Below, piece after piece: positions 1 to 64,000 of a stretch of DNA of 64,000 nt. Both the position numbers and the translations under genes were made by a program. The notes under the pieces were generated by a model. The model did no database searches, was not told the DNA's origin, and saw nothing but the letters and a program-made list of their open reading frames with translations. This DNA is from Dyella choica (GTDB lineage Bacteria; Pseudomonadota; Gammaproteobacteria; Xanthomonadales; Rhodanobacteraceae): the NCBI RefSeq assembly GCF_003977665.1, contig NZ_RYYV01000002.1:124001-188000 (forward strand). The letters run 5' to 3'. Positions within the stretch are counted from its first letter, which is position 1; every line of letters starts with the position of its first letter.

Positions 1-871
1 AATACTGAATATCCTTCAGCCGCTCTGCGACATCCACCAGGTTATCCGGCATGGCTCCACGCGCATTCCAAAGGTCGACCTGGAACGCCAGGGTGTCGCG
101 ACGTGGCGAAGCGCGAAGGACTTCCTGCAAGGGAGTGTTCGATACGATCCCACCATCCCAGAAGAACTCGCCGTCGATCTCGACGGGCGCAAAAGCGGGC
201 GGCAGTGCTCCCGAAGCCATGAAGTGCTCCGCACGCAAGCGGGTCCGAGTGGAGTCGAAGTACGAGAAGTTGCCGGTCGCCACATTGACCGCTCCCACCG
301 ACACTCGTATTTCACCGGCGTTGATGCGATCGAAATCGCAAAACCGTTCCAATGTCGCCTTGAGGGGCGACATGTCGTACCAGCTTTTCGCGTTGGACGC
401 GCCACCGAACCAAGGCAGAACACTTGGAAACCGTGGATGAAAAAAGCCGAATTGCCCCTGCATCGCGGCGCTGGACGCTTGAAAAAAAGAGAGCGCCGTG
501 CGCGTGACGTCCGAGCCATGGAACAATGCATGCTCGACGGCATGCGGCAGCGGGGGCGTCATGGCCGGTGCGCAGATGGTCTCCCAAAACTGGCGCAATC
601 GCTTGACGCGCATCTCTGGCGCATTGCCGGCGATGACCGCTGCATTGAGCGCGCCGATGGAGATGCCTGCGATCCAGTTGAGGGGTATCTGCGCCTCCTG
701 CAAACCCTCGAAAACGCCCGCCTGATAGGCGCCAAGCGCCCCGCCGCCTTGAAGCACAAGTGCAACCGTTTCGTAAGGCGGCATGCTTACCCGGTCATCG
801 ACATGCAGTGCTTTGGGCCCGCTTCTACTCCCTTCGTCAGCCTGACGACCGAGCTTTACACGAGGTTTCAT
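1..871 (-). CDS. Patatin-like phospholipase, 3' part cut by window edge
   Basis: Probable serine acyl-hydrolase acting on lipid or polyester substrates. My own translation from the ATG at 871 stays open to base 1. It shows the glycine-rich oxyanion motif GGGALGAY at about residue 42, the nucleophile elbow GISIG with Ser71, and further on the DGG motif carrying the catalytic Asp. The start is supported by a 4-base ATGA overlap with the stop of the upstream 3-hydroxybutyrate dehydrogenase gene, which implies translational coupling. A second Met (VSMPPYE, base 785) is possible but lacks that overlap. Patatins of the DUF3734 type are known next to acetoacetate decarboxylase and hydroxybutyrate dehydrogenase, so a role in releasing or processing hydroxybutyrate-type storage compounds is an inference. 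The C-terminus lies outside the window. Confidence 0.88.
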
Positions 872-1653
872 TGCATGTGCCAGCCATGGCTGACGATGAA
901 CGATTGGCCGGTTAGCGCGGCTGTCGGAAACTCACACAAGAACACGACCGTCTGCGCCACGTCCTCGACCGTGGTGAAGGTGCCGTCCACTGTATCGCCA
1001 AGCAGCACGTGCTTGACCACTTCCTCTTCAGTCATGCCCAGCTTGGCGGCTTGTTGCGGAATCTGCTTGTCAACGAGCGGCGTGCGCACGAATCCAGGGC
1101 AAACCACATGCGACCTTACGTTATGCTGCGCCCCCTCCTTCGCCAATACGCGCGCAAGCCCCAGCAGCGCATGCTTCGCGGCGACGTAGGCACATTTAAG
1201 CATCGACGCTTCGTGCGAGTGCACAGACCCCATGTAGATCACCACCCCGCCGCGATCACCGGCGTACATGTGCTTCAAGGCCGCCTTGGTGGTCAGGAAC
1301 GCCCCGTCTACGTGAATCGCTTGCATCGTCTTCCAGTCGGAGAACTCGTAAGTGTCGATCGAGCTGACGATCTGGATGCCGGCATTGGACACCAGGATAT
1401 CGATTGGACCGAATTGGGCGGCAATCTTGTCCATGCCATGATTGACTGCGGCCTCGCTGGTGACGTCCATGGCCACGCCCATCGCCCTGCCCCCAAGCTG
1501 CTGGATCTGATCGGCGACCTTCTGCGCCCCTTCCAGATTCAGGTCGGCAATCCCGACGGCGGCGCCCTGCGCTGCCAGCCTCAATGCGATCTCCTTGCCG
1601 ATGCCGCTTGCGGCCCCGGTAACAACGGCGGTCTTGCCCATCAGTGTAGTCAT
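868..1653 (-). CDS. bdhA: 3-hydroxybutyrate dehydrogenase (SDR family)
   Basis: Predicted cytosolic NAD-dependent enzyme interconverting (R)-3-hydroxybutyrate and acetoacetate. The 261-residue product has the SDR cofactor motif TGAASGIG (about residues 12-19), the SNAG motif at 89-92, and the catalytic triad Ser143, Tyr156 and Lys160 in a YVAAK context. The length is typical for BdhA. The frame stays open upstream to 1770, but the start at MTTLMGK is chosen because the glycine motif then sits at the normal position; the extension would overlap the upstream decarboxylase gene. It lies 28 bases downstream of acetoacetate decarboxylase and overlaps the patatin gene by 4 bases. Together the three genes suggest conversion of 3-hydroxybutyrate through acetoacetate to acetone and CO2. 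Another SDR specificity cannot be excluded from sequence alone, but the context argues well for this one. Confidence 0.88.
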
Positions 1654-1681
1654 GCTTTGCTCATCCGAGAAAGAAAAGTGC

Positions 1682-2428
1682 TCAACGCTTGCCTGGAAGG
1701 TAGTCGTGGACGACCTCGCCAAGACCCAAAGTGAGATTTGCGAGCAAATGGCGCGTTTCGACGATTTCAAGTACGGGCAGATCGGCGACTGGCGCGAGTG
1801 CGTGCGGCGAAAGCTGGAGCGAGGCCGGCCCGGTCCAGGCTCCTTTCAAAACGACGTCCTGCGTGTAATAGCGCACGAGCTCGCATACGCGCGGCGAACC
1901 ATCCACATGAGGGATGATCTTCAGAAGATAATTAGGGGCAGCGAGCCTTCGCGCCTGTTCCGCGACGTCGAGTTCCCGATGCTTGTAGCCCATCGTGGCC
2001 GTGGCTATGCGCACGGGGCCGTAATCAAGCGTGCCGACCAACGTATCGGTGTGGACTTCCAACCTTGGCTTGGCGAGCTTTTTGGGGAAGCCCCAGAGTT
2101 CCCGTCCACCCGCAATGGGCGGATGGTCGTCCAGATACATGGCCAGCGTGTAACTACCCGGCTTCCCGTTAAAGCTTACCGGTATGACTTGGCCGCTTTC
2201 CGTGTAGTCGCCAAAGCCGGTGGAGTCCGGCATGCGAATAAATTCATAATGGACAAGGGGGGCGGCGACGGCAAGCGGCTCTGGAACAAGCTCGCGCAAG
2301 CGATCGGGATCGGTGCGATAGGTGATGATGAGATATTCGCGATCGTAGAATTTGTACGGCCCCATGGGGAAGGCGGGGCTTGACATCGGCATGGCGAAGG
2401 CATTCTTTCTTACACGTTCTAGGCTCAT
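1682..2428 (-). CDS. adc: Acetoacetate decarboxylase
   Basis: Decarboxylates acetoacetate to acetone and CO2 through a Schiff base on an active-site lysine. The 248-residue protein carries the family signature [10 protein letters not shown], in which Lys116 (of KK116-117) corresponds to the Schiff-base lysine of the clostridial enzyme. Length is normal for the family. The ATG at 2428 is preceded by GGAG at suitable spacing. It is the first gene of the coupled operon adc, bdhA, patatin on the minus strand. A LysR-type regulator starts 173 bases away on the other strand, so the shared intergenic region 2429-2601 probably carries the operon promoter. Some Adc-superfamily members have other activities, but the hydroxybutyrate dehydrogenase neighbour favours true acetoacetate decarboxylation. 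Confidence 0.92.
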
Positions 2429-2601
2429 CTAGGCTCCGGTGAAGTAATTCCATGTAAGCTCGCCTCCCATCCCCGGGGCTATCAAGCGCTAGCCGAGCCG
2501 CGACTGAGGCATCCATCGAGCACCTCATTTTAGGTATCGCCATCGCGCTGGACTACGTAGCGCAGCGATGAAACAGTTGTGAATTAAAGGAATAGATAAA
2601 G

Positions 2602-3558
2602 ATGACAAGCATGGGTTCCATCGACCTTCTCAAGGCGGTAAAGACGTTTACCGCGACCTACGAGCTGGCTAGTTTTTCGGCAGCCGGACGACAGCTGGGC
2701 CTGACCCCCGGTGCGATCAGCAAGCAAATCGGCATGCTCGAGTCGTTGCTCGGCTGCCGGCTCTTTCAGCGAACGACGCGCAACCTGTCCGCCACCGAGG
2801 AGGGGCGGCGGCTGTATGCGCTGGTTCATCAACCTGCCCAACAAATCGAGGATGCTTTTGCTGCACTATCGTCCGCCGAGGCGCGAATCAGCGGTGTCGT
2901 CAAGGTCTCGCTGCCCATCGCTTTTACGCGCGTGGCATTGCTTCCGGTGTTGCGAAAATTTCGGGAGCAGTCCCCCCTGGTTACGCTCGATCTTCGTTTC
3001 GAAAACCGGCACGTCGACCTGATTTCAGAAGGCTATGACTGCGCCATCGGCAACCTGCCCGACGTCGATTCAAATATCGTTTCCCGAAACCTTTCACCCT
3101 CGCTGCAAGTGGTATGTGCAGCGCCCTCCTACCTGGAGCGTCATGGCGAGCCGCGCTCCATCGAAGAGCTGGAGCAACATGAGCTCATTGCGTTTCGTTC
3201 GCCCAGTTCGGGAAGAATCCAGGCCTGGAAACTTCAAGCGAAGAGCAAGGAAGTCGTATTCCAACCTCAGCCGCGGCTCATCGTCACCGATACCGAGGCA
3301 CTGGCGGAGCTAGCGGTCGCCGGTTGCGGCATCGTGCTTCTGGGCGCTCATCATGCTTTTCCGCTGATTGATGCCGGCAGGCTCAAGCACGTATTGACGG
3401 AATTCGTGGAACGGCGAAGCGACATTTGCATTTACTACCCAACCCGCAAACACTTGCCGCCGCGCGTCGCGGCGTTTGTGGATTTCGTGATCGAAGAGAT
3501 CAGGCAAAGCGAGATCGTCAAGCGTTCAGAACGCCTGCTTGGCCAGCAAAAGGATTGA
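2602..3558 (+). CDS. LysR-type transcriptional regulator
   Basis: DNA-binding regulator of 318 residues. The N-terminal winged helix-turn-helix (about residues 8-67) has the usual LysR features, including FSAAGRQLGLTPGAISKQI and RLFQRTTR, followed by a periplasmic-binding-protein-like effector domain. An AAAGGAAT Shine-Dalgarno lies upstream of the ATG. It is divergent from the adc-bdhA-patatin operon across a 173-base gap, the classical arrangement in which a LysR protein controls the opposite operon; that is inference. The sequence resembles the CrgA/DsdC-like LysR group commonly found next to single oxidoreductase genes. The gene ends in a region shared with a convergent oxidoreductase and a strong inverted repeat (3585-3610). 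Confidence 0.9.
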   Translation: MTSMGSIDLLKAVKTFTATYELASFSAAGRQLGLTPGAISKQIGMLESLLGCRLFQRTTRNLSATEEGRRLYALVHQPAQQIEDAFAALSSAEARISGVVKVSLPIAFTRVALLPVLRKFREQSPLVTLDLRFENRHVDLISEGYDCAIGNLPDVDSNIVSRNLSPSLQVVCAAPSYLERHGEPRSIEELEQHELIAFRSPSSGRIQAWKLQAKSKEVVFQPQPRLIVTDTEALAELAVAGCGIVLLGAHHAFPLIDAGRLKHVLTEFVERRSDICIYYPTRKHLPPRVAAFVDFVIEEIRQSEIVKRSERLLGQQKD

Positions 3559-3584
3559 TTGAAGGGGCCGAGCTCTGTCCAGGC

Positions 3585-3610
3585 GCTGCGTGACAACCGT
3601 GTCACGCAGC
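3585..3610. terminator. Inverted repeat between convergent genes
   Basis: An 11-bp perfect stem (GCTGCGTGACA paired with TGTCACGCAGC) with a 4-base loop lies between the LysR stop at 3558 and the stop of the convergent oxidoreductase at 3621. There is no clear T-tract on either side, so it may act as a bidirectional hairpin or RNA-stabilising structure rather than a full intrinsic terminator. Confidence 0.6.
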
Positions 3611-3620
3611 CGTCTTCCGA

Positions 3621-4250
3621 TCAGCGACGCAGAAGCTGTGTGCCGATGTTCACTCCAAAGCCCTGTCGGTAGGCGAGCTGAACCATCAGCATGCCAAAAG
3701 GCTCCAGGAAACGTGCGCTGGTCAGCGGGCCGGCATCGACGGGATCGAGTCCCAGTTCACCGATGAGGGTTGCGACCGCGCGCTTGGCTTGGACATCGTC
3801 GCCGCAATAGAACTGCGAGGGTTGCTGCCCGTCGAACCGCAGTTCTCCGGAGCGGAGCTGGTGAGCAAACGGAAACAGGACTTCAACCACCCTGGCGGCC
3901 GGCAGGAGCCGTGCAACTTCTTCCGCGCCAGAGGTTTCCGTACCCAGCAAAAGGCCGCTTAGATCCGGCTTCAAGGGATTGTTGCAACTGATAACGACTT
4001 TGCCGGCGAGTACGGAGGCCACGTCTTTAAGTGCGATGTCGATCGCTGCCCACGGCACCGCAACCAGCACCACATCGCCGAACTGCGCTGCGTCGATCAC
4101 CGTACCCGTGCGTCCACCGGCGGAAACTGCCGCCTCTTCGAGCGCCTTGGGGTCCTGCGTAAAGCTGAACATGATCTGGTGGCCCGCTTGCGACCAGAGC
4201 TTGCCGAGGCAGCCACCCATATTGCCCGCGCCGATGATGCCTATCTTCAT
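3621..4250 (-). CDS. NADPH-dependent F420 reductase-like oxidoreductase
   Basis: Probable NAD(P)-binding oxidoreductase of the coenzyme-F420-dependent NADP reductase superfamily, 209 residues. The N-terminus MKIGIIGAGNMGG is the Rossmann dinucleotide motif GxGxxG, followed by VLVAVPW and NPL segments typical of this family. The start at 4250 is chosen because it begins directly with the Rossmann strand and has AGAAGGA upstream; the longer reading adds ten residues without family character. In bacteria lacking F420 such proteins generally use NADP with an unknown partner, so the substrate cannot be named. It is a single gene convergent with the LysR gene. Confidence 0.82.
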   Translation of the reverse strand: MKIGIIGAGNMGGCLGKLWSQAGHQIMFSFTQDPKALEEAAVSAGGRTGTVIDAAQFGDVVLVAVPWAAIDIALKDVASVLAGKVVISCNNPLKPDLSGLLLGTETSGAEEVARLLPAARVVEVLFPFAHQLRSGELRFDGQQPSQFYCGDDVQAKRAVATLIGELGLDPVDAGPLTSARFLEPFGMLMVQLAYRQGFGVNIGTQLLRR

Positions 4251-4710
4251 GGAGGATCCTTCTTCTGTGCCAGATGCCATCTGAAAAAAACCATGGACTC
4301 GCCGTACCTACCTTGCTGGCCGGCATTGGGCCGGATAGCTTAGTGCGTTACGACTCACTCCAGCTTTGCCTACATGGCACAACAGTTTCCACTCGACACG
4401 TCCTCGAGATCGATGACGTCCGTCTTTGGAATCCACGCCCGATGACTCAAACAAGGTCATCTAGAGTCCAAGAAAGGTGTGCATCCCCTGCCCCGCTTTA
4501 ACTACCTCTGGCCCTTTGACACCGGCGCGACTGCGCTGGAACCCATCAGCGGCCAACGTTGCGCCAGTGACTTCAGGCACTGGATGGTCAACGGCAATCA
4601 CTCCATCTTCCTCCGATTAGCAAGCAAGCCCATGACATTGCAAAGAAGCTCGTCATGCGGGCAACCGCGGGGTCATGGGCTGCTTTCCCACCACCAGGAA
4701 ACGAGTTGTC
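4251..4710. other. Intergenic region without a supported gene
   Basis: About 460 bases separating two divergent oxidoreductase genes. Open frames in it have low-complexity, cysteine- and serine-rich translations with no recognisable domain. It probably holds the two promoters, but I cannot place them confidently. Confidence 0.5.
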
Positions 4711-5475
4711 ATGACGCAAGCCGCTAAACCACTGGCAGGAAAAGTCGCCGTCATCACCGGAAGCGCCCGCAATATGGGGCGTGCCTTCGCCGTGGCGCTG
4801 GCACGCCTCGGTGCCGACATCACCGTGCATCACCACTCCCCGAAGGCCAAAGATGACGCGGAGGAAACGGCGCGTCTTGTCCGGGAACAGGGCGCCCGGT
4901 CCATCATCGTCGAGGGCGACCTCGCCAAACTTGGTGTCGTGCAGACGCTTTTCGGTGCCACCTCCGAAGCATTCGGCCGCGTCGACATCGTCATCAACAA
5001 CGCCGGCGTGGTTATCAAGAAACCGTTTGTCGACATCACGGAAGAGGACTTCGACCGCTCGTTCGGAATCAACGCCAAGGCGGCCTTCTTCGTCATGCAG
5101 GAAGCTGCTCGACGCATTGCCGATAACGGCCGCATCATCAATATGGGCACCACCATACTCGGCGCGACCATTCCCTTCTATTCCGTCTACGCGGGTGCGA
5201 AAGCCGCATTGGAAGATTTCACCCGCTCGCTCGCCAGGGAAATCGGCCCACGCGGCGTCACCGTCAATGTCGTAGCGCCTGGACCGATCGATACAGAGTT
5301 CTATCACGGCGCCGAGACGCCCGAATCGGTGGCGCGCGCCACCGGAGCCAGTGTCGCGGGCCGCCTGGGTCGCGTGAACGACGTGGTGCCGCTGATCGAA
5401 TTCCTCGCCTCCCCTGCCTCGCAATGGGTTACGGCGCAGACACTGTTTATCAACGGAGGCTATCTGGCGCGCTGA
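4711..5475 (+). CDS. SDR family oxidoreductase
   Basis: Classical short-chain dehydrogenase/reductase of about 254 residues. It has the cofactor motif GSARNMGRA near the N-terminus (a variant of TGxxxGxG), the NNAG motif, a catalytic Tyr and Lys in the YAGAK element, and the PGPIDT segment after it. The start at MTQAAKP is chosen because it has AGGAAACGAG upstream and gives normal spacing to the first beta strand; a start at 4675 would add a tail of no family character. The substrate is not predictable. It is a single gene convergent with the DUF4157 toxin-like gene, separated by 163 bases with a palindromic repeat. Confidence 0.88.
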   Translation: MTQAAKPLAGKVAVITGSARNMGRAFAVALARLGADITVHHHSPKAKDDAEETARLVREQGARSIIVEGDLAKLGVVQTLFGATSEAFGRVDIVINNAGVVIKKPFVDITEEDFDRSFGINAKAAFFVMQEAARRIADNGRIINMGTTILGATIPFYSVYAGAKAALEDFTRSLAREIGPRGVTVNVVAPGPIDTEFYHGAETPESVARATGASVAGRLGRVNDVVPLIEFLASPASQWVTAQTLFINGGYLAR

Positions 5476-5578
5476 TGCGAAACGGAAGCTGGGGTCAGAG
5501 TCTTAGCTATCCCCACTTTTTTCTGGCAATCATTTCCGCAAAAAATCAGCGTTATGTTGATGCCGTTTCAACGCGAGT

Positions 5579-5606
5579 CGTCATTCCGGCTTTCGCCGGA
5601 ATGACG
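5579..5606. repeat. REP-like palindrome
   Basis: Perfect 12-bp inverted repeat CGTCATTCCGGC / GCCGGAATGACG around a TTTC loop, located between two convergent genes. The same core (GTCATTCC..GC..GGAATGAC) recurs in the element at 21499-21625. The placement between convergent 3' ends fits repetitive extragenic palindromes. Confidence 0.75.
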
Positions 5607-5638
5607 AGCAAAGGCGTATCCGCAGCGGGATCGCCAAA

Positions 5639-7690
5639 TCACCGTTCAACTCTGTCTATCCGGAAATACCTGCCGTAATGATCGGGAGCTTTTTTGAAAT
5701 CAGCCAAGGACTGGTCGACCACGTGAGGTCCGCTCGGTGTCTCGCAATATGAGATTTTCTGCGTGAGGTTCTGGCGGGTCCCCGCGCTCAAGTTTGCGTC
5801 TGATGACAGCGGCCATAGATTGACGAACTCATCCGGTCCTCCCCAATCGAGGTCTTGAACGTGGTCGGCCTGTAGTCCAGTCCAATCGTATCCGTAACGC
5901 GTCAGCGCGGCGCGGAAGTCGTCCGCTTTGGAGCCGCGTTCGCTCGGCAAGAGTTGCATGATCTTTCCCGGCCGTGGCCAATATTTTGGCGGTACGCCAA
6001 TCGGCTCGCCTAGCGGTAATTTTCTCGGATTACCGGGATCGTCACGGCCGTAGACCTGTCCTTGAAGGGCGATGCGTTTGGGATAATAGTCATCTTCCCG
6101 TACTTTGAACCAGCGCATGGCTATAGGGTCTTCTCGAGTGAGGCCCGTCGCGTCGTCGCATGAATTTTTCTTAGGATCTGAGACTTTTGTTGCAGTGGCC
6201 GCAGCCACCGCTAAAGGAGCGGCTATCTTGGGTGTCGTTGAGGAGGCTGCCGCCAATGCCGGCGCTGCTTTGGCCACCGGCGCCGCTTCTGCCGGCAGCG
6301 GTGGAACCAGGCGCAGCGGCGGGGCGGCTGGCTCAGCCGCAGGTGCGATCTTCAATGCCGTGTTTCCGATTACCGGTTGTGTGCCCGATGTAGCTGCAGA
6401 GGCTCTGGCTGCAGTGCTTTCACTACCTTGTGCGCCGCCCTGAATGACCTTCAGTACCGGCCGCGCACGAGAAGCGGTCGCAGTGGCGTCGCCTACAGCC
6501 CCGGTGGCGTCGCCGATCGTCGCAACGGTGTCCGCAGTCGTCCCTCCCACCTTGGCTACGGTGCCGGCACGACCGGCGGCGACCGCGAAAGTAGCGATAA
6601 TGGCGATGATCTGGCCGGTCAGCTCGCCAATCATCGCGCTCTGACGTTCGCTGGAGGCTTTTTTGAAATCCTCCAACCAGCTTGTGACTAATTTTTGGAC
6701 CGCCGCCGGTAGATTTTTTATGGCATTGAGAAAAGCCTTCAAGTCGCTGCTTGCAGCGTCGAAGTCGGTGAAAATGCCAGCAATAAGGTCATACAAAAAT
6801 TTGATAATGGCATAGACCATGGTAATAAGACCTTCGATCATGCCGACGATACCCTCGGTAAATCCAACTATTATGCCGAGTACCGCCATGACAAGCGTGA
6901 TCAGGATGTCGATTACGTCTATCCCTATGTCGACGATGCCAGCAGCCGTAGATCGCAGGGCTTCGGGTATATATTTGTCGATGAGTCGCATCAGACCGTT
7001 TCGCATACCATCTCGCGCGGAATGGATGCCACCAATCATTTTGTCGTACGCCAAATTTTTTAAGTCGGCGTAGCCCGACCGCTGAAGGCGAAGGGTCGCC
7101 GGCGCTCTTGATGCGATGAGAGCTGTGCTCGCGGATGAGTTCGCCGGTACCGGGCGACCGCTGAGCACAGCGTCGGCGGTGGCGTCCGCGGATTGCTCGT
7201 ACGGGCTGTCATCGGGGTCTACGGTCAGCGGATGAGTTGTACAAGGCATGCTGCTTTGCTGAACAACATGGGCCAGTTCGTGAGCCAATAGACGCTGACC
7301 GGTTGGTCGTTCCGGCGCGTATTGACCGCCACCGAAAACGATGTGATTTCCAACCGTATATGCGTGAGCGCTAACAGCGTGCGCCGAAGCTTGTGCCTCT
7401 GCGTCAGAGTGGACTCTTACCTGGCTAAAGTCCTGCCCAAAGCGAGGTTCCATGAAAGCACGGGTGGTGGCATCCAGCGGTCGCCCAGGCGAATGAAGTA
7501 CGTCGTGAACGATCGGCGGTACAGCTGGAGCAGCGGCGGCGCCTGCACTACGCCGTTGCAATTGGCAGGTGCGGCATGGGCCACCAAAAGAACTGAGATT
7601 GCCGCACTGGCATTTACGCTGTAGGAGGTTGGCGTTGGTGATAGCAGGTCTGTTGCCTTGCGTAACGATATGGCTTCCTCGATGGTTCAT
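5639..7690 (-). CDS. DUF4157 (eCIS core) protein with C-terminal HNH-type nuclease toxin domain
   Basis: Probable modular toxin of 683 residues. Order: a cysteine cluster at about 27-42 (CQC and CRTC); a DUF4157/eCIS core domain at about 64-146 with the zinc-peptidase-like motif HELAH at 137-141; a long amphipathic and hydrophobic middle with alternating Ile/Val/Gly stretches resembling a membrane-inserting region; an Ala/Pro-rich linker; and a C-terminal domain in which DHVQDLDWGG begins at Asp609 and is followed by FVNLWPL and N. The D-H...GG...N-L-x-P-L...N pattern is characteristic of HNH/endonuclease VII-type polymorphic toxin nucleases. The frame remains open to 8173, but the extension has no domain character, and the ATG at 7690 has CTGGAG upstream. 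No contractile-injection-system structural gene or obvious immunity gene lies next to it. Domain assignment is by motif; the cell target is inferred. Confidence 0.8.
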   Translation of the reverse strand: MNHRGSHIVTQGNRPAITNANLLQRKCQCGNLSSFGGPCRTCQLQRRSAGAAAAPAVPPIVHDVLHSPGRPLDATTRAFMEPRFGQDFSQVRVHSDAEAQASAHAVSAHAYTVGNHIVFGGGQYAPERPTGQRLLAHELAHVVQQSSMPCTTHPLTVDPDDSPYEQSADATADAVLSGRPVPANSSASTALIASRAPATLRLQRSGYADLKNLAYDKMIGGIHSARDGMRNGLMRLIDKYIPEALRSTAAGIVDIGIDVIDILITLVMAVLGIIVGFTEGIVGMIEGLITMVYAIIKFLYDLIAGIFTDFDAASSDLKAFLNAIKNLPAAVQKLVTSWLEDFKKASSERQSAMIGELTGQIIAIIATFAVAAGRAGTVAKVGGTTADTVATIGDATGAVGDATATASRARPVLKVIQGGAQGSESTAARASAATSGTQPVIGNTALKIAPAAEPAAPPLRLVPPLPAEAAPVAKAAPALAAASSTTPKIAAPLAVAAATATKVSDPKKNSCDDATGLTREDPIAMRWFKVREDDYYPKRIALQGQVYGRDDPGNPRKLPLGEPIGVPPKYWPRPGKIMQLLPSERGSKADDFRAALTRYGYDWTGLQADHVQDLDWGGPDEFVNLWPLSSDANLSAGTRQNLTQKISYCETPSGPHVVDQSLADFKKAPDHYGRYFRIDRVER

Positions 7691-8393
7691 GGATGAAAGC
7701 TCCAGCTGTCGAGTCCGTATTCGATGGAATGTTCGATGGGAATGAAGACCGCGGGGCACTTCCCAAATAGGGTCTGCGCGAATGGGCGAATGACTCGGCC
7801 ATGGAAAGCAGTCCTGGCACTGGGCGTGTTTAGGCTGCGAAGCAAATTTCAGGCCATCGTCCGGAAGCCATGCAATGCAGGGCGTAGGGCGGTTTTCGGG
7901 GCAAGTAATACCCGACCATGGGTAAAAATCGACCCACTTTGGGATCAAGAGTTGCTGACAGAACCTATTGGCTAGTAGTAAGAAAATGATGGAGCAAGCC
8001 GAACTCAGTGGCGCCACAGGTGCCGTCCATCGTCTTTCGAAGCGAATGCGCAACTTGCCAAATTCAGCCAGCCTGGCGTGAACTCGTTCAACGCCCCAGC
8101 AATGACGCCTTAAGCATTCGGTGCTGTGGATGCATCGCCGAGCGAATCGGAAACGAATAGCGTCTTGACACAAAGATTAAGTGCAAGATAGCGTCCGCTG
8201 CGGCGTCAGTCCCGCAGCTGGGTGAACCCAGGCGATGGGCTTCCAGAGCACCCCGCCTTCCAAAACGCATTGCGCTACGAGGTAGGTCATGGAGCTCGTC
8301 CGGCCTGTTGTGACCGTTACTCCCGTTGCCGGAAACGATGGTCACAACCCCTCGTTTCCAAAACCCAAGAGCGAAGTTCACAGCCGGACTTCC
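7691..8393. other. Intergenic region without a supported gene
   Basis: About 700 bases between the divergent DUF4157 protein and the beta-lactamase-like hydrolase. Several frames are open, but their translations are rich in Cys, Arg and Ser and show no domain. The region could contain promoters or a decayed sequence; I see no repeats, tRNA or obvious hairpin in it. Confidence 0.45.
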
Positions 8394-9857
8394 ATGGCGA
8401 AATGGCGCAGGGCTCGCGGTGCGCTGTCGATCGTACTTGCCCTCGCCTGCAGTCCATGCGCCGCAGAGACGTTGTCCAGGCAGGATGTGGCCGCCATCGA
8501 GCATGGCCTGGTACCGCGCGTCATCGTGGCCGGGACAGCCGAAGGCCCTCGTGAATTGCACGAACGGATGAAGCAAACGACAACGCCTAGCTTGAGCGTG
8601 GCGTTGTTTCGTGGCGGCGAGGTGATTTGGGCGCAAGGCTATGGAACGGCAGCCCCCGGGCATCCCGTTGACGTGCATACCCGCTTCCAGGCGGCATCGA
8701 TCAGCAAATCGGTAACGGCATTCGCCACGCTGATGTTGGTCGACGCCAACCGTCTTGATCTGGATCGAGATGTGAACGACTATCTCAAAAGCTGGAAGAT
8801 CCCTGCCAGCCCCCTGACGCGCAGCGAGAAGGTGACTATTCGCCGCCTGCTGAGCCATATCGCGGGCCTTAACGTCGATGGATTCCCCGGCTATGAGAAG
8901 TCAGCGAAGATTCCCGACGCAGCGGGTGTTCTGGACGGGAAGGGAAACAGTCCTGCCCTGAAGGTCGAAGCCGTTCCGGGAACACGGTATTCGTATTCAG
9001 GTGGCGGCTACGTCGTGTTGCAGAAGTTGATCGAGGATCAATCGGGCTTGTCATTCGCGCAGTACATGCGAAGCCGCCTGCTCTCGCCGCTGCACATGGA
9101 CGACAGTACGTTCGATTCCAACCCTTCGGGTGATGTCAGCCTGGCGTACGACTTCAAGGGAAAGCCTTATCCCGGCGGCTGGCACGTCTATCCGGAGCTG
9201 GGGCCTGCCGGGCTATGGACCACGCCATCGGATCTTGCAAAATTTTCACAGGCGCTGCAGGACGCGATCGATGGCGCAAAGGGTGCGCTGCTACCTCAAT
9301 CGCTGGCCCGGCAAATGATCGTGCCCAGCGGCATTGCCGGCGGTGGAGATGGCTACGGTCTGGGCATTGAAGTACAAGGCAGCGGCAAGGATGCACGTTA
9401 CGGTCATGGCGGAAGCAATGCCGGGTTCAAGAGCGAGTGGTATTTCTTTCCCGAGCGAAAGCTCGGCCTGGTGGTGATGACGAACTCGGAGAATGGCCGT
9501 GTCGTCCGCAACGAACTGATGCGTTCGATTTCGAACAAATATGAGTTGGGCCTGTTCCCCCCGCGCACCGTCACCCGTATCGATATCGAGCGCGACAAGT
9601 TGATGGCGCTGGCTGGCAGTTATCGCTACAAGGACGAGGATGAAGAAGTTCCTTTTCGCGTTACCGTCACTGACGAGGGTGACGTCACCCTGGAAAACCT
9701 GGGCAATGGCAAGGTCAATCATCTGATGGCGATCGGGTCCGATGCTTTCATCGATCCCGACACGGGAGAGGAGGCCAGCGTCGTTCGCGAAGCAAAGACG
9801 GGCAAGATTCAATCGTTGCTATACGACCGCGAAGACACGCTGACGAGAGTGCGTTGA
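8394..9857 (+). CDS. Exported class C beta-lactamase-like serine hydrolase
   Basis: Penicillin-binding-protein/beta-lactamase (class C, EstB-like) fold hydrolase of 487 residues. An N-terminal signal peptide (about residues 1-24, ending near CAAE) sends it to the periplasm. The SxxK motif is SISK, the second-motif tyrosine is in YSYSGGGY, and the KTG-equivalent is HGG (YGHGGSNAG). A C-terminal extension of about 110 residues follows the catalytic domain, as in many serine hydrolases of unknown substrate. The start at 8394 is preferred because it places a normal signal sequence; the upstream 35 residues lack character. Substrate could be a peptide, ester or D-amino-acid compound. There is no adjacent AmpR-type regulator, so an inducible AmpC role is unlikely. 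Confidence 0.85.
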   Translation: MAKWRRARGALSIVLALACSPCAAETLSRQDVAAIEHGLVPRVIVAGTAEGPRELHERMKQTTTPSLSVALFRGGEVIWAQGYGTAAPGHPVDVHTRFQAASISKSVTAFATLMLVDANRLDLDRDVNDYLKSWKIPASPLTRSEKVTIRRLLSHIAGLNVDGFPGYEKSAKIPDAAGVLDGKGNSPALKVEAVPGTRYSYSGGGYVVLQKLIEDQSGLSFAQYMRSRLLSPLHMDDSTFDSNPSGDVSLAYDFKGKPYPGGWHVYPELGPAGLWTTPSDLAKFSQALQDAIDGAKGALLPQSLARQMIVPSGIAGGGDGYGLGIEVQGSGKDARYGHGGSNAGFKSEWYFFPERKLGLVVMTNSENGRVVRNELMRSISNKYELGLFPPRTVTRIDIERDKLMALAGSYRYKDEDEEVPFRVTVTDEGDVTLENLGNGKVNHLMAIGSDAFIDPDTGEEASVVREAKTGKIQSLLYDREDTLTRVR

Positions 9858-9893
9858 CGGAGGGGGCTTACTGTGGCTAGCGACTCGCTGAAT

Positions 9894-11270
9894 TTATGCG
9901 CTGCAGGCAGCGATCAAGGCCACGGCACGCTCGATGTCCTTGTGCGTCGTGGGTGCGCCGACGGACAAACGCAGCGCACCCACGGTAGCGGCACGCCCCA
10001 CGCAGTTGCGAAACGCCTCAATACTGAAGCTGCCTTCAAGTTTGTCGAAGCAGCGCTCCACTCCCGTGGCATCGAGTCCGAATGCCTTTTCGGCCGCCCC
10101 GGGATTGCAGAAGCAGCCTCCCCGAATGGCGACGCCATGCTCGCGCGCTAGCCGCTCGACATGTTCGTAGGGCAGAACGCAGCCGTCGTTCCGCAGCACG
10201 TTGAAGGCGACGATACCGCCCCGCCGCTCCATACCCAGAGGGCCATACAGGCGTACCAGCGGCACTCCATTGCGATGTCGCAATGCCGCTACAAGTCCCA
10301 GGAAATGCCGCGTATGAGACTGAATATGGGCACGCAAGTGTCGGCGCGGCATCTGGGCGAGAAAGGCGAATCCGGATTCGATGGCGGCGAGGTCGAGAAA
10401 ATTGGGGGTTCCGTCCTCGAATGCCTCGTGCCCAGGCTTGAGGGTGTGCCGCCCGTGTGCGACGGACACGAACTCCACCGTACCACCCGAAAACCACGGC
10501 CTGCGAAGGCGAGCCAAGGCCGACCTTTTCGCTATCAATGCGCCGACGCCGGTCGGCAGACCGAATAGCTTGTAGAACGAACACACGACGAAGTCTGCGG
10601 CATGCTTCCTCAGGCTGAGCGCGCCGGATGGGCCGGCCGCTGCCGCATCGACCAGGACATCGCATCCGAGTGCCCGGGCCTCTTCGATGAGTGACAGGTC
10701 GTGAAGCACTCCAGAAAAATTGGACTGCTGCGGGAATGCGAACAAGCCCTCGCCCTGTCGATCGACGCTCGCCCGCAGGCTCGCCGATCCGCGATCGAGC
10801 CTCAGTTCCGTATCCAGCGGCAACACGCTGATGGCTGCCTGGGCGCGCCGGGCAAATTCCCGAATGCCGTTGACCGAATTGTGGTTGTCGGCCGAGAGGA
10901 TGAGTCCGCGCTGCAACGAAAATCGATAGCTCTCGGCGACGAGCTTGATGGCTGCCGTCGCGTTGGCGGTAAAGCAGACATCGTAGATGTCCGGATCAGC
11001 ATCGAAGAACGCGAGCGTTGCGGCACGGGCCGCCGCCTGCACGGCAGCGCTGTTGCGGGACGCCAGATGCTCCGAGTGGGGATTGCCGAAAATCCCGTGC
11101 GCCAGCCGCTCTCCCTGCGCTCGTACCTGCGAGGCACCGTACAGCGCGCTCGCCGCGTAATCGAGGTAGGCGATGCCGGCGGTGTCCAGACGCGCGAATT
11201 CGCTGGCGCGAAGAGCGGCGAAGTCGAAGGCATCGGCCGCATCGATGGGTTCCATGGCATGAGTCAGCAT
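9894..11270 (-). CDS. PLP-dependent aminotransferase class V (cysteine-desulfurase / MoCo-sulfurase-like)
   Basis: Cytosolic fold-type I PLP enzyme of 458 residues, expected to act on sulfur amino acids. Visible features include YLDYAASALYG near the start, NPHSEH, the TANAT segment, ADNHNSV, DAAAAGPS (PLP-ring Asp) and the Schiff-base lysine in CSFYKLFGLPTGVG. C-terminal GGCFCNPGAAEK resembles the cysteine-containing segment of molybdenum-cofactor sulfurases. The start at 11270 is chosen because it overlaps the upstream rhodanese-like stop (ATGCTGA), implying coupling; the longer reading has an Arg-rich shadow translation. It is the last gene of a five-gene minus-strand operon with YeeE/YedE transporters and sulfurtransferases, which suggests it supplies or consumes persulfide sulfur. 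Confidence 0.88.
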   Translation of the reverse strand: MLTHAMEPIDAADAFDFAALRASEFARLDTAGIAYLDYAASALYGASQVRAQGERLAHGIFGNPHSEHLASRNSAAVQAAARAATLAFFDADPDIYDVCFTANATAAIKLVAESYRFSLQRGLILSADNHNSVNGIREFARRAQAAISVLPLDTELRLDRGSASLRASVDRQGEGLFAFPQQSNFSGVLHDLSLIEEARALGCDVLVDAAAAGPSGALSLRKHAADFVVCSFYKLFGLPTGVGALIAKRSALARLRRPWFSGGTVEFVSVAHGRHTLKPGHEAFEDGTPNFLDLAAIESGFAFLAQMPRRHLRAHIQSHTRHFLGLVAALRHRNGVPLVRLYGPLGMERRGGIVAFNVLRNDGCVLPYEHVERLAREHGVAIRGGCFCNPGAAEKAFGLDATGVERCFDKLEGSFSIEAFRNCVGRAATVGALRLSVGAPTTHKDIERAVALIAACSA

Positions 11271-11848
11271 CCACGCCTCCGCGAGCCGCGCCCGATCTGC
11301 GCCGTAGCCGCAACTTCGCCCTCCTGCCCGCCTCCAATCCGGGGAGAGCCGCCGAAGTAGTGGCTCAATTCCGCGATCCGTGCGCGCTCCGCAGGCGAGG
11401 CGTTTGCCGACAGCAACGGACTCAGGACCTCTTCGCGCCAGTCGGCAAGGCCACCCGGCACGAACACCGCGTGGGTCACGCCGAGCGAGCGCAGCATGAC
11501 CCAGGCCTGCCCGGCATGCGCCCCTTCCTGCGAGTAAAGGACGATCATCTGGCCGGGCGCAAAGCGCAGCTTCGCCAACTGGTCGATCGGCACGTTCTCC
11601 GCCGTCGGGATCGCGCCGGCGTGGAACTCGGCCGGCGAGCGCACATCGATGACGCGAAGTCCGGGTCGGCGATCGCGTATCCACTCGGCAAGCTGGCGAG
11701 CGCTGACGTGGTCGGAGCCTTCATCGATCGCACGGGCGATCGAATCCAGATCCAGCCCTCGCTGCTGCGTGCGCAATGGGCTACCCGCGAAAGGCGCCCC
11801 CAAGCCCAATGCAAGCGCACTGATGCCCAGCCGTCGCAGGATCTTCAT
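11264..11848 (-). CDS. Rhodanese-fold protein lacking the catalytic cysteine
   Basis: Single rhodanese domain, 194 residues, with an N-terminal hydrophobic signal-like segment (ILRRLGISALALGLGAPFAGS). The fold is recognisable from VIDVRSPAEFHAGAIPTAENVPIDQL and the GLADWREEVLSP end. The loop that should carry the catalytic Cys reads LYSQEGAHAGQAW, with Ser in place of Cys, so persulfide chemistry is not expected. The start at 11848 overlaps the stop of the upstream YeeE gene (ATGA), and its own stop overlaps the aminotransferase start. It may be a binding or regulatory partner that delivers sulfur between the exported sulfurtransferase and the membrane proteins. The Ser substitution is seen directly; the role is inference. 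Confidence 0.85.
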   Translation of the reverse strand: MKILRRLGISALALGLGAPFAGSPLRTQQRGLDLDSIARAIDEGSDHVSARQLAEWIRDRRPGLRVIDVRSPAEFHAGAIPTAENVPIDQLAKLRFAPGQMIVLYSQEGAHAGQAWVMLRSLGVTHAVFVPGGLADWREEVLSPLLSANASPAERARIAELSHYFGGSPRIGGGQEGEVAATAQIGRGSRRRGC

Positions 11849-12384
11849 CGTCTTGCCTCCCACTTCGCGACCCATGCCAAGATCGAAACGGCGACCAGCG
11901 TGACCAGCGCGACCACGACCCCGTAAGGCAGGCCCGTGAGGCGCTGGAGTGTCAATGGGCCGTATGGCGTCGAGCGGTAGAGAGGTTCGATCGCGGGGAA
12001 GGCCAAACCGACCAGCAGCACGCCAGCGAACAGCCCGAGCATCGTCGCAGCACCTTCGATGCGGCCGCTGGCCAGCGCGACACAGGACGTGCCCGGACAC
12101 AAGCCGCTCAGCACAAAGCCGAGTCCGAAGACCAGGCCGCCGACGAGTTGCGGTAGCAGGTACGTTTCAGGCACATAGAACGTACCGGGATCAAATAGGC
12201 CCAGTCGCCCGCCCCAGAAAACACCAAGCATCGCGGTCAGCATCGCGCTCAGCATCACCTTGAGGACGGTGAAATCCCGCAGATAGAACTGGCCGGCGAG
12301 CTTCGGCGGATCGCCCAGGCCGGCGCATTCGAGCGCCCAGCCGAATGCCATGCCGATGCCTCCTGCAATCAGCAGATCGTTCAT
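11845..12384 (-). CDS. YeeE/YedE family membrane protein (sulfur transport), second copy
   Basis: Integral inner-membrane protein of 179 residues with about five hydrophobic helices. It carries the YeeE/YedE signature GLCPGTSC (conserved Cys next to Gly-Pro) after GLVFGLGFVLSG. Members of this family import thiosulfate or move sulfur species across the membrane using conserved Cys residues. The start at 12384 overlaps the upstream gene's stop by 4 bases, and its stop overlaps the next start by 4 bases, so it is translationally coupled on both sides. The paired shorter paralogue upstream suggests that two half-size proteins together form the transporter, as in split YeeE/YedE systems. Confidence 0.87.
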   Translation of the reverse strand: MNDLLIAGGIGMAFGWALECAGLGDPPKLAGQFYLRDFTVLKVMLSAMLTAMLGVFWGGRLGLFDPGTFYVPETYLLPQLVGGLVFGLGFVLSGLCPGTSCVALASGRIEGAATMLGLFAGVLLVGLAFPAIEPLYRSTPYGPLTLQRLTGLPYGVVVALVTLVAVSILAWVAKWEARR

Positions 12385-12890
12385 GGCCAGAGCCTGCGCA
12401 CGAGCGGCGCGACGAGGAAGCCGGCGAGGAACAGTGCCAGCATGAAGATCCAGGCGCCGACACTCAGCAGTGCACCGCCACTCAACGCGAGGCCGCTGGT
12501 GCAGCCTCGCGCCAGCGTTGCCCCGACGCCCATCAACAGTCCGCCTGCGAGGCCAGCGAACAGCCTGCCGCCAGATGGACGGGCGGCGCGGACGAAAGTC
12601 AGTCGTGTTCGTCCTGCCAGAGCCGCCGATGCGGCGGCGCCGGCCAGCACCCCGATGATTTCGACGACAAGCCAGGCAGTCCACGGCGAACCGTCCTGGA
12701 GATAGCTGCGAAAGTAGGTGCTATGCGCAGCCGTTTCCGGCGAGACTGCGACGACAACACCACTCGCCACGCTCGCGAATGCACCGGACGCTCCCAACCC
12801 CTGCCCGGTCAGCGCGAAACAGGTGAGCAGCACCAGTCCCAGGCACACGCCGGTCGCATGGGGTTCGGCATAGGGACGTAGCGGGTGCAT
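12381..12890 (-). CDS. YeeE/YedE family membrane protein (sulfur transport), first copy
   Basis: Inner-membrane protein of 169 residues with several hydrophobic helices and the family motif GGLLMGVGATLARGCTSG, in which the Cys of ARGCTSG is the conserved sulfur-relay cysteine. Start at 12890 is chosen because it follows the upstream sulfurtransferase stop within two bases and gives the normal length of a half YeeE/YedE protein. It is coupled by ATGA overlap to the second YeeE copy. Together with the sulfurtransferase encoded just upstream it probably handles thiosulfate or persulfide at the inner membrane. Confidence 0.87.
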   Translation of the reverse strand: MHPLRPYAEPHATGVCLGLVLLTCFALTGQGLGASGAFASVASGVVVAVSPETAAHSTYFRSYLQDGSPWTAWLVVEIIGVLAGAAASAALAGRTRLTFVRAARPSGGRLFAGLAGGLLMGVGATLARGCTSGLALSGGALLSVGAWIFMLALFLAGFLVAPLVRRLWP

Positions 12891-12892
12891 CG

Positions 12893-13816
12893 TCAGCGCT
12901 CCACCGGCAGATTGCGCATCGTCCAGTCTTCGAATGAACCGTCGTACAGCACGGCATCGATCCCTATAGCACGCGCCGCGAACAGCACCGCTGTTCCCTG
13001 CTGGCCGATGTGGCAATAAGCAATCACCCGATCGCCCGGCTTGACGCCGGCCTTGCGGAACAAGGCCAGCAGTTCGGCCGGCTTCTTCAGAGTCAGATCG
13101 TCGTTGGTGATGCTGGTGAAGGGCAGATTGCGCGCACCGGGAATATGACCGCGGCGGTGGTGGCCATCCGCACCGCTCTCTTCGAGGCCGTCGTAGTACA
13201 TCGTGGCACGCGCATCAATTAGCACATAACCCGGTTGCCTGGCGTGCGCTTGCACGAACGCGGCATCGACGATGGTTGGCTGAAGGTTGAAGGGCGTCAG
13301 CGTTCCCGGCGGTGTGACTGCGGTGGCCCGGTCGGTCAGGGGGCGACCCTCGCGGCGCCACTTCGGAATGCCGCCGTCAAGCAGGTCGGCATGCGCTCCC
13401 AGCCCGGCCGATTGCAGCGTGAACCATATCCGCGTCGCCGTGGAGACCTGCTGGTTTGCGAAGTACACCACGACGCGGGAGCCGTCGGAGATGCCAAGGC
13501 CCTGCAGTCGCTGGCGCAGTTCCGGCGCGGTCGGCATTTCCAGCGAAAGCTCGCCCGACGTGGCGGCGACGTCGTCAAGACTGACGAAGCGCGCGCCAGG
13601 AATGTGCGCGGACTTGTACTGCGACTCTTCGCCGACCTGCAGCAGCACGAGGTTCGGGTCGTGCAGGTGACTTTCCAGCCACGCCGTGGATACCCATGGC
13701 TCGGCTTGTGCTGTGGTCTGCTCAGAGGTTTGCGCGTGCGTACGGTACGGCAGGGTCGCTGATCCGACGAGGATCGCAAACGCAATGGCAGTCTTCGCCA
13801 GAACCTTGATCTGCAT
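12893..13816 (-). CDS. Exported tandem-rhodanese sulfurtransferase
   Basis: Thiosulfate or 3-mercaptopyruvate sulfurtransferase of 307 residues with an N-terminal signal peptide (about residues 1-28, ending near THAQ), so it works in the periplasm. Two rhodanese domains are visible. The first (VLLQVGEESQYKSAHIPGARF ... VVVYFANQQVSTATRIW) lacks Cys at the active-site loop, as is usual for the inert N-terminal domain. The second ends in VIAYCHIGQQGTA, where Cys is the nucleophile. The first Met is preceded by GGGAGAAGCC. It leads the sulfur operon and is divergent from a LytS-type kinase gene about 150 bases away. Substrate preference between thiosulfate and mercaptopyruvate cannot be decided. 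Confidence 0.88.
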   Translation of the reverse strand: MQIKVLAKTAIAFAILVGSATLPYRTHAQTSEQTTAQAEPWVSTAWLESHLHDPNLVLLQVGEESQYKSAHIPGARFVSLDDVAATSGELSLEMPTAPELRQRLQGLGISDGSRVVVYFANQQVSTATRIWFTLQSAGLGAHADLLDGGIPKWRREGRPLTDRATAVTPPGTLTPFNLQPTIVDAAFVQAHARQPGYVLIDARATMYYDGLEESGADGHHRRGHIPGARNLPFTSITNDDLTLKKPAELLALFRKAGVKPGDRVIAYCHIGQQGTAVLFAARAIGIDAVLYDGSFEDWTMRNLPVER

Positions 13817-13969
13817 GGCTTCTCCCGATTTAGTGTGTGCGACAGATATAGAGCACGCAGGTGCACAGCGGGATGGGCATGCGACGGAACCGGTCGGCAA
13901 TGCGATGAAACGGTCCAGGCGCGGATGGTTCGTGTGCGCGATTGCGCGTGCTTTGCTAACGTGTCACGC

Positions 13970-15169
13970 ATGGATTATCCCAACGACGACTTGCATGCCC
14001 GACTGCCGCGTAGCGTGTTGTCGGATCTGGGGGGCTGGACGCTCTACCAGAACTTCCGCACCTTCACCTGGCCCTGGTTGCTGCGCCGGGGAATCGTGTC
14101 GTGGCCGCTGGCGGTCCTCGCCGGCTGCACGTATGCCACCTGGCATGCGTCGGGCATGAATGCATGGGGCGACTGGCCTGGACTGGCGCTCCGGGCTTGC
14201 ATCGCGTCGCTGATCGCGGTTTCGGCCGGCCCCTTGTTCGCCACGTTGATTCGGCGCTGGCGTCTGCCGCTCGTCGTGGAGCGCACGCTGGTGTTGCTGG
14301 CGATCCTGTCCGGGCTCTGGATCGGGGTCATCGCCCTGGACGGGGTGGGCACCTATCACGCTCATCTTATGCAGGCCTATGCCGGGCGCCCCATGGGGCC
14401 GAACCTGCTCGGCCAAGCCGTTTCAAATTTTCTCGCCACCACCATCGACGCGTCCTTCTTGGTACTGATCGTCGCGGGCGGAGGCTTCGCAGCCCTCTAC
14501 TATCTCGGCGAACAGCGACGCATTGCCCAGTACGCAGCCGCTCGCCAGATCGAAAACCTGCGCGCGGAACGGAACGCAGCCGACATGCGACTGGCCCTCC
14601 TGCAGGCGCAGGTCGAACCGCATTTCCTCTTCAATACGCTGGCGTCGGTGCGGTCATTGATCGCCAGCGAACCCGAGCGCGCGGCAAGAACCATCGACGC
14701 GCTGGCGGCGTATCTGCGCATCGCGTTGCCGCGCATCCGCACAACAGGCATCGAAGAAGCCACGCTCGGTCGCCAGATCGATCTGTGCCTGGGCTATCTT
14801 GAGATCATGAAGGTCCGTACAGCTGGCCGCATCGAGGTTCACGTCGACGCGAACGATGAGGTGCGGGCCATGCCCTTCCCGCCCTTGATCCTGCTGACGC
14901 TGGTGGAGAACGCGATGACCCACGGCATCGAGCCGAAACCCGGCCCCGGCATGATCGCGATCATCGCAAGTGTCGCGGATGGATTCTTAAGCGTGAGCGT
15001 CGAGGACGATGGCCGGGGCTTGCAACCCGGCACCACGCCCGGCCTGGGCCTTGCGAATGTTCGCGCCCAGCTCCGCGATCGTTTCGGAACAGCTGCGCGT
15101 TTCGACATCGCGTCACGTGCCGGAAGCGGGGTGAGCGCACGCATCCATATTCCGCTCTCCTTCCCATGA
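13970..15169 (+). CDS. Sensor histidine kinase, LytS/YehU type
   Basis: Inner-membrane sensor kinase of 399 residues. The N-terminal half has about four transmembrane helices (roughly residues 43-60, 73-95, 105-124 and 160-178). This is followed by a cytoplasmic His_kinase domain with the phosphoacceptor motif QVEPHFLFNTL (His218) and an HATPase domain (LVENAMTHGI, DDGRGL, GLGLANV). The start at 13970 is preferred since the upstream part of the frame is Cys- and Arg-rich. The gene overlaps the response-regulator gene by 4 bases. The divergent sulfur operon is a candidate target, but the stimulus is unknown. Confidence 0.9.
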   Translation: MDYPNDDLHARLPRSVLSDLGGWTLYQNFRTFTWPWLLRRGIVSWPLAVLAGCTYATWHASGMNAWGDWPGLALRACIASLIAVSAGPLFATLIRRWRLPLVVERTLVLLAILSGLWIGVIALDGVGTYHAHLMQAYAGRPMGPNLLGQAVSNFLATTIDASFLVLIVAGGGFAALYYLGEQRRIAQYAAARQIENLRAERNAADMRLALLQAQVEPHFLFNTLASVRSLIASEPERAARTIDALAAYLRIALPRIRTTGIEEATLGRQIDLCLGYLEIMKVRTAGRIEVHVDANDEVRAMPFPPLILLTLVENAMTHGIEPKPGPGMIAIIASVADGFLSVSVEDDGRGLQPGTTPGLGLANVRAQLRDRFGTAARFDIASRAGSGVSARIHIPLSFP

Positions 15170-15918
15170 CTGCACCCATCACGGCCCTGATCGCCGAAGA
15201 CGAAGAGCCGCAGCGAACTGAATTGCGCGGCATGTTGGCACGACTGTGGCCGGAACTGATCATCGTCGCGGAATGCGAGAATGGCATCAGCGCGCTCGAT
15301 GCTTGGACGTCGAAGAAACCAGATATTGCCTTCCTCGACATCCGCATGCCGGGACTTAGTGGCCTCGAGGTGGCGCGGCAAGCCGGAAGTCCAGCCCAGG
15401 TCGTCTTCATCACCGCCTATGACGAATTCGCGGTGAAGGCCTTCGATGCGGGCGCCATCGACTACCTGCTGAAACCGATCCGCACCGACCGTCTCACCGA
15501 AACGGTGGCACGTCTGCGCAGCCGTCAGAGCGCAACGCAAGTCGATCTGACAGCATTGATCGACAGCCTCACCGACCGGTTGAAGCCCGTGGAGACGATT
15601 ACCTGGATTACCGCCAGCATCGGCGACACTCTTCGTATGATCCATATCGGCGACGTCGTTCTGTTCCAGTCCGAGGAAAAGTACACGCGCGTTGCCACCG
15701 CCACCGATTCGGCATTCATCCGGACGCCATTGAAGGATTTGATGCCCAAGCTCGATCCTGAAGTCTTCTGGAGGGTTCATCGCAACGCCATCGTTCGCGT
15801 GTCGGCGATCCGGCAAGTCAAGCCGGATGGGGATGGCCGCTTGCTGGTCTGGCTGCATGGCATTATCGAGCCGCTGCGCGTGAGCGACGCGTTCCGCCAC
15901 CGCTTCCGCGCCATGTGA
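15166..15918 (+). CDS. LytTR-family response regulator
   Basis: Response regulator of 250 residues with an N-terminal receiver domain (phosphoacceptor Asp58 in IAFLDIRMPG, acidic pair ED at 11-12, and Lys in YLLKPI) and a C-terminal LytTR DNA-binding domain (VVLFQSEEKYTRV ... WRVHRNAIV). Start codon overlaps the kinase stop as ATGA, so the two are co-translated. It would be phosphorylated by the LytS-type kinase encoded upstream. LytTR proteins bind imperfect direct repeats; I did not identify such repeats. A strong intrinsic terminator follows 30 bases after the stop. Confidence 0.93.
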   Translation: MTAPITALIAEDEEPQRTELRGMLARLWPELIIVAECENGISALDAWTSKKPDIAFLDIRMPGLSGLEVARQAGSPAQVVFITAYDEFAVKAFDAGAIDYLLKPIRTDRLTETVARLRSRQSATQVDLTALIDSLTDRLKPVETITWITASIGDTLRMIHIGDVVLFQSEEKYTRVATATDSAFIRTPLKDLMPKLDPEVFWRVHRNAIVRVSAIRQVKPDGDGRLLVWLHGIIEPLRVSDAFRHRFRAM

Positions 15919-15948
15919 CCTGGCGTACCATATTCACAGGATGTGTCA

Positions 15949-15981
15949 AAAGCCCCGGCTCTGCCGGGGCTTTCTTTTTTT
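15949..15981 (+). terminator. Intrinsic terminator after the LytS/LytTR pair
   Basis: An 11-bp GC-rich stem AAAGCCCCGGC / GCCGGGGCTTT with a TCT loop is followed by CTTTTTTT. This is a textbook rho-independent terminator for the two-component operon. It may also serve the convergent hydrolase gene that ends at 16021. Confidence 0.93.
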
Positions 15982-16020
15982 CGTCTTGCTGCGCCGCCCA
16001 GTGAAAGGGCGCCGATACCG

Positions 16021-16848
16021 CTATCCCTTGATGAACTTCAGGATGTCTTCGTTGATGACGTCCGCGTGCGTCGTCGCCATGCCGTGGGAAAAACCCGGAT
16101 AGATCTTCAAGGTCGAGTTTTTGAGGAGCTTCGCGGCGCGCAACGCGGCATCCTGGTAAGGAACGACCTGGTCGTCATCGCCATGCATCACCAGGGCCGG
16201 CTGATGGATCTTCTCAAGGTCCGCGCTGAAGTCCGTCTCCGAGAAAGCCTTGATGCAATCGTAGTGTGCCTTGGTCCCCCCCATCATGCCCTGTCGCCAC
16301 CAATTACGGATGACGCCTTCGGAGACTTTCGCGCCAGGGCGATTGAACCCGTAGAAGGGCCCCGAAGGAATGTCCAGGAAGAATTGCGCCCGGTTCGCGA
16401 CGAGCGCATTCCTGAAGCCGTCGAAGACCTCCAGCGGCAGGCCATCGGGGTTGCTCGCATTCTTGACCATGATCGGGGTGACCGCGCCGATCAGCACGAT
16501 CTTGGATGTACGCTCGAGGCCATGGCGCGCCACGTAGGCCGCGACTTCGCCGCCGCCGGTCGAATGGCCGACATGGATGGCGTTGCGCAGGTCGAGCGCT
16601 TCCGTGAGCGCTGCCAGGTCCGCGGCATAGTGATCCATGTCATTGCCTTCAGCCGTCTGCGTGGAACGGCCATGGCCGCGGCGATCATGCGCGATCACCC
16701 GGTAGCCGTGCGCCAGGAAGAACAGCATCTGCGCGTCCCAGTCGTCCGACGATAGCGGCCAGCCGTGACTGAACACGATCGGCTGACCCGATCCCCAATC
16801 CTTGTAGAAAATCTCCACACCGTCTTTGGTCTTGATCTTGCCGCTCAT
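16021..16848 (-). CDS. Alpha/beta hydrolase, cofactor-free haloperoxidase-like
   Basis: Cytosolic alpha/beta hydrolase of 275 residues closely resembling the non-heme chloroperoxidase/arylesterase group. The oxyanion segment [11 protein letters not shown], nucleophile elbow GHSTGG (Ser96), acid in HGDDDQVVP and catalytic His in GFSHGM are all present. The start at 16848 is decided by a perfect GGAGGT Shine-Dalgarno six bases upstream of ATGAGC; the longer reading would bury that site. It is the first of four neighbouring hydrolase genes on this strand, each with its own Shine-Dalgarno or spacer, so a single operon is uncertain. In vivo such enzymes are esterases or lactonases; peroxidase activity is usually a side reaction. 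Confidence 0.9.
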
Positions 16849-16980
16849 TTGGCGACCTCCCATCGAAACATCAGTTGATTTGCCCACGGCGGCCGTCCCT
16901 GTTCCGGCCGCCCTCTTGCGCCGCGACCTGCTGGCGATATCGTCTTGATGTTGCTCCAGCAGTCATGAAACCCACGTGCC

Positions 16981-17760
16981 TTACTGCCCAGCCGCCGCCT
17001 CGATCACCCGTGCGACAGCCTGGGGATGAGACACCATCACCACGTGCGATGCGCCCTTGATGATCTCCACCTCCCTGGCATGTGCGCGGGTGGCCATGAA
17101 CGCCATCGCCTCCGGCGGAATGTTCTTGTCCGCGCTGCCGTAGATGTGCCAGGACGGCAACTGCTTCCACGCCGCTTCGCCACTCGTTTCGTCGAGCGCG
17201 GCCGCCGCCACCGGGCGCTGCGTCGCCGCCATCAATGCGGCCTGTGGTGCCGTGACATCGGCGGCGAATTGCGCATGGAACTTGTCCTGCAGGATGTAGA
17301 GATCCTTGCCGCCATCCGGCAGCGTCACCGCGGGAGCGAGCGCCTGCCCCAGCGTGCTGCCGGGAAACTTGGCGGCCAGTTCCGCCACGCTCTCGCCCCT
17401 ATCGGGCGCGAAGGCGCTGACGTACACCAGCGCCTTGACGTTCGGGCGGCCATTGGCCGCTTCGGTGATGACGCTGCCGCCGTACGAATGCCCGACCAGC
17501 ACTACCGACCCCTTCAGTTCGCCGACCAGGCTGGCAATGTATTGGCCATCGCTCTTCACGCCACGCAGCGGATTGGCGGCGGCAATCACGAAATAGCCGT
17601 CCTTGCGCAGGATCTTGATGACGTCGCTCCAGCTTGAGGCATCGGCGAAGGCGCCGTGCACCAGCACGATGTAGGGTTTGTCGGGCTTGCTCATCTGCGC
17701 GAACGCAGCACCGGTGGCCATGGCGGTGAGCATGGCCAGGCCAACGAAAAGTTTCTTCAT
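16981..17760 (-). CDS. Exported alpha/beta hydrolase
   Basis: Alpha/beta hydrolase of 259 residues with a cleavable signal peptide (about residues 1-21, ending AAFAQ), thus periplasmic or secreted. Motifs: VLVHGAFADASSW (oxyanion), GHSYGGSV with nucleophile Ser92, and a C-terminal His in KGASHVVMVSHP. It belongs to the plant-esterase/salicylate-esterase-like group widely found in proteobacteria. Start at 17760 is preceded by AAGGAGATC. Substrate unknown. Located 132 bases from the neighbouring hydrolase gene, on the same strand. Confidence 0.87.
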   Translation of the reverse strand: MKKLFVGLAMLTAMATGAAFAQMSKPDKPYIVLVHGAFADASSWSDVIKILRKDGYFVIAAANPLRGVKSDGQYIASLVGELKGSVVLVGHSYGGSVITEAANGRPNVKALVYVSAFAPDRGESVAELAAKFPGSTLGQALAPAVTLPDGGKDLYILQDKFHAQFAADVTAPQAALMAATQRPVAAAALDETSGEAAWKQLPSWHIYGSADKNIPPEAMAFMATRAHAREVEIIKGASHVVMVSHPQAVARVIEAAAGQ

Positions 17761-17853
17761 GAAGGATCTCCTTGTGGGGTGAGGATGGCTAGGGGACATA
17801 ACGGGTTAATGACATGGCAGGCGAAGCAGTTATCGCTCCCAGTCGGGATGGCT

Positions 17854-18891
17854 TCACAGGCGATCGGCGTCGAGCACTGCCTGGGTGAAGGCCTGCGGCG
17901 CTTCCTGCGGCAGGTTGTGGCCGATGCCGCCGGTGATGAGGCGGTATTCGTACTTGCCGTTGAAATGGCTGCGGTAACTTTCGGCGCTCGGATGCGGCGC
18001 ACCGTTGGCGTCGCCCTCCATGGTGATGGTCGGCACGGCGATCGCCGGGGAGCTGGCCAGTTGCTTCTCCAGCCCCGCGTACCGGGTCTGTCCTTCAGCC
18101 AGGCCAAGCCGCCAGCGATAGTTGTGAATGGCGATGGCAACCTGGTCAGGATTGTCCAGCGCAGCGGCGCTGCGCTCGAAGGTGGCGTCGTCGAAATGCC
18201 ACTGCGGTGAGGCGAGCTGCCAGATCAGCCTGGCGAACTCGTGCGTGTACTGCTGGTAGCCCAGGCGGCCGCGCTCGGTGGCGAAGTAGTACTGGTACCA
18301 CCATTGGTATTCGGCCTTCGGCGGCAACGGCTGCTTGCCGGATGCCTGGCTGCCGATCAGATAGCCGCTCACGGACACCAGCGCCTTCACCCGCTGCGGC
18401 CACAGCGCCGCGACAATATCCGCCGACCGCGCGCCCCAGTCGTAGCCGGCCAGTACCGCGCGCTGGATTCCGAGCGCATCCATGAAATCGATCAAGTCCT
18501 GGGCCAGTGCGGCCGGCTCGGCATCGCGCGGAGTGTTCGCGGAGAGGAAGCGCGTTGCACCATAGCCTCGCGCATAGGGGACGAGCACCCGATAACCTTT
18601 CGCCGCCAATGCCGGTGCGACGGCGTCGTAGCTGTGGATGTCGTAGGGCCAGCCATGCAGCAGGATCACCACCGGACCGTTGGCCGGACCGAGTTCGGCG
18701 TAGGCCACATCAAGTAAGCCGGCGTTGACGTGCTTCAAACCGCCGAGTGGAACGGGCGCCGCCGGGGCGTTCGCGTTCGATGCTGCCGCCTGCTGCGCGT
18801 GCGCCGCGTCGATTGCGCCGGCCTGGGTCGCGGCGATCGCGATAGCTGCCATGCCTAGCAAACGGCGGCTGTTTTTCGTCTGGTGGAACAT
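17854..18891 (-). CDS. Exported epoxide-hydrolase-like alpha/beta hydrolase
   Basis: Alpha/beta hydrolase of 345 residues with an N-terminal export signal (residues about 8-32, containing an RR pair and AHAQ end). The oxyanion motif is LLHGWPYDIHSYD and the nucleophile position in AGYDWGARSA is Asp151 rather than Ser, which marks epoxide hydrolases and haloalkane dehalogenases. The C-terminal IGHNLPQEAP supplies His. Start at 18891 is chosen because the upstream part of the frame overlaps and shadows the next gene. The Asp nucleophile is seen directly; which activity it has is not. Confidence 0.85.
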   Translation of the reverse strand: MFHQTKNSRRLLGMAAIAIAATQAGAIDAAHAQQAAASNANAPAAPVPLGGLKHVNAGLLDVAYAELGPANGPVVILLHGWPYDIHSYDAVAPALAAKGYRVLVPYARGYGATRFLSANTPRDAEPAALAQDLIDFMDALGIQRAVLAGYDWGARSADIVAALWPQRVKALVSVSGYLIGSQASGKQPLPPKAEYQWWYQYYFATERGRLGYQQYTHEFARLIWQLASPQWHFDDATFERSAAALDNPDQVAIAIHNYRWRLGLAEGQTRYAGLEKQLASSPAIAVPTITMEGDANGAPHPSAESYRSHFNGKYEYRLITGGIGHNLPQEAPQAFTQAVLDADRL

Positions 18892-18985
18892 CGCTTGTCT
18901 CCCGTGAGTCAACGATCTGTGGGGTGAGGCCGCTTCGATGTCCGCGGCTGGGGATCGCTTCATGCTGCGTCGGGCCGTGCCATCG

Positions 18986-20311
18986 CTATCGCCGGGCCGC
19001 ATCCGCTGCCTGCCGCAAGGGCTTGAAGGCCGCACGCAATTCTTCGGCGAACAGCTGCGGCTGCTCCCAAGCGGCGAAGTGCCCGCCCTTGGCGGCTTGG
19101 TGGAAGTAGTACAGCGACGGATAGGCCCGCTTGGCCCAGCTTTCCGGCGCACGGTAGATCTCGCCCGGAAATACGGTGATGGCTACCGGCACTTTGATCT
19201 GGTCGGTTTTCTGCGCCTGGGCGCTGAAGTTGTTGTTGTGGTTTTCCCAGTAGAAGCGGGACGAGGAGGCGCCGGTGTTGGTAAGCCAGTACAGCGTGAT
19301 GTCGTCGAGGATCTCGTCGCGGCCCAGCACGCGTTCCGGGTGACTGTCGCTATCGGTCCATTCGACCATCTTTTCGTACATCCAGGCAGCCAGGCCGCTG
19401 GGCGAATCGGCCAACGCATAGCCGATGGTTTGCGGGCGCGTCACCATCATCGCGCCATAGGCTGCATTCCTGCCGAAGAAAGTGCTCAGCGCGTTGTAGG
19501 CGCGTCGTTCTTCCACGGAGAGGCCGGCGGGGGCCGGATCGCCTGCGTTGATCGGCTTGACCAGTTCCGGCGGAATCGTGGCCGGCATGTTGAGATGAAT
19601 GCCAAGCAACCCCTTCGGCGCCTGCCGCGCCAGCGCGTCGGAGATCACCGAACCGTGGTCGCCGCCCTGTGACACGTAGTGCGTATAACCCAGGCGCTTC
19701 ATCAGCGTGTCCCAGGCGCGCGCCACGCGGTCGGGATTCCAGCCGCCGTCCGTCGGGCGCCCCGAGAAGCCGTAACCGGGAATGGCCGGAATCACGACAT
19801 CGAAGGCATCCTCAGCGCGGCCGCCGTAAGCCACCGGATCGGTGAGCGGGCCGATGGTCTTGATCCATTCCAGCGGCGAGCCCGGCCAGCCGTGCGTGAG
19901 GATCAGCGGCATCGCGTTCGGCTCGCGCGAGCGCACGTGGATGAACTGGATTTCCACGCCATCGATGGTGGTCACGAATTCAGGCAGCGCATTCAACTTC
20001 GTTTCCAGCCGGCGCCAGTCGTAGTCGTGTTCCCAATAGCGCACCAGTTCCTGCATGCGCGCCAGCTGGATGCCTTGGGATTCGTCACCGACCGTTTCCT
20101 TATCCGGCCAACGCGTGCGGGCAAGGCGATCGTGCAGGTCATCCAGTTGCGCCTGCGGGACGTGCACCTGGAACGGACGGATGCGGGTGTCGTCTTGGGC
20201 TGCGACGGGCGCCGCGGCGACCAGGCCGAGCATGGCGCTCAACGCAAGGCTGCATGCGAAGGCCACAGCGCGCCGGGCAAGCGGTTGCGCAGCGAGGGTC
20301 GAGTTGAACAT
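18986..20311 (-). CDS. Exported epoxide hydrolase with EHN domain
   Basis: Epoxide hydrolase of 441 residues. After a signal peptide (about residues 1-38, ending PVAAQ) comes an N-terminal EHN domain (IRPFQVHVPQAQLDDLHDRL, RWPD), then the alpha/beta hydrolase core with oxyanion HGWPGSPLEW, PGYGFSG, nucleophile Asp218 in GGDHGSV, and the catalytic His in KGGHFAAWEQP. This is the microsomal/juvenile-hormone epoxide hydrolase architecture, normally cytosolic; export here is notable. Start at 20311 begins with a proper signal sequence. Fourth member of the hydrolase run; a 530-base repeat-rich gap lies upstream. Confidence 0.9.
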   Translation of the reverse strand: MFNSTLAAQPLARRAVAFACSLALSAMLGLVAAAPVAAQDDTRIRPFQVHVPQAQLDDLHDRLARTRWPDKETVGDESQGIQLARMQELVRYWEHDYDWRRLETKLNALPEFVTTIDGVEIQFIHVRSREPNAMPLILTHGWPGSPLEWIKTIGPLTDPVAYGGRAEDAFDVVIPAIPGYGFSGRPTDGGWNPDRVARAWDTLMKRLGYTHYVSQGGDHGSVISDALARQAPKGLLGIHLNMPATIPPELVKPINAGDPAPAGLSVEERRAYNALSTFFGRNAAYGAMMVTRPQTIGYALADSPSGLAAWMYEKMVEWTDSDSHPERVLGRDEILDDITLYWLTNTGASSSRFYWENHNNNFSAQAQKTDQIKVPVAITVFPGEIYRAPESWAKRAYPSLYYFHQAAKGGHFAAWEQPQLFAEELRAAFKPLRQAADAARR

Positions 20312-20449
20312 GGTCAATCTCCGTTTGAGGGGGGCGTGCGATGCGGATCGACGTTGATGCGGGCGGCTTTGAATCGGGATGCGCCTCATCGCCATGTGCA
20401 TCGAGAATGACGGCGGAGCTGAGCCGTCGCCAGTTATGCGGTGTTAGCG

Positions 20450-20481
20450 ACTGTTAGCCATTGAGACTGTTAGCCATTGAG
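20450..20481. repeat. 16-bp tandem duplication
   Basis: Two exact, adjacent copies of ACTGTTAGCCATTGAG in the non-coding stretch upstream of the exported epoxide hydrolase. Confidence 0.85.
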
Positions 20482-20489
20482 CGACAAGC

Positions 20490-20760
20490 TCGTACAACCC
20501 CACCCCAACCCTCCCTTGCTTGCACCTGATTAAGAGCGTCGAGTCTCTGCTGCACGACAGGTAGTTCCCTCCCCTGCTTGCAGGGGAGGGCTAGGGTGGG
20601 GTTGCACGAGCTTGCTGCAGCGCTTGAGCTCACCGCGAGGTTGCTTCACCCCACCCCGGCCCTCCCCTACTACACGTAGGGGAGGGAGCAGATACACGCC
20701 CGCTGAGACACAGCGCTAATCAGGTGCTTGCAGGGGAGGGAGCCGTTGCCAGCCGCTCAC
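20490..20760. repeat. Composite GC-rich palindromic repeat patch
   Basis: Several copies of a module built from CCCCACC...CCCTCCCCTGC and its complement GCAGGGGAGGG...GGTGGGG, some with a CTACACGTAGGGGAGG variant, arranged in both orientations. Outer segments CCTGATTA and TAATCAGG are inverted copies about 200 bases apart, so the whole patch may fold as one element. A similar module occurs at 61862-61905 and a relative at 59505-59535. No coding frame is supported here. Confidence 0.7.
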
Positions 20761-20845
20761 TAGCAAGGTCTAACAGACGATAACTGGCTTCCTCCCCTGC
20801 TCCAGCCGACGCTGTGCCGGACCATTCGAGCCGGGAAACTGCTTC

Positions 20846-21457
20846 ATGTCACAGCCGTGCCACACGTTATCGATGGACAAGACGGCGCTGACCGTCGACG
20901 GGCTCGCGACATGGGCGGACAGCGCACGTGATGGCGAGGATCGAAGCTGCGAATCGCTGCTGCGCGCATCGAGGCCGTTGCTTGCGGCGTTTTTTGCGCG
21001 TCGCATCGGTTACGGCCAGGCAGATCTGGAAGACCTGGTACAGGAGACGTTGATGGCTGTCTATCTGCGTCACGCGCACTACGACCCTCGCCGTCCGTTT
21101 CGGGCGTGGCTGTTCGGCATCGCCAGACACAAGATGGTCGACTATTTTCGCAGCCACCGGACTCATCTGCCGATCGATCAGCTCGAAGACGTCTGTACGA
21201 CGGAAGCAGCCGAACGAGGGAACTCGGCTCGGCTGGATGTAGAGCGCCTGCTGCGCAGCTTGCCGGACAAGCAGGCGAATGCGATTCGCGATACGCAAAT
21301 CGCCGGACTCACTGCAGCGGAAACTGCCAGTCTGCGTGGCATGGGCGAATCGGACGTGCGCGTCTGCGTGCACCGCGGCGTGAAAGCGATGCGGCGATCC
21401 GCCGGTATCCGCCATGGCTGTCCCGGGAAAGCTTTCGATAGACGCGAAAAGCCCTAA
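20846..21457 (+). CDS. ECF-type RNA polymerase sigma factor
   Basis: Sigma-70 family factor of up to 203 residues with only regions 2 and 4. Region 2 is visible in LEDLVQETLMAVYLRHAHY and FRAWLFGIARHKMVDYFR; region 4 in LLRSLPDKQANAIRDTQIAGLTAAETA and VHRGVKAMRR. This resembles the ECF group whose members are paired with a DUF1109/NrsF membrane anti-sigma, but no anti-sigma gene is adjacent: the next gene is an SDR-like gene. The ATG at 20873 (MDKTAL) is an alternative start. Control and regulon are unknown. Confidence 0.88.
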   Translation: MSQPCHTLSMDKTALTVDGLATWADSARDGEDRSCESLLRASRPLLAAFFARRIGYGQADLEDLVQETLMAVYLRHAHYDPRRPFRAWLFGIARHKMVDYFRSHRTHLPIDQLEDVCTTEAAERGNSARLDVERLLRSLPDKQANAIRDTQIAGLTAAETASLRGMGESDVRVCVHRGVKAMRRSAGIRHGCPGKAFDRREKP

Positions 21458-21498
21458 AGGAGCGGCAGCCTTGTTTTTTGCGCACCGCTCCCTCTTGC

Positions 21499-21625
21499 CT
21501 CAGGTCATTCCAGCGAAGGCTGGAATCCAGTCTAAATACGCGTCCGGAGGACACGAAAACAGGTTTGGAGTGCTTCGCACCCCGTACTAAAACTGGATTC
21601 CAGCTTTCGCTGGAATGACGCTGAG
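21499..21625. repeat. MITE-like element with 33-34-bp terminal inverted repeats
   Basis: The left arm beginning CTCAGGTCATTCCAGCGAAG and the right arm ending CTTTCGCTGGAATGACGCTGAG are near-perfect inverted copies (one indel and one mismatch over about 33 bases) around a 60-base centre. Each arm is itself a small palindrome of the GTCATTCC type seen at 5579-5606. The element is non-coding and lies between the sigma factor and an SDR-like gene. Confidence 0.75.
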
Positions 21626-21704
21626 GTACTAGGAAGCCCTACCGGCAAGTATCGAGCTTTCCCCGGACATCAACGCAGTATCCGCTTACGACCAAAGAAC
21701 GCAC

Positions 21705-22457
21705 ATGAACCATGCAACTGATGAAAGGGAAAACCGCACTGCACGCAGGGTCGTGCTCGTCTTCGGCGGCTCGCGCAGTGTCGATGCCGCGATAGTCGAT
21801 CGCCTCGCGGGCGAAGGCTTCGCGGTAGCGCGTGTCTGTATCGCCAGGCGTAGCCGGGGGCACGAGCAGCACTCATACAACACCGCCTCGAACGAAGCGG
21901 TCACGATCATTGAGGTAGACGACACGCAAGGGGGTTGGATTCCCGACGTGATTGCGCGCACCGTCACGCAGCTCGGCCCGCCGCATGCGGTGGTGATCCA
22001 TGCAGGGCTGTTGCAGTTTGCCTCCAGCGCGGCGGTAAAACTGGACGACCTGGAACTGCGACTGGGCAGCCACGTGCATCGCGTGTACGAGGTTATCCAG
22101 CGCGTAGCGACGCATATGCATGATGGTGGCCGTATCGTGACGGTTGCCGCGAGCGCCACTGAATGGAACGGCGCGACGGCCGCCGTGCTTTCCATGGCGC
22201 GGGCCGCCGTCGCCGCCCTGGTCAAGGGACTGGCACTGGACCTCGCCGCCCGGCGCATCGTGGTCAACAACATCCAGCCCGGTCCCATCGATACGGACAT
22301 GGCCAGTGAGTACGCGCCGCATCTGGACGGCCGCATTCCGCTGGGCTGGGTGGGCAAGCCGCATGAGATCGCCTCGCTCGTGGCCTATCTGGCCGGCGAA
22401 GCCAGCGGTTCGATGACCGGGGCAAGCATCACGATCGACGGTGGCTTTGCACTCTGA
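21705..22457 (+). CDS. SDR-fold protein with degenerate active site
   Basis: Short-chain dehydrogenase-like protein of 250 residues. The fold is clear from the C-terminal NNIQPGPIDTDM and from SMTGASITIDGGFAL. The nucleotide-binding motif is altered to GGSRSVDAA, the NNAG motif is replaced by HAGLLQF, and where the catalytic YxxxK should be the protein reads VLSMARAAV, so Tyr and Lys are missing. The N-terminus also differs from its paralogues in the window. Catalysis by the normal SDR mechanism is therefore unlikely; it may bind NAD(P) or act as a regulator. Start is supported weakly by AAAGAACGC. Confidence 0.82.
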   Translation: MNHATDERENRTARRVVLVFGGSRSVDAAIVDRLAGEGFAVARVCIARRSRGHEQHSYNTASNEAVTIIEVDDTQGGWIPDVIARTVTQLGPPHAVVIHAGLLQFASSAAVKLDDLELRLGSHVHRVYEVIQRVATHMHDGGRIVTVAASATEWNGATAAVLSMARAAVAALVKGLALDLAARRIVVNNIQPGPIDTDMASEYAPHLDGRIPLGWVGKPHEIASLVAYLAGEASGSMTGASITIDGGFAL

Positions 22458-22554
22458 GTCGGCTTGCTCTTGCGCTGCCTTCCCCTACCCGCTTATACGC
22501 GTCCAAGAGGTCATCGATGAAGACCTGCCTTGCGAATGCACACCAGTAGAACAG

Positions 22555-25458
22555 CTATGCGCTGTCGAGAGCCACGGCGGCAATGCTGGTCAACAGCGCC
22601 TCCAGGGTGCGCACGTCCTTGGTGTCGAAGCCCTCCGTCACGGACTTGCGATAGGACTGCGCCAGCGCCACGGCTTCGGATGTCCTGCCCTGCTTCAACC
22701 AGAGCTTCGCCAGGTCGATGGCGGCGCGCAGGCTCCAGGCGCGGGAATCCTGGCGCTCGCTCAATGCCAGCGCTTCCTGCAGCAGGCTTTCCACCACGTC
22801 GCCATGAGCACCAAGCGAACCGGTCGCGCTCGCCTTGAGCCGCAACAGTTCCGGCAAGGCGAAGATGTCGCCGCCTTGCTTGCAGTGCTCGATCGTGGTG
22901 TTGACCAGGGTCAAGGCTTCCGCGTTGCGCCCGCTCAGCGTAAGTCCCTCGGCCAGGGACACTTCGAACGAGGTGGTAAGCAGTTCGTAGCGCAAGGATT
23001 TGAGGTTCGCCAGGCTTTCGCCCAGCCACTGGACTGCCTCATTCGGGCAGCCCTCCTCGATCGCGATGACGCCCTTGAATCCCTGGATGGCGGCCATGTA
23101 AGGCCGGAACAGGTTGGATTGCGCCAGTTGGGCGAGCAACGCGACATTGGCGTGCGCTTTGTCGAGGTCACCGGTCCAGGTGTACACGTTGAGCGACCAG
23201 ATAAGCGCAATGCAGCGCGTTACCGGATGATCCAGTGCCTTGGCTTCCTTGTGCGCCTGTTCCACCCAGCGCCGCGCCTGGTCGGGGTAGCCGCGAAGCC
23301 ACAGCGCCCGCGCCAGCGCGATGAACGAGCGATTGCGGTGATCGAAGCCGTAATAGATGGTGCGGCTGCGCTCGGACGGCAGGCTGTTGCGCAGCGCCGT
23401 TTCCAGCTCCTTGCACGCAGCAGCCTGGTTGCCGACCAGCAGGTGGGTGACACCTACCAGCGATGATGCCACCGCAATGGCTTCGGGCTGGCCAATCGCC
23501 TGGCCCACCTCAAGGGCCTGCTGCGCCCACACGGTCGAGGTTGAATAATCGCCGATGCGCTCGTCGTAGATCTGCAGGCGTCCGAGAATGCGCAGCTGGC
23601 TCCAGTGATCGCCCAGCGCCACGGCGATGTCCAGTGCACGCTTGAGGGCCATCCCGGCGGCCTCGGTGTTGCCGCGCGTGAACATCAGCACGAGCCCCAT
23701 CGCGGCCTGCAACTCCAATTCGATCGCCGTAGCCAAGTGGCGCTCGTCGAGCCATGCAGTGGCGCGTTCGCACCAGTTGCGGCACTCCACCATCAACGAG
23801 TATTGCAGGTAGAGCTGCGCACTGGCCGCAGCCAACGGCACAGCAACGCCGGCATCGCCGGTTGGGCCGAAACTCCATTCCAAGGCGGTGCGCACGTTGC
23901 CAAGCTGGCGTGTCAGCCGGCTGGCATGCTCGAACACTTCTTCGGGCGACTCGCCCAGATTCGATAGCAGCTTCAGGTAGAACGCCGCGTGCCGAAACGC
24001 AGTCTGGCGCATTTCCTCCTCGCCGCGCTCCCGCAGTTTTTCCTTGCTGTAGGCACGCGTCATTTCCAGCAGACGGTAGGCGCCCGGTTCGGCCTGATCC
24101 AAGGACACCAAGCCCTTCGCAACCAGCCCGTCCAAGGTGACGATGGCCGTAAGCGGATCAAGCTTGGCATCGGCAACCACGTGGGCGGCGGCGTCCAGCG
24201 AGAACGGGCCGACGAAAGCTGAGAGGCGATCGAAGCTCAGCCGCTCGGTCGTCGATAGCAACCCGTAGCTCCAGTCCAGCGTGGCGCGCAGGGTCTGCTG
24301 GCGCGGAAGCGCGGTGCGGCGCCCCGACCAACCCAGGCTCAAGCCTTCCCCCAGCAAGGCATGCGTTGCGGCCACGCCGTGAGCCGCCACGCGCAATGCT
24401 GCCAGTTCGATCGGCAACGCGATGCCCTCCAGCCGCTGGCACATATCGGCCACCAGGCTTACCTCCCGCTCCTCCAGCTTGAGCGAGGCGTTGCCGGCAG
24501 TGGCGCGCCGAATGAACAGCTCGATGGCCGGGTATTGCAACAGCTGTTGCGCCGACAGGCCGTCCAGCTCGCGTGGAAAATCCAGGGAGCCCAGCCAATG
24601 CACGTGTTCGCCCAGCGCGCGCAACGGCTCGCGGCTGGTGGCCAGCACGCATACGCGCGGCGCGTGTTCACGGATCTGCTCGACGATGCCGGACACCGCG
24701 TCGATCAGATGCTCGCAATTGTCGATGATCAGCAGCAAGGCTTGCCCGGCGATGTGGGCGAGCAGTACGAACATCGGATCGTCGGTCTGCACCGCAATGC
24801 CCAGGGCGCCCGCCAGGGCATAAGGCACCAGGGCCGCATCCTCGACTTGGGCAAGATCCACGAAGCGCACGGTCGTCTCGCCGGCGCCGGCGATGCGATG
24901 GCCTACGTCGATCGCCAGGCTGGTCTTGCCCACGCCGCCGGTACCGACAATGGTGAACAGCTTCGGCTCGGACAGGCATGCGACCAGCAGGCGCGCATCC
25001 GCGTCGCGGCCGATCAGCTTCGTTCTCAGCGGCAGACTGCAGGCACCCGACGGGCGCTTGGGAACCATTGCCGCCATCGGTGTCCAGCCGCCTGCGCCCT
25101 CTTCCACCGGCAACGCTTCGGTCGGCGCGACAAAGGCATAGCCCACGCCGACCTGGGTGGAGACGTATCGATCGCCGTTTTCGCCGTCACCGAGGATCTT
25201 GCGCAGGCCCGCCATATGAAAGCGCAGGCTGCCCTCTTCGACAATGATGTCCGGCCACACGCGCTTGAGCAGCTCGCGCTTGGAAATGACCCGGCCGGGC
25301 CGCTGGACCAGCGCGATCAGCAGGTCCAGCGCGCGGCCACCGATGTCTACCGGGGCGCCATCACGCAACAGCAATCGCTTGCGTGGCACGAGGCAGAACG
25401 GACCAAACAGGATCCGCGCGGCGCTGCCGCTTAGTGGTTCGTTGGATACGGACTCCAC
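22555..25458 (-). CDS. Winged-helix / ATPase / TPR transcriptional regulator
   Basis: Large single-component regulator of 967 residues. An OmpR-type winged helix lies at about residues 15-112 (GGRALDLLIALVQRPGRVISKRELL, FHMAGLRKIL, YVSTQVGVGYAF). It is followed by an NB-ARC/AAA-like ATPase with P-loop GTGGVGKTS (172-180) and a Walker B-like segment LLLIIDNCEH, and then TPR-like helical repeats to the C-terminus. This architecture is a signal-transduction ATPase (CadC-like DNA-binding end). ATP hydrolysis and TPR-mediated ligand or protein binding probably gate DNA binding. It stands between a degenerate SDR gene and a response-regulator gene; targets are unknown. Confidence 0.9.
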   Translation of the reverse strand: MESVSNEPLSGSAARILFGPFCLVPRKRLLLRDGAPVDIGGRALDLLIALVQRPGRVISKRELLKRVWPDIIVEEGSLRFHMAGLRKILGDGENGDRYVSTQVGVGYAFVAPTEALPVEEGAGGWTPMAAMVPKRPSGACSLPLRTKLIGRDADARLLVACLSEPKLFTIVGTGGVGKTSLAIDVGHRIAGAGETTVRFVDLAQVEDAALVPYALAGALGIAVQTDDPMFVLLAHIAGQALLLIIDNCEHLIDAVSGIVEQIREHAPRVCVLATSREPLRALGEHVHWLGSLDFPRELDGLSAQQLLQYPAIELFIRRATAGNASLKLEEREVSLVADMCQRLEGIALPIELAALRVAAHGVAATHALLGEGLSLGWSGRRTALPRQQTLRATLDWSYGLLSTTERLSFDRLSAFVGPFSLDAAAHVVADAKLDPLTAIVTLDGLVAKGLVSLDQAEPGAYRLLEMTRAYSKEKLRERGEEEMRQTAFRHAAFYLKLLSNLGESPEEVFEHASRLTRQLGNVRTALEWSFGPTGDAGVAVPLAAASAQLYLQYSLMVECRNWCERATAWLDERHLATAIELELQAAMGLVLMFTRGNTEAAGMALKRALDIAVALGDHWSQLRILGRLQIYDERIGDYSTSTVWAQQALEVGQAIGQPEAIAVASSLVGVTHLLVGNQAAACKELETALRNSLPSERSRTIYYGFDHRNRSFIALARALWLRGYPDQARRWVEQAHKEAKALDHPVTRCIALIWSLNVYTWTGDLDKAHANVALLAQLAQSNLFRPYMAAIQGFKGVIAIEEGCPNEAVQWLGESLANLKSLRYELLTTSFEVSLAEGLTLSGRNAEALTLVNTTIEHCKQGGDIFALPELLRLKASATGSLGAHGDVVESLLQEALALSERQDSRAWSLRAAIDLAKLWLKQGRTSEAVALAQSYRKSVTEGFDTKDVRTLEALLTSIAAVALDSA

Positions 25459-25533
25459 GATGTTCTTCCCAATCTTGCTACACGGCCACGCGGCCCGCAG
25501 GCTTCGCCCAATTCCACTTGTGTTGAGGATGGC

Positions 25534-26196
25534 CTACTGATCGAGGAAGCCCCGCTGCATGGCGATCGTGACCGCATGCGTGCGGTCCTCGGCCCCCAGC
25601 TTGCCCATGATGTTTCGCATGCGGGATTTGACCGTGTCTTCGGAAATGTTCAGCGTCTGCCCAATGGCCCGGTTGCTCTGTCCCATGGCGGCCAGACGTA
25701 GCACGCTCAGCTCGCGCGGCGTCAGGCTTTCACAGCCGGCATGCCTGGCCATTTCGCTGGCCACGCCCGGATCGACGATCGGCTTGCCGCTCACGGCGGA
25801 GCGAATGGCCTGGACGACATCGGCAAGTTCCGCAGCCTTGAGCAGATAGGAGGAAGCTCCGAGGGTGAGTGCGCGCATCACGCGTGCATCGCCCGCGTAA
25901 GTCGTCAACACGATGATCAGCGCGGCAGGAAATTGCTTGCGGATGGTGGCGATGGCCTCAAGCCCGTCGACGCGGGGCATTTGCAGGTCGATCAGCAGCA
26001 CGTCCGGCTCGAACTGCCGGAACAGCTCGATGGCTTGCCTGCCGTCCGCGGCTTGGCCGATCACTTGCATGTCCGCTTCGGCGTCGATCGCATCTGCGAG
26101 GCCATGGCGCATGGCCGGATGGTCATCGGCGATGAGCACGCGTAGGCGGTTCGGCTGGCGGTCCGAAGGGTTCACGGAAAAAGGGGGGTGAGTCAT
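25534..26196 (-). CDS. NarL/FixJ-type response regulator
   Basis: Response regulator of 220 residues. The receiver has the acidic pair DD at 24-25, phosphoacceptor Asp70 in VLLIDLQMPRVDG and the usual Lys in YLLKAAEL. The C-terminal LuxR-type helix-turn-helix reads LTPRELSVLRLAAMGQSNRAI followed by TLNISEDTVKSRM. It is divergent from the sensor kinase gene at 26467, the expected partner, with about 270 bases between them. Such pairs are often autoregulated from the shared intergenic region. Confidence 0.92.
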   Translation of the reverse strand: MTHPPFSVNPSDRQPNRLRVLIADDHPAMRHGLADAIDAEADMQVIGQAADGRQAIELFRQFEPDVLLIDLQMPRVDGLEAIATIRKQFPAALIIVLTTYAGDARVMRALTLGASSYLLKAAELADVVQAIRSAVSGKPIVDPGVASEMARHAGCESLTPRELSVLRLAAMGQSNRAIGQTLNISEDTVKSRMRNIMGKLGAEDRTHAVTIAMQRGFLDQ

Positions 26197-26466
26197 ATAC
26201 GCAAACTATCGCCCGAGGGCGTCCGATCCGAAAACGCCCGAAAGTGTGATTTGTCTAAAAGGACCCGCTGTCGCGCCAGTCTGGCGCACTCGCGCTAGCG
26301 TGTTTGAAATAAGGGCGCTGTAGCGGGCCGATGCTATGATCTTGCGCCGCAGCCGCCGCCTAGGCAACCATGACGCATGGTCGTCAGCGGACCCGGCGCC
26401 GCCCGTGGGCGGGCGCTGCTCAAGGGACATCAAGCGCCTATCCCTCCCGTCCTATTGAGAGCTGAC

Positions 26467-29400
26467 ATGGACACCACTGCTGTTTTTGTGTCCAGGATGC
26501 TCCGGTACATCTCTCCTGCCCGCCTGGTATTCGCTTTCGCGGCTTTCGCCGTGTGGATGCATCCGTCCTCGGCGAGTGCGCAAACGCTCGGCAGCTTCCA
26601 GCATGCCGTCTACCTGAAACAGGACGGCTGGCCCGGCAACGGCGACATGACGCAGACCGCCGATGGCTTCTTGTGGATCAGTGGCAACAAGGGATTGACG
26701 CGCTTTGACGGCAGTCGATTCCGCACCTTTGTCCCGCTGCCCGGCGAACGCTTCCTGGAAGCACGGTTGGGCGCGCTGCATCCTGCACAGGGCGGCGGCC
26801 TGTGGATCGCCACCTCCGACAGCGCAACGCTGCTCAAGGATGGTCACCTGCGCCACTATGGCGCGCAGCAGGGTTACCTCGGCAATAACGCAACCTTCAT
26901 GACCGACCCGGCGGGCGTCGTGTGGGTCTCCACCTCGGCCGGCCTGCTGCGGTTCGAAAACGATGCCTGGCATGCCATCTATCGCAACCGTGCCGGCCAC
27001 AGCCTGAAGTATGCGAGCTTCGACGAGGCCGGCAATCTATGGGCATCGATCGATCATCAGCTGTTCGTGCTGCCCAAGGGGCAGTCCGATTTCCAGCCGG
27101 TGCCGCATGGCCCGTCGAATGCACAGCGCGTACATGCCGGCGCTTCGGGTCATCTTTATGTGACCACCAACGACGGCATCCATTTCTACCGCCGTAACGG
27201 CCTGGAGCTAGCCGAGCTCGCCCAGCCCCTGGAAACGCGCATCTACGCCGTGCTCGAAGGCAAGGATCACGCGGTCTGGATGGGTAGCCCACACGACGGT
27301 ATGTATTTTGTTTCGGCCAGCGACCTGGAGTCGGCAGAGGCCACGCACGTCGTTCCCCGAACGCAGCCAATGACACGCGAGGACGGATTGACGGGCAACT
27401 TCGCCGCTTACCTGATCAAGGACGACGAAGGCGACATCTGGGTCAATACGCCGGGTGGGCTCAACCGCTTCCGGCCTGCGGCATTCACCCGGGTCAAGCT
27501 GCCGCTCGATATCCACACCACGAGTGCAGCGCCGGATGGCGCCGGCAACCTGTGGGTTGGCAGCGAGAACAATCCGGTGCTGCAGGTGCTGCCTTCGGGC
27601 GAGCTGCATACAACGGCTGTTCCGCCGCTGACGCTCGCGCTCTACGTTGCACCCAACGGCCGTGATGTGTGGGCGGCAAATCCCAAGGGCATCTGGCGGC
27701 TTTCGCCGGGCGAACCGCGCATCGAGAAAGCCATCGGCGCGGTGGCCGGACCGGTCGGCGCGTTGCCATGCATGCTGCGCGACGGCCAAGGCAAGTTCTA
27801 CGTGTGCGTGCCGTACTCAGGCAACGGCAACGGTCTGCTCGTATCCGACGGCGAGGGCTGGAAGGAGGTCTTCAACCATCCTGTCTTCCCCACCACGCTC
27901 GCGCTGGCGCCCAACGGAGACATCTGGACGGGAAGCCGCGACAGGAATCACCTGTATCGGCTTGCCAAGGGAGTGGAATCGAAGTTCGACGAACGACAGG
28001 GAGTGGCGGCCGGCGTCGTGAAGATCATTCTCGCCGACGAAGACGGCCTCTGGATCGGCGGCGACAACGGCATCCAGTACTTTGACGGGCAGCGCTTCCA
28101 CACCCTGGTCACCGACGTACCGGACATTGCCATGCCAGTCGCCGGCCTCGTCGTCGATCGCCATGGCGATCTATGGGTGCAGACGCTGGACGGCATACTG
28201 CGCATCCGTGCCGCCGACCTCGCCCGCTTCCGCAGCGGCGCGCTCAAGCGGGTCCATGCCGACCTGTTCGACGACCAGGACAATGTCTCCGGCATCCCGC
28301 TGTTTTCCTGGACCAGCCCGAACCTCAAGCTGGGTTCGGACGGAAGGATCTGGACGCAGACTTCCACCGCCGTGGCATGGGCCGATCCCGATCATATGCA
28401 GGTAACGGGGCAGCAGCCCGCGGTCTACGTGGACTACCTGGAAACCTCCAGCCACGCGTATGCGTCAGCCCGCGACACCCTCACCCTGTCGCCCAACGAG
28501 AAGGCGGTGCGCATCGGCTTTACCTCACCCACCCTGGGCCGGCCCGACAAGCTCAAGTTCCGCTATCGGCTGGTGGGCATGAGCGACGCGTGGATGGATG
28601 CGGGCGACCGCCGCGAAGCGGCTTATACCAATCTTGCGCCCGGCAGCTACCGCTTCGAAGTGATGGTCACGAATGAAAGCGGGCTGTCCGGCAAGCAGCT
28701 TGGAACGATCCGTTTCGTGCGCCTGCCCGCCTATTACGAGACCTGGTGGTTCCGCGCGCTGTGGGCGCTGCCGGTAGCGCTGCTCCTGTGGCTGGCCCAC
28801 AATGCGCGTTCGCGCGCACTCACGCGCCGGCTCAAGATCCGCTCCGACGAACGCGAGGCGGTAGCCCGCGATATCCACGACACGCTGCTGCAGCGCCTGC
28901 ACGCCGTTCTCCTGTCACTGCAACGGCTGTCGCAGGACGAATCCATACCGGTTGCGGCAAGGGCATCGCTCGCGCGCATCCGTGACGACACCCGCGAAAC
29001 CATCTCGGAGGGGCGCGAGCAGATCAGCATGCTGCGGCGTGCGCAAGATTCCGGCCTGATGCTTTACGACGAACTCATGGCGGAAGGACGCCGGCTACAG
29101 CAGCAACAGGACATCCGTTTTGCGGTGGAAGTCCATGGCGAGCCGCGCCCGCTCAAGAGCGAAGCCGCGGCGGAGCTGCGCGACGCCGCACTGGAAGGCA
29201 TGCGTAACGCATTCAAGCATTCCGGTGGCGCGGAAGTTCAGGTCACGCTCAATTACGAAGAAAGCGCCTTCTGGGTCGTCGTTTCCGACAATGGCCATGG
29301 TTTCGACCCGCAAGCCCAGTCCAGCGCGCGCCATAACGGCCACTTCGGACTGCTCGGCATGCGCGAGCGCGTTTCGCGCCTGAAAGGCGCGATCCACATC

Positions 29401-29469
29401 GAATCCAACGCCGATGAGGGCACGGAAATCCATCTCCAGGTTCCCTCGCGGACGATTTACAAGCTGTAA
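26467..29469 (+). CDS. Propeller-type hybrid sensor histidine kinase (Reg_prop / Y_Y_Y / HisKA_3)
   Basis: Membrane-bound sensor kinase of about 1000 residues. A signal peptide (roughly residues 15-40, ending SSASAQ) leads into a large periplasmic two-component-regulator-propeller domain with repeated blades such as WISGNKGLTRFDG, WVSTSAGLLRFEN and WVNTPGGLNRFRP. A Y_Y_Y domain (FRYRLVGMSDAWMDAG) and one transmembrane helix at about 757-780 follow. The cytoplasmic kinase has the HisKA_3 phosphoacceptor RDIHDTLLQRLH (His804) and an HATPase domain (NAFKHSGG, DNGHGFD, GLLGMRERV). In Gram-negatives these sensors respond to carbohydrate or other exported ligands. The start at MDTTAVF is preferred; a longer frame to 26377 lacks character. 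The divergent NarL-type regulator is the likely partner. Confidence 0.9.
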   Translation: MDTTAVFVSRMLRYISPARLVFAFAAFAVWMHPSSASAQTLGSFQHAVYLKQDGWPGNGDMTQTADGFLWISGNKGLTRFDGSRFRTFVPLPGERFLEARLGALHPAQGGGLWIATSDSATLLKDGHLRHYGAQQGYLGNNATFMTDPAGVVWVSTSAGLLRFENDAWHAIYRNRAGHSLKYASFDEAGNLWASIDHQLFVLPKGQSDFQPVPHGPSNAQRVHAGASGHLYVTTNDGIHFYRRNGLELAELAQPLETRIYAVLEGKDHAVWMGSPHDGMYFVSASDLESAEATHVVPRTQPMTREDGLTGNFAAYLIKDDEGDIWVNTPGGLNRFRPAAFTRVKLPLDIHTTSAAPDGAGNLWVGSENNPVLQVLPSGELHTTAVPPLTLALYVAPNGRDVWAANPKGIWRLSPGEPRIEKAIGAVAGPVGALPCMLRDGQGKFYVCVPYSGNGNGLLVSDGEGWKEVFNHPVFPTTLALAPNGDIWTGSRDRNHLYRLAKGVESKFDERQGVAAGVVKIILADEDGLWIGGDNGIQYFDGQRFHTLVTDVPDIAMPVAGLVVDRHGDLWVQTLDGILRIRAADLARFRSGALKRVHADLFDDQDNVSGIPLFSWTSPNLKLGSDGRIWTQTSTAVAWADPDHMQVTGQQPAVYVDYLETSSHAYASARDTLTLSPNEKAVRIGFTSPTLGRPDKLKFRYRLVGMSDAWMDAGDRREAAYTNLAPGSYRFEVMVTNESGLSGKQLGTIRFVRLPAYYETWWFRALWALPVALLLWLAHNARSRALTRRLKIRSDEREAVARDIHDTLLQRLHAVLLSLQRLSQDESIPVAARASLARIRDDTRETISEGREQISMLRRAQDSGLMLYDELMAEGRRLQQQQDIRFAVEVHGEPRPLKSEAAAELRDAALEGMRNAFKHSGGAEVQVTLNYEESAFWVVVSDNGHGFDPQAQSSARHNGHFGLLGMRERVSRLKGAIHIESNADEGTEIHLQVPSRTIYKL

Positions 29470-29532
29470 CGAAAAAGCGCGCCGCTGCGAAAAGTCTCCA
29501 GACCGACTGCCCAAGTCGTAGAGGACGATACG

Positions 29533-30999
29533 ATGAATGACAAGACCAAGCTTTCCCGCCTGACCCACGCGACCGGCGCACCCGTCAGCGACAACACGAA
29601 CATCCAGACGGCCGGCCCGCGCGGCCCGGCTCTGTTGCAGGACGTGTGGCTGCTCGAAAAGCTGGCCCATTTCGATCGCGAAGTGATCCCCGAACGCCGC
29701 ATGCACGCCAAGGGCGCAGGCGCCCACGGCACGTTCACCGTCACGCACGACATCACACGCTATTCCAAGGCGAAGCTCTTCGCCGGGATCGGCAAGCGCA
29801 CCCCCGTGTTCGCCCGCTTCTCGACCGTGGCCGGCGAACGCGGCGCCGCCGACGCCGAGCGCGATATTCGCGGCTTTGCGCTCAAGTTCTATACGGAGGA
29901 AGGCAACTGGGACCTGGTCGGCAACAACACGCCGGTGTTCTTCCTGCGCGATCCGCTGCGTTTCCCCGACCTGAACCACGCGGTCAAACGCGACCCGCGC
30001 ACGGGGCTGCGTAGCGCCGATAGCAACTGGGACTTCTGGAGCCTGCTGCCGGAGGCCCTGCACCAGGTCACGATCGTCATGAGCGAGCGCGGAATTCCAC
30101 GCTCCTTCCGCCATATGCACGGCTTCGGCAGTCACACTTACAGCTTCATCAACGCGGCGCATGAACGCAGCTGGGTGAAGTTCCACTTCCACACGCAGCA
30201 GGGCATCCAGAACCTGACGGACGCGGAAGCGGAAAGCCTCATAGGCAAGGACCGTGAAACCCATCAGCGCGACCTCTACGACAGCATCGAGCGCGGCGAC
30301 TTTCCGCGCTGGACGCTGTTCATCCAGGTCATGACCGATACGCAGGCCAAGGCCATGCCGTTCAATCCCTTCGATCTGACCAAGGTCTGGCCCAAGGCGG
30401 AGTATCCCTTGATCGAAGTGGGCTATTTCGAACTGAATCGCCATCCGGACAATTTTTTCGCAGAGACTGAGCAAGCGGCCTTCTCGCCCGCGAACGTCGT
30501 GCCGGGTATCGGCTACTCGCCGGACAAAATGCTGCAGGCCCGCCTGTTCTCTTACGGTGACGCACAGCGTTACCGCCTGGGCGTGAACTTCCATCACATC
30601 CCGGTCAATGCACCCCAGTGCCCGTTCCACAGCTACCATCGCGATGGCGCGATGCGCACCGACGGCAATCTCGGCGGCACGCCAGCCTATTGGCCGAACA
30701 GCAAGGGCGTCTGGGCCGATCAGCCGCAACTCAACGAGCCGCCGCAGGAAATCGACGGCGCGGCAGCCCATTGGGATCATCGCCTCGACGACGATCACTA
30801 CCAGCAGCCCGGCGATCTGTTCCGGAAAATGAATCCGTCACAGCGGCAGGCCTTGTTCGACAACACAGCGCGAGCCATGCAAGGTGCCCGGGACGAGGTG
30901 AAGCAGCGTCACATCGACAACTGCAACAAGGCCGATCCGGCGTACGGGGCCGGCGTTGCGGCGGCCCTGGCCAAGCTGATCGACGACGTCTTGGCTTAG
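29533..30999 (+). CDS. katA: Catalase (clade 3, heme)
   Basis: Monofunctional heme catalase of 488 residues that disproportionates hydrogen peroxide. Distal His58 is in [14 protein letters not shown], the distal Asn is in VGNNTPVFF (131-132), and the heme-ligand Tyr341 is in [13 protein letters not shown]. The length (488) fits small-subunit clade 3 enzymes rather than large HPII-type catalases. No signal peptide, so cytosolic. It follows the sensor kinase gene by 63 bases in the same direction and could share its transcript, although the kinase and catalase may be independently expressed. The ATG at 29533 follows a purine-rich stretch (GTAGAGGACGATACG) that contains a GAGG Shine-Dalgarno. 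Confidence 0.95.
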
Positions 31000-31105
31000 G
31001 CGCCTGGAGAGTTCACGCTGCGGGGCGTGTCCGATTGTTCAAAACATCGAAGGAGATACGCCACTCTCCCGCGCTCTGATAGCTCCATGAGCGCTTCGCG
31101 AGCCC

Positions 31106-31990
31106 CTAACCTACTGCCGTTGATGCAGCTCCGAGGAAGCGTTCGACGATCTCCGGCAGCATCGGCTCGACGGGAAGCGTGTAGTGGGTGGTGTTCGGCA
31201 AGATTGCGAGCTCGTTTGCGGGCCGCAGGGAGCCATCGATCCCGGCATCGCGCTGGCCGCCTCCCAACGCCTTCCAGAACTCGACCATGTGTTCGGGCCG
31301 GATGGCGTCAGCATCTGCAAAGATCAGCAGTGTGCGCGTATGAAGCTTGGCGACATCGGCGCTCCAGTCCCAGGGGCGCTTGGTCAGGTCACCGACCTTC
31401 CTGAAGAGCTTGGTCCAATCGACATCGGGATAGGCCTTCCCTAACGGCGATGCCTTGACGCCAGGGCCGAGCGTAGCGGCGTTGGTCTCCAATTGCTTGA
31501 AGGCCACCACGCCCTCCGGATAAAAGCCGTCCTGCCTCATCGTCGCGGACACGAGCACGAGCCGGTCGACCACGTCCGGATGGCGGATAGCGGTCTGCAG
31601 CGCGACGCTGGCGCCGAACGAGTAGCCCATTACGTCGGCCTTGCCGAGGTTCAGATGGCCGATCAGGGCGGCAACGTCATCGCCCATCGATTCACTGCGC
31701 AGTGGCCTGTCAGTGTCTGGCGTGCGCCCATGTCCCTGGAGATGGACGGCGATCACCTGCCGGCCCTTGGCCAGTTCGGCCAGATTGCCCCCGAAGCTGT
31801 CGGGGTTGATGCCGCCGTGGAGAAGAATGAGCGGCTTGCCGCCGCCATGCATGCTGTAAAAGAGATGCTGGCCATTGACGTCGGCAAAATGCTCGTTCGA
31901 AACGGCGGGAGTCTGCTTGGCTTGAACGGGAAGGTCCGCAATCAGCACTGCGGTCGCTACGGCAGTTTTCAGGAAATCGCGTCTGAGCAT
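31106..31990 (-). CDS. Tat-exported alpha/beta hydrolase
   Basis: Alpha/beta hydrolase of about 294 residues. The N-terminus MLRRDFLKTAVATAVLI is a twin-arginine signal (RRDFLK), which implies folded export to the periplasm. Motifs: LLHGGINPDSFG (oxyanion), QGHGRTPD, the elbow GYSFGAS with nucleophile Ser, acid in IFADADAIRPEH and His in NTTHYTLP. The start at 31990 is chosen because it begins the Tat signal and has GAGG at good spacing; a start 20 residues upstream is possible. Convergent with the catalase region, downstream of an ArsR/SRPBCC pair on the same strand with a 91-base gap. Confidence 0.88.
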   Translation of the reverse strand: MLRRDFLKTAVATAVLIADLPVQAKQTPAVSNEHFADVNGQHLFYSMHGGGKPLILLHGGINPDSFGGNLAELAKGRQVIAVHLQGHGRTPDTDRPLRSESMGDDVAALIGHLNLGKADVMGYSFGASVALQTAIRHPDVVDRLVLVSATMRQDGFYPEGVVAFKQLETNAATLGPGVKASPLGKAYPDVDWTKLFRKVGDLTKRPWDWSADVAKLHTRTLLIFADADAIRPEHMVEFWKALGGGQRDAGIDGSLRPANELAILPNTTHYTLPVEPMLPEIVERFLGAASTAVG

Positions 31991-32080
31991 ATTGTCCTCA
32001 CGTGGCGCCGAATGGGCCAGCGCGGTGGTGATCGTGTGATTCATCGCCATCCCTTCCCTACGACGGTAGCGGCGGTGTGG

Positions 32081-32581
32081 TCACGATCCGTCTGCGAGCA
32101 ACTCATCCAACTGCGCGAACTGTTCGGGCAGAGCTTCCGCCGAACCGGCGAGGGCTTCGTCGCGGGCCGCTTCGGTGGGGTAGAGTTCGTGAAAGGTGAC
32201 CAGCGTCTTGCCGGCGTTTTCTTCGAACGTCACCGTGGTCACGGCGCCCTGGTCGCTGTCTTCGTTCGTCCATATAAGACGCTTGTGCGGCGTTACTTCT
32301 GAGTACGTGCCGAAGAACGCCATCGGTTGATCGAAGTCCGGATGGCTGAACACGAGGTGATACCTACCTCCGGTACGAATATCCATCTCGCACGAGACCA
32401 GCGACATGCCCACCGACTTCGGAACCCACCACTGCTTGAACAATTCGGGTTTGCTCCACGCTTCGAAGACGATGTGCGCCGGGGCATTGAACGTTCGCGT
32501 CACGACGAGTTCGCGGTCGGACTTGCGCTCCACAACGGTGCGGTTCATGGCGGCGGAACTACCTTCTTTTGTTTCTGGCAT
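32081..32581 (-). CDS. SRPBCC / AHSA1-domain protein
   Basis: Small cytosolic protein of 166 residues of the activator of Hsp90 ATPase homology (AHSA1)/SRPBCC superfamily, a hydrophobic ligand-binding fold. Typical sequence: VVTRTFNAPAHIVFEAWSKPELFKQWW, YHLVFSHPDF, and TLVTFHELYPTEAARDEAL. The start at 32581 is decided by AAGGAGAG seven bases upstream; it overlaps the preceding ArsR gene by 23 bases, so the two are co-transcribed and probably coupled. ArsR/SRPBCC pairs are a common bacterial module. The ligand is unknown. MNRTVV at 32548 is a weaker alternative start. Confidence 0.88.
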   Translation of the reverse strand: MPETKEGSSAAMNRTVVERKSDRELVVTRTFNAPAHIVFEAWSKPELFKQWWVPKSVGMSLVSCEMDIRTGGRYHLVFSHPDFDQPMAFFGTYSEVTPHKRLIWTNEDSDQGAVTTVTFEENAGKTLVTFHELYPTEAARDEALAGSAEALPEQFAQLDELLADGS

Positions 32582-32921
32582 TTGCCCTCTCCTTGCGGTT
32601 CAAGTGCTCGACAATCTCGTCCAGCGCGTCGAAACGCGCGCTCCACAGTTGGCGGTGCTGCTCGATCCAGGCGACCTCTTCTTCCAGCCGGCGCAATCCG
32701 AGCCTGCAGGTTCGTACGCGCCCGACCTTTTCCGTGGTCACGAGCCCCGCCTGCTCCAAGATGCTGACGTGCTTCTTCATGCCCGTGAGGGTCATGTGAA
32801 ACCTTTGGGCAAGGTCGGTGATCGAAGCGTCTGAACCCCCGAGCTGCTCCAGCACACCGCGTCGGGTGACATCGGCGAGCGCGGCGAATGTTGCGTCGAG
32901 GCGAGCTTGATAGTGAACCAT
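32559..32921 (-). CDS. ArsR-family transcriptional repressor
   Basis: Small winged-helix repressor of 120 residues. It carries ADVTRRGVLEQLGG, DLAQRFHMTLTGMKKHVSILEQAGLV and the wing TTEKVGRVRTCRLG. There is no cysteine metal-binding box in the recognition helix, so it is a non-metal ArsR of the kind found with SRPBCC proteins. The start at 32921 (MVHYQARL) is chosen because a perfect palindrome and a promoter-like -10/-35 pair overlap it (see 32912-32957), which would give a leaderless transcript. An upstream TTG start at 32957 would read through the promoter. It is followed by the SRPBCC gene in a coupled operon. Confidence 0.87.
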   Translation of the reverse strand: MVHYQARLDATFAALADVTRRGVLEQLGGSDASITDLAQRFHMTLTGMKKHVSILEQAGLVTTEKVGRVRTCRLGLRRLEEEVAWIEQHRQLWSARFDALDEIVEHLNRKERANARNKRR

Positions 32922-32957
32922 GTGGTTCACTGTAAGGCGCACATGGGTGATTTGCAA
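32912..32957 (-). promoter_or_regulatory. ArsR promoter with overlapping perfect operator palindrome
   Basis: Reading the minus strand, TTGCAA (-35, 32952-32957) and TACAGT (-10, 32929-32934) are separated by 17 bases. The 20-base perfect palindrome AGTGAACCACATGGTTCACT (32912-32931) overlaps the -10 and the ATG of the ArsR gene. Binding there would block RNA polymerase, giving autorepression. With this spacing, transcription would begin at or near the start codon, so the mRNA may be leaderless. Confidence 0.65.
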
Positions 32958-33093
32958 GCGGATGACCCCGCGGGGGCAAATCGCACGTAGCTCATCTTCC
33001 GCTCCGAACCCAAACGGCGAATGCCTGGCGTGGGCAAAGTTCCGACCGACGGCTTGGTGGCAGCCAGATCAAGACGTCAACGGAACAGAGGGA

Positions 33094-34518
33094 TTATCCC
33101 GCCGCCATCAGCAAGGTCTTGGGTTCAAGGTACGCGCTCATGCCCCATCGGCCCATCTCGCGGCCGAGCCCGGAGTGCTTGAAACCACCGAACGGTGCGC
33201 GTGGTTCGTGGGCAAGCGTGTTGACGAGTACGCGGCCGGAGTCGATCTGGCGCGCCACGCGCTCGCACCGTTCGAGGTTTTTGCCTAGTACGACGGCGCT
33301 GAGGCCGTAGCGCGTGTCATTGGCAATGGCGATGGCGTCGGCCTCGTCGTCGTAGGGAATTATCGTGAGTACGGGGCCGAAGATTTCCTCGCGCGCAATG
33401 CGCATGCGGTTGTTCGCGCCAGTGAAGATCGTCGGCTTTACGAACCAGCCGACGCGCAGGCCATCGGGCCGGCCCTCGCCGCCGGCGAGCACTTGTGCGC
33501 CCTCCTCGATGCCGAGGCGGATGTAGCTCTGTACGCGTTCCCACTGCTTCGCGCTTACCATCGGGCCGATGTCGGTCGTAGCATCACGCGGATCGCCGGA
33601 CTTGACCTGTGCGACAGCCGCCTTCGCAACCTGCTCGAATTCCGCTAGCCGCTGCCGTGGCACCAGGATGCGCGTGCCTGCGATGCAGGCCTGGCCGCTG
33701 TTGGCGAACCCGGCCTGCAGCACTAGCGGCATGATCGCGGCGAAGTCCGCGTCGTCGAGCACCACGGTCGGCGACTTGCCGCCTAGCTCCAGCGTTACGC
33801 GCTTCATCGTCTCGGCACCGGCGCCGACCAGATGCTGGCCAACCGCGGACGAACCGGTGAACGAGATCTTGGCGATGTCGGGATGGCGCGCGATGGTTTC
33901 GCCGACCACGTCGCCGCGACCATTGACGATGTTGAATACGCCTTGGGGGAGACCCGCTTCGTGCAGTGCTTCGACGACGACCTGCGTCTGCATCGCACTC
34001 ATTTCGCTGGGCTTGATGACAGCGGTGCAGCCGGCCGCCAGCGCCGTCGCCAGCTTGTTGCAGATGAAGCCGGCATCGCTGTTCCACGGCGTGATCAAGC
34101 CAGCGACACCGACTGGCGTCAGGATCACCCGCGCGCTGCCGACTTGTTCCTCGAACTCGAAAGATCGAAGCGCTTCAATGGCCTGCATGATGACGTCGGC
34201 CGGATAAGTCGCCATCCAGCGACCACGCGCGTGCGGCGCGCCGTATTCGGTGACGACGGCTTCCATCAGCGCATCCTCGCGCGCCGCGATGGCTTTATGC
34301 ATGCGCTCAAGCGCATCGATGCGCTCCTCGCGCGTGGTGCGCGACCATGCTGGAAACGCCGCCTTCGCCGCTGCGATCGCGCGCTGCGCGTCCTGCTCGT
34401 CGCCCAGCCGTACCTGGCCGATGACTTCCTCGGTGCTGGGGTTGTGCAGGTCGAACCATTCCTGGCCGTGTGGCACGACGAATTCGCCGTTGATGTAGAT
34501 GTGTTCGATACACCGCAT
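33094..34518 (-). CDS. NAD(P)-dependent aldehyde dehydrogenase
   Basis: Aldehyde dehydrogenase superfamily enzyme of 474 residues, oxidising an aldehyde to the acid. Visible are PWNSDAG and KPSEMSAMQ (cofactor binding), FTGSSAVGQ, catalytic Glu in TLELGGKSP and nucleophile Cys in NSGQACIAGTRI, then EEIFGPVLTI. Start at 34518 has AGAGGAAG upstream and MRCIEHIYINGEFV is a normal family start. A LysR gene is divergent from it across 147 bases containing a palindrome (34613-34659). Substrate is unknown; the LysR/aldehyde-dehydrogenase arrangement suggests induction by the aldehyde or its precursor. Confidence 0.93.
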   Translation of the reverse strand: MRCIEHIYINGEFVVPHGQEWFDLHNPSTEEVIGQVRLGDEQDAQRAIAAAKAAFPAWSRTTREERIDALERMHKAIAAREDALMEAVVTEYGAPHARGRWMATYPADVIMQAIEALRSFEFEEQVGSARVILTPVGVAGLITPWNSDAGFICNKLATALAAGCTAVIKPSEMSAMQTQVVVEALHEAGLPQGVFNIVNGRGDVVGETIARHPDIAKISFTGSSAVGQHLVGAGAETMKRVTLELGGKSPTVVLDDADFAAIMPLVLQAGFANSGQACIAGTRILVPRQRLAEFEQVAKAAVAQVKSGDPRDATTDIGPMVSAKQWERVQSYIRLGIEEGAQVLAGGEGRPDGLRVGWFVKPTIFTGANNRMRIAREEIFGPVLTIIPYDDEADAIAIANDTRYGLSAVVLGKNLERCERVARQIDSGRVLVNTLAHEPRAPFGGFKHSGLGREMGRWGMSAYLEPKTLLMAAG

Positions 34519-34612
34519 GTCGACTTCCTCTGGAAAGGTGAATTTGCCCCGCCAAGCTGGGAGAGCCGGCACTTGGGGGCGTTGCACGACGCAGTCTAGA
34601 GATGGATCATTG

Positions 34613-34659
34613 TCCTGATAATCAGGTTTATAGTGAATGGCGTATTCCGAATATCAGGA
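34613..34659. promoter_or_regulatory. Candidate LysR operator between aldehyde dehydrogenase and LysR genes
   Basis: A perfect 13-bp palindrome CCTGATAATCAGG (34614-34626) is followed about 25 bases on by an inverted copy TATCAGGA (34652-34659). Both copies lie in the 147-base divergent intergenic region and end just before the LysR ATG, the expected place for LysR recognition and activation sites. Confidence 0.55.
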
Positions 34660-34665
34660 TAATCC

Positions 34666-35568
34666 ATGCATCGCACGGGAATGACCGAACTGGAGGTGAT
34701 CCTTGCCGTCGCGCGTCGCCACAGTTTTCGCGGCGCGGCGCAGGAGCTGGGCATGTCGACCACGGCGGTGAGCGGCGCCGTGGCCGGGCTGGAGGCGCGC
34801 CTCAAGGTGCGCCTGTTCAACCGCTCGACGCGCAGCGTGGCACTCACCGACGCGGGGCAGCGCTACGTAGAGCGTATCGCCCCGGCACTCGCCGAAATCC
34901 ACAGCGCCGGCGAGGAAGCCGGCAGCGGGCCCGACACGCCCAGCGGCACGCTGCGGATCAATGCGCCGCACGGAGCGGCATCGCTGCTGCTGGAACCTCT
35001 GTTCGGCCCTTACGCGCGACGCTACCCCGAGGTGCGCATCGACCTGGTGAGTGAGTCGCGCATGATCGACATCGTGGCCGAAGGCTTCGACGCCGGCATC
35101 CGCCTCGCCGAATCAGTGCCGCAGGACATGATCGCCGTGCCGCTCTCCCGCGACCTACGCATGTTGGTGGTGGCGACGCCCGAATATCTGGAACGCCACG
35201 GTACGCCCAGGCATCCGCGCGACCTGCTCAAACACCAGAGCATCGGCATGAACATGTCGCACGGTGGCATCTACCGCTGGGAACTGGAGAAGAACGGCCA
35301 CAAGCTGCAGATGGACCTGCCAGTGCGCATGGCACTCAACGAGCTTTCCGCAATCAAGCAGGCGGTGCTGCTTGGACTGGGCATCGGCTTCATTTCCGAA
35401 TGGCTCATCGCGGAGGAACTGCAAGCCGGCACTCTGGTGCCCGTGTTGGTTCCGTGGTGCATGCCCTTCGGTGGCCTGAGTCTTTACTACCCAGGTCGCC
35501 GTTTCGTGCCCGCACGCCTGCGCGCGCTGATCGAACTGGTGAAGGAGTTGCGGCTGGCCTCGGGCTGA
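34666..35568 (+). CDS. LysR-type transcriptional regulator
   Basis: LysR regulator of 300 residues. Helix-turn-helix at the N-terminus ([42 protein letters not shown]), followed by a LysR substrate-binding domain ([24 protein letters not shown]). It is divergent from the aldehyde dehydrogenase, which is the likely target. A short inverted-repeat site lies between the two genes. The TGA stop is close to the convergent stop of another LysR gene at 35630. Confidence 0.92.
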
Positions 35569-35629
35569 AACAAGTTCCCCAATATTGACGTCGAACCAGG
35601 GCAACGCGTACTCGTCGCGCGTCTTCAAC

Positions 35630-36529
35630 TCACCGCTGCAGTTTTGACACGCGCGCAATCAAGTCGTCCAGATGCGACAAAAACATCTTCAGGATGGGTG
35701 AGCTGTTCGATTTGCTGTAACCGGCCACCAGATCAATGGTGGGCGGCTCGCCGGCCAGTGGACGGCTCACCACAGACCACGGCATCAGGTTCTCCACATA
35801 CGTGGGAATGATCGTGACACCGCGTGTTGAAGCCACCAGCGACATCACCATCGCCGGATTGTCCACCACCTGTTCTGGCGTCATTTGCACATCTGAGCGC
35901 GCCAGGTAGTCATCGATCACCGCCTGCAACACCGTCGCTTTTTTGCCAATGCCGATGAAGGGCTCGCCGACCAGATCCTTGGGGTGAATCGTATCGCAGG
36001 ATGCCAGGCGATGATCACTGGGCATCAATACAATTAGCGACTCGTGTGTAACCGGGTGATACGCGAGATCGTAATCGGGTTCCGCGCGCAGGAATGCGAG
36101 ATCGAGTTTGCCGCGGACCAACGCTTCGGCAAGGTCCGGCGAATAATCGCTTGAAACGGTGACATCGATGTTCGGCAGTTCGGCGCGAAGAATGCGTATG
36201 GCTTCCGGGAGCCAGGTCATTTCCTGCCCGGTGAGAAAGCCGAGCGAAAAACGTTGCTTACTCGGCTGCGCCGCCTTGCGCGCCGCCTCGACGGCGATGT
36301 CTACCTGGCTCAACACCATCCGCGCGTGATCGAAGAACACCTTGCCCGCTTCGGTAAGGGTGATGCCGCGCGCGCTGCGGATCAGCAGAGCTGCTCCCAC
36401 CTGATCTTCCAGATCCTTGATCTGCCGGCTCAACGAAGGCTGCGATGTGTGCAGTCGCCGTTCGGCGGCCACCGTCAGGCTGCCTGTTTCGGCGACCGCG
36501 ATGAAATAGCGCAGGTGACGCAGCTCCAT
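35630..36529 (-). CDS. LysR-type transcriptional regulator
   Basis: LysR regulator of 299 residues with N-terminus MELRHLRYFIAVAETGSLTVAAERRLHTSQPSLSRQI, typical of the BenM/CatM-like group, and effector domain segments DLAFLRAEPDYDL and RGVTIIPTYVENL. It is divergent from an alpha/beta hydrolase gene across about 185 bases, an AT-rich region with two CTTTTTAA direct copies (36550-36557 and 36581-36588) that may be part of its binding site. The likely targets are the hydrolase and following SDR genes. Confidence 0.92.
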   Translation of the reverse strand: MELRHLRYFIAVAETGSLTVAAERRLHTSQPSLSRQIKDLEDQVGAALLIRSARGITLTEAGKVFFDHARMVLSQVDIAVEAARKAAQPSKQRFSLGFLTGQEMTWLPEAIRILRAELPNIDVTVSSDYSPDLAEALVRGKLDLAFLRAEPDYDLAYHPVTHESLIVLMPSDHRLASCDTIHPKDLVGEPFIGIGKKATVLQAVIDDYLARSDVQMTPEQVVDNPAMVMSLVASTRGVTIIPTYVENLMPWSVVSRPLAGEPPTIDLVAGYSKSNSSPILKMFLSHLDDLIARVSKLQR

Positions 36530-36713
36530 GGGTTCACTCCTTTGTCATACTTTTTAAGCATGGTGTCAAGCTTACAAAGTCTTTTTAAAGTGCGCCAATC
36601 AGGCTCATATTTCGATCCGTGGCGATATGGCCCGGCGCGGTGGCGATGCCTTAAAGGCTCCTGCGGACGGGCGGCTAAGTGACCCATCTCAATCCCTTAT
36701 GAGGAGTTTCGAC

Positions 36714-37613
36714 ATGACCACGCACACGCATCAGACCGCACCGACCCAGTACGTGGAAGCCAACGGCATTCGCTTCGCCTATCGCCGTTTCGGCAAGGTT
36801 GGCGGTGTGCCATTGGTACTCAACCAGCACTACACCGGCACGATGGACTACTGGGACCCGGCGGTAACCAACGGTCTGGCCAAGACCCGCGAGGTGATTC
36901 TCTTCAACAACGCCGGCGTCTCCTCGAGCTCCGGCGAAGTTCCTCCCAGCTTCCCGGAAATGGGCGGCAATGCCATCGCCTTCATCAAGGCGCTCGGTCT
37001 TTCCAAAGTTGACGTGCTGGGCTTCTCCATCGGCGGCATGGTGGCCCAGGAAATCGCTGTGCAGGGCGGCGATCTGATCCGCAGGGTGATCCTGGTCGGC
37101 ACCGGTCCGCGCGGGGCCGATATGGCCGCCAGCCAGTCGCATGCGATCTTTTCAGGCACCTACGATCCGCCTGAGCAGCTGTGGCTGGCCGTTCACTTCT
37201 CGCCCTCGGCCTCCAGCCGCGAAGCGGGTCTGGCCTTCCTCAAGCGCAAATGGGAACGCCAGGATCGTGATCCGGAAATGAGTGCCGAAGCCATCGCTCG
37301 CCAAGGTGAGGCCATCGGCAAGTACATCGCCCAGCACGAAGGCGTGCTTGACTATCTGAAGGGCATCCGCCAGCCCACCCTCGTCGTGCAGGGCAGCGAT
37401 GATGTGATCATCCCGACGCACAACTCCTACGTCTTGCAACAGAACCTGCCCAACGCCCAGCTGATCATCTACCCGGACGCCAATCACGGCTCCTTCTACC
37501 AATACCCGGAGCTGTTCGTGGCACAAGCCACACAGTTCCTCGACGCAGGATTCAAGACGCCCGACGGTGTGTCCGGAAACCTGCCGTTCCCTGCCCTTCC
37601 GTCGTCCAACTGA
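36714..37613 (+). CDS. Alpha/beta hydrolase
   Basis: Alpha/beta hydrolase of 299 residues. Elbow GFSIGGMVAQE carries the nucleophile Ser; the acid lies in VQGSDDVIIPTHN and the His in DANHGSFYQYPE. No signal peptide. Start at 36714 has GAGGAG upstream and is supported by the family start; the longer reading is not. It leads a co-directional run with two SDR genes and a DUF427 gene. The LysR gene just upstream and divergent is the probable regulator. The oxyanion segment reads NQHYTGTMDYW, an atypical variant that is nevertheless common in this subfamily. Confidence 0.9.
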   Translation: MTTHTHQTAPTQYVEANGIRFAYRRFGKVGGVPLVLNQHYTGTMDYWDPAVTNGLAKTREVILFNNAGVSSSSGEVPPSFPEMGGNAIAFIKALGLSKVDVLGFSIGGMVAQEIAVQGGDLIRRVILVGTGPRGADMAASQSHAIFSGTYDPPEQLWLAVHFSPSASSREAGLAFLKRKWERQDRDPEMSAEAIARQGEAIGKYIAQHEGVLDYLKGIRQPTLVVQGSDDVIIPTHNSYVLQQNLPNAQLIIYPDANHGSFYQYPELFVAQATQFLDAGFKTPDGVSGNLPFPALPSSN

Positions 37614-37649
37614 ACCCTCTTACTTCACTACTTTGAAGGAATAACTCTC

Positions 37650-38390
37650 ATGGCAAACCTGACCAACAAGACAGCACTCGTAACCGGCGCCTCTCGCGGC
37701 ATTGGCGCGGCCATCGCCAAGCGGCTGGCCGCCGATGGTGCCAGCGTGGCAATCACCTATAGCAAGGGCGCCGCTGCCGCTGCCCAGGTGGTGAAAGACA
37801 TCGAAGGAGCCGGCGGCAAAGCCATCGCGATCCAAGCGGACGCAACCGATGCCAAGGCTGTCAACGCCGCGGTGGAACAGGTTGCGAAAACCTTCGGCCG
37901 ACTCGACATTCTGGTCAACAACGCGGGCACCGCCATCCCCAAGCCGTTCGAAGAAGCCACCCTGGATGAGCTGGACACGGTGATCGATATCAATCTGCGC
38001 GGCGTGTTCATCGCCACGCAGGCCGCGCTCAAGCACCTGCCGGATGGCAGTCGCATCATCAATATCGGCTCCTGCGTTGGCGAGCGGAATATGACGCCGG
38101 GTCTGGCGGCTTACGCCGCAACCAAAGGCGCGGTGAAAATGTTCACGCAAGGACTGTCGCGCGAGGTCGGGTCCCGCGGCATCACGGTCAACAATATCCA
38201 GCCCGGCCCCATCGACACCGACCTGAATCCCGCCGAAGGCGATTGGGCAACACCGCAGATCGCCAACACCGCGCTGAAGCGCTACGGACAGGTTGCGGAC
38301 GTCGCCGCGATGGTGGCCTTCGTCGCCGGCCCCGAGGCGGGCTATATCACTGGCGCGAGCCTGACGGTTGACGGCGGTACCAACGCCTGA
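37650..38390 (+). CDS. SDR family oxidoreductase (FabG-like)
   Basis: Classical SDR of 246 residues: TGASRGIGAA, NNAGTAIPKPFEE, catalytic YAATK, and NNIQPGPIDTDLNP. Active site is complete. It starts 36 bases after the hydrolase and is in the same direction, so the pair is probably co-transcribed. A perfect hairpin (38425-38446) follows before the DUF427 gene, suggesting differential expression. The closest other SDR in the window (38923-39669) shares the FabG-like pattern, so a duplication of an SDR gene in this unit is possible. Confidence 0.92.
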   Translation: MANLTNKTALVTGASRGIGAAIAKRLAADGASVAITYSKGAAAAAQVVKDIEGAGGKAIAIQADATDAKAVNAAVEQVAKTFGRLDILVNNAGTAIPKPFEEATLDELDTVIDINLRGVFIATQAALKHLPDGSRIINIGSCVGERNMTPGLAAYAATKGAVKMFTQGLSREVGSRGITVNNIQPGPIDTDLNPAEGDWATPQIANTALKRYGQVADVAAMVAFVAGPEAGYITGASLTVDGGTNA

Positions 38391-38424
38391 GAACGCATGA
38401 GGGTAGCCCATTGCAAGAACCTCT

Positions 38425-38446
38425 CGCGCCTCTTTTTAGAGGCGCG
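38425..38446 (+). terminator. Intercistronic hairpin
   Basis: A 9-bp perfect stem CGCGCCTCT / AGAGGCGCG with TTTT as loop lies between the SDR and DUF427 genes. It has no T-tract after it, so it may reduce or stabilise transcript rather than fully terminate. Confidence 0.55.
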
Positions 38447-38485
38447 TAAACCGGACGAGCAATCGTCCTCCCAAGGAGATCTCAC

Positions 38486-38884
38486 GTGACCAAGAATGAC
38501 CAGACTTCCACCAGATCGATCAAGAAACCTGGACCGGATCACCCCATCACGATCGAACGCAATACACATCGCGTTATCGTAAAAATCCTTGGGCAGGTCG
38601 TCGCGGATACGCGTCATGCCCTCACGTTGAAAGAAGCCAGTTATCCAGCAGTGCAGTACATTCCACGCAACGATGTGGATATGGCACTGCTGAAACGCAC
38701 TGATCACAGCACTTACTGCCCGTACAAGGGCGAGTGCTCCTACTTCAGCATTCCGACGGGTGGTGAACGCGCCGTCAATGCGGTGTGGACGTACGAGCAT
38801 CCCTACGAAGCTGTTGCGCTTATCAAGGACCACGTCGCGTTCTATCCCGATCGCGTCAATGTCATCGAACAGCTTGACGGCTGA
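38486..38884 (+). CDS. DUF427 domain protein
   Basis: Small 132-residue protein of the DUF427 family, recognisable from VKILGQVVADTRHALTLKE, YIPRNDVDMALLKRTDHSTYCPYKGECSY and VAFYPDRVNVIE. The Cys-x-x-x-x-x-Cys pattern CPYKGEC is conserved in the family. The function is not known; DUF427 proteins are often encoded next to oxidoreductases. Between two SDR genes in the same direction, with AAGGAGATCTCACGTG-type Shine-Dalgarno upstream. Confidence 0.88.
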   Translation: MTKNDQTSTRSIKKPGPDHPITIERNTHRVIVKILGQVVADTRHALTLKEASYPAVQYIPRNDVDMALLKRTDHSTYCPYKGECSYFSIPTGGERAVNAVWTYEHPYEAVALIKDHVAFYPDRVNVIEQLDG

Positions 38885-38922
38885 TTCCGCCATCCGACCT
38901 CCCCTACGAACGGAGAAATGTC

Positions 38923-39669
38923 ATGAGCAATCTCACGGGTAAAACGGCGCTGGTGACCGGCGCCTCACGCGGTATCGGTCGGGCCGCCGCGCTTGCCCTG
39001 GCCAAATCCGGCGCCCAGGTTCTGGTCCATTACCGCAGTGCGCAGAAGGAAGCCGATGCCGTCGTGGAAGATATCCGTAAAGCCGGCGGTCGTGCCGAGA
39101 AACTAGGTGCCGATCTAAGCATGCCGAACGGTCCGCATGAATTGGCCAGACAGGCTCGCAGCATCATCGGCGACCGATTGGATATCCTCGTGGCCAACGC
39201 TGGCGTCTCAAAGGCAGCGACCATCGAAGACACCACGGTCAAGGACTTCGACCAGCTCTTTGCCGTGAACGTGCGTGCGCCGTATTTCCTGATCCAGCAA
39301 CTGCTGCCGACCATGTGTGCGGGCAGCAACATCATCTTTACCTCTTCGCTCGTTGCGCGCGCTGCGGTAGGCGACCTATCCGCTTATGCGGCGACCAAAG
39401 GCGCCGTCGACACGTTGGTCAAGCATTTCGCAGCATCGCTGGGCTCCCGCGGTATCCGCGTCAACGCCGTCGCGCCAGGGGTGGTGCAGACGGATATGTC
39501 CCATTTCACCAAGACTGAAGAAGGCCGGAATGTGACACTGGGCATGCAGGCGCTCAAGCGCCTCGCACAGCCCAACGATATCGCCGGCGCCATTGCGTTT
39601 CTTGCCTCGGACGAGGCGCGCTGGATTACCGGTGACACCCTGCAAGTGGATGGTGGTTCGAAGCTGTAG
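38923..39669 (+). CDS. SDR family oxidoreductase (FabG-like)
   Basis: Classical SDR of 248 residues: TGASRGIGRAAAL, NAGVSKAATIEDTT, catalytic Ser in FTSSLVARA, YAATK and the C-terminal GDTLQVDGGSKL. Active site complete. The NAD(P)-binding glycine motif and length place it near 3-oxoacyl-ACP-reductase-like enzymes. It follows DUF427 by 38 bases. Its neighbours suggest a small catabolic unit under the LysR gene at 35630. Confidence 0.92.
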   Translation: MSNLTGKTALVTGASRGIGRAAALALAKSGAQVLVHYRSAQKEADAVVEDIRKAGGRAEKLGADLSMPNGPHELARQARSIIGDRLDILVANAGVSKAATIEDTTVKDFDQLFAVNVRAPYFLIQQLLPTMCAGSNIIFTSSLVARAAVGDLSAYAATKGAVDTLVKHFAASLGSRGIRVNAVAPGVVQTDMSHFTKTEEGRNVTLGMQALKRLAQPNDIAGAIAFLASDEARWITGDTLQVDGGSKL

Positions 39670-40159
39670 CAAAAGGCGTGCCTTGGCTGACTGGCTGTTG
39701 ATTACCTGCGTGAAACGGACGATGTGTAAGAGTCGCAACTCCTACTAGTGTGTCGACGGGCTTGTGATCGCCGAACAGCGTCACCCGAGTCGCTTCGTTA
39801 AGGTGCTGCGTCGCGACATCTGCGTGTCAAGCGACTGTCGGCAATAAGTCGAGTAATCGCAGCCATTGCGTTAAAATTGTCCTTCTCTCGAACTCAAATC
39901 TAACTGATCCATGGCGTGCGAGCGGATCAAGTCAGACGACGTTCATTCGCGTTCAACTATTCCTTTACGCATCTGGTGCTGGCGCAGTGCATCAATCGAG
40001 TTTCGTAATTCCTGCGATTCGCAGCACGTAAGTCCTCTGCGCACCAGATACAGCCAACTCGCTGTGTCATCTCGGATTGAGATGTTCGCTTTCTCATCGC
40101 TCCGCTTCGGCGCACAGGCGTGGGCGTCTGTGCGACTTCAATGACAGAGACGAACCATT
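39670..40159. other. Intergenic region without a supported gene
   Basis: About 490 bases between the last SDR gene and the exopolysaccharide-type operon. No convincing coding frame; the region is somewhat less GC-rich than the flanking genes and is expected to contain the operon promoter. I could not place -10/-35 boxes reliably. Confidence 0.45.
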
Positions 40160-41431
40160 TTGAAAACTCAGTTGATTCCCCGTGAACCCCTACACCGACC
40201 TACCGCGTTACCACCCAGCAAGATCAAGCCAGACAAGAAGTCATCGTTCGCCCTTGTGCCTCGCCTCGCCGGCTACGCACTCATGGCCTTCATTGGCTGG
40301 CTGCTGGTGTCGACGCTGGTTGAGCCCTGGATTTCCACCAGTGCCACGCGCGCCGTCATAAACGCACCAGCCATTCTGATCACCGCGCCGATCAGCGGCA
40401 CGGTAAGCGCCCAATACGCGCAAAATGGACAACCCATTGCGCCAGGACAAACCATCGCCGTAGTGAAGAACACCACCGTGCCGCGTGATGCGCTAACCAC
40501 GCTTCTTACGCAGCGCCTTGAGCTGCAAAGCCATCTGGACGACGTCAATAGCCGTCTGCAGGCCGATCAACACATGCTCGACTACACCAACACGCAATAT
40601 GGCAAATACCAGGAGGCAAGCTTGGCCCAGCTCAAGACCTCCTACGCGTCCATGCAGGCCCAGCAGGATGCGGCAGACGCCAAACTGGAAGCGCTCGATG
40701 CCAAATATGCACGCGCCATGGCACTGGAACGTGACGGCGCCATCAGCGCGGCCAACGTAGCCACCGCGCGCGCGGATGCCGATACCGCGCGCAAGGAAGC
40801 CGACGCATTGGATATGAGCGCCAAGAGCGTCAGCGCAGGCATCGCCGCCGCGCAACGCGGCGTGTATGTCTCCGCCGGGCAGAACAGCAATGGCCAGTTG
40901 CCGCAACTGGCGCAGCACCGCGCCGATATTCAAAACAGCATCAAGGAAGAGCAAGCGCAGATCGATGCGATGAACCAGCAGATGGACCATCTCAACCAAT
41001 TGGTCACGCATGAGCAGGATCGTGTGCAGGCGCTCTCTGACTATGCGGTCAAAGCCTATGCGCCCGGCACGGCACAGGAAGTGGTCGCCCCGATCGGCAC
41101 GCAAGTGGCCGTAGGAGCGACCTTGGTTCGTGCCACCGACTGCAGCAAGACCAATGTCGTGGCGGTATTCCCTGCGCGCATGACGCCACGCCTGAATATC
41201 GGCACCGAGCTGCGCGTACGTGTCAGCGAAACCAGTCGCGCACGCAGTGCGCACATCACGCAGCTGATGCCAAAGGCCACCGAGTCCCTGCAAAACAGCT
41301 ACAGCGCGCCCTTCCCCTATGCCGAAGATGGTTCTGTCTACGCACTCGCACAATGGGATAGCCCGGACCCCGCCGACCCAGCACTGCGATCCTGCACGCC
41401 TGGTCGCAGCGTGATGGCAAGCTTGCGTTGA
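40160..41431 (+). CDS. HlyD-type periplasmic adaptor (membrane fusion protein)
   Basis: Inner-membrane-anchored adaptor of 423 residues. A single N-terminal TM segment (about 33-55: LVPRLAGYALMAFIGWLL) is followed by a biotinyl-lipoyl half motif (ITAPISGTVSAQYAQNGQPI), a long alpha-helical coiled coil (about 105-290), and the second lipoyl half (VVAPIGTQVAVGATLVRA). This is the HlyD fold, bridging inner-membrane export to an outer-membrane TolC-like channel. The frame has no ATG before the TM segment: the only start before it is TTG at 40160. First gene of the four-gene polysaccharide operon. Confidence 0.87.
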   Translation: MKTQLIPREPLHRPTALPPSKIKPDKKSSFALVPRLAGYALMAFIGWLLVSTLVEPWISTSATRAVINAPAILITAPISGTVSAQYAQNGQPIAPGQTIAVVKNTTVPRDALTTLLTQRLELQSHLDDVNSRLQADQHMLDYTNTQYGKYQEASLAQLKTSYASMQAQQDAADAKLEALDAKYARAMALERDGAISAANVATARADADTARKEADALDMSAKSVSAGIAAAQRGVYVSAGQNSNGQLPQLAQHRADIQNSIKEEQAQIDAMNQQMDHLNQLVTHEQDRVQALSDYAVKAYAPGTAQEVVAPIGTQVAVGATLVRATDCSKTNVVAVFPARMTPRLNIGTELRVRVSETSRARSAHITQLMPKATESLQNSYSAPFPYAEDGSVYALAQWDSPDPADPALRSCTPGRSVMASLR

Positions 41432-41453
41432 TCTCGTGCCGAAGGAGTCTCCT

Positions 41454-42722
41454 ATGTCTACGCGATGGCGTCAGGTTGCAAGCGTCGGCCTGATCTTCAC
41501 GATGGTTGCATCCACGCATGCAAACGCCGGCACTTTACAACAGCAGCTCGCTGCCAGCAGTTGTGGCACCTTGCGCTCGGCGGCGATGGCGGAACCTGGC
41601 AACGGACCTATGCTGTTGCCGAGCTACCCCACCTTGAAACAAGGCGATGACGCGACCCGGGCGCTGGAAAACGTGGCATTCGTCTACGACAACGCCTTGG
41701 CCGGCATCGCGCTCAGCGCCTGCGGAAACCCTGATCAAGCGCGTCGCATCGCCGATGCCCTATTGCTCGCCGCTGTGCATGATCCCAGCTTCAAGGACGG
41801 TCGGCTACGCAATGCCTACCGATCAGGTCCGGCCCATGCCGACAAGGTTGAGCTGCCTGGCTACTGGCAGAGTCATGGCAACTACTGGAGCCAGGACCCG
41901 TATCAGGTCGGCACCGCCGTAGGTAATGTCGCGTGGGCCGCGTTGCTGCTGCTGAGCGTCTACGATCACAGTCACGATCGTCGTTATCTGGATGGCGCCG
42001 TGGCGCAGCTTCGCTGGATCCAGGATCACGCTTCAGGCGCCGCATCGCCACCGGGCTATGAGGGCGGCTTCTTCGGTTACGACAATGCTCAGCGCGCCCA
42101 GCACTGGAAAGCCACCGAACACAATATCGACGTCTATGCCGCCGCCACCTGGGCCGGCCGCGACAGCGGCGACCCGGCGCTCGCGCAACAGGCGAAACTG
42201 GCAGCTGGCTTCGTCTATTCGATGTGGGACGACACGCAGCATCGTTTTCTTGTGGGCACCCTGGACGATGGGAAGACGCTTTCCCACGACAAATCCGGGC
42301 TGGACGCCCAGCTCTGGCCACTGCTGGCGTTCAGTTCGCCGCCGGCCGAATGGAACCAGGTGTGGTCATGGGTCGATACGCAGCATCGCTACGGCAATGG
42401 CTACGGCTATCGCCGTCATCCCGATGGGATCTGGACCGAAGGCACGGCGCAGGTCGCCACCGCGCTGCAAGCCAGCGGCAAGCCGGTGCCCGACGCCGTC
42501 TGGCAGTTGCTCGCGGCACAACGCAGCGAGAGCGGCATGCTCTACGCCACGCCGCAGCGGAGGATCGGCACTGACTTCGCGATTGGCCCCACGTCGACGT
42601 ATGCCGACTTCTTCTACTACCACCTGCCGCACTTGGGCGCGACTGCCTGGGCTGCATTGGCAGGCATGGGCTGGAATCCACTCACCGGTCGCCCGATCGC
42701 GCGCACGGAGGCCACGCCATGA
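41454..42722 (+). CDS. Periplasmic (alpha/alpha)6 glycosidase-like protein
   Basis: Exported protein of 422 residues with a signal peptide (about 1-26, ending THANAG). The helical-repeat sequence with many Trp and Tyr and segments such as PGYWQSHGNYWSQDP, GYEGGFFGYD, WKATEHNIDVYAAATW and YADFFYYHLP matches a six-hairpin glycosidase fold. The family and catalytic acids are not assigned. In a polysaccharide operon it probably trims or hydrolyses polymer in the periplasm, as BcsZ or AlgL do in other systems. The start at 41454 has AAGGAG upstream. Its stop overlaps the synthase start by 4 bases. Confidence 0.72.
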   Translation: MSTRWRQVASVGLIFTMVASTHANAGTLQQQLAASSCGTLRSAAMAEPGNGPMLLPSYPTLKQGDDATRALENVAFVYDNALAGIALSACGNPDQARRIADALLLAAVHDPSFKDGRLRNAYRSGPAHADKVELPGYWQSHGNYWSQDPYQVGTAVGNVAWAALLLLSVYDHSHDRRYLDGAVAQLRWIQDHASGAASPPGYEGGFFGYDNAQRAQHWKATEHNIDVYAAATWAGRDSGDPALAQQAKLAAGFVYSMWDDTQHRFLVGTLDDGKTLSHDKSGLDAQLWPLLAFSSPPAEWNQVWSWVDTQHRYGNGYGYRRHPDGIWTEGTAQVATALQASGKPVPDAVWQLLAAQRSESGMLYATPQRRIGTDFAIGPTSTYADFFYYHLPHLGATAWAALAGMGWNPLTGRPIARTEATP

Positions 42723-44692
42723 CCCTGCCCGTCGATGAGATGAAGCTGCTGCATTTACTCGCGCTGACCGTGCTGTTCGGTATCGGCATGGCGTGCGTGG
42801 CCAATCCGAAACGGTCGCTCCATCGCCTTGTGTTCGGTACATTCTCGGGCGTCCTGCTACTGCGCTATGCCATCTGGCGCGCCACTGAAACTCTGCCTGA
42901 TCCCAGTCACGGCTTTGCCAGCGTGTGGTCTTACGTTTTCTTCTTCTTCGAGATGGTTTCCATCGTCTACACGCTTGCCACCATCGTGGTGATGGTGCGT
43001 CGTCGCGATTCGCGCCCATCCGCCGATGCCGGCGAAGCGAGGCTGCGCGCCGCGGGTGGCCGCGTCCCCGCGGTCGATGTATTCATTGCCACCTACAACG
43101 AAGACCTGCAGATCCTCGAGAAAACCATCGTCTCGGCGAAAGCCATCGACTATCCACATGTCAACGTCTGGGTGCTGGACGATACCCGTCGCGACTGGCT
43201 GCGCGATTACTGTGCGCGGATGGACGTGCACTACGTGAGGCGCGAGGACAACCGCCACGCCAAGGCAGGCAATCTCAACAACGGGCTTAAACTGTCCGCG
43301 CAGCACACGAACGCGCCCTACATTCTTGTGCTGGACGCCGATTTCGCGTCGCAGAAAAACATTCTTTACCGCGTACTCGGCCTGTTCGACGAGCCCAACG
43401 TAGCCTTGGTACAGACGCCGCAGTTCTACTACAACGCCGACCCGATCCAGCACAACCTGGGTGCGACCGACAGTTGGGTGGACGAACAACGCGTATTCTT
43501 CGACGTTTTCCAACCATCACGCGATGCGTGGAACTCAGCCTTTTGTGTGGGAACTTCGTTCGTGATATCGCGCGAGGCGATCACCCAGGCCGGCGGCTTC
43601 CCTACCGACAGCGTATGTGAAGACATCCATACGACCTATGTGTTGCGCAGGAACGGCCACATCACCCGCTGGCTCAACGAACGTCTCTCCGTGGGGTTGT
43701 CCGCCGAGGGCCTGATTGAGTACATCAACCAGCGCGGCCGCTGGTGCCTGGGCACGATGCAGGTGGCCCTGTTGAAGGATGGCCCTCTGCGCGGTCCCGG
43801 CTATAACCTGGTTGACCGGCTGCACTATATCCACGGGATGCTGCACTGGATCGGCAAGCCATTCCTACTACTGATGCTGATAGCGCCGGTGCTGTACTGG
43901 TACTTCGGCATCGCTGCGTTCTACACGACGCCGGAGCAGTTCGTTTTTTACGGCGTGCCAGCACTGGTCGGATTCTGGCTCTACGGCCCGTGGATCACCG
44001 AGCGAAAAACGCTGCCGATCTTCACCGAGGTGACCCAATTGGTGGCGGCCTATGCCGTGACGATGACCATGATTTCCGCTTGCTTCAAGCCGTTCGGGCG
44101 CCCCTTCAAGGTCACCGCCAAGGGGCTTGATCGCAGCAAAGTGGTTGTCCACTGGAAACTGGCCAGCTTCTTCATCGCACTCATGCTGTGCCTGATGGCG
44201 GGCGCTGTTAATAGCGTGATGACTGCTCAGATGAATGGCGGCACCGCGTTCAACCTGGCATGGACACTGATCGCGCTAGTGCTGGACTTGGCCGCGATCG
44301 TGGCGTGCGTTGATTTGCCGCGATTGCGGCAAGAAGAGCGCTTCCCCTTCCCGCGCGCCGCGCGCTGGCGTCAAGGTGGGCATGTGCAATCTAGCGAGTT
44401 CATCGATATCTCGCTCGATGGCGCGGCCATGAGCCACAGCCCCGTGATGCCCACGCCAGGCGAAGCGCTTGAAGTGTCCGTACCAGAAGTCGGTTGGGTG
44501 CCGGCCACGGTGGTGCGCCTCAGTAAACGCCGCTTGTGTGTGCGCTTCAAGCCGAATGAGGCAACCCGGCACCTCCTGATCAAGCTGATTTTTTGTCATG
44601 CCCCACACAACATCGCCGTCAAGGCACGTCCGCTACGCGCCTTCGCCCAACTGATGCGCATGGCTGGCTTTGCCCTCTTTCCTCCGCGATGA
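42719..44692 (+). CDS. Cellulose-synthase-like GT2 glycosyltransferase with PilZ domain
   Basis: Processive inner-membrane GT2 polysaccharide synthase of 657 residues. Two N-terminal TM helices, then the catalytic loop: DD (154-155) in VLDDTRRDW, DAD (206-208) in LVLDADF, D302 in SVCEDIHT, and QRGRW (338-342), the complete D, DxD, D, QxxRW signature. Further TM helices follow. The C-terminal domain has a PilZ signature, RxxxR at 537-541 (RQEER) and DxSxxG at 563-568 (DISLDG), indicating c-di-GMP activation as in BcsA. Start overlaps the preceding stop by 4 bases. The sugar polymerised (cellulose or another beta-glycan) is not certain. Confidence 0.92.
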   Translation: MTLPVDEMKLLHLLALTVLFGIGMACVANPKRSLHRLVFGTFSGVLLLRYAIWRATETLPDPSHGFASVWSYVFFFFEMVSIVYTLATIVVMVRRRDSRPSADAGEARLRAAGGRVPAVDVFIATYNEDLQILEKTIVSAKAIDYPHVNVWVLDDTRRDWLRDYCARMDVHYVRREDNRHAKAGNLNNGLKLSAQHTNAPYILVLDADFASQKNILYRVLGLFDEPNVALVQTPQFYYNADPIQHNLGATDSWVDEQRVFFDVFQPSRDAWNSAFCVGTSFVISREAITQAGGFPTDSVCEDIHTTYVLRRNGHITRWLNERLSVGLSAEGLIEYINQRGRWCLGTMQVALLKDGPLRGPGYNLVDRLHYIHGMLHWIGKPFLLLMLIAPVLYWYFGIAAFYTTPEQFVFYGVPALVGFWLYGPWITERKTLPIFTEVTQLVAAYAVTMTMISACFKPFGRPFKVTAKGLDRSKVVVHWKLASFFIALMLCLMAGAVNSVMTAQMNGGTAFNLAWTLIALVLDLAAIVACVDLPRLRQEERFPFPRAARWRQGGHVQSSEFIDISLDGAAMSHSPVMPTPGEALEVSVPEVGWVPATVVRLSKRRLCVRFKPNEATRHLLIKLIFCHAPHNIAVKARPLRAFAQLMRMAGFALFPPR

Positions 44693-44706
44693 TCCTGGAG
44701 ATTGCC

Positions 44707-46236
44707 ATGAAACCACTACTGTGCTCTGCCGCCCTTGCCAGCTGCATGCTGGCCGGCTGCTCGATGGAGCCGACTTATCAACGGCCCGGGATGCCCGTTC
44801 CCGACAGCTTTCCGTCGACCGCGCCAATCACACGAACCGCGCCGTCAACGGCAGCAGCACAGGCCGACGCCGAGGTAGCCAACCTAGACTGGCATCAGTT
44901 TTTCAAAGATACGGCGTTGCAGCGCCTGATTGAAATCGCCCTCGGCAATAACCGTGATTTGCGCGTCGCCGCCGCCAATATGACTCAGGCACGCGCCAAC
45001 TATGGTGTTGCACGTGCCAGCCTTTTCCCGGAGATTGATCTGCAAGCCTATGGCGGGCGGCAGCGCCTGCCGGCCATGTCACAGCAGCCGGCCAACGGTC
45101 TGCTTGGCCCGGTCCAGAATAACAACGACAAGGCGGCCACCTTCAATACCTATCAGGTACAAGCGGGCATGACCAGCTATGAGGTGGATTTCTTTGGCCA
45201 TCAACGAGCGATCGCCCACGAGTCCGGCAAGCTGGCCGACGCCAGTGCGGCCGAGTACGAAGCCGCACGCATTGCATTGATCGGCGAAGTGGCCAATGCC
45301 TATCTTTCCCTCAATGCCGATCGCGCCCTGTTGCAGTTGGCACAACAGACCTTGGCTGCGCAGCAACAGCACGCCCAGGTTATGAACAAGGCGTATGGCG
45401 ACGGCGGCGTGTCGGAATTCGACATGCGCCGATCGCAAGCCCAGGCAGACGCCGCCCAGGTAGACGTGGAAAACTTGCAAATCCGGATCGCCAAGGACAC
45501 CAATGCCATGGCGGTGCTCATCGGTCAGCCGTTACCAGCCGGCTACAGCGCGCCAAGCCAATGGGAGGATCCCTTGCTGACCGACGTGCCGGCGGGGCTG
45601 CCGTCCTCATTGCTCGACCGCCGTCCCGACATCGTCGCTGCCGAAGACCGGTTGCGTGCGGCCAACGCCGATATCGGTCGAGCCCGCGCCGCCTTCTTTC
45701 CCAACATCGCGCTGACCGCTGTGCTGGGCACATTGAGCGGTGGCCTTTCCAGCTTGTTCCACGCCGGCTCGGCTGCCTGGACCGGTGCGGTTTCCGGCAC
45801 GATCCCGCTGCTGGACTGGGGCAAGAACAAAAACGGACTCGCTGCCAGCAAGGCTGGTTACACCGGCGCGGTCGCGGCCTATGAAGGTACCGTGCAAGAG
45901 GCTTTCCGGGAGGTGGCCGACACGCTGGCCGTCCGCGACCATATCGTCCCCGCGCTGAAGGCCCAGCAGGCTCTGGTGGACCAATCGCAACGCATCTATT
46001 CCATCTCGCAAGTACGCTTCAAGGAAGGCCTCGACGACTATATATCCAGCCAGGATGCGCAGCGATCGCTTTACACCGATCAGCAAAAACTGGTGAGCCT
46101 CAAGCTTGAGCAGGCCGTCAACCAGGTCAATCTCTACAAAGCTCTGGGCGGCGGCTGGAATCCAACCCACAGCGGCAACACCACAGCACGCGTGACATTG
46201 CCTGTGCGGCAATCGTCCGTCCGGGCATCGCTTTGA
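44707..46236 (+). CDS. Outer-membrane efflux lipoprotein (NodT/TolC family)
   Basis: Outer-membrane factor of 509 residues. Lipobox LAGC at residues 15-18 predicts a lipid-anchored N-terminus. Repeated OMF helices (ANMTQARANYGVARASLFPEI and ARAAFFPNIALTAVLG) form the two-fold barrel/tunnel repeat, and the core signature LLDRRPDIVAAEDRLRAANADIG is present. Start at 44707 gives the lipoprotein signal and has CTGGAG upstream. Last gene of the operon; with the HlyD adaptor it would form a channel for the polymer or a linked transport substrate. NodT proteins normally serve RND or ABC pumps, but no pump gene is in the operon. Confidence 0.93.
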   Translation: MKPLLCSAALASCMLAGCSMEPTYQRPGMPVPDSFPSTAPITRTAPSTAAAQADAEVANLDWHQFFKDTALQRLIEIALGNNRDLRVAAANMTQARANYGVARASLFPEIDLQAYGGRQRLPAMSQQPANGLLGPVQNNNDKAATFNTYQVQAGMTSYEVDFFGHQRAIAHESGKLADASAAEYEAARIALIGEVANAYLSLNADRALLQLAQQTLAAQQQHAQVMNKAYGDGGVSEFDMRRSQAQADAAQVDVENLQIRIAKDTNAMAVLIGQPLPAGYSAPSQWEDPLLTDVPAGLPSSLLDRRPDIVAAEDRLRAANADIGRARAAFFPNIALTAVLGTLSGGLSSLFHAGSAAWTGAVSGTIPLLDWGKNKNGLAASKAGYTGAVAAYEGTVQEAFREVADTLAVRDHIVPALKAQQALVDQSQRIYSISQVRFKEGLDDYISSQDAQRSLYTDQQKLVSLKLEQAVNQVNLYKALGGGWNPTHSGNTTARVTLPVRQSSVRASL

Positions 46237-46885
46237 AAGGCAGGCTTCGGCGCGAAACTTTCTGCGTAGGAATTCGAGAGCGACTGGCGCCATCACCCAG
46301 ACACTGTGGTTGGCGCGCGCTCGCTTGCGAATGAGGTGCTTCGGTGATGACCCTAAGAAAGTCATCGCCCAATCAACAGGCACTGAGCTACCACCGTTTC
46401 ATCTTCTGCCGGCCCATACGAAGTTGGCGACCGGTTCTGCGGGCGGCTAGCAGCGTATTCACCGCTAGAAGTGGTCGACTGTGCGACAGTTTGGCTACTC
46501 GTCGCTTTACACGAGCCAATACTTGCTCATCAGTGGGACAACTTGACCAAACGGCCATGCCGCCGCTGGGCCTCGTCTTCCCGACGTGTGCGGGCATCTC
46601 CCGCCCAACTCACCAGGGGCTGGACTTGTATGACAGTCGATGTGACGCGGAAACTACAAAGCGCACCTCGCCGCAAGCCCGAAAGCCAATGCCAGATGGA
46701 CGTCATCCCTACCCTTCCCCTTGGGTGAAGTCACGAGTGTTGCAGTCGCGTCCCGCCAGGGCCATCGGAAAATTTCTAGGTAGGGGTTTCGCGCGCTCTC
46801 CCGTCTCCGGCAGCCGTAGTTGATGTACCAAACTTCGGTGCATGAAGAACAGGCCAAGGTGATCCTCGACCATCGCGAGCCTTTC
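46237..46885. other. Intergenic region without a supported gene
   Basis: About 650 bases between the 3' ends of the polysaccharide operon and the convergent LanM gene. Open frames on both strands have no domain character. No further short Cys/Ser/Thr-rich peptide that looks like a lanthipeptide precursor was seen here. Confidence 0.45.
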
Positions 46886-49804
46886 TCAAGCCAGGGTAAG
46901 CACCGAAGGTAGCTGGCTGGCCGGATGCATACGCAGCAGTTGATAAGCCACTCCTGCGACGCCGGTCATCAAGCCCGGCACGAAAATATCCTTGGTCATG
47001 CCGCAGGTGGGACCATGACTCTCCAGACTGCTGAGTATCGAAGCCTGCAGGTGTTCGCTGCTCATGCCTTTCGGAGCCTCGCCCGCGGCGATGGCGTGCT
47101 CAAACATTTCCCACACGCTGAGATCGCCGTGGCACAGGCAATGGTCAAGGCCAAGGCCAAAGTGCCAGGTCGCCGCTGCGGCGCGACGTAGCAGCAACCG
47201 CGTGGAGGGATGTGTCAATTCAGGGTCGAGGTCTACATGCGCCAATCCAATACCGACGGCCCCATTGCACCATGTCGCGGCACCAAGGGCTCTTTCGGTC
47301 GTGCGCAGATCCCTCCAATTGCCATGCTCCGTATCAAACAATGAGTCGTCGTAAGCAAACGCTGCGTCCGCCAGCTCGTCATAGCGGGATTCACCGCTGG
47401 CACGGGCTAACTTGCGCAGAGCCCAGCCGATGCCGGTTGCCCCGTGCGAGAAACCACCCAAACCCGCCATGCCCGATTCGCCGCCCCAACAAGCCAATCC
47501 ATCCTGGTAGCGAGCACGCTCGCACAACAAGTCACCGAACTGTCGAGCCATCGTCAAATAGCCGCCAACCGGTAACGCCGCAGCCAGCGCGAGCAATGGT
47601 GGAATGGCTCCTGCGACACCGCTGAGTACGTCGTGGGTGGTGTCTTCCATGACGGCGTTGGGAAGCTGAGCAGCCAGTGCGCAGGCGCGATGCAGCATTT
47701 GCTCCTGCTCGATGCCCCAGCGAGCCAGCGTCAGGCAAGTCCAGATCTGAGAGCCCAGGCCAACATAGCCCCCCGGCAGGCGCGGCCTGATCTTGATGTC
47801 GCCGGCTTCGTCACGTAGACGCGTAGTTTCTGCTTGATCCAGGGTGCGCAAGGATGCACTGAGCAGCTCATCAAGGCCATCCACCGAATTGGCGCGCCCG
47901 GCATCGGTTTCGCGCAGATAGGCCGCAACCGCTACGGCGATGCCGGAGATGCCGTTGTAGAGATCCTGCTTGATCGGTTGCGTAGTACGACTAGTTGGGC
48001 CGACCACCGGAGCGATCCAGGCGATGCTGCCGTCGCCGCCGCGAATGGCGTTGGCAAGGATCTGGCGCATGATCGCCGCAGACTGATGGCGACGGCGCCG
48101 TTCGATATCGCCTTGGCGTGCCCGCACGGACCATAGCGAACCCTGCTTGGGTAATAGGCCTTCGCCGATAAAAGCGCTAACCAGAGCGGCCTGGATCACT
48201 TGTCGATCCAGTTGCAAATCCGACGTCCGCCAAGCTTGCAACACTTCTTCAATCCGGTCGCCAGGCGCAAGCCACTGCGTCCTGCCAGGCCCATCAAGTC
48301 GGCCATGACGAGGCAAGGTGCTGAAAAAAGGGATGTCGCCGACCATCAGCGCGTCAATTTCAGCCTCGATCACGGCAGCATCGGAGGGTGCCAGCGCAGT
48401 GCGCTCGGCCATTTCCGCCAATAAATCGAAGGCGCGCTTTCGCGCCGCACCCTCGTCATGCAGAGATATGGGGTGCCACAGCATGCGGCCGATCTCGGCA
48501 TAGATTTCCGTAGCCCGCACCACCACGCGTACCGGGCAATCAGCGAAGCGTCGCAGGCGCACCTGCAACTGGCCTTCGGCATCGAGACGCCGCAAGCACG
48601 CGGTCATTTCGTCAAAGGCTTCAAGTACCCGCGGCCAAAATCGCACCAAAGCCGGTTGTTCGCTGGGTTGATTCTGTGCGGCCATCAGCTCCGTCATGAT
48701 GGAACCAAGACGAGCCTCGTCAGTGCCCACGTTCTCGATAATGGCTTGCGGCTGCATGGGTTGTTGCCCCCGCAACCTACCAATGCCGGAACTATCGACA
48801 CCGCGCCAGCCCAAAGCTTGGCCGCGTGCTGGCAGTAGCCCTATGGCCAGGACGGTCCCTCCGAGCACCTCGACTGCCTGATCAACGGCCTGCCCCCATC
48901 CTGACGGACGTGGCGGCATCCTTGGGGTAAAAAGCGTCTCGCAATCCACCACCACGGGATGTGGCCCCATCGCGATGAGATTCTCAGCATGCAGATCACT
49001 GCCACCCAGCACGCGCATTAGCGCTAACCAATGGCCGATGCCTCGGTAGAAGTCGTGCAGCTCACTGTCGTCGGCGGCATAGCGATGCGCGACAAACTCG
49101 GCCCACCCGTACCCTGGATAGACCGCAACGCGCGGAACTTTCATCGATGAGGTACTACCGCAAGTGGCCAAGTACTCGATCAAATCGTGCAGCTCGGCAT
49201 CTACAGCCACCGAATGCGGCTTATAGACTAAGCGGCCACCTTCGGTGCGCAGCAGAACCACCGACTGGCCGTCGCAATGGCTGTCACCGGTACCGATGCT
49301 CAGCTCCAGCAGATCCCCCGGCTTGCCGCCACACAGTGATGCCAAGGCAGGCCGGTCTGTTGCCCACCGCTGAGCAAAACGCAGTATGGCGGAACAACGG
49401 TTATCGACAATACGGGCTATTCGAGTGGATAGCGTGGCATAGTGCTCAGCCAAACCCTCCCACCAGCTCAACTCAGCGGCGATCGCGCAAAATTCCCGCC
49501 AACGCTGCTGGGCGTCTTCACCCCCCAACCGTCCGGTTACCCGGGCGGCATTGAGTTCCAACAAGAGCAGCCGGGTCAGCTTGCCGTGCAGAGTCGAGAG
49601 CAGAGACGAGCGTGTTGCCTGGAGTATCGTTGCGCGCTCGCACGCACCTAGCCCCGGTATGGTTTGAAGCTGGGCTGCCAGTCGAACCAAGCCAGGCTCG
49701 ACAAGGCAGCCCAAAGTAGCGGTAAAACCGCCAGCATCTGCGGATGAAGGCATCTGGGGATTACGAGCCGCAGAGACAGTGGCGCCGCTTTCAGCGACCT
49801 TCAC
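46886..49804 (-). CDS. lanM: Class II lanthipeptide synthetase LanM
   Basis: Bifunctional lanthionine synthetase of 972 residues. The N-terminal two thirds is the DUF4135 dehydratase domain, recognisable from RLVYKPHSVAVDAELHDLI, FVAHRYAADDSE, LGGSDLHAENLIAMGPHPVVVDCETLF and the R..R patches that follow. The C-terminal LanC-like cyclase has NGISGIAVAVAAYL, LSGVAGAIPPLLA, GFSHGATGIGWAL and the zinc ligands Cys846 (WCNGAVGIGLA), Cys891 and His892 (CLCHGD). It phosphorylates and dehydrates Ser/Thr of a precursor, then adds Cys thiols. The start is GTG with AGAGGG upstream. The likely precursor lies 98 bases upstream. No LanT transporter/protease gene is adjacent. Confidence 0.95.
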   Translation of the reverse strand: MKVAESGATVSAARNPQMPSSADAGGFTATLGCLVEPGLVRLAAQLQTIPGLGACERATILQATRSSLLSTLHGKLTRLLLLELNAARVTGRLGGEDAQQRWREFCAIAAELSWWEGLAEHYATLSTRIARIVDNRCSAILRFAQRWATDRPALASLCGGKPGDLLELSIGTGDSHCDGQSVVLLRTEGGRLVYKPHSVAVDAELHDLIEYLATCGSTSSMKVPRVAVYPGYGWAEFVAHRYAADDSELHDFYRGIGHWLALMRVLGGSDLHAENLIAMGPHPVVVDCETLFTPRMPPRPSGWGQAVDQAVEVLGGTVLAIGLLPARGQALGWRGVDSSGIGRLRGQQPMQPQAIIENVGTDEARLGSIMTELMAAQNQPSEQPALVRFWPRVLEAFDEMTACLRRLDAEGQLQVRLRRFADCPVRVVVRATEIYAEIGRMLWHPISLHDEGAARKRAFDLLAEMAERTALAPSDAAVIEAEIDALMVGDIPFFSTLPRHGRLDGPGRTQWLAPGDRIEEVLQAWRTSDLQLDRQVIQAALVSAFIGEGLLPKQGSLWSVRARQGDIERRRRHQSAAIMRQILANAIRGGDGSIAWIAPVVGPTSRTTQPIKQDLYNGISGIAVAVAAYLRETDAGRANSVDGLDELLSASLRTLDQAETTRLRDEAGDIKIRPRLPGGYVGLGSQIWTCLTLARWGIEQEQMLHRACALAAQLPNAVMEDTTHDVLSGVAGAIPPLLALAAALPVGGYLTMARQFGDLLCERARYQDGLACWGGESGMAGLGGFSHGATGIGWALRKLARASGESRYDELADAAFAYDDSLFDTEHGNWRDLRTTERALGAATWCNGAVGIGLAHVDLDPELTHPSTRLLLRRAAAATWHFGLGLDHCLCHGDLSVWEMFEHAIAAGEAPKGMSSEHLQASILSSLESHGPTCGMTKDIFVPGLMTGVAGVAYQLLRMHPASQLPSVLTLA

Positions 49805-49886
49805 TAGCGAAACCCTCTTTCAAAAGCGCTTGCATAGAGGCTTGATTCCTCGCAATAAGACGATTTCAATGAAGGTAGACGCTTGT

Positions 49887-49901
49887 CGTCAGGAGCTGAC
49901 G
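49887..49901 (-). terminator. Hairpin between lanthipeptide precursor and LanM genes
   Basis: A perfect 6-bp stem CGTCAG / CTGACG with a 3-base loop starts one base after the precursor stop codon. It has no T-tract; it could stabilise the precursor mRNA or partially reduce read-through into lanM, giving high precursor to enzyme ratio. Confidence 0.45.
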
Positions 49902-49902
49902 C

Positions 49903-50094
49903 TCAATTACAGCAGTTATCGTGAATGGCGGTGCCGCAAGTACACAAAAAATTCGTAGTTATCGATTCGGCGGAATTGACAATATCGGCCTTGGCATATT
50001 TTCCTCCGATGAACAGTGGGCCGGCCGGACTATCGACGTCCGCGCTCGCACGCCATTGCGCAACCAAGGCCTCACCTTCCAATACCGTGTCCAT
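49903..50094 (-). CDS. lanA: Lanthipeptide precursor peptide (LanA)
   Basis: 63-residue peptide and the expected substrate of LanM. The leader (MDTVLEGEALVAQWRASADV) is followed by SPAG, resembling the PAG element of mersacidin-type class II leaders; an IGG segment occurs at about residues 29-31. The C-terminal core ITTNFLCTCGTAIHDNCCN contains four Thr and four Cys (a Cys-x-Cys and a Cys-Cys pair), the composition needed for up to four methyllanthionine rings; one Ser precedes it. A strong GAGGAG Shine-Dalgarno lies seven bases before the ATG. The exact leader cleavage site (double-Gly or later) and ring pattern are not known. The short ORF, its placement directly before lanM, and its Shine-Dalgarno support the call. 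Confidence 0.83.
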   Translation of the reverse strand: MDTVLEGEALVAQWRASADVDSPAGPLFIGGKYAKADIVNSAESITTNFLCTCGTAIHDNCCN

Positions 50095-50327
50095 AGCACT
50101 CTCCTCACTGTTAAGTTTCGGCTGAGTAACGAAAACGACAAAGGATTCCCCCTACCGGCCACTCACCCCATTTCGTGGCCGTTCCCAAAGTTAGCACCAG
50201 GTCGAATGCGTGGCAATGAGAGCGCTAAAAGTCAAGGATAGGCGAAAAGAGGTCGGAAGCTTTAGCATCCCTTCATTCGATCAAGAAATGGCAAACTAGT
50301 CGGAGAGTTCTTTAGGGGAATATTTTC

Positions 50328-50915
50328 ATGCCATGGCTTCCGATATACGCGTCGAGGCATGATCAGGCCGAATTATTTGAGTATTTGAACAACTCGCCGG
50401 ACCTCGCTTTCATCAGGTCCGATGGAGCGGGACGCTGGCGGGCATTCGAAAAGCTCGAATCGTGGTGTGACGGCAGATATTGCCTATGGCACACTGAAAG
50501 CGGCCCACTGCCACTTCTCCAAACTTGGGGCAAAGCTCATCGAGTCGTAAACGACCCCTTTGAAGGCTGGGTTGAAGTTCGCCCCGGCGCAGATAAATCG
50601 CAACCGTATTTCGGCGCGGGCCATCCGGGAATCATTTGGTTCAATGCCTATTCGTCAGATCCACGTTCAGCGAATGTCTCGACGATTGGTATTTCATCCT
50701 TCGAGTGGATTGGAAACCACTATCAAGCTCTCGGCAACGTCGCCGCTCCCTCTACAAAGGCCCTATGGGGCTCACTGCGTCGATGGGTGAGCAAACGTGC
50801 CGTCAAGGTCCCGCGTGATGGGCCGGCGCAATCCACACCAGCTGAAATTTGGGCCATGAGCGACGCTCTTGAACTATTCTCGAAAGGCATTCCTGGAGCT
50901 CCCAATCCACCCTAA
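50328..50915 (+). CDS. Hypothetical protein divergent from the lanthipeptide locus
   Basis: Protein of 195 residues that I cannot assign to a characterised family. It has no signal peptide or TM segment and is rich in Trp and aromatic residues (PWLPIYASRHDQ, RWRAFEKLESW, GIIWFNAYSS, FEWIGNHYQALG). The start MPWLPIYA and the segment DLAFIRSDGAGRW give it a single compact-domain look. It is divergent from the precursor gene (gap about 230 bases) and could be an immunity or accessory protein, but this is only positional inference; it may equally be an unrelated small gene. Confidence 0.72.
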   Translation: MPWLPIYASRHDQAELFEYLNNSPDLAFIRSDGAGRWRAFEKLESWCDGRYCLWHTESGPLPLLQTWGKAHRVVNDPFEGWVEVRPGADKSQPYFGAGHPGIIWFNAYSSDPRSANVSTIGISSFEWIGNHYQALGNVAAPSTKALWGSLRRWVSKRAVKVPRDGPAQSTPAEIWAMSDALELFSKGIPGAPNPP

Positions 50916-50934
50916 GTGACAACAACACGTGCCC

Positions 50935-51825
50935 TTAGCTCCTGCGCGGGTGCTCGGCGAGCGCCTGCGATTTCGCCACGATGAAAGCCTCCTCGTGCCG
51001 CTCAATCTGCTTGCTGTCGCAAATACGGCATAGCAGCTTTCCTCCCTTTCCGGTCAGCATCACCTTCGAATCTTGCCTGCATTGCGTGCAGATGCTGAAG
51101 CCGGTCCCGGCCAGGTCGAGATAGGGCTCGAACCAGCGGCATTGGGTGTTCGGCAGCATCGCCGAGAGCCATGCATACTCGGGCATCGGCAGCCGATTGC
51201 CAACGCCGAGGAACTTGAGCCCCGACAGGTTCGCGAGCGGTCGCAGCGTTTTGACCTTCGATGTGTCGATCGCGAGTGACTGCAGCCATGTCATCTGGCC
51301 AAACGTTTCCAGTGCGCCAATGTCCTGCCGCGTCCACATGCTCCCGGTAACAGCGAGGGATTCGAGTGAGGTCAGCCGTGCCAGCGGCGAAAAATCCGTG
51401 ACCCGCTTGAAATTTTCGATCTCGAGCAAGCGCAAGTTCGAAAGCGCTGCAAGTGGCTCGACGGACTCGATTTTCGTCGAACTGCCGAAATAGAGATAAC
51501 GAAGGTGCCTTAGATTCCCGATCGAGGAGATGTCGCGGACATTGCTCCATTTGATCTGCAGGCATTCGAGGTGTGTCATGCGGCATGCAGCTTCGAGCAA
51601 CGGCGGCGTGACATGCGACCACAGGCTGAGCCAGCGCACATTGTGCAATTCAGGCAACCGCTCGACCCATTGCTTGATCGCCTGCTTCTTTTCCTTTTCG
51701 GAAACGCGGCCAAGATCCCATGAGAGCTGCAGGCGCTCGCCTCCATCATAGTCACCGTAGGACGCGACCGACTTTGGCCACTGCGTAACATGAAATGGAT
51801 AGGGATCGATGTTGGTCCAGCCCAT
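50935..51825 (-). CDS. Leucine-rich repeat protein with C-terminal zinc-ribbon-like motif
   Basis: Soluble 296-residue protein. Leucine-rich repeats of the internalin-like type occupy about residues 60-230: LHNVRWLSLWSH, LECLQIKWSNVRDI, LRHLRYLYFGSS, LSNLRLLEIENF, LTSLESLAVTGS, LQSLAIDTSKVKTL, LSGLKFLGVGN. The C-terminus has CTQCRQDS and CRIC, a CxxC-x(n)-CxxC zinc-ribbon pattern. No export signal, so cytosolic; likely a protein- or nucleic-acid-binding scaffold. The start at 51825 is preferred because upstream codons lack repeat character. No functional neighbour identified. Confidence 0.78.
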   Translation of the reverse strand: MGWTNIDPYPFHVTQWPKSVASYGDYDGGERLQLSWDLGRVSEKEKKQAIKQWVERLPELHNVRWLSLWSHVTPPLLEAACRMTHLECLQIKWSNVRDISSIGNLRHLRYLYFGSSTKIESVEPLAALSNLRLLEIENFKRVTDFSPLARLTSLESLAVTGSMWTRQDIGALETFGQMTWLQSLAIDTSKVKTLRPLANLSGLKFLGVGNRLPMPEYAWLSAMLPNTQCRWFEPYLDLAGTGFSICTQCRQDSKVMLTGKGGKLLCRICDSKQIERHEEAFIVAKSQALAEHPRRS

Positions 51826-51966
51826 GCCTTGCCGCCTTTCTATCAGGTGCCTCTGAGGCAAGTATATGCGCGCGCCATAGCGGCCTGTCCGAGTGCGTTT
51901 TGAGGTGACAAGGGCTGTCAGCAGACCCGATCAGGCCGCTCGTCCCATCCTGGGCTTGACATTATG

Positions 51967-51978
51967 GTGTATATACAC
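51967..51978. promoter_or_regulatory. MarR-type operator (palindrome) upstream of marR-like gene
   Basis: Perfect 12-bp palindrome GTGTATATACAC 14 bases before the MarR ATG. A closely similar site (TATGTTGCATATACACCATA, 52483-52502) lies in front of the downstream nitrilase gene, so one regulator probably binds both. Confidence 0.65.
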
Positions 51979-51991
51979 TACAGTTCCTCCC

Positions 51992-52465
51992 ATGAACCGC
52001 AACACGCCCCAAACCCTAGATACCGTCTCCAGCATCGTCTCAGAAGTGACGGCGCACTGCCTGATGACGCGGACCCGCCGGATCTCAAGGGTCGTGACGA
52101 GCCTCTTCGACCAGGAGCTGCGTCCGTACGGCCTGAGCTCCTCGCAGTTCTCCCTGCTCGTGCTGATCGCCCGCATGGACGGCGCCAGCCGGGCCGAGAT
52201 CGGTCGGGCCAATCACCAGGAACGCTCTACGTCCACGCGCAATCTGCAGCTCGTGATCGATCAAGGCTGGGCTGAAGAACTTGTTCCGGAAAAAGGCCGC
52301 AGCCGCCCCATCGTGATTTCGAAGGCTGGCCGCACCCTGCTCGCTCAAGCGATCCCCGCGTGGCGTGCCGCCCAGGTCAAAGCCAAGCAACTACTTGGCG
52401 CTGACGGGGCTTCTGCCATTGTCCGGCTGTCCTCTGGCCTGCCCATCGAGGAGCTGGCCGGCTGA
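51992..52465 (+). CDS. MarR-family transcriptional regulator
   Basis: Winged-helix regulator of 157 residues. The body SSQFSLLVLIARMDGASRAEIGRANHQERSTSTRNLQLV is the MarR recognition helix region and is followed by the wing EKGRSRPIVISKAGR. It probably represses its own gene and the adjacent nitrilase-led set, since two related operator sites flank it. Start at 51992 is chosen because it directly follows the operator palindrome and the CTCC/CAT region; the longer frame would place the operator inside the gene. The ligand is probably a small aromatic or nitrile-related compound (inference). Confidence 0.88.
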   Translation: MNRNTPQTLDTVSSIVSEVTAHCLMTRTRRISRVVTSLFDQELRPYGLSSSQFSLLVLIARMDGASRAEIGRANHQERSTSTRNLQLVIDQGWAEELVPEKGRSRPIVISKAGRTLLAQAIPAWRAAQVKAKQLLGADGASAIVRLSSGLPIEELAG

Positions 52466-52482
52466 TCCTTTTTTTATCAACT

Positions 52483-52502
52483 ATGTTGCATATACACCAT
52501 AT
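52483..52502. promoter_or_regulatory. MarR-type operator upstream of nitrilase gene
   Basis: The sequence TATGTTGCATATACACCATA shares GCATATACAC with the palindromic site before the MarR gene and lies 17 bases before the nitrilase ATG. It is probably a second, imperfect MarR binding site. Confidence 0.55.
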
Positions 52503-52519
52503 CTCATCGAGGAATCCCC

Positions 52520-53494
52520 ATGACCATCGTTAAAGCCGCTGCCGTGCAGATCAGCCCGGTGCTCTACAGCCGCGAGGCCACCGTCGAAAAGATCGTTCGC
52601 AAGATCCACGATCTCGGGCAACGGGGCGTCCAGTTCGCCACCTTCCCCGAAACCGTGGTGCCGTACTACCCGTACTTTTCCGCCGTGCAAACGCCCATGG
52701 CACAGCTGTTCGGCAGCGAATATCTCCGGCTGCTCGAACAATCCGTGACGGTGCCCTCGCCCACGACGGACGCGATCGGTGAAGCCGCCCGCAAGGCCGG
52801 CATGGTGGTGTCCATCGGCGTGAATGAGCGCGATGGCGGCACCATCTACAACACACAGTTGCTCTTTGACGCGGACGGCACTCTGATCCAGCGTCGCCGC
52901 AAGATCACGCCCACGCATTTCGAACGCATGATCTGGGGCCAGGGCGACGGTTCGGGACTGCGCGCGGTGGACAGCAAGGTCGGCCGCATCGGTCAGCTGG
53001 CGTGCTTCGAGCACAACAATCCGCTGGCGCGCTACGCGCTGATGGCCGATGGCGAGCAGATTCATTCCGCCATGTATCCGGGCTCCGCTTTTGGCGACGG
53101 CTTCGCCATGCGCATGGAAATCAATATTCGTCAGCACGCGTTGGAATCAGGCGCGTTCGTGGTGAACGCGACCGCCTGGCTCGATGCGGACCAGCAGGCG
53201 CAGATCATGCAGGACACCGGCTGCCAGATCGGCCCTATCTCGGGTGGTTGCTTCACGGCCATCGTCGCGCCCGACGGCACGCTGCTGGGTGAGCCGTTGC
53301 GCGCCGGCGAAGGCGAAGTCATCGCCGACCTCGATTTTGATTTGATCTATCGCCGCAAACAGCAGATGGATTCGCGTGGCCACTATGCCCGCCCGGAACT
53401 GCTCAGCCTGCTGATCGACCGCACGCCGACGGCCCACCTTCACGATCGCGCCGCTCGCTCCGCCATCGATTTGGCCCGCGCCGAAATTCTCTGA
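52520..53494 (+). CDS. Nitrilase
   Basis: Carbon-nitrogen hydrolase of 324 residues that converts a nitrile to the carboxylic acid (or related amide chemistry). The catalytic triad is visible: Glu44 in FPETVVPYYPY, Lys128 in RRKITPTHFER, and Cys162 in ACFEHNNPLARY. The Cys context is CFEH rather than the commoner CWEH/CWEN of aliphatic and aryl nitrilases. Length is normal. The gene is closely followed by an NmrA-like oxidoreductase and is preceded by a MarR operator site. Substrate unknown. Confidence 0.92.
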   Translation: MTIVKAAAVQISPVLYSREATVEKIVRKIHDLGQRGVQFATFPETVVPYYPYFSAVQTPMAQLFGSEYLRLLEQSVTVPSPTTDAIGEAARKAGMVVSIGVNERDGGTIYNTQLLFDADGTLIQRRRKITPTHFERMIWGQGDGSGLRAVDSKVGRIGQLACFEHNNPLARYALMADGEQIHSAMYPGSAFGDGFAMRMEINIRQHALESGAFVVNATAWLDADQQAQIMQDTGCQIGPISGGCFTAIVAPDGTLLGEPLRAGEGEVIADLDFDLIYRRKQQMDSRGHYARPELLSLLIDRTPTAHLHDRAARSAIDLARAEIL

Positions 53495-53512
53495 CCAAGG
53501 CAGATCCATCCC

Positions 53513-54433
53513 ATGAATACATCGAATGAGAGCCCCATCCTGGTCACCGGCGCTGCCGGCGACGTCGGGGCCGTCGGTCGCAGCGTGGTCGCCATGCTGC
53601 TGGAGAAAGGTCACAAAGTACGCGCGCTGGTGCGTCGTGAAGACGAACGCTCCGAGAGCCTGCGCAAGCTTGGCGCCGATGTGGTAGTCGGCGACCTGAC
53701 GGATCTGAAGTCCGTCCATCGCGCCATTGAAGGCTGTCAGCGCATCTACTTCGGCATGTCGATCTCGGCGGCCTATCTGGAGGCGACCGCCAATGTGGCC
53801 GCTGTCGCGCGCCACCATGGCGTCGAAGTGATCGTCAACATGTCGCAGATGACGGTGTCGCAGATGGGCATCCATGAAACCACTGATAGTCCTCAGCACA
53901 AGCTTCACTGGCTGGCCGAACAGGTGCTGGCGTGGTCTGGCCTGCCCGTCGTCAACGTCCGCCCGACCGTCTTCCTGGACGGCTTTTTCCTGCGACTGGC
54001 GGCCATGGGCGTGCGCGACAACGACGAGCTCGTGCTACCGCTGGGAGGCGCCAAGACCTCGCCCATCGCCGCTTATGACGTAGCGCGTGTCGTGGCCACG
54101 ATTCTCGATGACCCGGCACCGCACATCGGGCAGATCTACAATCTGACCGGTCCGGAGTCGGTGGATGTCGAGCAGCATGCACGTGCCTTCTCCGAGGCTC
54201 TTGGCCGAACGATTCGCTATCGCGACGTGCCGGTGGAACCGTGGGCCGAGAAGCTCCGTGAGTTCGGCGTTCCGCCGCATCTGCTCAGCCATCTCGCGGC
54301 GATGGCCCGCCTGCACGCGCAAGGTCGCTACGACCGCGCCACTGACGACGTCTTCAAGCTGACCAGCCAGAAAGCCATGAGCACGGCCGAATTCGTGAAA
54401 CGTCATGCGGCCGAATTCACGCGTGGCCAGTGA
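53513..54433 (+). CDS. NmrA-like NAD(P)-binding oxidoreductase
   Basis: Atypical SDR/NmrA family protein of 306 residues. N-terminal Rossmann motif VTGAAGDVGAVGRSVV, VRALVRREDER and GDLTDLKSVHRAIEG are characteristic of NAD(P)H:quinone reductase/azoreductase-like NmrA proteins. No classical YxxxK catalytic motif is apparent, as is normal for the family. Located 18 bases after the nitrilase, likely co-transcribed under MarR control. Confidence 0.9.
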   Translation: MNTSNESPILVTGAAGDVGAVGRSVVAMLLEKGHKVRALVRREDERSESLRKLGADVVVGDLTDLKSVHRAIEGCQRIYFGMSISAAYLEATANVAAVARHHGVEVIVNMSQMTVSQMGIHETTDSPQHKLHWLAEQVLAWSGLPVVNVRPTVFLDGFFLRLAAMGVRDNDELVLPLGGAKTSPIAAYDVARVVATILDDPAPHIGQIYNLTGPESVDVEQHARAFSEALGRTIRYRDVPVEPWAEKLREFGVPPHLLSHLAAMARLHAQGRYDRATDDVFKLTSQKAMSTAEFVKRHAAEFTRGQ

Positions 54434-54544
54434 GCCGTACGGCCGGTCTACTCCTTCCAAGATCACCAACGATCGCTGCTAACGAATGTAGGCACGACCT
54501 CGCATTCGCAACTCGATCACTCGAACGAATCAAGTATCACTTTC

Positions 54545-55567
54545 ATGAAATGCCTTTCACTGTTCAGCTCCATCGCGATGGCTTTGGCCGTATCGGTATC
54601 CGCTACGCATGCGGCAGAAGTGCTTCCTTCCGGCGCCGCCCATGCCACCGGCAAGGTGTCCGATGCAGCTCTGGTCAAGTCACTTCCGGGCTTCAAGAAC
54701 GCGTACACCGACGTTGACGGCGTGCGTCTGCACTACGTTACCGGCGGCAAGGGCGAACCGCTGGTCCTGCTTCCGGGCTGGCCGGAAACCTGGTGGACGT
54801 TTCACAAGATCATGCCTGCCCTGGCCGAGCACTACACGGTTATCGTCATCGACATCCGCGGCATGGGTACATCGTCGCGGCCAACAGACGGTTACGACAA
54901 GAAGACCATGGCCAAGGATATTTACGCACTGGTCCAATCCCTGGGCTACGACAAGGTCGCCATCGCCGGGCATGACATCGGCTCCGCCGTGGCCTATGCC
55001 TACGCGGAAAACTACCCGCAGGCCACCGACAAGCTGGTGATGATGGAATTTCCGCACCCCGACGAAAGCCTGCTGACGTTCCCGCTACTGCCCACGCAAG
55101 GTCCGGTCGGCGACAAAGTGGGATCGTCGCGCCCCTACCTGTGGTGGTTCGCCTTCAATCAGGTGAACGAACTACCGGAAAAGCTGCTCGCAGGCCGCAT
55201 TCGCGTGGAGCAGGACTGGCTCTTCAAATACTTTCTGCAAGACGAGAACGCCATCGATGCGCGGGACCGCGCAGTGTACGAACAGGCCTACAACAGCGGG
55301 GAGGCCATTCGTGCTGGTAACGCCTGGTACCAGGCCTTCGGCCAGGACGTGGCCGATAACAAAGGCTACGGCAAGCTTGAGATGCCCGTCCTCGTGCTGG
55401 CCGGACCGGCCTACCCGTGGATGAAGGCAGTGGTCGGCAAGAAGGCCACCAAGCTCATCGCGTTGCCAGTGCCGAACAGCGGTCATTTCGTGCAGGAGGA
55501 GCAACCGGACTTCGTCAGCAAGACGATGATCGACTTCCTGCAAAACCCTGACACATCGAACCGATGA
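54545..55567 (+). CDS. Exported epoxide-hydrolase-like alpha/beta hydrolase
   Basis: Alpha/beta hydrolase of 340 residues with a signal peptide (about 1-23, ending ATHAAE), so periplasmic or secreted. Motifs: LLPGWPETWWTFH, IRGMGTSSRP, and the elbow AGHDIGSAVAYA with Asp at the nucleophile position, indicating an epoxide hydrolase or haloacetate dehalogenase-like enzyme. His is in NSGHFVQEEQP. 111 bases after the NmrA-like gene; possibly its own promoter. It is the third Asp-nucleophile alpha/beta hydrolase of the window, after those at 17854 and 18986. Confidence 0.88.
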   Translation: MKCLSLFSSIAMALAVSVSATHAAEVLPSGAAHATGKVSDAALVKSLPGFKNAYTDVDGVRLHYVTGGKGEPLVLLPGWPETWWTFHKIMPALAEHYTVIVIDIRGMGTSSRPTDGYDKKTMAKDIYALVQSLGYDKVAIAGHDIGSAVAYAYAENYPQATDKLVMMEFPHPDESLLTFPLLPTQGPVGDKVGSSRPYLWWFAFNQVNELPEKLLAGRIRVEQDWLFKYFLQDENAIDARDRAVYEQAYNSGEAIRAGNAWYQAFGQDVADNKGYGKLEMPVLVLAGPAYPWMKAVVGKKATKLIALPVPNSGHFVQEEQPDFVSKTMIDFLQNPDTSNR

Positions 55568-55771
55568 AACGACATTTGCGCCGCGTCAGTCAGTTTGTCC
55601 GATCGACGACAACGGGTCGCAACCAAGAATAGGAGATATCCCTTGTCCAACCCTACCGATAGGCAACCAATGCGAAAGGCGCCTGAACGCCTCTATGGCC
55701 ATAAGAACGATTTAGCAGGGCGCCAGGATCTGCTTGATCCCCGGCCGAACTTGCGCGCAAGGGGGCATGCC

Positions 55772-56233
55772 ATGTCATTCACCCTCAGAAGTCTCTTCAT
55801 CGTTGCCTTTGGCTCCCTCTTTTGCACCGCTGCCTGGGGCCAAAATACGGCAGAGGGTGACCACCCACCGGCGCTCCTTCCCTTGGCATCGGAGCCGGCA
55901 CCAAAGATCGTCGCCTATGCACCCTTGGCGGAGCCGCTGGCTCGTGGCGTCGCCATTATTCCATTTCGAACCGAAAACCTTCGAATCATGCCCGTGTTCG
56001 GCACGGCGGCGGCACAGGTATCACCACGCCTCGGTCATCTTCATGTGACTGTCGACCATTGGCCCGGCGGGTGGGCGCACACCAGTGTCGATCCGGTCAT
56101 TGTGAACGCATTGGCGCCGGGTCCGCACAAGGTTCTCCTCGAGATAGCCGATCCGACGCATAAGATCATGACCAGTACAACGGTCGATTTCGTCGCGCCC
56201 CAGAGGAAAGCCGACGAGCAGCATGCGCACTAG
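55772..56233 (+). CDS. Exported DUF6130-type protein
   Basis: Exported 153-residue protein with signal peptide (about 1-23, ending TAAWGQ). The core YAPLAEPLARGVAIIPFRTENLRIMPVFG and LGHLHVTVDHWPGGWAHTS are recognisable as a DUF6130-like domain; LHVTVD...WH-type His residues suggest possible metal binding. Function unknown. The start at 55772 is chosen for the signal sequence and AAGGGGG. Located between the exported hydrolase and a small conserved protein. Confidence 0.72.
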   Translation: MSFTLRSLFIVAFGSLFCTAAWGQNTAEGDHPPALLPLASEPAPKIVAYAPLAEPLARGVAIIPFRTENLRIMPVFGTAAAQVSPRLGHLHVTVDHWPGGWAHTSVDPVIVNALAPGPHKVLLEIADPTHKIMTSTTVDFVAPQRKADEQHAH

Positions 56234-56273
56234 TGTCCCGCGCACGAGCAAAAACACCACTTGGAATTGAACC

Positions 56274-56714
56274 ATGAAATTCACTGAAACTGCGCCCACG
56301 CTGCCGTGCCCATCGGGCCCGCCGCCGTGGCTGGGAAAAATTGCGCAGGACGCGACGCTTGAAGGGGCCGTTCTCAAGCGTGCCGTTCACGGCAAGGACA
56401 ACATTCTTGCCCTCATTTCACACGCCCGCAGCTTGTACGAATTCCAGGACTACACGTACTACGGGCCCTGGGGGAGCGAGTTCTTCATGGAGTCGTATCG
56501 GGCAAGCATCAACGGCGTGCCGATGGAATGCTCGGTGATCGTGCACATGAACGATGCCGGCGAAGCCGATTCGCTACTGATCCACCACTACCCGCTCGAC
56601 GCCACGCTGGAGTTTTCCCGCCTCATGGGCGAGAAGTTCGGCGACCAGTTCGCCAACTTGTACCTCACCGCCGCCCAGGCCGATGGCCTGGCGAAGGCCT
56701 CAAGCAAAAAATAA
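56274..56714 (+). CDS. Small protein of possible SnoaL/NTF2-like fold
   Basis: Cytosolic 146-residue protein with VLKRAVHGKDNILALISHARSLYEFQDYTYYG and NGVPMECSVIVHMNDAGEADSLLIHHYPLDATLEF; the alternating hydrophobic pattern fits the nuclear-transport-factor-2/SnoaL fold, a common small-molecule-binding scaffold. No catalytic residues can be named. It follows the DUF6130 gene by 40 bases. Family assignment is moderate confidence. Confidence 0.7.
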   Translation: MKFTETAPTLPCPSGPPPWLGKIAQDATLEGAVLKRAVHGKDNILALISHARSLYEFQDYTYYGPWGSEFFMESYRASINGVPMECSVIVHMNDAGEADSLLIHHYPLDATLEFSRLMGEKFGDQFANLYLTAAQADGLAKASSKK

Positions 56715-56811
56715 GAGGGCCAGGAAACAGGGGGCAGAGCATTTTTTGCAGCATTGAAGAGAGCGCTGTGCCATGGCAAGGCGTTTTCCGCGCCCCAAAG
56801 TGCTCTGATCC

Positions 56812-57201
56812 CTAGCCAAGTTCTTGGGCAACTTCCCAAACATGGCCGGACGGGTCGGCGAAGGCGGCCGTGCGGCGCCCCCACGGGCGGTCAACGGGGC
56901 CGTTTAGCAACCTCACGCCACGGTCCTGGAGCATGGCGCAAGTAGCGTCCACATCGGTGACCTTGATCGTGAGCAGAACATGGCTGCCCGCCGTCGCCGG
57001 AGCCACGGGTAGCGGCTCAATCAGTTCCGGCGCCTCGGAACGCTGGAGCAGGTTGACCGCGATGCCGCCGAAATCCAACAGGCAGGAAACTTCATCCCGG
57101 CCCATCACCTTGGATTGGAAGACGCTTTCATAAAAGGTCATGGCCTGCGTGATGTCGTCGACAAACAATGTCACGACTTCGATAGCACTTGGAACGGACA
57201 C
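56812..57201 (-). CDS. VOC superfamily (glyoxalase/bleomycin-resistance-like) protein
   Basis: Small 129-residue vicinal-oxygen-chelate fold protein: AIEVVTLFVDDITQAMTFYESVFQ, LLDFGGIAVNLLQRSEAPEL and TAAFADPSGHVWEVAQELG are typical repeats of the fold. The start is a GTG at 57201, supported by AAGGGGAAGCAG immediately upstream, giving the usual VOC length; the frame extends further upstream but without fold character. Could act as a metal-dependent lyase, dioxygenase or binding protein. Convergent with the preceding gene. Confidence 0.85.
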   Translation of the reverse strand: MSVPSAIEVVTLFVDDITQAMTFYESVFQSKVMGRDEVSCLLDFGGIAVNLLQRSEAPELIEPLPVAPATAGSHVLLTIKVTDVDATCAMLQDRGVRLLNGPVDRPWGRRTAAFADPSGHVWEVAQELG

Positions 57202-57250
57202 CTGCTTCCCCTTCTCCGAGCTCACTTCAAGGATTGTCAATGGCGCCAGG

Positions 57251-57646
57251 TCACTTCTGGTTGACGAGCTTCTCAAGCGCCAACGTTCGCGTGATCAAGT
57301 CATCCAGCTCAAAACTCTCCGACTGTAAGAATGCCGCGTCCCCAATGTCCTCCGGCTGGGCAGCCAGACGGTGGGTCTCGCTCAAATGATGCTTGAGCCA
57401 TGCTCTTTGTTCTTGCTGCAATTGAGCCCGCTGCTTGTCCTTGTACCTATGCAGTAGCGTCTGATAGGCCGCATTCAGTCTCGGGTCCCATCGGCCGACT
57501 TCAGTCTTATGGCATTCCAACATTTTCCCGGAAGCGCCGGCAGCTTGATCCAGGCATTTGCTGAACTGTGCACTCTCCTGTGCGCTTGCAGTAAATGCGG
57601 CGATACAGAGGGTGGCGCTAAAAACGAGAGATGATTTGCGGAACAT
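57251..57646 (-). CDS. Exported LprI/DUF1311-type protein
   Basis: Exported 131-residue protein with signal peptide (about 1-22, ending TASAQ). It carries CLDQAAGASGKMLECHKTEVGRWDPRLNAAYQTLLH and the RAWLKHH motif, characteristic of LprI (DUF1311), known as lysozyme-inhibitor-like domains; two Cys in CLDQ and ECHK may form a disulfide. The start is chosen to begin the signal peptide; longer frames lack it. Confidence 0.88.
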   Translation of the reverse strand: MFRKSSLVFSATLCIAAFTASAQESAQFSKCLDQAAGASGKMLECHKTEVGRWDPRLNAAYQTLLHRYKDKQRAQLQQEQRAWLKHHLSETHRLAAQPEDIGDAAFLQSESFELDDLITRTLALEKLVNQK

Positions 57647-57872
57647 CGTGGCGATCCTTTGCGTCTCTCTGACCGAGGTAGAGCTTAGGTTGGCTGATAC
57701 TGAACTATTTTCACTGAAATTTTCAAGAGAATGCGAAGGAACAACGGAACTCGTATCTGGGTTGAACTCGATATACGCCGCACCGTCATAATCCGCTCCA
57801 GTCACCCTGCCCCGGTCCGCTTCGGGCCAGCAGCGGAGGCTGGTCATTGAACCTACCCCCCAGGAAGCGGCG

Positions 57873-59453
57873 ATGAGAACAACTGAAGCACCTCAATCCG
57901 CCGCTCGCGGGGAATCAGTAGCGTGGCGTAAGCCCGGAGAGGTTGCCGAATCACCGCTGCAGGCGATGATCGACCAAAGCCCGCGCATGACAGCGCAGCG
58001 CCGGATGATTGCGGACATACGTAGCGGCACCGCGCCGCGCCAGCTGGCACAGCTCAACGCGGCGCCCGACAGCGAGGGCACCGGCATTCCAGGCGCCGCA
58101 TCCGAACAGTCAATGCTTGAACAAGATCCGGATACCCGCAAGGAACAGGCACGGGAAGATCTGCTGGCAACCATTGACGACCTGGATGGGGCCGACGGCC
58201 AGCAATTGGAGCGGGTGCTGGCGCAGCTCCAGGAAAAATACGCTCTGAGCAAGACCGTGGTCGACGTCGACGACCCGGAAAACCTCAAGGTGGAGCTTTA
58301 TGCGTCCCCGCCCCTGGTCATCGCCGGCGCTGCGCTGGGCATCGTCGCGATCGCCACGATGGGCGCGGCCTATGCCAGCTACACCCTCCGCAGACGGGTC
58401 ACCTATCACCGGACCATCAGGCGCCTGACCACTGCCGGTTACCGCAGGGACGATGCGGAGGCGCTATTCCGGCAGCACAACAACGAAAGGGACCTGATCG
58501 ACTGGGCGCCCGTCCTGCGTCGACAGATTGAAGACCGCGTAGCGATCGATGAAGCGATGATTGCTGGTATGCAAATCTATGACCGGAGCGTTACGCGCCT
58601 GGTCACTGCCGGTTACCGCAGGCACGATGCGGAGGCGCTGTTTCGCTTGCATGGCCATGTGGATCACTTGATCGCCTGGGCGCCGATCTTGCGCCGCCAG
58701 ATTGAAGACGGCGTAGCCATCGATCAAGAAATGCTCACTAACGTACTACGGCAACACGGCGCCGCCGACAAAATGGAAGAGTTACAGCGGGCGGGAGACG
58801 GAAAAAATCTGGCTTGGGGAGAACACAATCCCGGTCTCAACCTAAACGAACCAGGCCATCTAACCGAGCTAGGCCGTTGGATTAATGACAAAAACAATAA
58901 CCCTGAGCCCGATCCGGTGCGCGGCACCATGAATTGCTGGGAGGTGATCTGGTTCAGCGCCTACAAGATGCGGTACATCACCTGGGAGCATATGCATGAG
59001 GTCTATCAGAACGAACTCGAAGGGACGAGTCTGAACACGTATTTCAATGAGCGCATCAGGGTGGGCGCCCAGAAGAAGTTCGATCCGAACAATGCTGACT
59101 CTGGGCGTCCATTGCGCGGAGACATCGTGCTGTTTGGATCCGCCGAAGTGCATACGGCCATGGCCACAGGGACTGAGGCGGGACCGGAAGGAAAACGCTC
59201 TCCCGAAGTCTTCAGTCTCTGGACGCAACCCAATCACAACTACTTGCAGCGCGTGACGATAAATGCACTGCTAGCCGTCGATTCAGAGTGGGACGACGAT
59301 GACGAAGAAGAAGAAAACGAAGAAGAAGAAGAAAAAAAAGAAGAAGAAGTTAAGAGTGATAAAAGCGAATTGCGGATCAGTATCCGGCGCGGCAAAGACA
59401 AAGCCGCCGGACACGGCCCGCCCGTATGGTTCTTTTCTCCGAAATGGGGATGA
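57873..59453 (+). CDS. Modular toxin-like protein: eCIS-type motif, TM, tandem repeat, NlpC/P60-like domain, acidic tail
   Basis: Unusual 526-residue protein. An N-terminal segment LQAMIDQSPRMTAQRRMI (about 29-46) resembles motifs found in proteins associated with extracellular contractile injection systems (inference). A hydrophobic helix spans about 143-171. Two near-identical 58-residue units follow at about 183-240 and 241-290 (TAGYRRDDAEALFRQH and TAGYRRHDAEALFRLH), also duplicated at DNA level. The C-terminal domain contains Cys355 in TMNCWEVIWFSAYKM and GDIVLF...EVHTAM (His427), an NlpC/P60- or CHAP-like cysteine peptidase/amidase pattern. It ends in an Asp/Glu/Lys-rich tract (about 475-500) and a short tail. 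No family name is certain and there is no adjacent immunity candidate. Start ATG follows AAGCGGCG. Confidence 0.72.
   Translation: MRTTEAPQSAARGESVAWRKPGEVAESPLQAMIDQSPRMTAQRRMIADIRSGTAPRQLAQLNAAPDSEGTGIPGAASEQSMLEQDPDTRKEQAREDLLATIDDLDGADGQQLERVLAQLQEKYALSKTVVDVDDPENLKVELYASPPLVIAGAALGIVAIATMGAAYASYTLRRRVTYHRTIRRLTTAGYRRDDAEALFRQHNNERDLIDWAPVLRRQIEDRVAIDEAMIAGMQIYDRSVTRLVTAGYRRHDAEALFRLHGHVDHLIAWAPILRRQIEDGVAIDQEMLTNVLRQHGAADKMEELQRAGDGKNLAWGEHNPGLNLNEPGHLTELGRWINDKNNNPEPDPVRGTMNCWEVIWFSAYKMRYITWEHMHEVYQNELEGTSLNTYFNERIRVGAQKKFDPNNADSGRPLRGDIVLFGSAEVHTAMATGTEAGPEGKRSPEVFSLWTQPNHNYLQRVTINALLAVDSEWDDDDEEEENEEEEEKKEEEVKSDKSELRISIRRGKDKAAGHGPPVWFFSPKWG
59294..59350. repeat. GAA-rich low-complexity tract
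   Basis: An uninterrupted run of GAC/GAT, then GAA/AAA triplets encoding Asp, Glu and Lys near the 3' end of the toxin-like gene. The alternative frame through the tract is also open (Lys-rich), so slippage would change the C-terminus without a stop at once. Confidence 0.75.
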
Positions 59454-59762
59454 GCCGAATGGCGCTTACTTAAGCGTGCATCTTGATGCTTGGCGTGATT
59501 CGCCCCTCTTCCCTACTGCACCGTAGGGGAGAGGGTAGATTCTCGCACGGTGGCTGCATGTCGCAGGCAATGCAGCCATCTACGAAATGCCGCAACAGCA
59601 CGCGGGCAAAGGGACCATTGGGGTTTGCTCCGAATGGCGTTTTCTTAAGCGTGCATCTCGATGCTTGACGTGATTCCCGTAGGGGGGCAGGTAGATGGCG
59701 CCAGCAAGCGAGCAACTCGCTTAAGTACGTGCCATTCGGGATGAGCCCATTTCTCGATGGCG
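59454..59762. repeat. Three copies of an imperfect repeat plus GC-rich palindrome
   Basis: A module with core CCGAATGGCG...CTTAAGCGTGCATC occurs at about 59457-59501 and again at about 59630-59675 (direct copy, period near 174 bases); a shorter inverted copy lies at 59719-59745. A CCTCTTCCCTACTGCACCGTAGGGGAGAGGG-type palindrome lies between the first two. No coding frame is supported. This is the gap between the toxin-like gene and the glycosidase gene. Confidence 0.7.
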
Positions 59763-61742
59763 CTAGCGCAGCAAAAGCAGGTAACTGGCCGCCGCCCAAC
59801 TGAAGTTCGGCGACTGGTAGCCCTGCCCGGTGAGCGGATCGTAATTTTCATACACAGGGGCTTGGGCGGTGACTCCCTTGGCATTCAATACGAGGCGACG
59901 CGCCATGTCATCGGCCTGCTTCGCATAGCCGTAGCGGCGAAGCGCCGCCACGCCAAAATAAGCCTGGTCGAGCCACACAGGGCCACGCCAGTAGCCCGTG
60001 ACCGGCGAAAAATGCGGGTCGTCTTTTGCAAGGGTCGGAAAAGGCAGGTAGGTCGCAAACTTGTTCGGGTCGAGCATGACTCGAACAGCGTGCGCAGCCT
60101 GGTCCGCACTGGCCGCGCCGGCCCATAGCGGCGCCCAGCCCTCGGAGCCGTAAACGCCCACGAAATCCTTGCTGCCAAGCCGGGCGTCGAAGAAGTAACC
60201 GCGCTGGCGGTCGTACATCCGTGCCTGGATGGCTGCACGCATGACTGCCGCTTCCTTCAGCCATTGCCGATAATCGGCATCCTTGCCGATCGCCTTGGCG
60301 ATCTCGGCTAGATCCGATTTCTCCTCGTAAAGATAGGCGTTGAGATCGACCGACTCCTGGTCCGCCGACCACGCGCCCTTGTCGTTTTCCAGCATGGCTA
60401 CGGTGTCGAAGCGCACGGCATTGTCCATGCCGCTTTCCCACTTGGCCGCGATGGCCGTGCCGTCGGTCGCGCCGTATTCGGCCAGTCCGTTGTGGTCATG
60501 ATCGCGGGCCGCGAACCACCAGCGGTGGTAGCGCACCAGCTTGTCGTACATCTCGGAAAGAAACGCTTTGTCGCCGGTGGCCCGGTAGATGGCCAAGGTG
60601 GCCCACGTCGCAAGCGGCGGTTTGCTGTCGCGCCAGTTGTCGCCGGACTTGTCCAGGTAAAGGCAGTCCGGAACCATGCCGTCGGCGGCCTGATAGTCGA
60701 ACATCGCCCGCACTTGGTCGCGCGCCAGGTCCGGCGCAAAGGATGCCAGTGCGACGGCATGTTTCCATGAATCCCAGGCCCAGAAGCCGTTGAAATCCGG
60801 ATTGGAATAGGAAGGAATGACACCGTCGTGATGCAGATCGCCGCGCGCCGCGCGCCAATTGCCGAGCAAGGTCATGATCGCCTTGACCGCCACGTGCCTT
60901 GCCGTGTCGTCGGGCAAGCCGGCCAGATGGCTCGACGCGGCGGATGCCAGGTAACCCGCCCAGCGTTCGCGATTGTGTGCCCACGCCTCCGCTTCACTCA
61001 CCGCCTGGGGCTTGTCGGTTTGCGGGTCATAGGCCAGCATCTGATCGACGTAGACAATCGCGGTCTGACCGGGCACGAGATGCAACGGCCGACTCAAGTC
61101 GATGCGGTAATCCGCCCCCGACAGCGTCACGTGACCGGCGTTGGCCGTATCGGCATGCAAACTCGTGCTTAGCACCGAGGGAGAGCGCGCAAAGGACTGC
61201 AACACATCCCCGTCATGCGTGGCGAGGTGGCTCGCCTCATCGGGCATCGCCTGCCCCACGAGCCCTAAGTCGATATCCAGCGTGCGCGAGGCCTTGAGCT
61301 CGACGCGCACCAGTGCGTGCCACGAATTGGCGAAGAAAAGGATCTGGCTCACGCTGAGGTCGGAGGAGACGAAACGGCGAACCAGATAACCGGGCGCAGC
61401 ATGGCTTTCCGTCGGCGCCAACGGGATGTCCCGATGGCTCGCCGCATCCCGGAGCGCCAGGCGCGCAAAATGCTTGCCCACCCATCGGCCGTCGCCAAGG
61501 CTATGCACGAAGGGGCCGACAAAACCGCTGCCATCGTCACCCGCGGGCGGGAGACTGTAGCCATACCAGGCACCGGCGTCGAAAAAGATGTTGAAGCTTC
61601 GATCCGCCGGCGACGCGGGCATGCCGTGCATGTCGAGCACGTCCAGATAGCGCGCGTCCGGTTCCGTGGCCTGTGCCTTGCCAACGGCGCATGTCAGCAA
61701 GAGCCCTGCAACGACGATCAGATTTTTGAGTGGTAGGCGCAT
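59763..61742 (-). CDS. Exported glycosidase, GH63-like (YgjK type)
   Basis: Exported (alpha/alpha)6-barrel glycosidase of 659 residues with a signal peptide (about 1-22, ending VGKAQA). The catalytic region shows GFWAWDSWKHAVAL, AKWESGMDNAVRFD, SVDLNAYLY, TGYWRGPVWLDQAYFG and C-terminal YENYDPLTGQGYQSPNFSW, the pattern of GH63 glucosidases such as YgjK (catalytic Asp in WAWDSWKH and Glu in YENYDP). It probably hydrolyses an alpha-glucoside in the periplasm. Start at 61742 is chosen since it begins the signal peptide. A TonB-dependent receptor is 170 bases upstream on the same strand, a typical import/degradation pairing. Confidence 0.88.
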   Translation of the reverse strand: MRLPLKNLIVVAGLLLTCAVGKAQATEPDARYLDVLDMHGMPASPADRSFNIFFDAGAWYGYSLPPAGDDGSGFVGPFVHSLGDGRWVGKHFARLALRDAASHRDIPLAPTESHAAPGYLVRRFVSSDLSVSQILFFANSWHALVRVELKASRTLDIDLGLVGQAMPDEASHLATHDGDVLQSFARSPSVLSTSLHADTANAGHVTLSGADYRIDLSRPLHLVPGQTAIVYVDQMLAYDPQTDKPQAVSEAEAWAHNRERWAGYLASAASSHLAGLPDDTARHVAVKAIMTLLGNWRAARGDLHHDGVIPSYSNPDFNGFWAWDSWKHAVALASFAPDLARDQVRAMFDYQAADGMVPDCLYLDKSGDNWRDSKPPLATWATLAIYRATGDKAFLSEMYDKLVRYHRWWFAARDHDHNGLAEYGATDGTAIAAKWESGMDNAVRFDTVAMLENDKGAWSADQESVDLNAYLYEEKSDLAEIAKAIGKDADYRQWLKEAAVMRAAIQARMYDRQRGYFFDARLGSKDFVGVYGSEGWAPLWAGAASADQAAHAVRVMLDPNKFATYLPFPTLAKDDPHFSPVTGYWRGPVWLDQAYFGVAALRRYGYAKQADDMARRLVLNAKGVTAQAPVYENYDPLTGQGYQSPNFSWAAASYLLLLR

Positions 61743-61861
61743 GACATCATGTTCGGCGATGCCGGCGCACATGGCCAGCGTTGTGATGCCATCGAGCTCC
61801 CTCCCCGCGCAAGGCGAAGCAAGCTCGCGGCGAACTCAAGCATTGCGGCAAGCTCGCGCAA

Positions 61862-61905
61862 CCCCACCCTAGCCCTCCCCTGCAAGCAGGGGAGGGAACT
61901 GGTGC
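61862..61905. repeat. GC-rich palindromic repeat
   Basis: CCCCACCCTAGCCCTCCCCTGC followed by GCAGGGGAGGG, the same module as in the patch at 20490-20760. Located between the receptor 3' end and the glycosidase start. Confidence 0.7.
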
Positions 61906-61912
61906 ACGCAGG

Positions 61913-64000
61913 TTAGAACTTGTACTTGGCCTGGAAGTTGAACTCGCGTCCCTCGATGGATCGCGCCAGGATCACGCCGCCGCCGCTGGCGAATCCGAAC
62001 AGGCGTGCATTGCCCTCGGTGACGCCGATCTGGTTGGTCACGTTCGTACCGCGCAAGGTCAGCATCCAGTTGTTGCCGATGTTGGCAATGGCACCGATGG
62101 CAATATCGTAGTAACTGCCCAGCGGCTGCTGTTCGAGCTGGTCGCCGAAGCGGTTGCCCATGTGCTCGTAGGTCATCCAGAACTTCATGCTGCCCCAGCT
62201 GGTGGGAATCTCGTACGCCGGCGTCACGCGGTATTGGATTCTCGGCTGGCGGTCCAGGTCCATGCCGTTGATGGTGCTGCACTGGTTGCTGCCGTCCTGC
62301 GCAACGTAGGGCACGCAGCTGTTGTAACCGGAGTAATGGCCATCCATGTAGTCACCGCTCAATGCCACGCTGAAATGGTCGAACGGCTTCACCGTCACCT
62401 GCGTATTGAGCCCCTTGGTCGTGGAGCCGTACACCAGGTTGATCTGTCCGGTGTCCAGCGTGATCGAGTACGGCACGCCGTAGAACAGCCTTCGATACAC
62501 GGACACATCGGCATAGAGCCACGGGGATTGGTATTTGAAGCCCAACTCCATATTGTGGATCCGCTCCACCGGCGTGCTCGGCATCGGCTGGATGTTGTCG
62601 AAGCTAGGCAGGAAGATGCCGTGGTTCACGCGCGCATACACGCTCATGTTCTGGTTGATGGCGTAGTTGGCGCCGAAGGTCCAGGACGGCGCACTCCGGG
62701 AATACGACGGATGCTGGAAGCTGTTGATTCCGTATTGCGCGTTATTGTTGTAAACGGTGTAGGGATTGTTATCCAGGTCGCCGGACGCCGTGTTCTGGAA
62801 CCAGCCGCCGATGTCGACATGCTGCACGCGCATGCCGCCGTCGAAGCGCCAGTTGCCGATGTTCCAGGTGTCGGTGGCGAAGAAGGCGGTCGAGGTGGCA
62901 TGCCAGCGTTCGTTGAACGCCATCCACGATTGCGGCTGGTTGTTCCAGAACGAGCCCTGGCCGTCGGTGAGCTGATAGGTATGCGTACCGTCGCTCAGGT
63001 TGACCACGATCGGACTGGGGTTGGTCCTGGCCTGCAGCAGCATGTTCGCGCCATCGTTCTCCGAATGGCTTTCCGAGTACACCGCCGTGTAGTTGCCCAA
63101 GGTCAGCGTATTGCCTTCGAACAGCTCTTTGCTGATGTGGAACTCGTTGCTCGTGGATTGGATGTGCTTGTGGATGTACTCGGGGTTCTGAACCGTCACG
63201 TTCTCGTTCATGTCGGCGGGCCTGCCGTTGGTGTACATGGCCGTCGCCGTGAGATTTGCAGGCAGCCCGAACGCCGCTTCGGAGCCGGAGATGAAGCTGC
63301 CCAGCGTCGACGGGTTGGCGCCCGTGCTGAAGAACGCCGTGGTGTCCATGTTGCCGCCGACCAGGATGAATTTATCCGACAACGACCAACCGCTATCGAA
63401 ATCCAGGTCGAGGTTGGCGCCCACCATATGCACATCGCCGCCCTGGCCATTGGCCATGTCGATGTTCACGCCGCCCGGCGAGCAGCCGGCCGTAAAGCAC
63501 GGCGTGGTCTGCAGGAACTGGTAACGGTCGGCATTGCTGCCGAAGGTGCCGGTCAGCGGATTGAAACCCGGGTACGGCGAAAACTTGCCCGGTGCCGGGT
63601 TATAGATCGGCGTGTCGGTGACGAACTGATTCTTGTCCTTGAGCTCGCGCGCATAGAACATGATCGAGCCGTGCTCCAGGTCGTGGCTCAGCGTCGCCGT
63701 GAGCTGGCCGCCCTTGTCGGCGGCAAATTGCGGATCGCGCACGCCGTCGGACTTGCGCCAGAAACCGCCGATGCTCCCATACCAGCCGCTGTTCTTGCCG
63801 AACAACGGGAATCCATAGAAGCCGTCCAGGCGCACCATGCCTTCCGATCCGTAGGTCACGCCGACATCGCCGCTGGGCGTCGAGCTGCCTTCCTTGAGGA
63901 TGAAGTTGGCGATCAGGCCCGGTTGCCCGTTGCCGTACAGCACGGATGGACCGCCCTGCACCGCCTCCACGCGATCGATGGTGTCGTCCAGACGGAACAT
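61913..64000 (-). CDS. TonB-dependent receptor, N-terminal part cut by window edge
   Basis: Outer-membrane TonB-dependent receptor; 695 residues are visible and the gene continues beyond base 64000. The first visible part is the end of the plug domain (DTIDRVEAVQGGPSVLYGNGQPGLIANFILKEG), followed by beta-barrel strands to the C-terminal Phe (FNFQAKYKF). The C-terminal aromatic end is typical for beta-barrel assembly. The TonB box and signal peptide lie outside the window. Its position upstream of a GH63-like glycosidase suggests import of an oligosaccharide; siderophore import is an alternative. Confidence 0.93.
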   Translation of the reverse strand: MFRLDDTIDRVEAVQGGPSVLYGNGQPGLIANFILKEGSSTPSGDVGVTYGSEGMVRLDGFYGFPLFGKNSGWYGSIGGFWRKSDGVRDPQFAADKGGQLTATLSHDLEHGSIMFYARELKDKNQFVTDTPIYNPAPGKFSPYPGFNPLTGTFGSNADRYQFLQTTPCFTAGCSPGGVNIDMANGQGGDVHMVGANLDLDFDSGWSLSDKFILVGGNMDTTAFFSTGANPSTLGSFISGSEAAFGLPANLTATAMYTNGRPADMNENVTVQNPEYIHKHIQSTSNEFHISKELFEGNTLTLGNYTAVYSESHSENDGANMLLQARTNPSPIVVNLSDGTHTYQLTDGQGSFWNNQPQSWMAFNERWHATSTAFFATDTWNIGNWRFDGGMRVQHVDIGGWFQNTASGDLDNNPYTVYNNNAQYGINSFQHPSYSRSAPSWTFGANYAINQNMSVYARVNHGIFLPSFDNIQPMPSTPVERIHNMELGFKYQSPWLYADVSVYRRLFYGVPYSITLDTGQINLVYGSTTKGLNTQVTVKPFDHFSVALSGDYMDGHYSGYNSCVPYVAQDGSNQCSTINGMDLDRQPRIQYRVTPAYEIPTSWGSMKFWMTYEHMGNRFGDQLEQQPLGSYYDIAIGAIANIGNNWMLTLRGTNVTNQIGVTEGNARLFGFASGGGVILARSIEGREFNFQAKYKF

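What the first reader, a model, noticed from the sequence alone, without database searches (positions are those of the whole stretch)
49903..50094. Unreported-looking lanthipeptide precursor with four Thr / four Cys core
A 63-residue ORF with a GAGGAG Shine-Dalgarno lies directly upstream of a full-length LanM. Its leader contains a PAG element resembling mersacidin-type leaders and its core has exactly four Thr and four Cys (motifs CTC and CC). The pattern predicts up to four methyllanthionine rings in a compact peptide. Class II lanthipeptides from Xanthomonadales-type Gram-negatives are rarely described.
Basis: partly seen in the sequence, partly recalled or inferred. Interest (0 to 1): 0.88.

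Follow-up and report, generated by a model that had tools for sequence, protein, structure and literature searches.

The report
DUF6229 lanthipeptide precursor with LanM
A Dyella-type bacterium carries a compact two-gene unit, a small peptide and the enzyme that should tie it into rings; it is a real new member of an already described family of modified peptides (the DUF6229 or rhodanocin family), with its own ring-forming core.

Summary
ORF 49903-50094 (-) encodes a 63-aa peptide with four Thr and four Cys in its last 18 residues; a full-length LanM follows after 98 nt. The kind is known: the peptide matches Pfam DUF6229 (PF19740, E 2.2e-20), described in print as class II lanthipeptide precursors (rhodanocins, 2022, one NMR structure; 21 of 27 Lysobacter precursors, 2024 preprint). 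No NCBIfam model matched it. In 55 of 55 DUF6229 loci examined a LanM lies downstream on the same strand. The core TTNFLCTCGTAIHDNCCN belongs to a small HDNCCN subgroup, 3 of 61 unique precursors, whose LanMs form one clade and whose spacing differs from the solved rhodanocin. One member has only three Cys, so four rings are not fixed. The unit is a 3.35-kb block, 88% identical in Dyella silvatica, with different flanks and only these two genes in it. Best reading: a working class II pair making a 3-4 ring peptide, probably antibacterial. New member of a known kind; modification, leader removal, export and activity are untested.

The parts
49903..50094 (-). lanA-type precursor gene, 63 aa, DUF6229 (leader about residues 1-44, core about 45-63; the exact cut is not known)
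   Evidence: (PF19740 E 2.2e-20)
49906..49959 (-). codons of the conserved core TTNFLCTCGTAIHDNCCN (residues 46-63)
50101..50108 (-). Shine-Dalgarno-like GTGAGGAG, 6 nt before the precursor start
   Evidence: read; the same in Dyella silvatica
46886..49804 (-). LanM, class II lanthipeptide synthetase, 972 aa; dehydratase part (PF13575) 122-496, LanC-like cyclase (PF05147) 610-969
49805..49902 (-). 98-nt gap between precursor and LanM
   Evidence: D. silvatica is about 100 nt longer around the LanM start (gap 200 by the same ORF calling)
46885..50235 (-). block shared with Dyella silvatica (two pieces, 87.8 and 88.2% nt), from 141 nt before the precursor start to the LanM stop
   Evidence: blastn ends; no shared neighbour gene of 100 aa or more

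Best explanation
The two genes are a minimal class II lanthipeptide unit of the DUF6229 (rhodanocin-like) family. LanM reads the leader (W14-R15 ... PAGPLF), phosphorylates and eliminates Thr (and possibly Ser41/44) in the core, and its zinc site adds Cys 51, 53, 61 and 62 onto the dehydrated residues, giving three or four (methyl)lanthionine rings in a pattern that differs from the solved rhodanocin. Leader removal and export are done by functions encoded elsewhere, since neither lies in the unit. The product is probably a narrow-spectrum antibacterial. Shown: gene pair, family, conserved motifs, conservation of core and pair. Inferred: dehydration, ring number and pattern, cleavage, export, activity.
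For: PF19740 match. LanM match over 54-959; alignment over 65-971 to solved LicM2 (225 bits) and, over the dehydratase part, to CylM (73 bits), with GDSH 173-176, K195, SDLHAEN 269-275, D287, R430, T432, H787, C846, C891, H892 present (that these are the catalytic residues is recalled). 55 of 55 DUF6229 loci have a LanM downstream on the same strand (51 as called ORFs, 4 by tblastn; L089 is split between two frames, L099 is cut by a contig end). HDNCCN-core LanMs form one clade, support 100, inside a 23-row clade with the rhodanocin-spacing group. A family member made in E. coli had 4 dehydrations and 3 rings, was solved by NMR and weakly inhibited Klebsiella pneumoniae.
Against: No transporter or protease gene in the unit, and none found conserved beside it in the ORF clusters (ORFs of 100 aa or more only). 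An HlyD-like and an outer-membrane efflux gene lie 0.6-9 kb away but look like part of another operon. Three C39-peptidase proteins exist elsewhere in the genome, none linked to this unit. The double Gly at 30-31 is a weak cut site; the characterised relative also had a possible double-Gly motif and was not cut by LahT150. The CylM match of the cyclase part is not significant by itself (domain 2). No expression data.
Confidence: 0.9

Rival explanations
1. The pair is a silent or decaying remnant: precursor and LanM are left over, without exporter or protease, and no product is released.
For: Only two genes in the shared block; 1 of 16 genomes of the genus has this core.
Against: Both frames are intact; core 17 of 18 identical to D. 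silvatica while the DNA of the block differs by 12%; motifs kept. Lack of an exporter beside the pair is common: 41 of 58 loci have no member of the ABC cluster (other exporter kinds were not annotated there).
Confidence: 0.07
2. The product is not an antibacterial but a signal or internal peptide, which would fit a unit without immunity and export genes.
For: Two-gene unit. An immunity role of the unmatched neighbour 50328-50915 cannot be excluded, but it lies outside the shared block.
Against: The one family member whose test was read inhibited K. pneumoniae, though weakly (126 uM).
Confidence: 0.2
3. The peptide is a mersacidin/lichenicidin-family lantibiotic.
For: A short PAG motif in the leader (its presence in mersacidin leaders is recalled).
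Against: No NCBIfam model at E <= 1; only DUF6229 in Pfam.
Confidence: 0.03

Closest known systems
Rhodanocin (LanII) of Dyella sp. 333MFSha, precursor WP_043693394.1, DUF6229 (PMC9576775)
   Same: Same Pfam family, class II LanM, Rhodanobacteraceae, short Thr/Cys core
   Different: The solved rings T6-C11, C8-S14, T12-C23 plus Dhb18 imply the spacing TxCxxCTxSx3Tx4C, which the window core lacks. LanMs of the loci with that spacing are 50-51% identical to this one. The 333MFSha precursor itself was not seen in full.
Dyella silvatica RBB189 pair (L104)
   Same: Precursor 89% and LanM 88% identical, core differs by one residue (A56R), same block
   Different: Different flanking genes; about 100 nt more around the LanM start
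Lysobacter DUF6229 precursors, six network families (PMC11451712, preprint, passages read)
   Same: Class II, DUF6229
   Different: Whether an HDNCCN core is among them could not be checked: supplementary look-ups were capped at 0. Two genomes of another family of the order have a 54% identical peptide ending TGSMRINCCA, not HDNCCN.
Mersacidin/lichenicidin-type class II lantibiotics
   Same: LanM; PAG in leader (recalled)
   Different: No NCBIfam match of the precursor; no LanT found beside it

Membership tests
DUF6229 (PF19740) | HMM score above the curated cut-off of 25 bits | tested here: met
   72.8 bits, residues 6-62 of 63, profile 3-62 of 62
Class II lanthipeptide unit | LanM with dehydratase and LanC-like cyclase parts | tested here: met
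   TIGR03897 576 bits, PF13575 and PF05147; motifs in place
Class II lanthipeptide unit | precursor adjacent to LanM, with Ser/Thr and Cys in the C-terminal core | tested here: met
Class II lanthipeptide unit | (methyl)lanthionine actually formed | not testable with these tools
   needs mass spectrometry
Class II lanthipeptide unit | LanT exporter with C39 peptidase in the cluster (common, not universal; recalled) | tested here: not met
   none among the neighbour proteins scanned (15 neighbour proteins between 38923 and 61772, not every ORF); three C39 proteins on other contigs
Rhodanocin of the solved ring pattern | core spacing TxCxxCTxSx3Tx4C | tested here: not met
   5 of 61 unique precursors have it, the window does not
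Mersacidin/lichenicidin family | match to a named lantibiotic model | tested here: not met
   0 NCBIfam families at E <= 1 (HMMER filters drop most matches above about 0.1)

The most novel reading that the evidence does not exclude
The HDNCCN group makes a lanthipeptide with a ring topology not yet seen, with interleaved methyllanthionines around CTC-GT and CC, from a self-contained two-gene mobile unit that has no exporter, protease or immunity gene of its own and relies on general export functions of its Gram-negative host.
Probability: 0.35. Interest if true: 0.5.

Novelty: new member of a known kind. Interest (0 to 1): 0.33.

Why it matters
DUF6229 cores are numerous and varied (61 unique here), but one solved product was found in the papers read. 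A two-gene unit with a conserved short core is an easy target for expression in E. coli. It also sharpens an open question: how Gram-negative hosts cleave and export such peptides when no exporter sits in the unit.

Tried and rejected
Mersacidin-type reading: rejected, no model match.

A third, sub-cut-off DUF6229 match in the genome (G000:C23:139605, 19 bits, one stop inside) was looked at because a C39 transporter lies about 7 kb away. It falls opposite a 511-aa open frame and does not end in a core-like stretch; taken as chance.

The exporter could not be read from the neighbourhood. The window's HlyD-like (40160-41431) and outer-membrane efflux (44593-46236) genes stand with a glycosyltransferase gene on the other strand. 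The glycosyltransferase-efflux stretch is found in four genus members at 77-78% over almost the whole 3.5-kb query, and in part in a fifth; four of these five have no DUF6229 over the cut-off, and in the fifth (G009) it lies more than 1 Mb away. An ABC-exporter BLAST cluster occurs in 17 of 58 loci, but it mixes two kinds. Of four members tested, two resemble TIGR01194 cyclic peptide exporters (L027 295.3 bits, over the cut-off of 286.2; L067 283.3, under it), and two are MsbA-like and under all cut-offs in the 25 rows shown. A search of the own genome with one MsbA-like member gave general ABC matches, 46% at best over the ATPase part.

Empty-site test: parts of both flanks were found in relatives, but on different contigs, so an empty insertion site could not be shown. 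Horizontal movement rests on unlike flanks and on the block being as similar (88%) as the rpoB region (87.8%) between the two genomes. An efflux gene tried first as baseline had only chance-length matches.

Plasmid collection: one weak match (42%, E 1e-3).

Against or limiting my reading: by LanM path length the window is about as near to L083 (CGTxC core, 0.99) as to L095 (HDNCCN, 1.0), although the tree groups it with L095 at support 100. Two of my core groups are not clean on the tree (CGTxC 2 changes, CxxGCxCC 4; 'other' 5). The core groups are patterns of my own. Seven LanMs of the 58 loci are not in the tree: four not called as ORFs, L089 in two pieces, L099 cut, and the remaining row count is 52 because L082 and L104 are the same genome counted twice.

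Full report
What is there. The minus-strand ORF 49903-50094 encodes MDTVLEGEALVAQWRASADVDSPAGPLFIGGKYAKADIVNSAESITTNFLCTCGTAIHDNCCN, with GTGAGGAG ending 6 nt before its ATG. A 972-aa LanM (46886-49804, -) follows after 98 nt.

It is more than chance. Pfam assigns the peptide to PF19740 (DUF6229) with 72.8 bits against a cut-off of 25. As control, the family search on 14 named genomes gave 0 over the cut-off (with E up to 1, 4 of the 14 gave weak matches under it; with the stricter limits of the other three calls, none). Of 576 window ORFs of 40-130 codons, 11 have four or more Cys in the last 20 residues, and only this one of the 11 also has more than two Thr there. The Dyella silvatica ortholog differs at 16 codons, 9 of them silent, with 4, 4 and 11 changes at codon positions 1, 2 and 3.

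The family is known. PMC9576775 (sections 9 and 15 and passages of the discussion read) reports the product of a DUF6229 precursor of Dyella sp. 333MFSha: 4 dehydrations and 3 rings (T6-C11, C8-S14, T12-C23, with Dhb18) and an MIC of 126 uM on K. pneumoniae. [quoted passage not shown] PMC11451712 (a preprint; passages read) reports 72 class II clusters in Lysobacter with 27 unique precursors, 21 of them DUF6229; its precursors fall into six network families. Library searches: DUF6229, 2 papers; rhodanocin, 1 paper; three pieces of the HDNCCN-group cores, 0 papers. Of three broader searches only the listings were seen; listed papers that mention lanthipeptides in Lysobacter or Luteibacter (PMC10380237, PMC10745450, PMC11165876) were not opened. 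Most subscription papers and all supplements were out of reach.

Spread. In the window's family (GTDB sense) 42 of 233 genomes have DUF6229 over the cut-off. In an even draw of the class, 2 of 369 do: the own genome and one of the same order. In an even draw of the order, 20 of 398 genomes have a match to the window peptide at E <= 1e-4; the nearest after itself is G235 at 56% (D. silvatica's genome G125 is not among the rows, so it was not drawn or not listed). A relative also occurs in Sphingosinicella sp. LHD-64, an alphaproteobacterium (L110; its class is recalled).

The pair is the unit. Every over-cut-off place listed was taken with 12-20 kb (the window serves for its own place): 55 loci. 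In 55 of 55 a LanM lies downstream on the same strand, 51 as called ORFs and 4 by tblastn. L089 is split between two frames, L099 is cut by the contig end, and in loci with two precursors the second lies between the first and LanM. With three named loci added (58 in all), the LanM cluster covers 54 by ORF calling; the next cluster is a mixed set of ABC exporters in 17 of 58, and every further cluster is in 5 or fewer. That comparison used ORFs of 100 aa or more, so small genes would be missed. Window and D. silvatica share 46885-50235, from 141 nt before the precursor to the LanM stop, in two pieces of 87.8 and 88.2% nucleotide identity; D. silvatica has about 100 nt more around the LanM start. 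Beyond the block, the 0.8-0.9 kb of window flank compared on each side gave only chance-length matches, and no neighbour gene is shared between window 39001-62000 and the D. silvatica locus. The rpoB region of the two genomes is 87.8% identical; of three same-genus genomes 91-95%. An accessory block as similar as rpoB, with unlike flanks, points to horizontal movement (inference; no empty site could be shown).

The core. Of 61 unique precursors (found with an HMM of my own at E <= 1e-3, which missed the second precursor of L099 listed, plus L105 and L110), three end in HDNCCN: the window, D. silvatica (TTNFLCTCGTRIHDNCCN) and G235 of another genus (TTTFACTQGTRVHDNCCN). Three further unique relatives seen do not. 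The G235 form lacks Cys53, so that Cys and a fourth ring are not fixed in the group. The spacing of the solved rhodanocin occurs in 5 of 61, not in the window; three sister peptides of the same loci have it with one residue more. The link of that group to the 333MFSha product is by residue spacing only. In a LanM tree of 52 rows (quick method; L082 and L104 are the same genome) the HDNCCN rows form one clade (support 100), the rhodanocin-spacing rows another (99), and both lie in one clade of 23 rows (100). Core groups follow the LanM tree far better than shuffled labels: 8 changes against a shuffled mean of 31.5, least possible 5. The fit is not perfect: CGTxC needs 2 changes and CxxGCxCC 4, and by path length L083 (0.99) is as near to the window as L095 (1.0).

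The enzyme looks active. Alignment to LicM2 over 65-971, and to CylM over 77-494, shows the dehydratase motifs (GDSH, VYKP, DLHxEN, VDCET, VRVVVRAT) and the cyclase His, Cys and Cys-His (GFSHG, WCNG, CLCHG) in place (positions). The CylM alignment of the cyclase part is not significant by itself. Which residues are catalytic is recalled, not read here.

Mechanism. LanM should bind the conserved leader, dehydrate Thr and perhaps Ser, and close rings to the four Cys. T46/T47 with C51/C53 and T52/T55 with C61/C62 is the simplest pairing, but it is not shown. Leader cut and export are not encoded in the unit. A GG at 30-31 is a possible cut site. Three C39-peptidase proteins exist elsewhere in the genome, one of them an HlyB-type exporter over its cut-off. 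The characterised relative was not cut by LahT150.

Verdict. A sound observation of a real gene pair, filed as a new member of the DUF6229/rhodanocin kind with a small, distinct core group. Most of the surprise claimed at first reading disappears; what stays open is the ring pattern and the missing export and cleavage functions.

Noticed in passing
G000:C34:108254-111354 (L004, L042): A second DUF6229 precursor (ending TTQSCASGCSCC) with its own LanM (41% identical) in the same genome, in the other large LanM clade.
   Followed up: partly
L028, L038, L040, L098, L101, L102, and L099: Six loci, and a seventh (G146, L099), carry two DUF6229 precursors in front of one LanM; possibly two-component products.
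   Followed up: no
window 50328-50915 (+) and 50935-51861 (-): A 195-aa protein without Pfam or NCBIfam match at E <= 1 and a leucine-rich-repeat protein lie next to the unit; neither clusters with a neighbour at the other DUF6229 loci.
   Followed up: partly
L089 (G158), about 11403: The LanM beside a DUF6229 precursor is split between two frames; real break or assembly error not known.
   Followed up: no
L027:7797-9470, L067:12979-14634: An ABC exporter near the cyclic-peptide type (TIGR01194; 295.3 bits in L027, over the cut-off of 286.2; 283.3 in L067, under it) stands beside the DUF6229 unit and may be its exporter.
   Followed up: partly
L110 (Sphingosinicella sp. LHD-64), 9980: A DUF6229 precursor with LanM outside the usual host order.
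   Followed up: no
NZ_LT559118.1:8928761-8928967 (Nonomuraea gerenzanensis): Weak match (42%, E 1e-3) to the precursor with no annotated feature under it.
   Followed up: no
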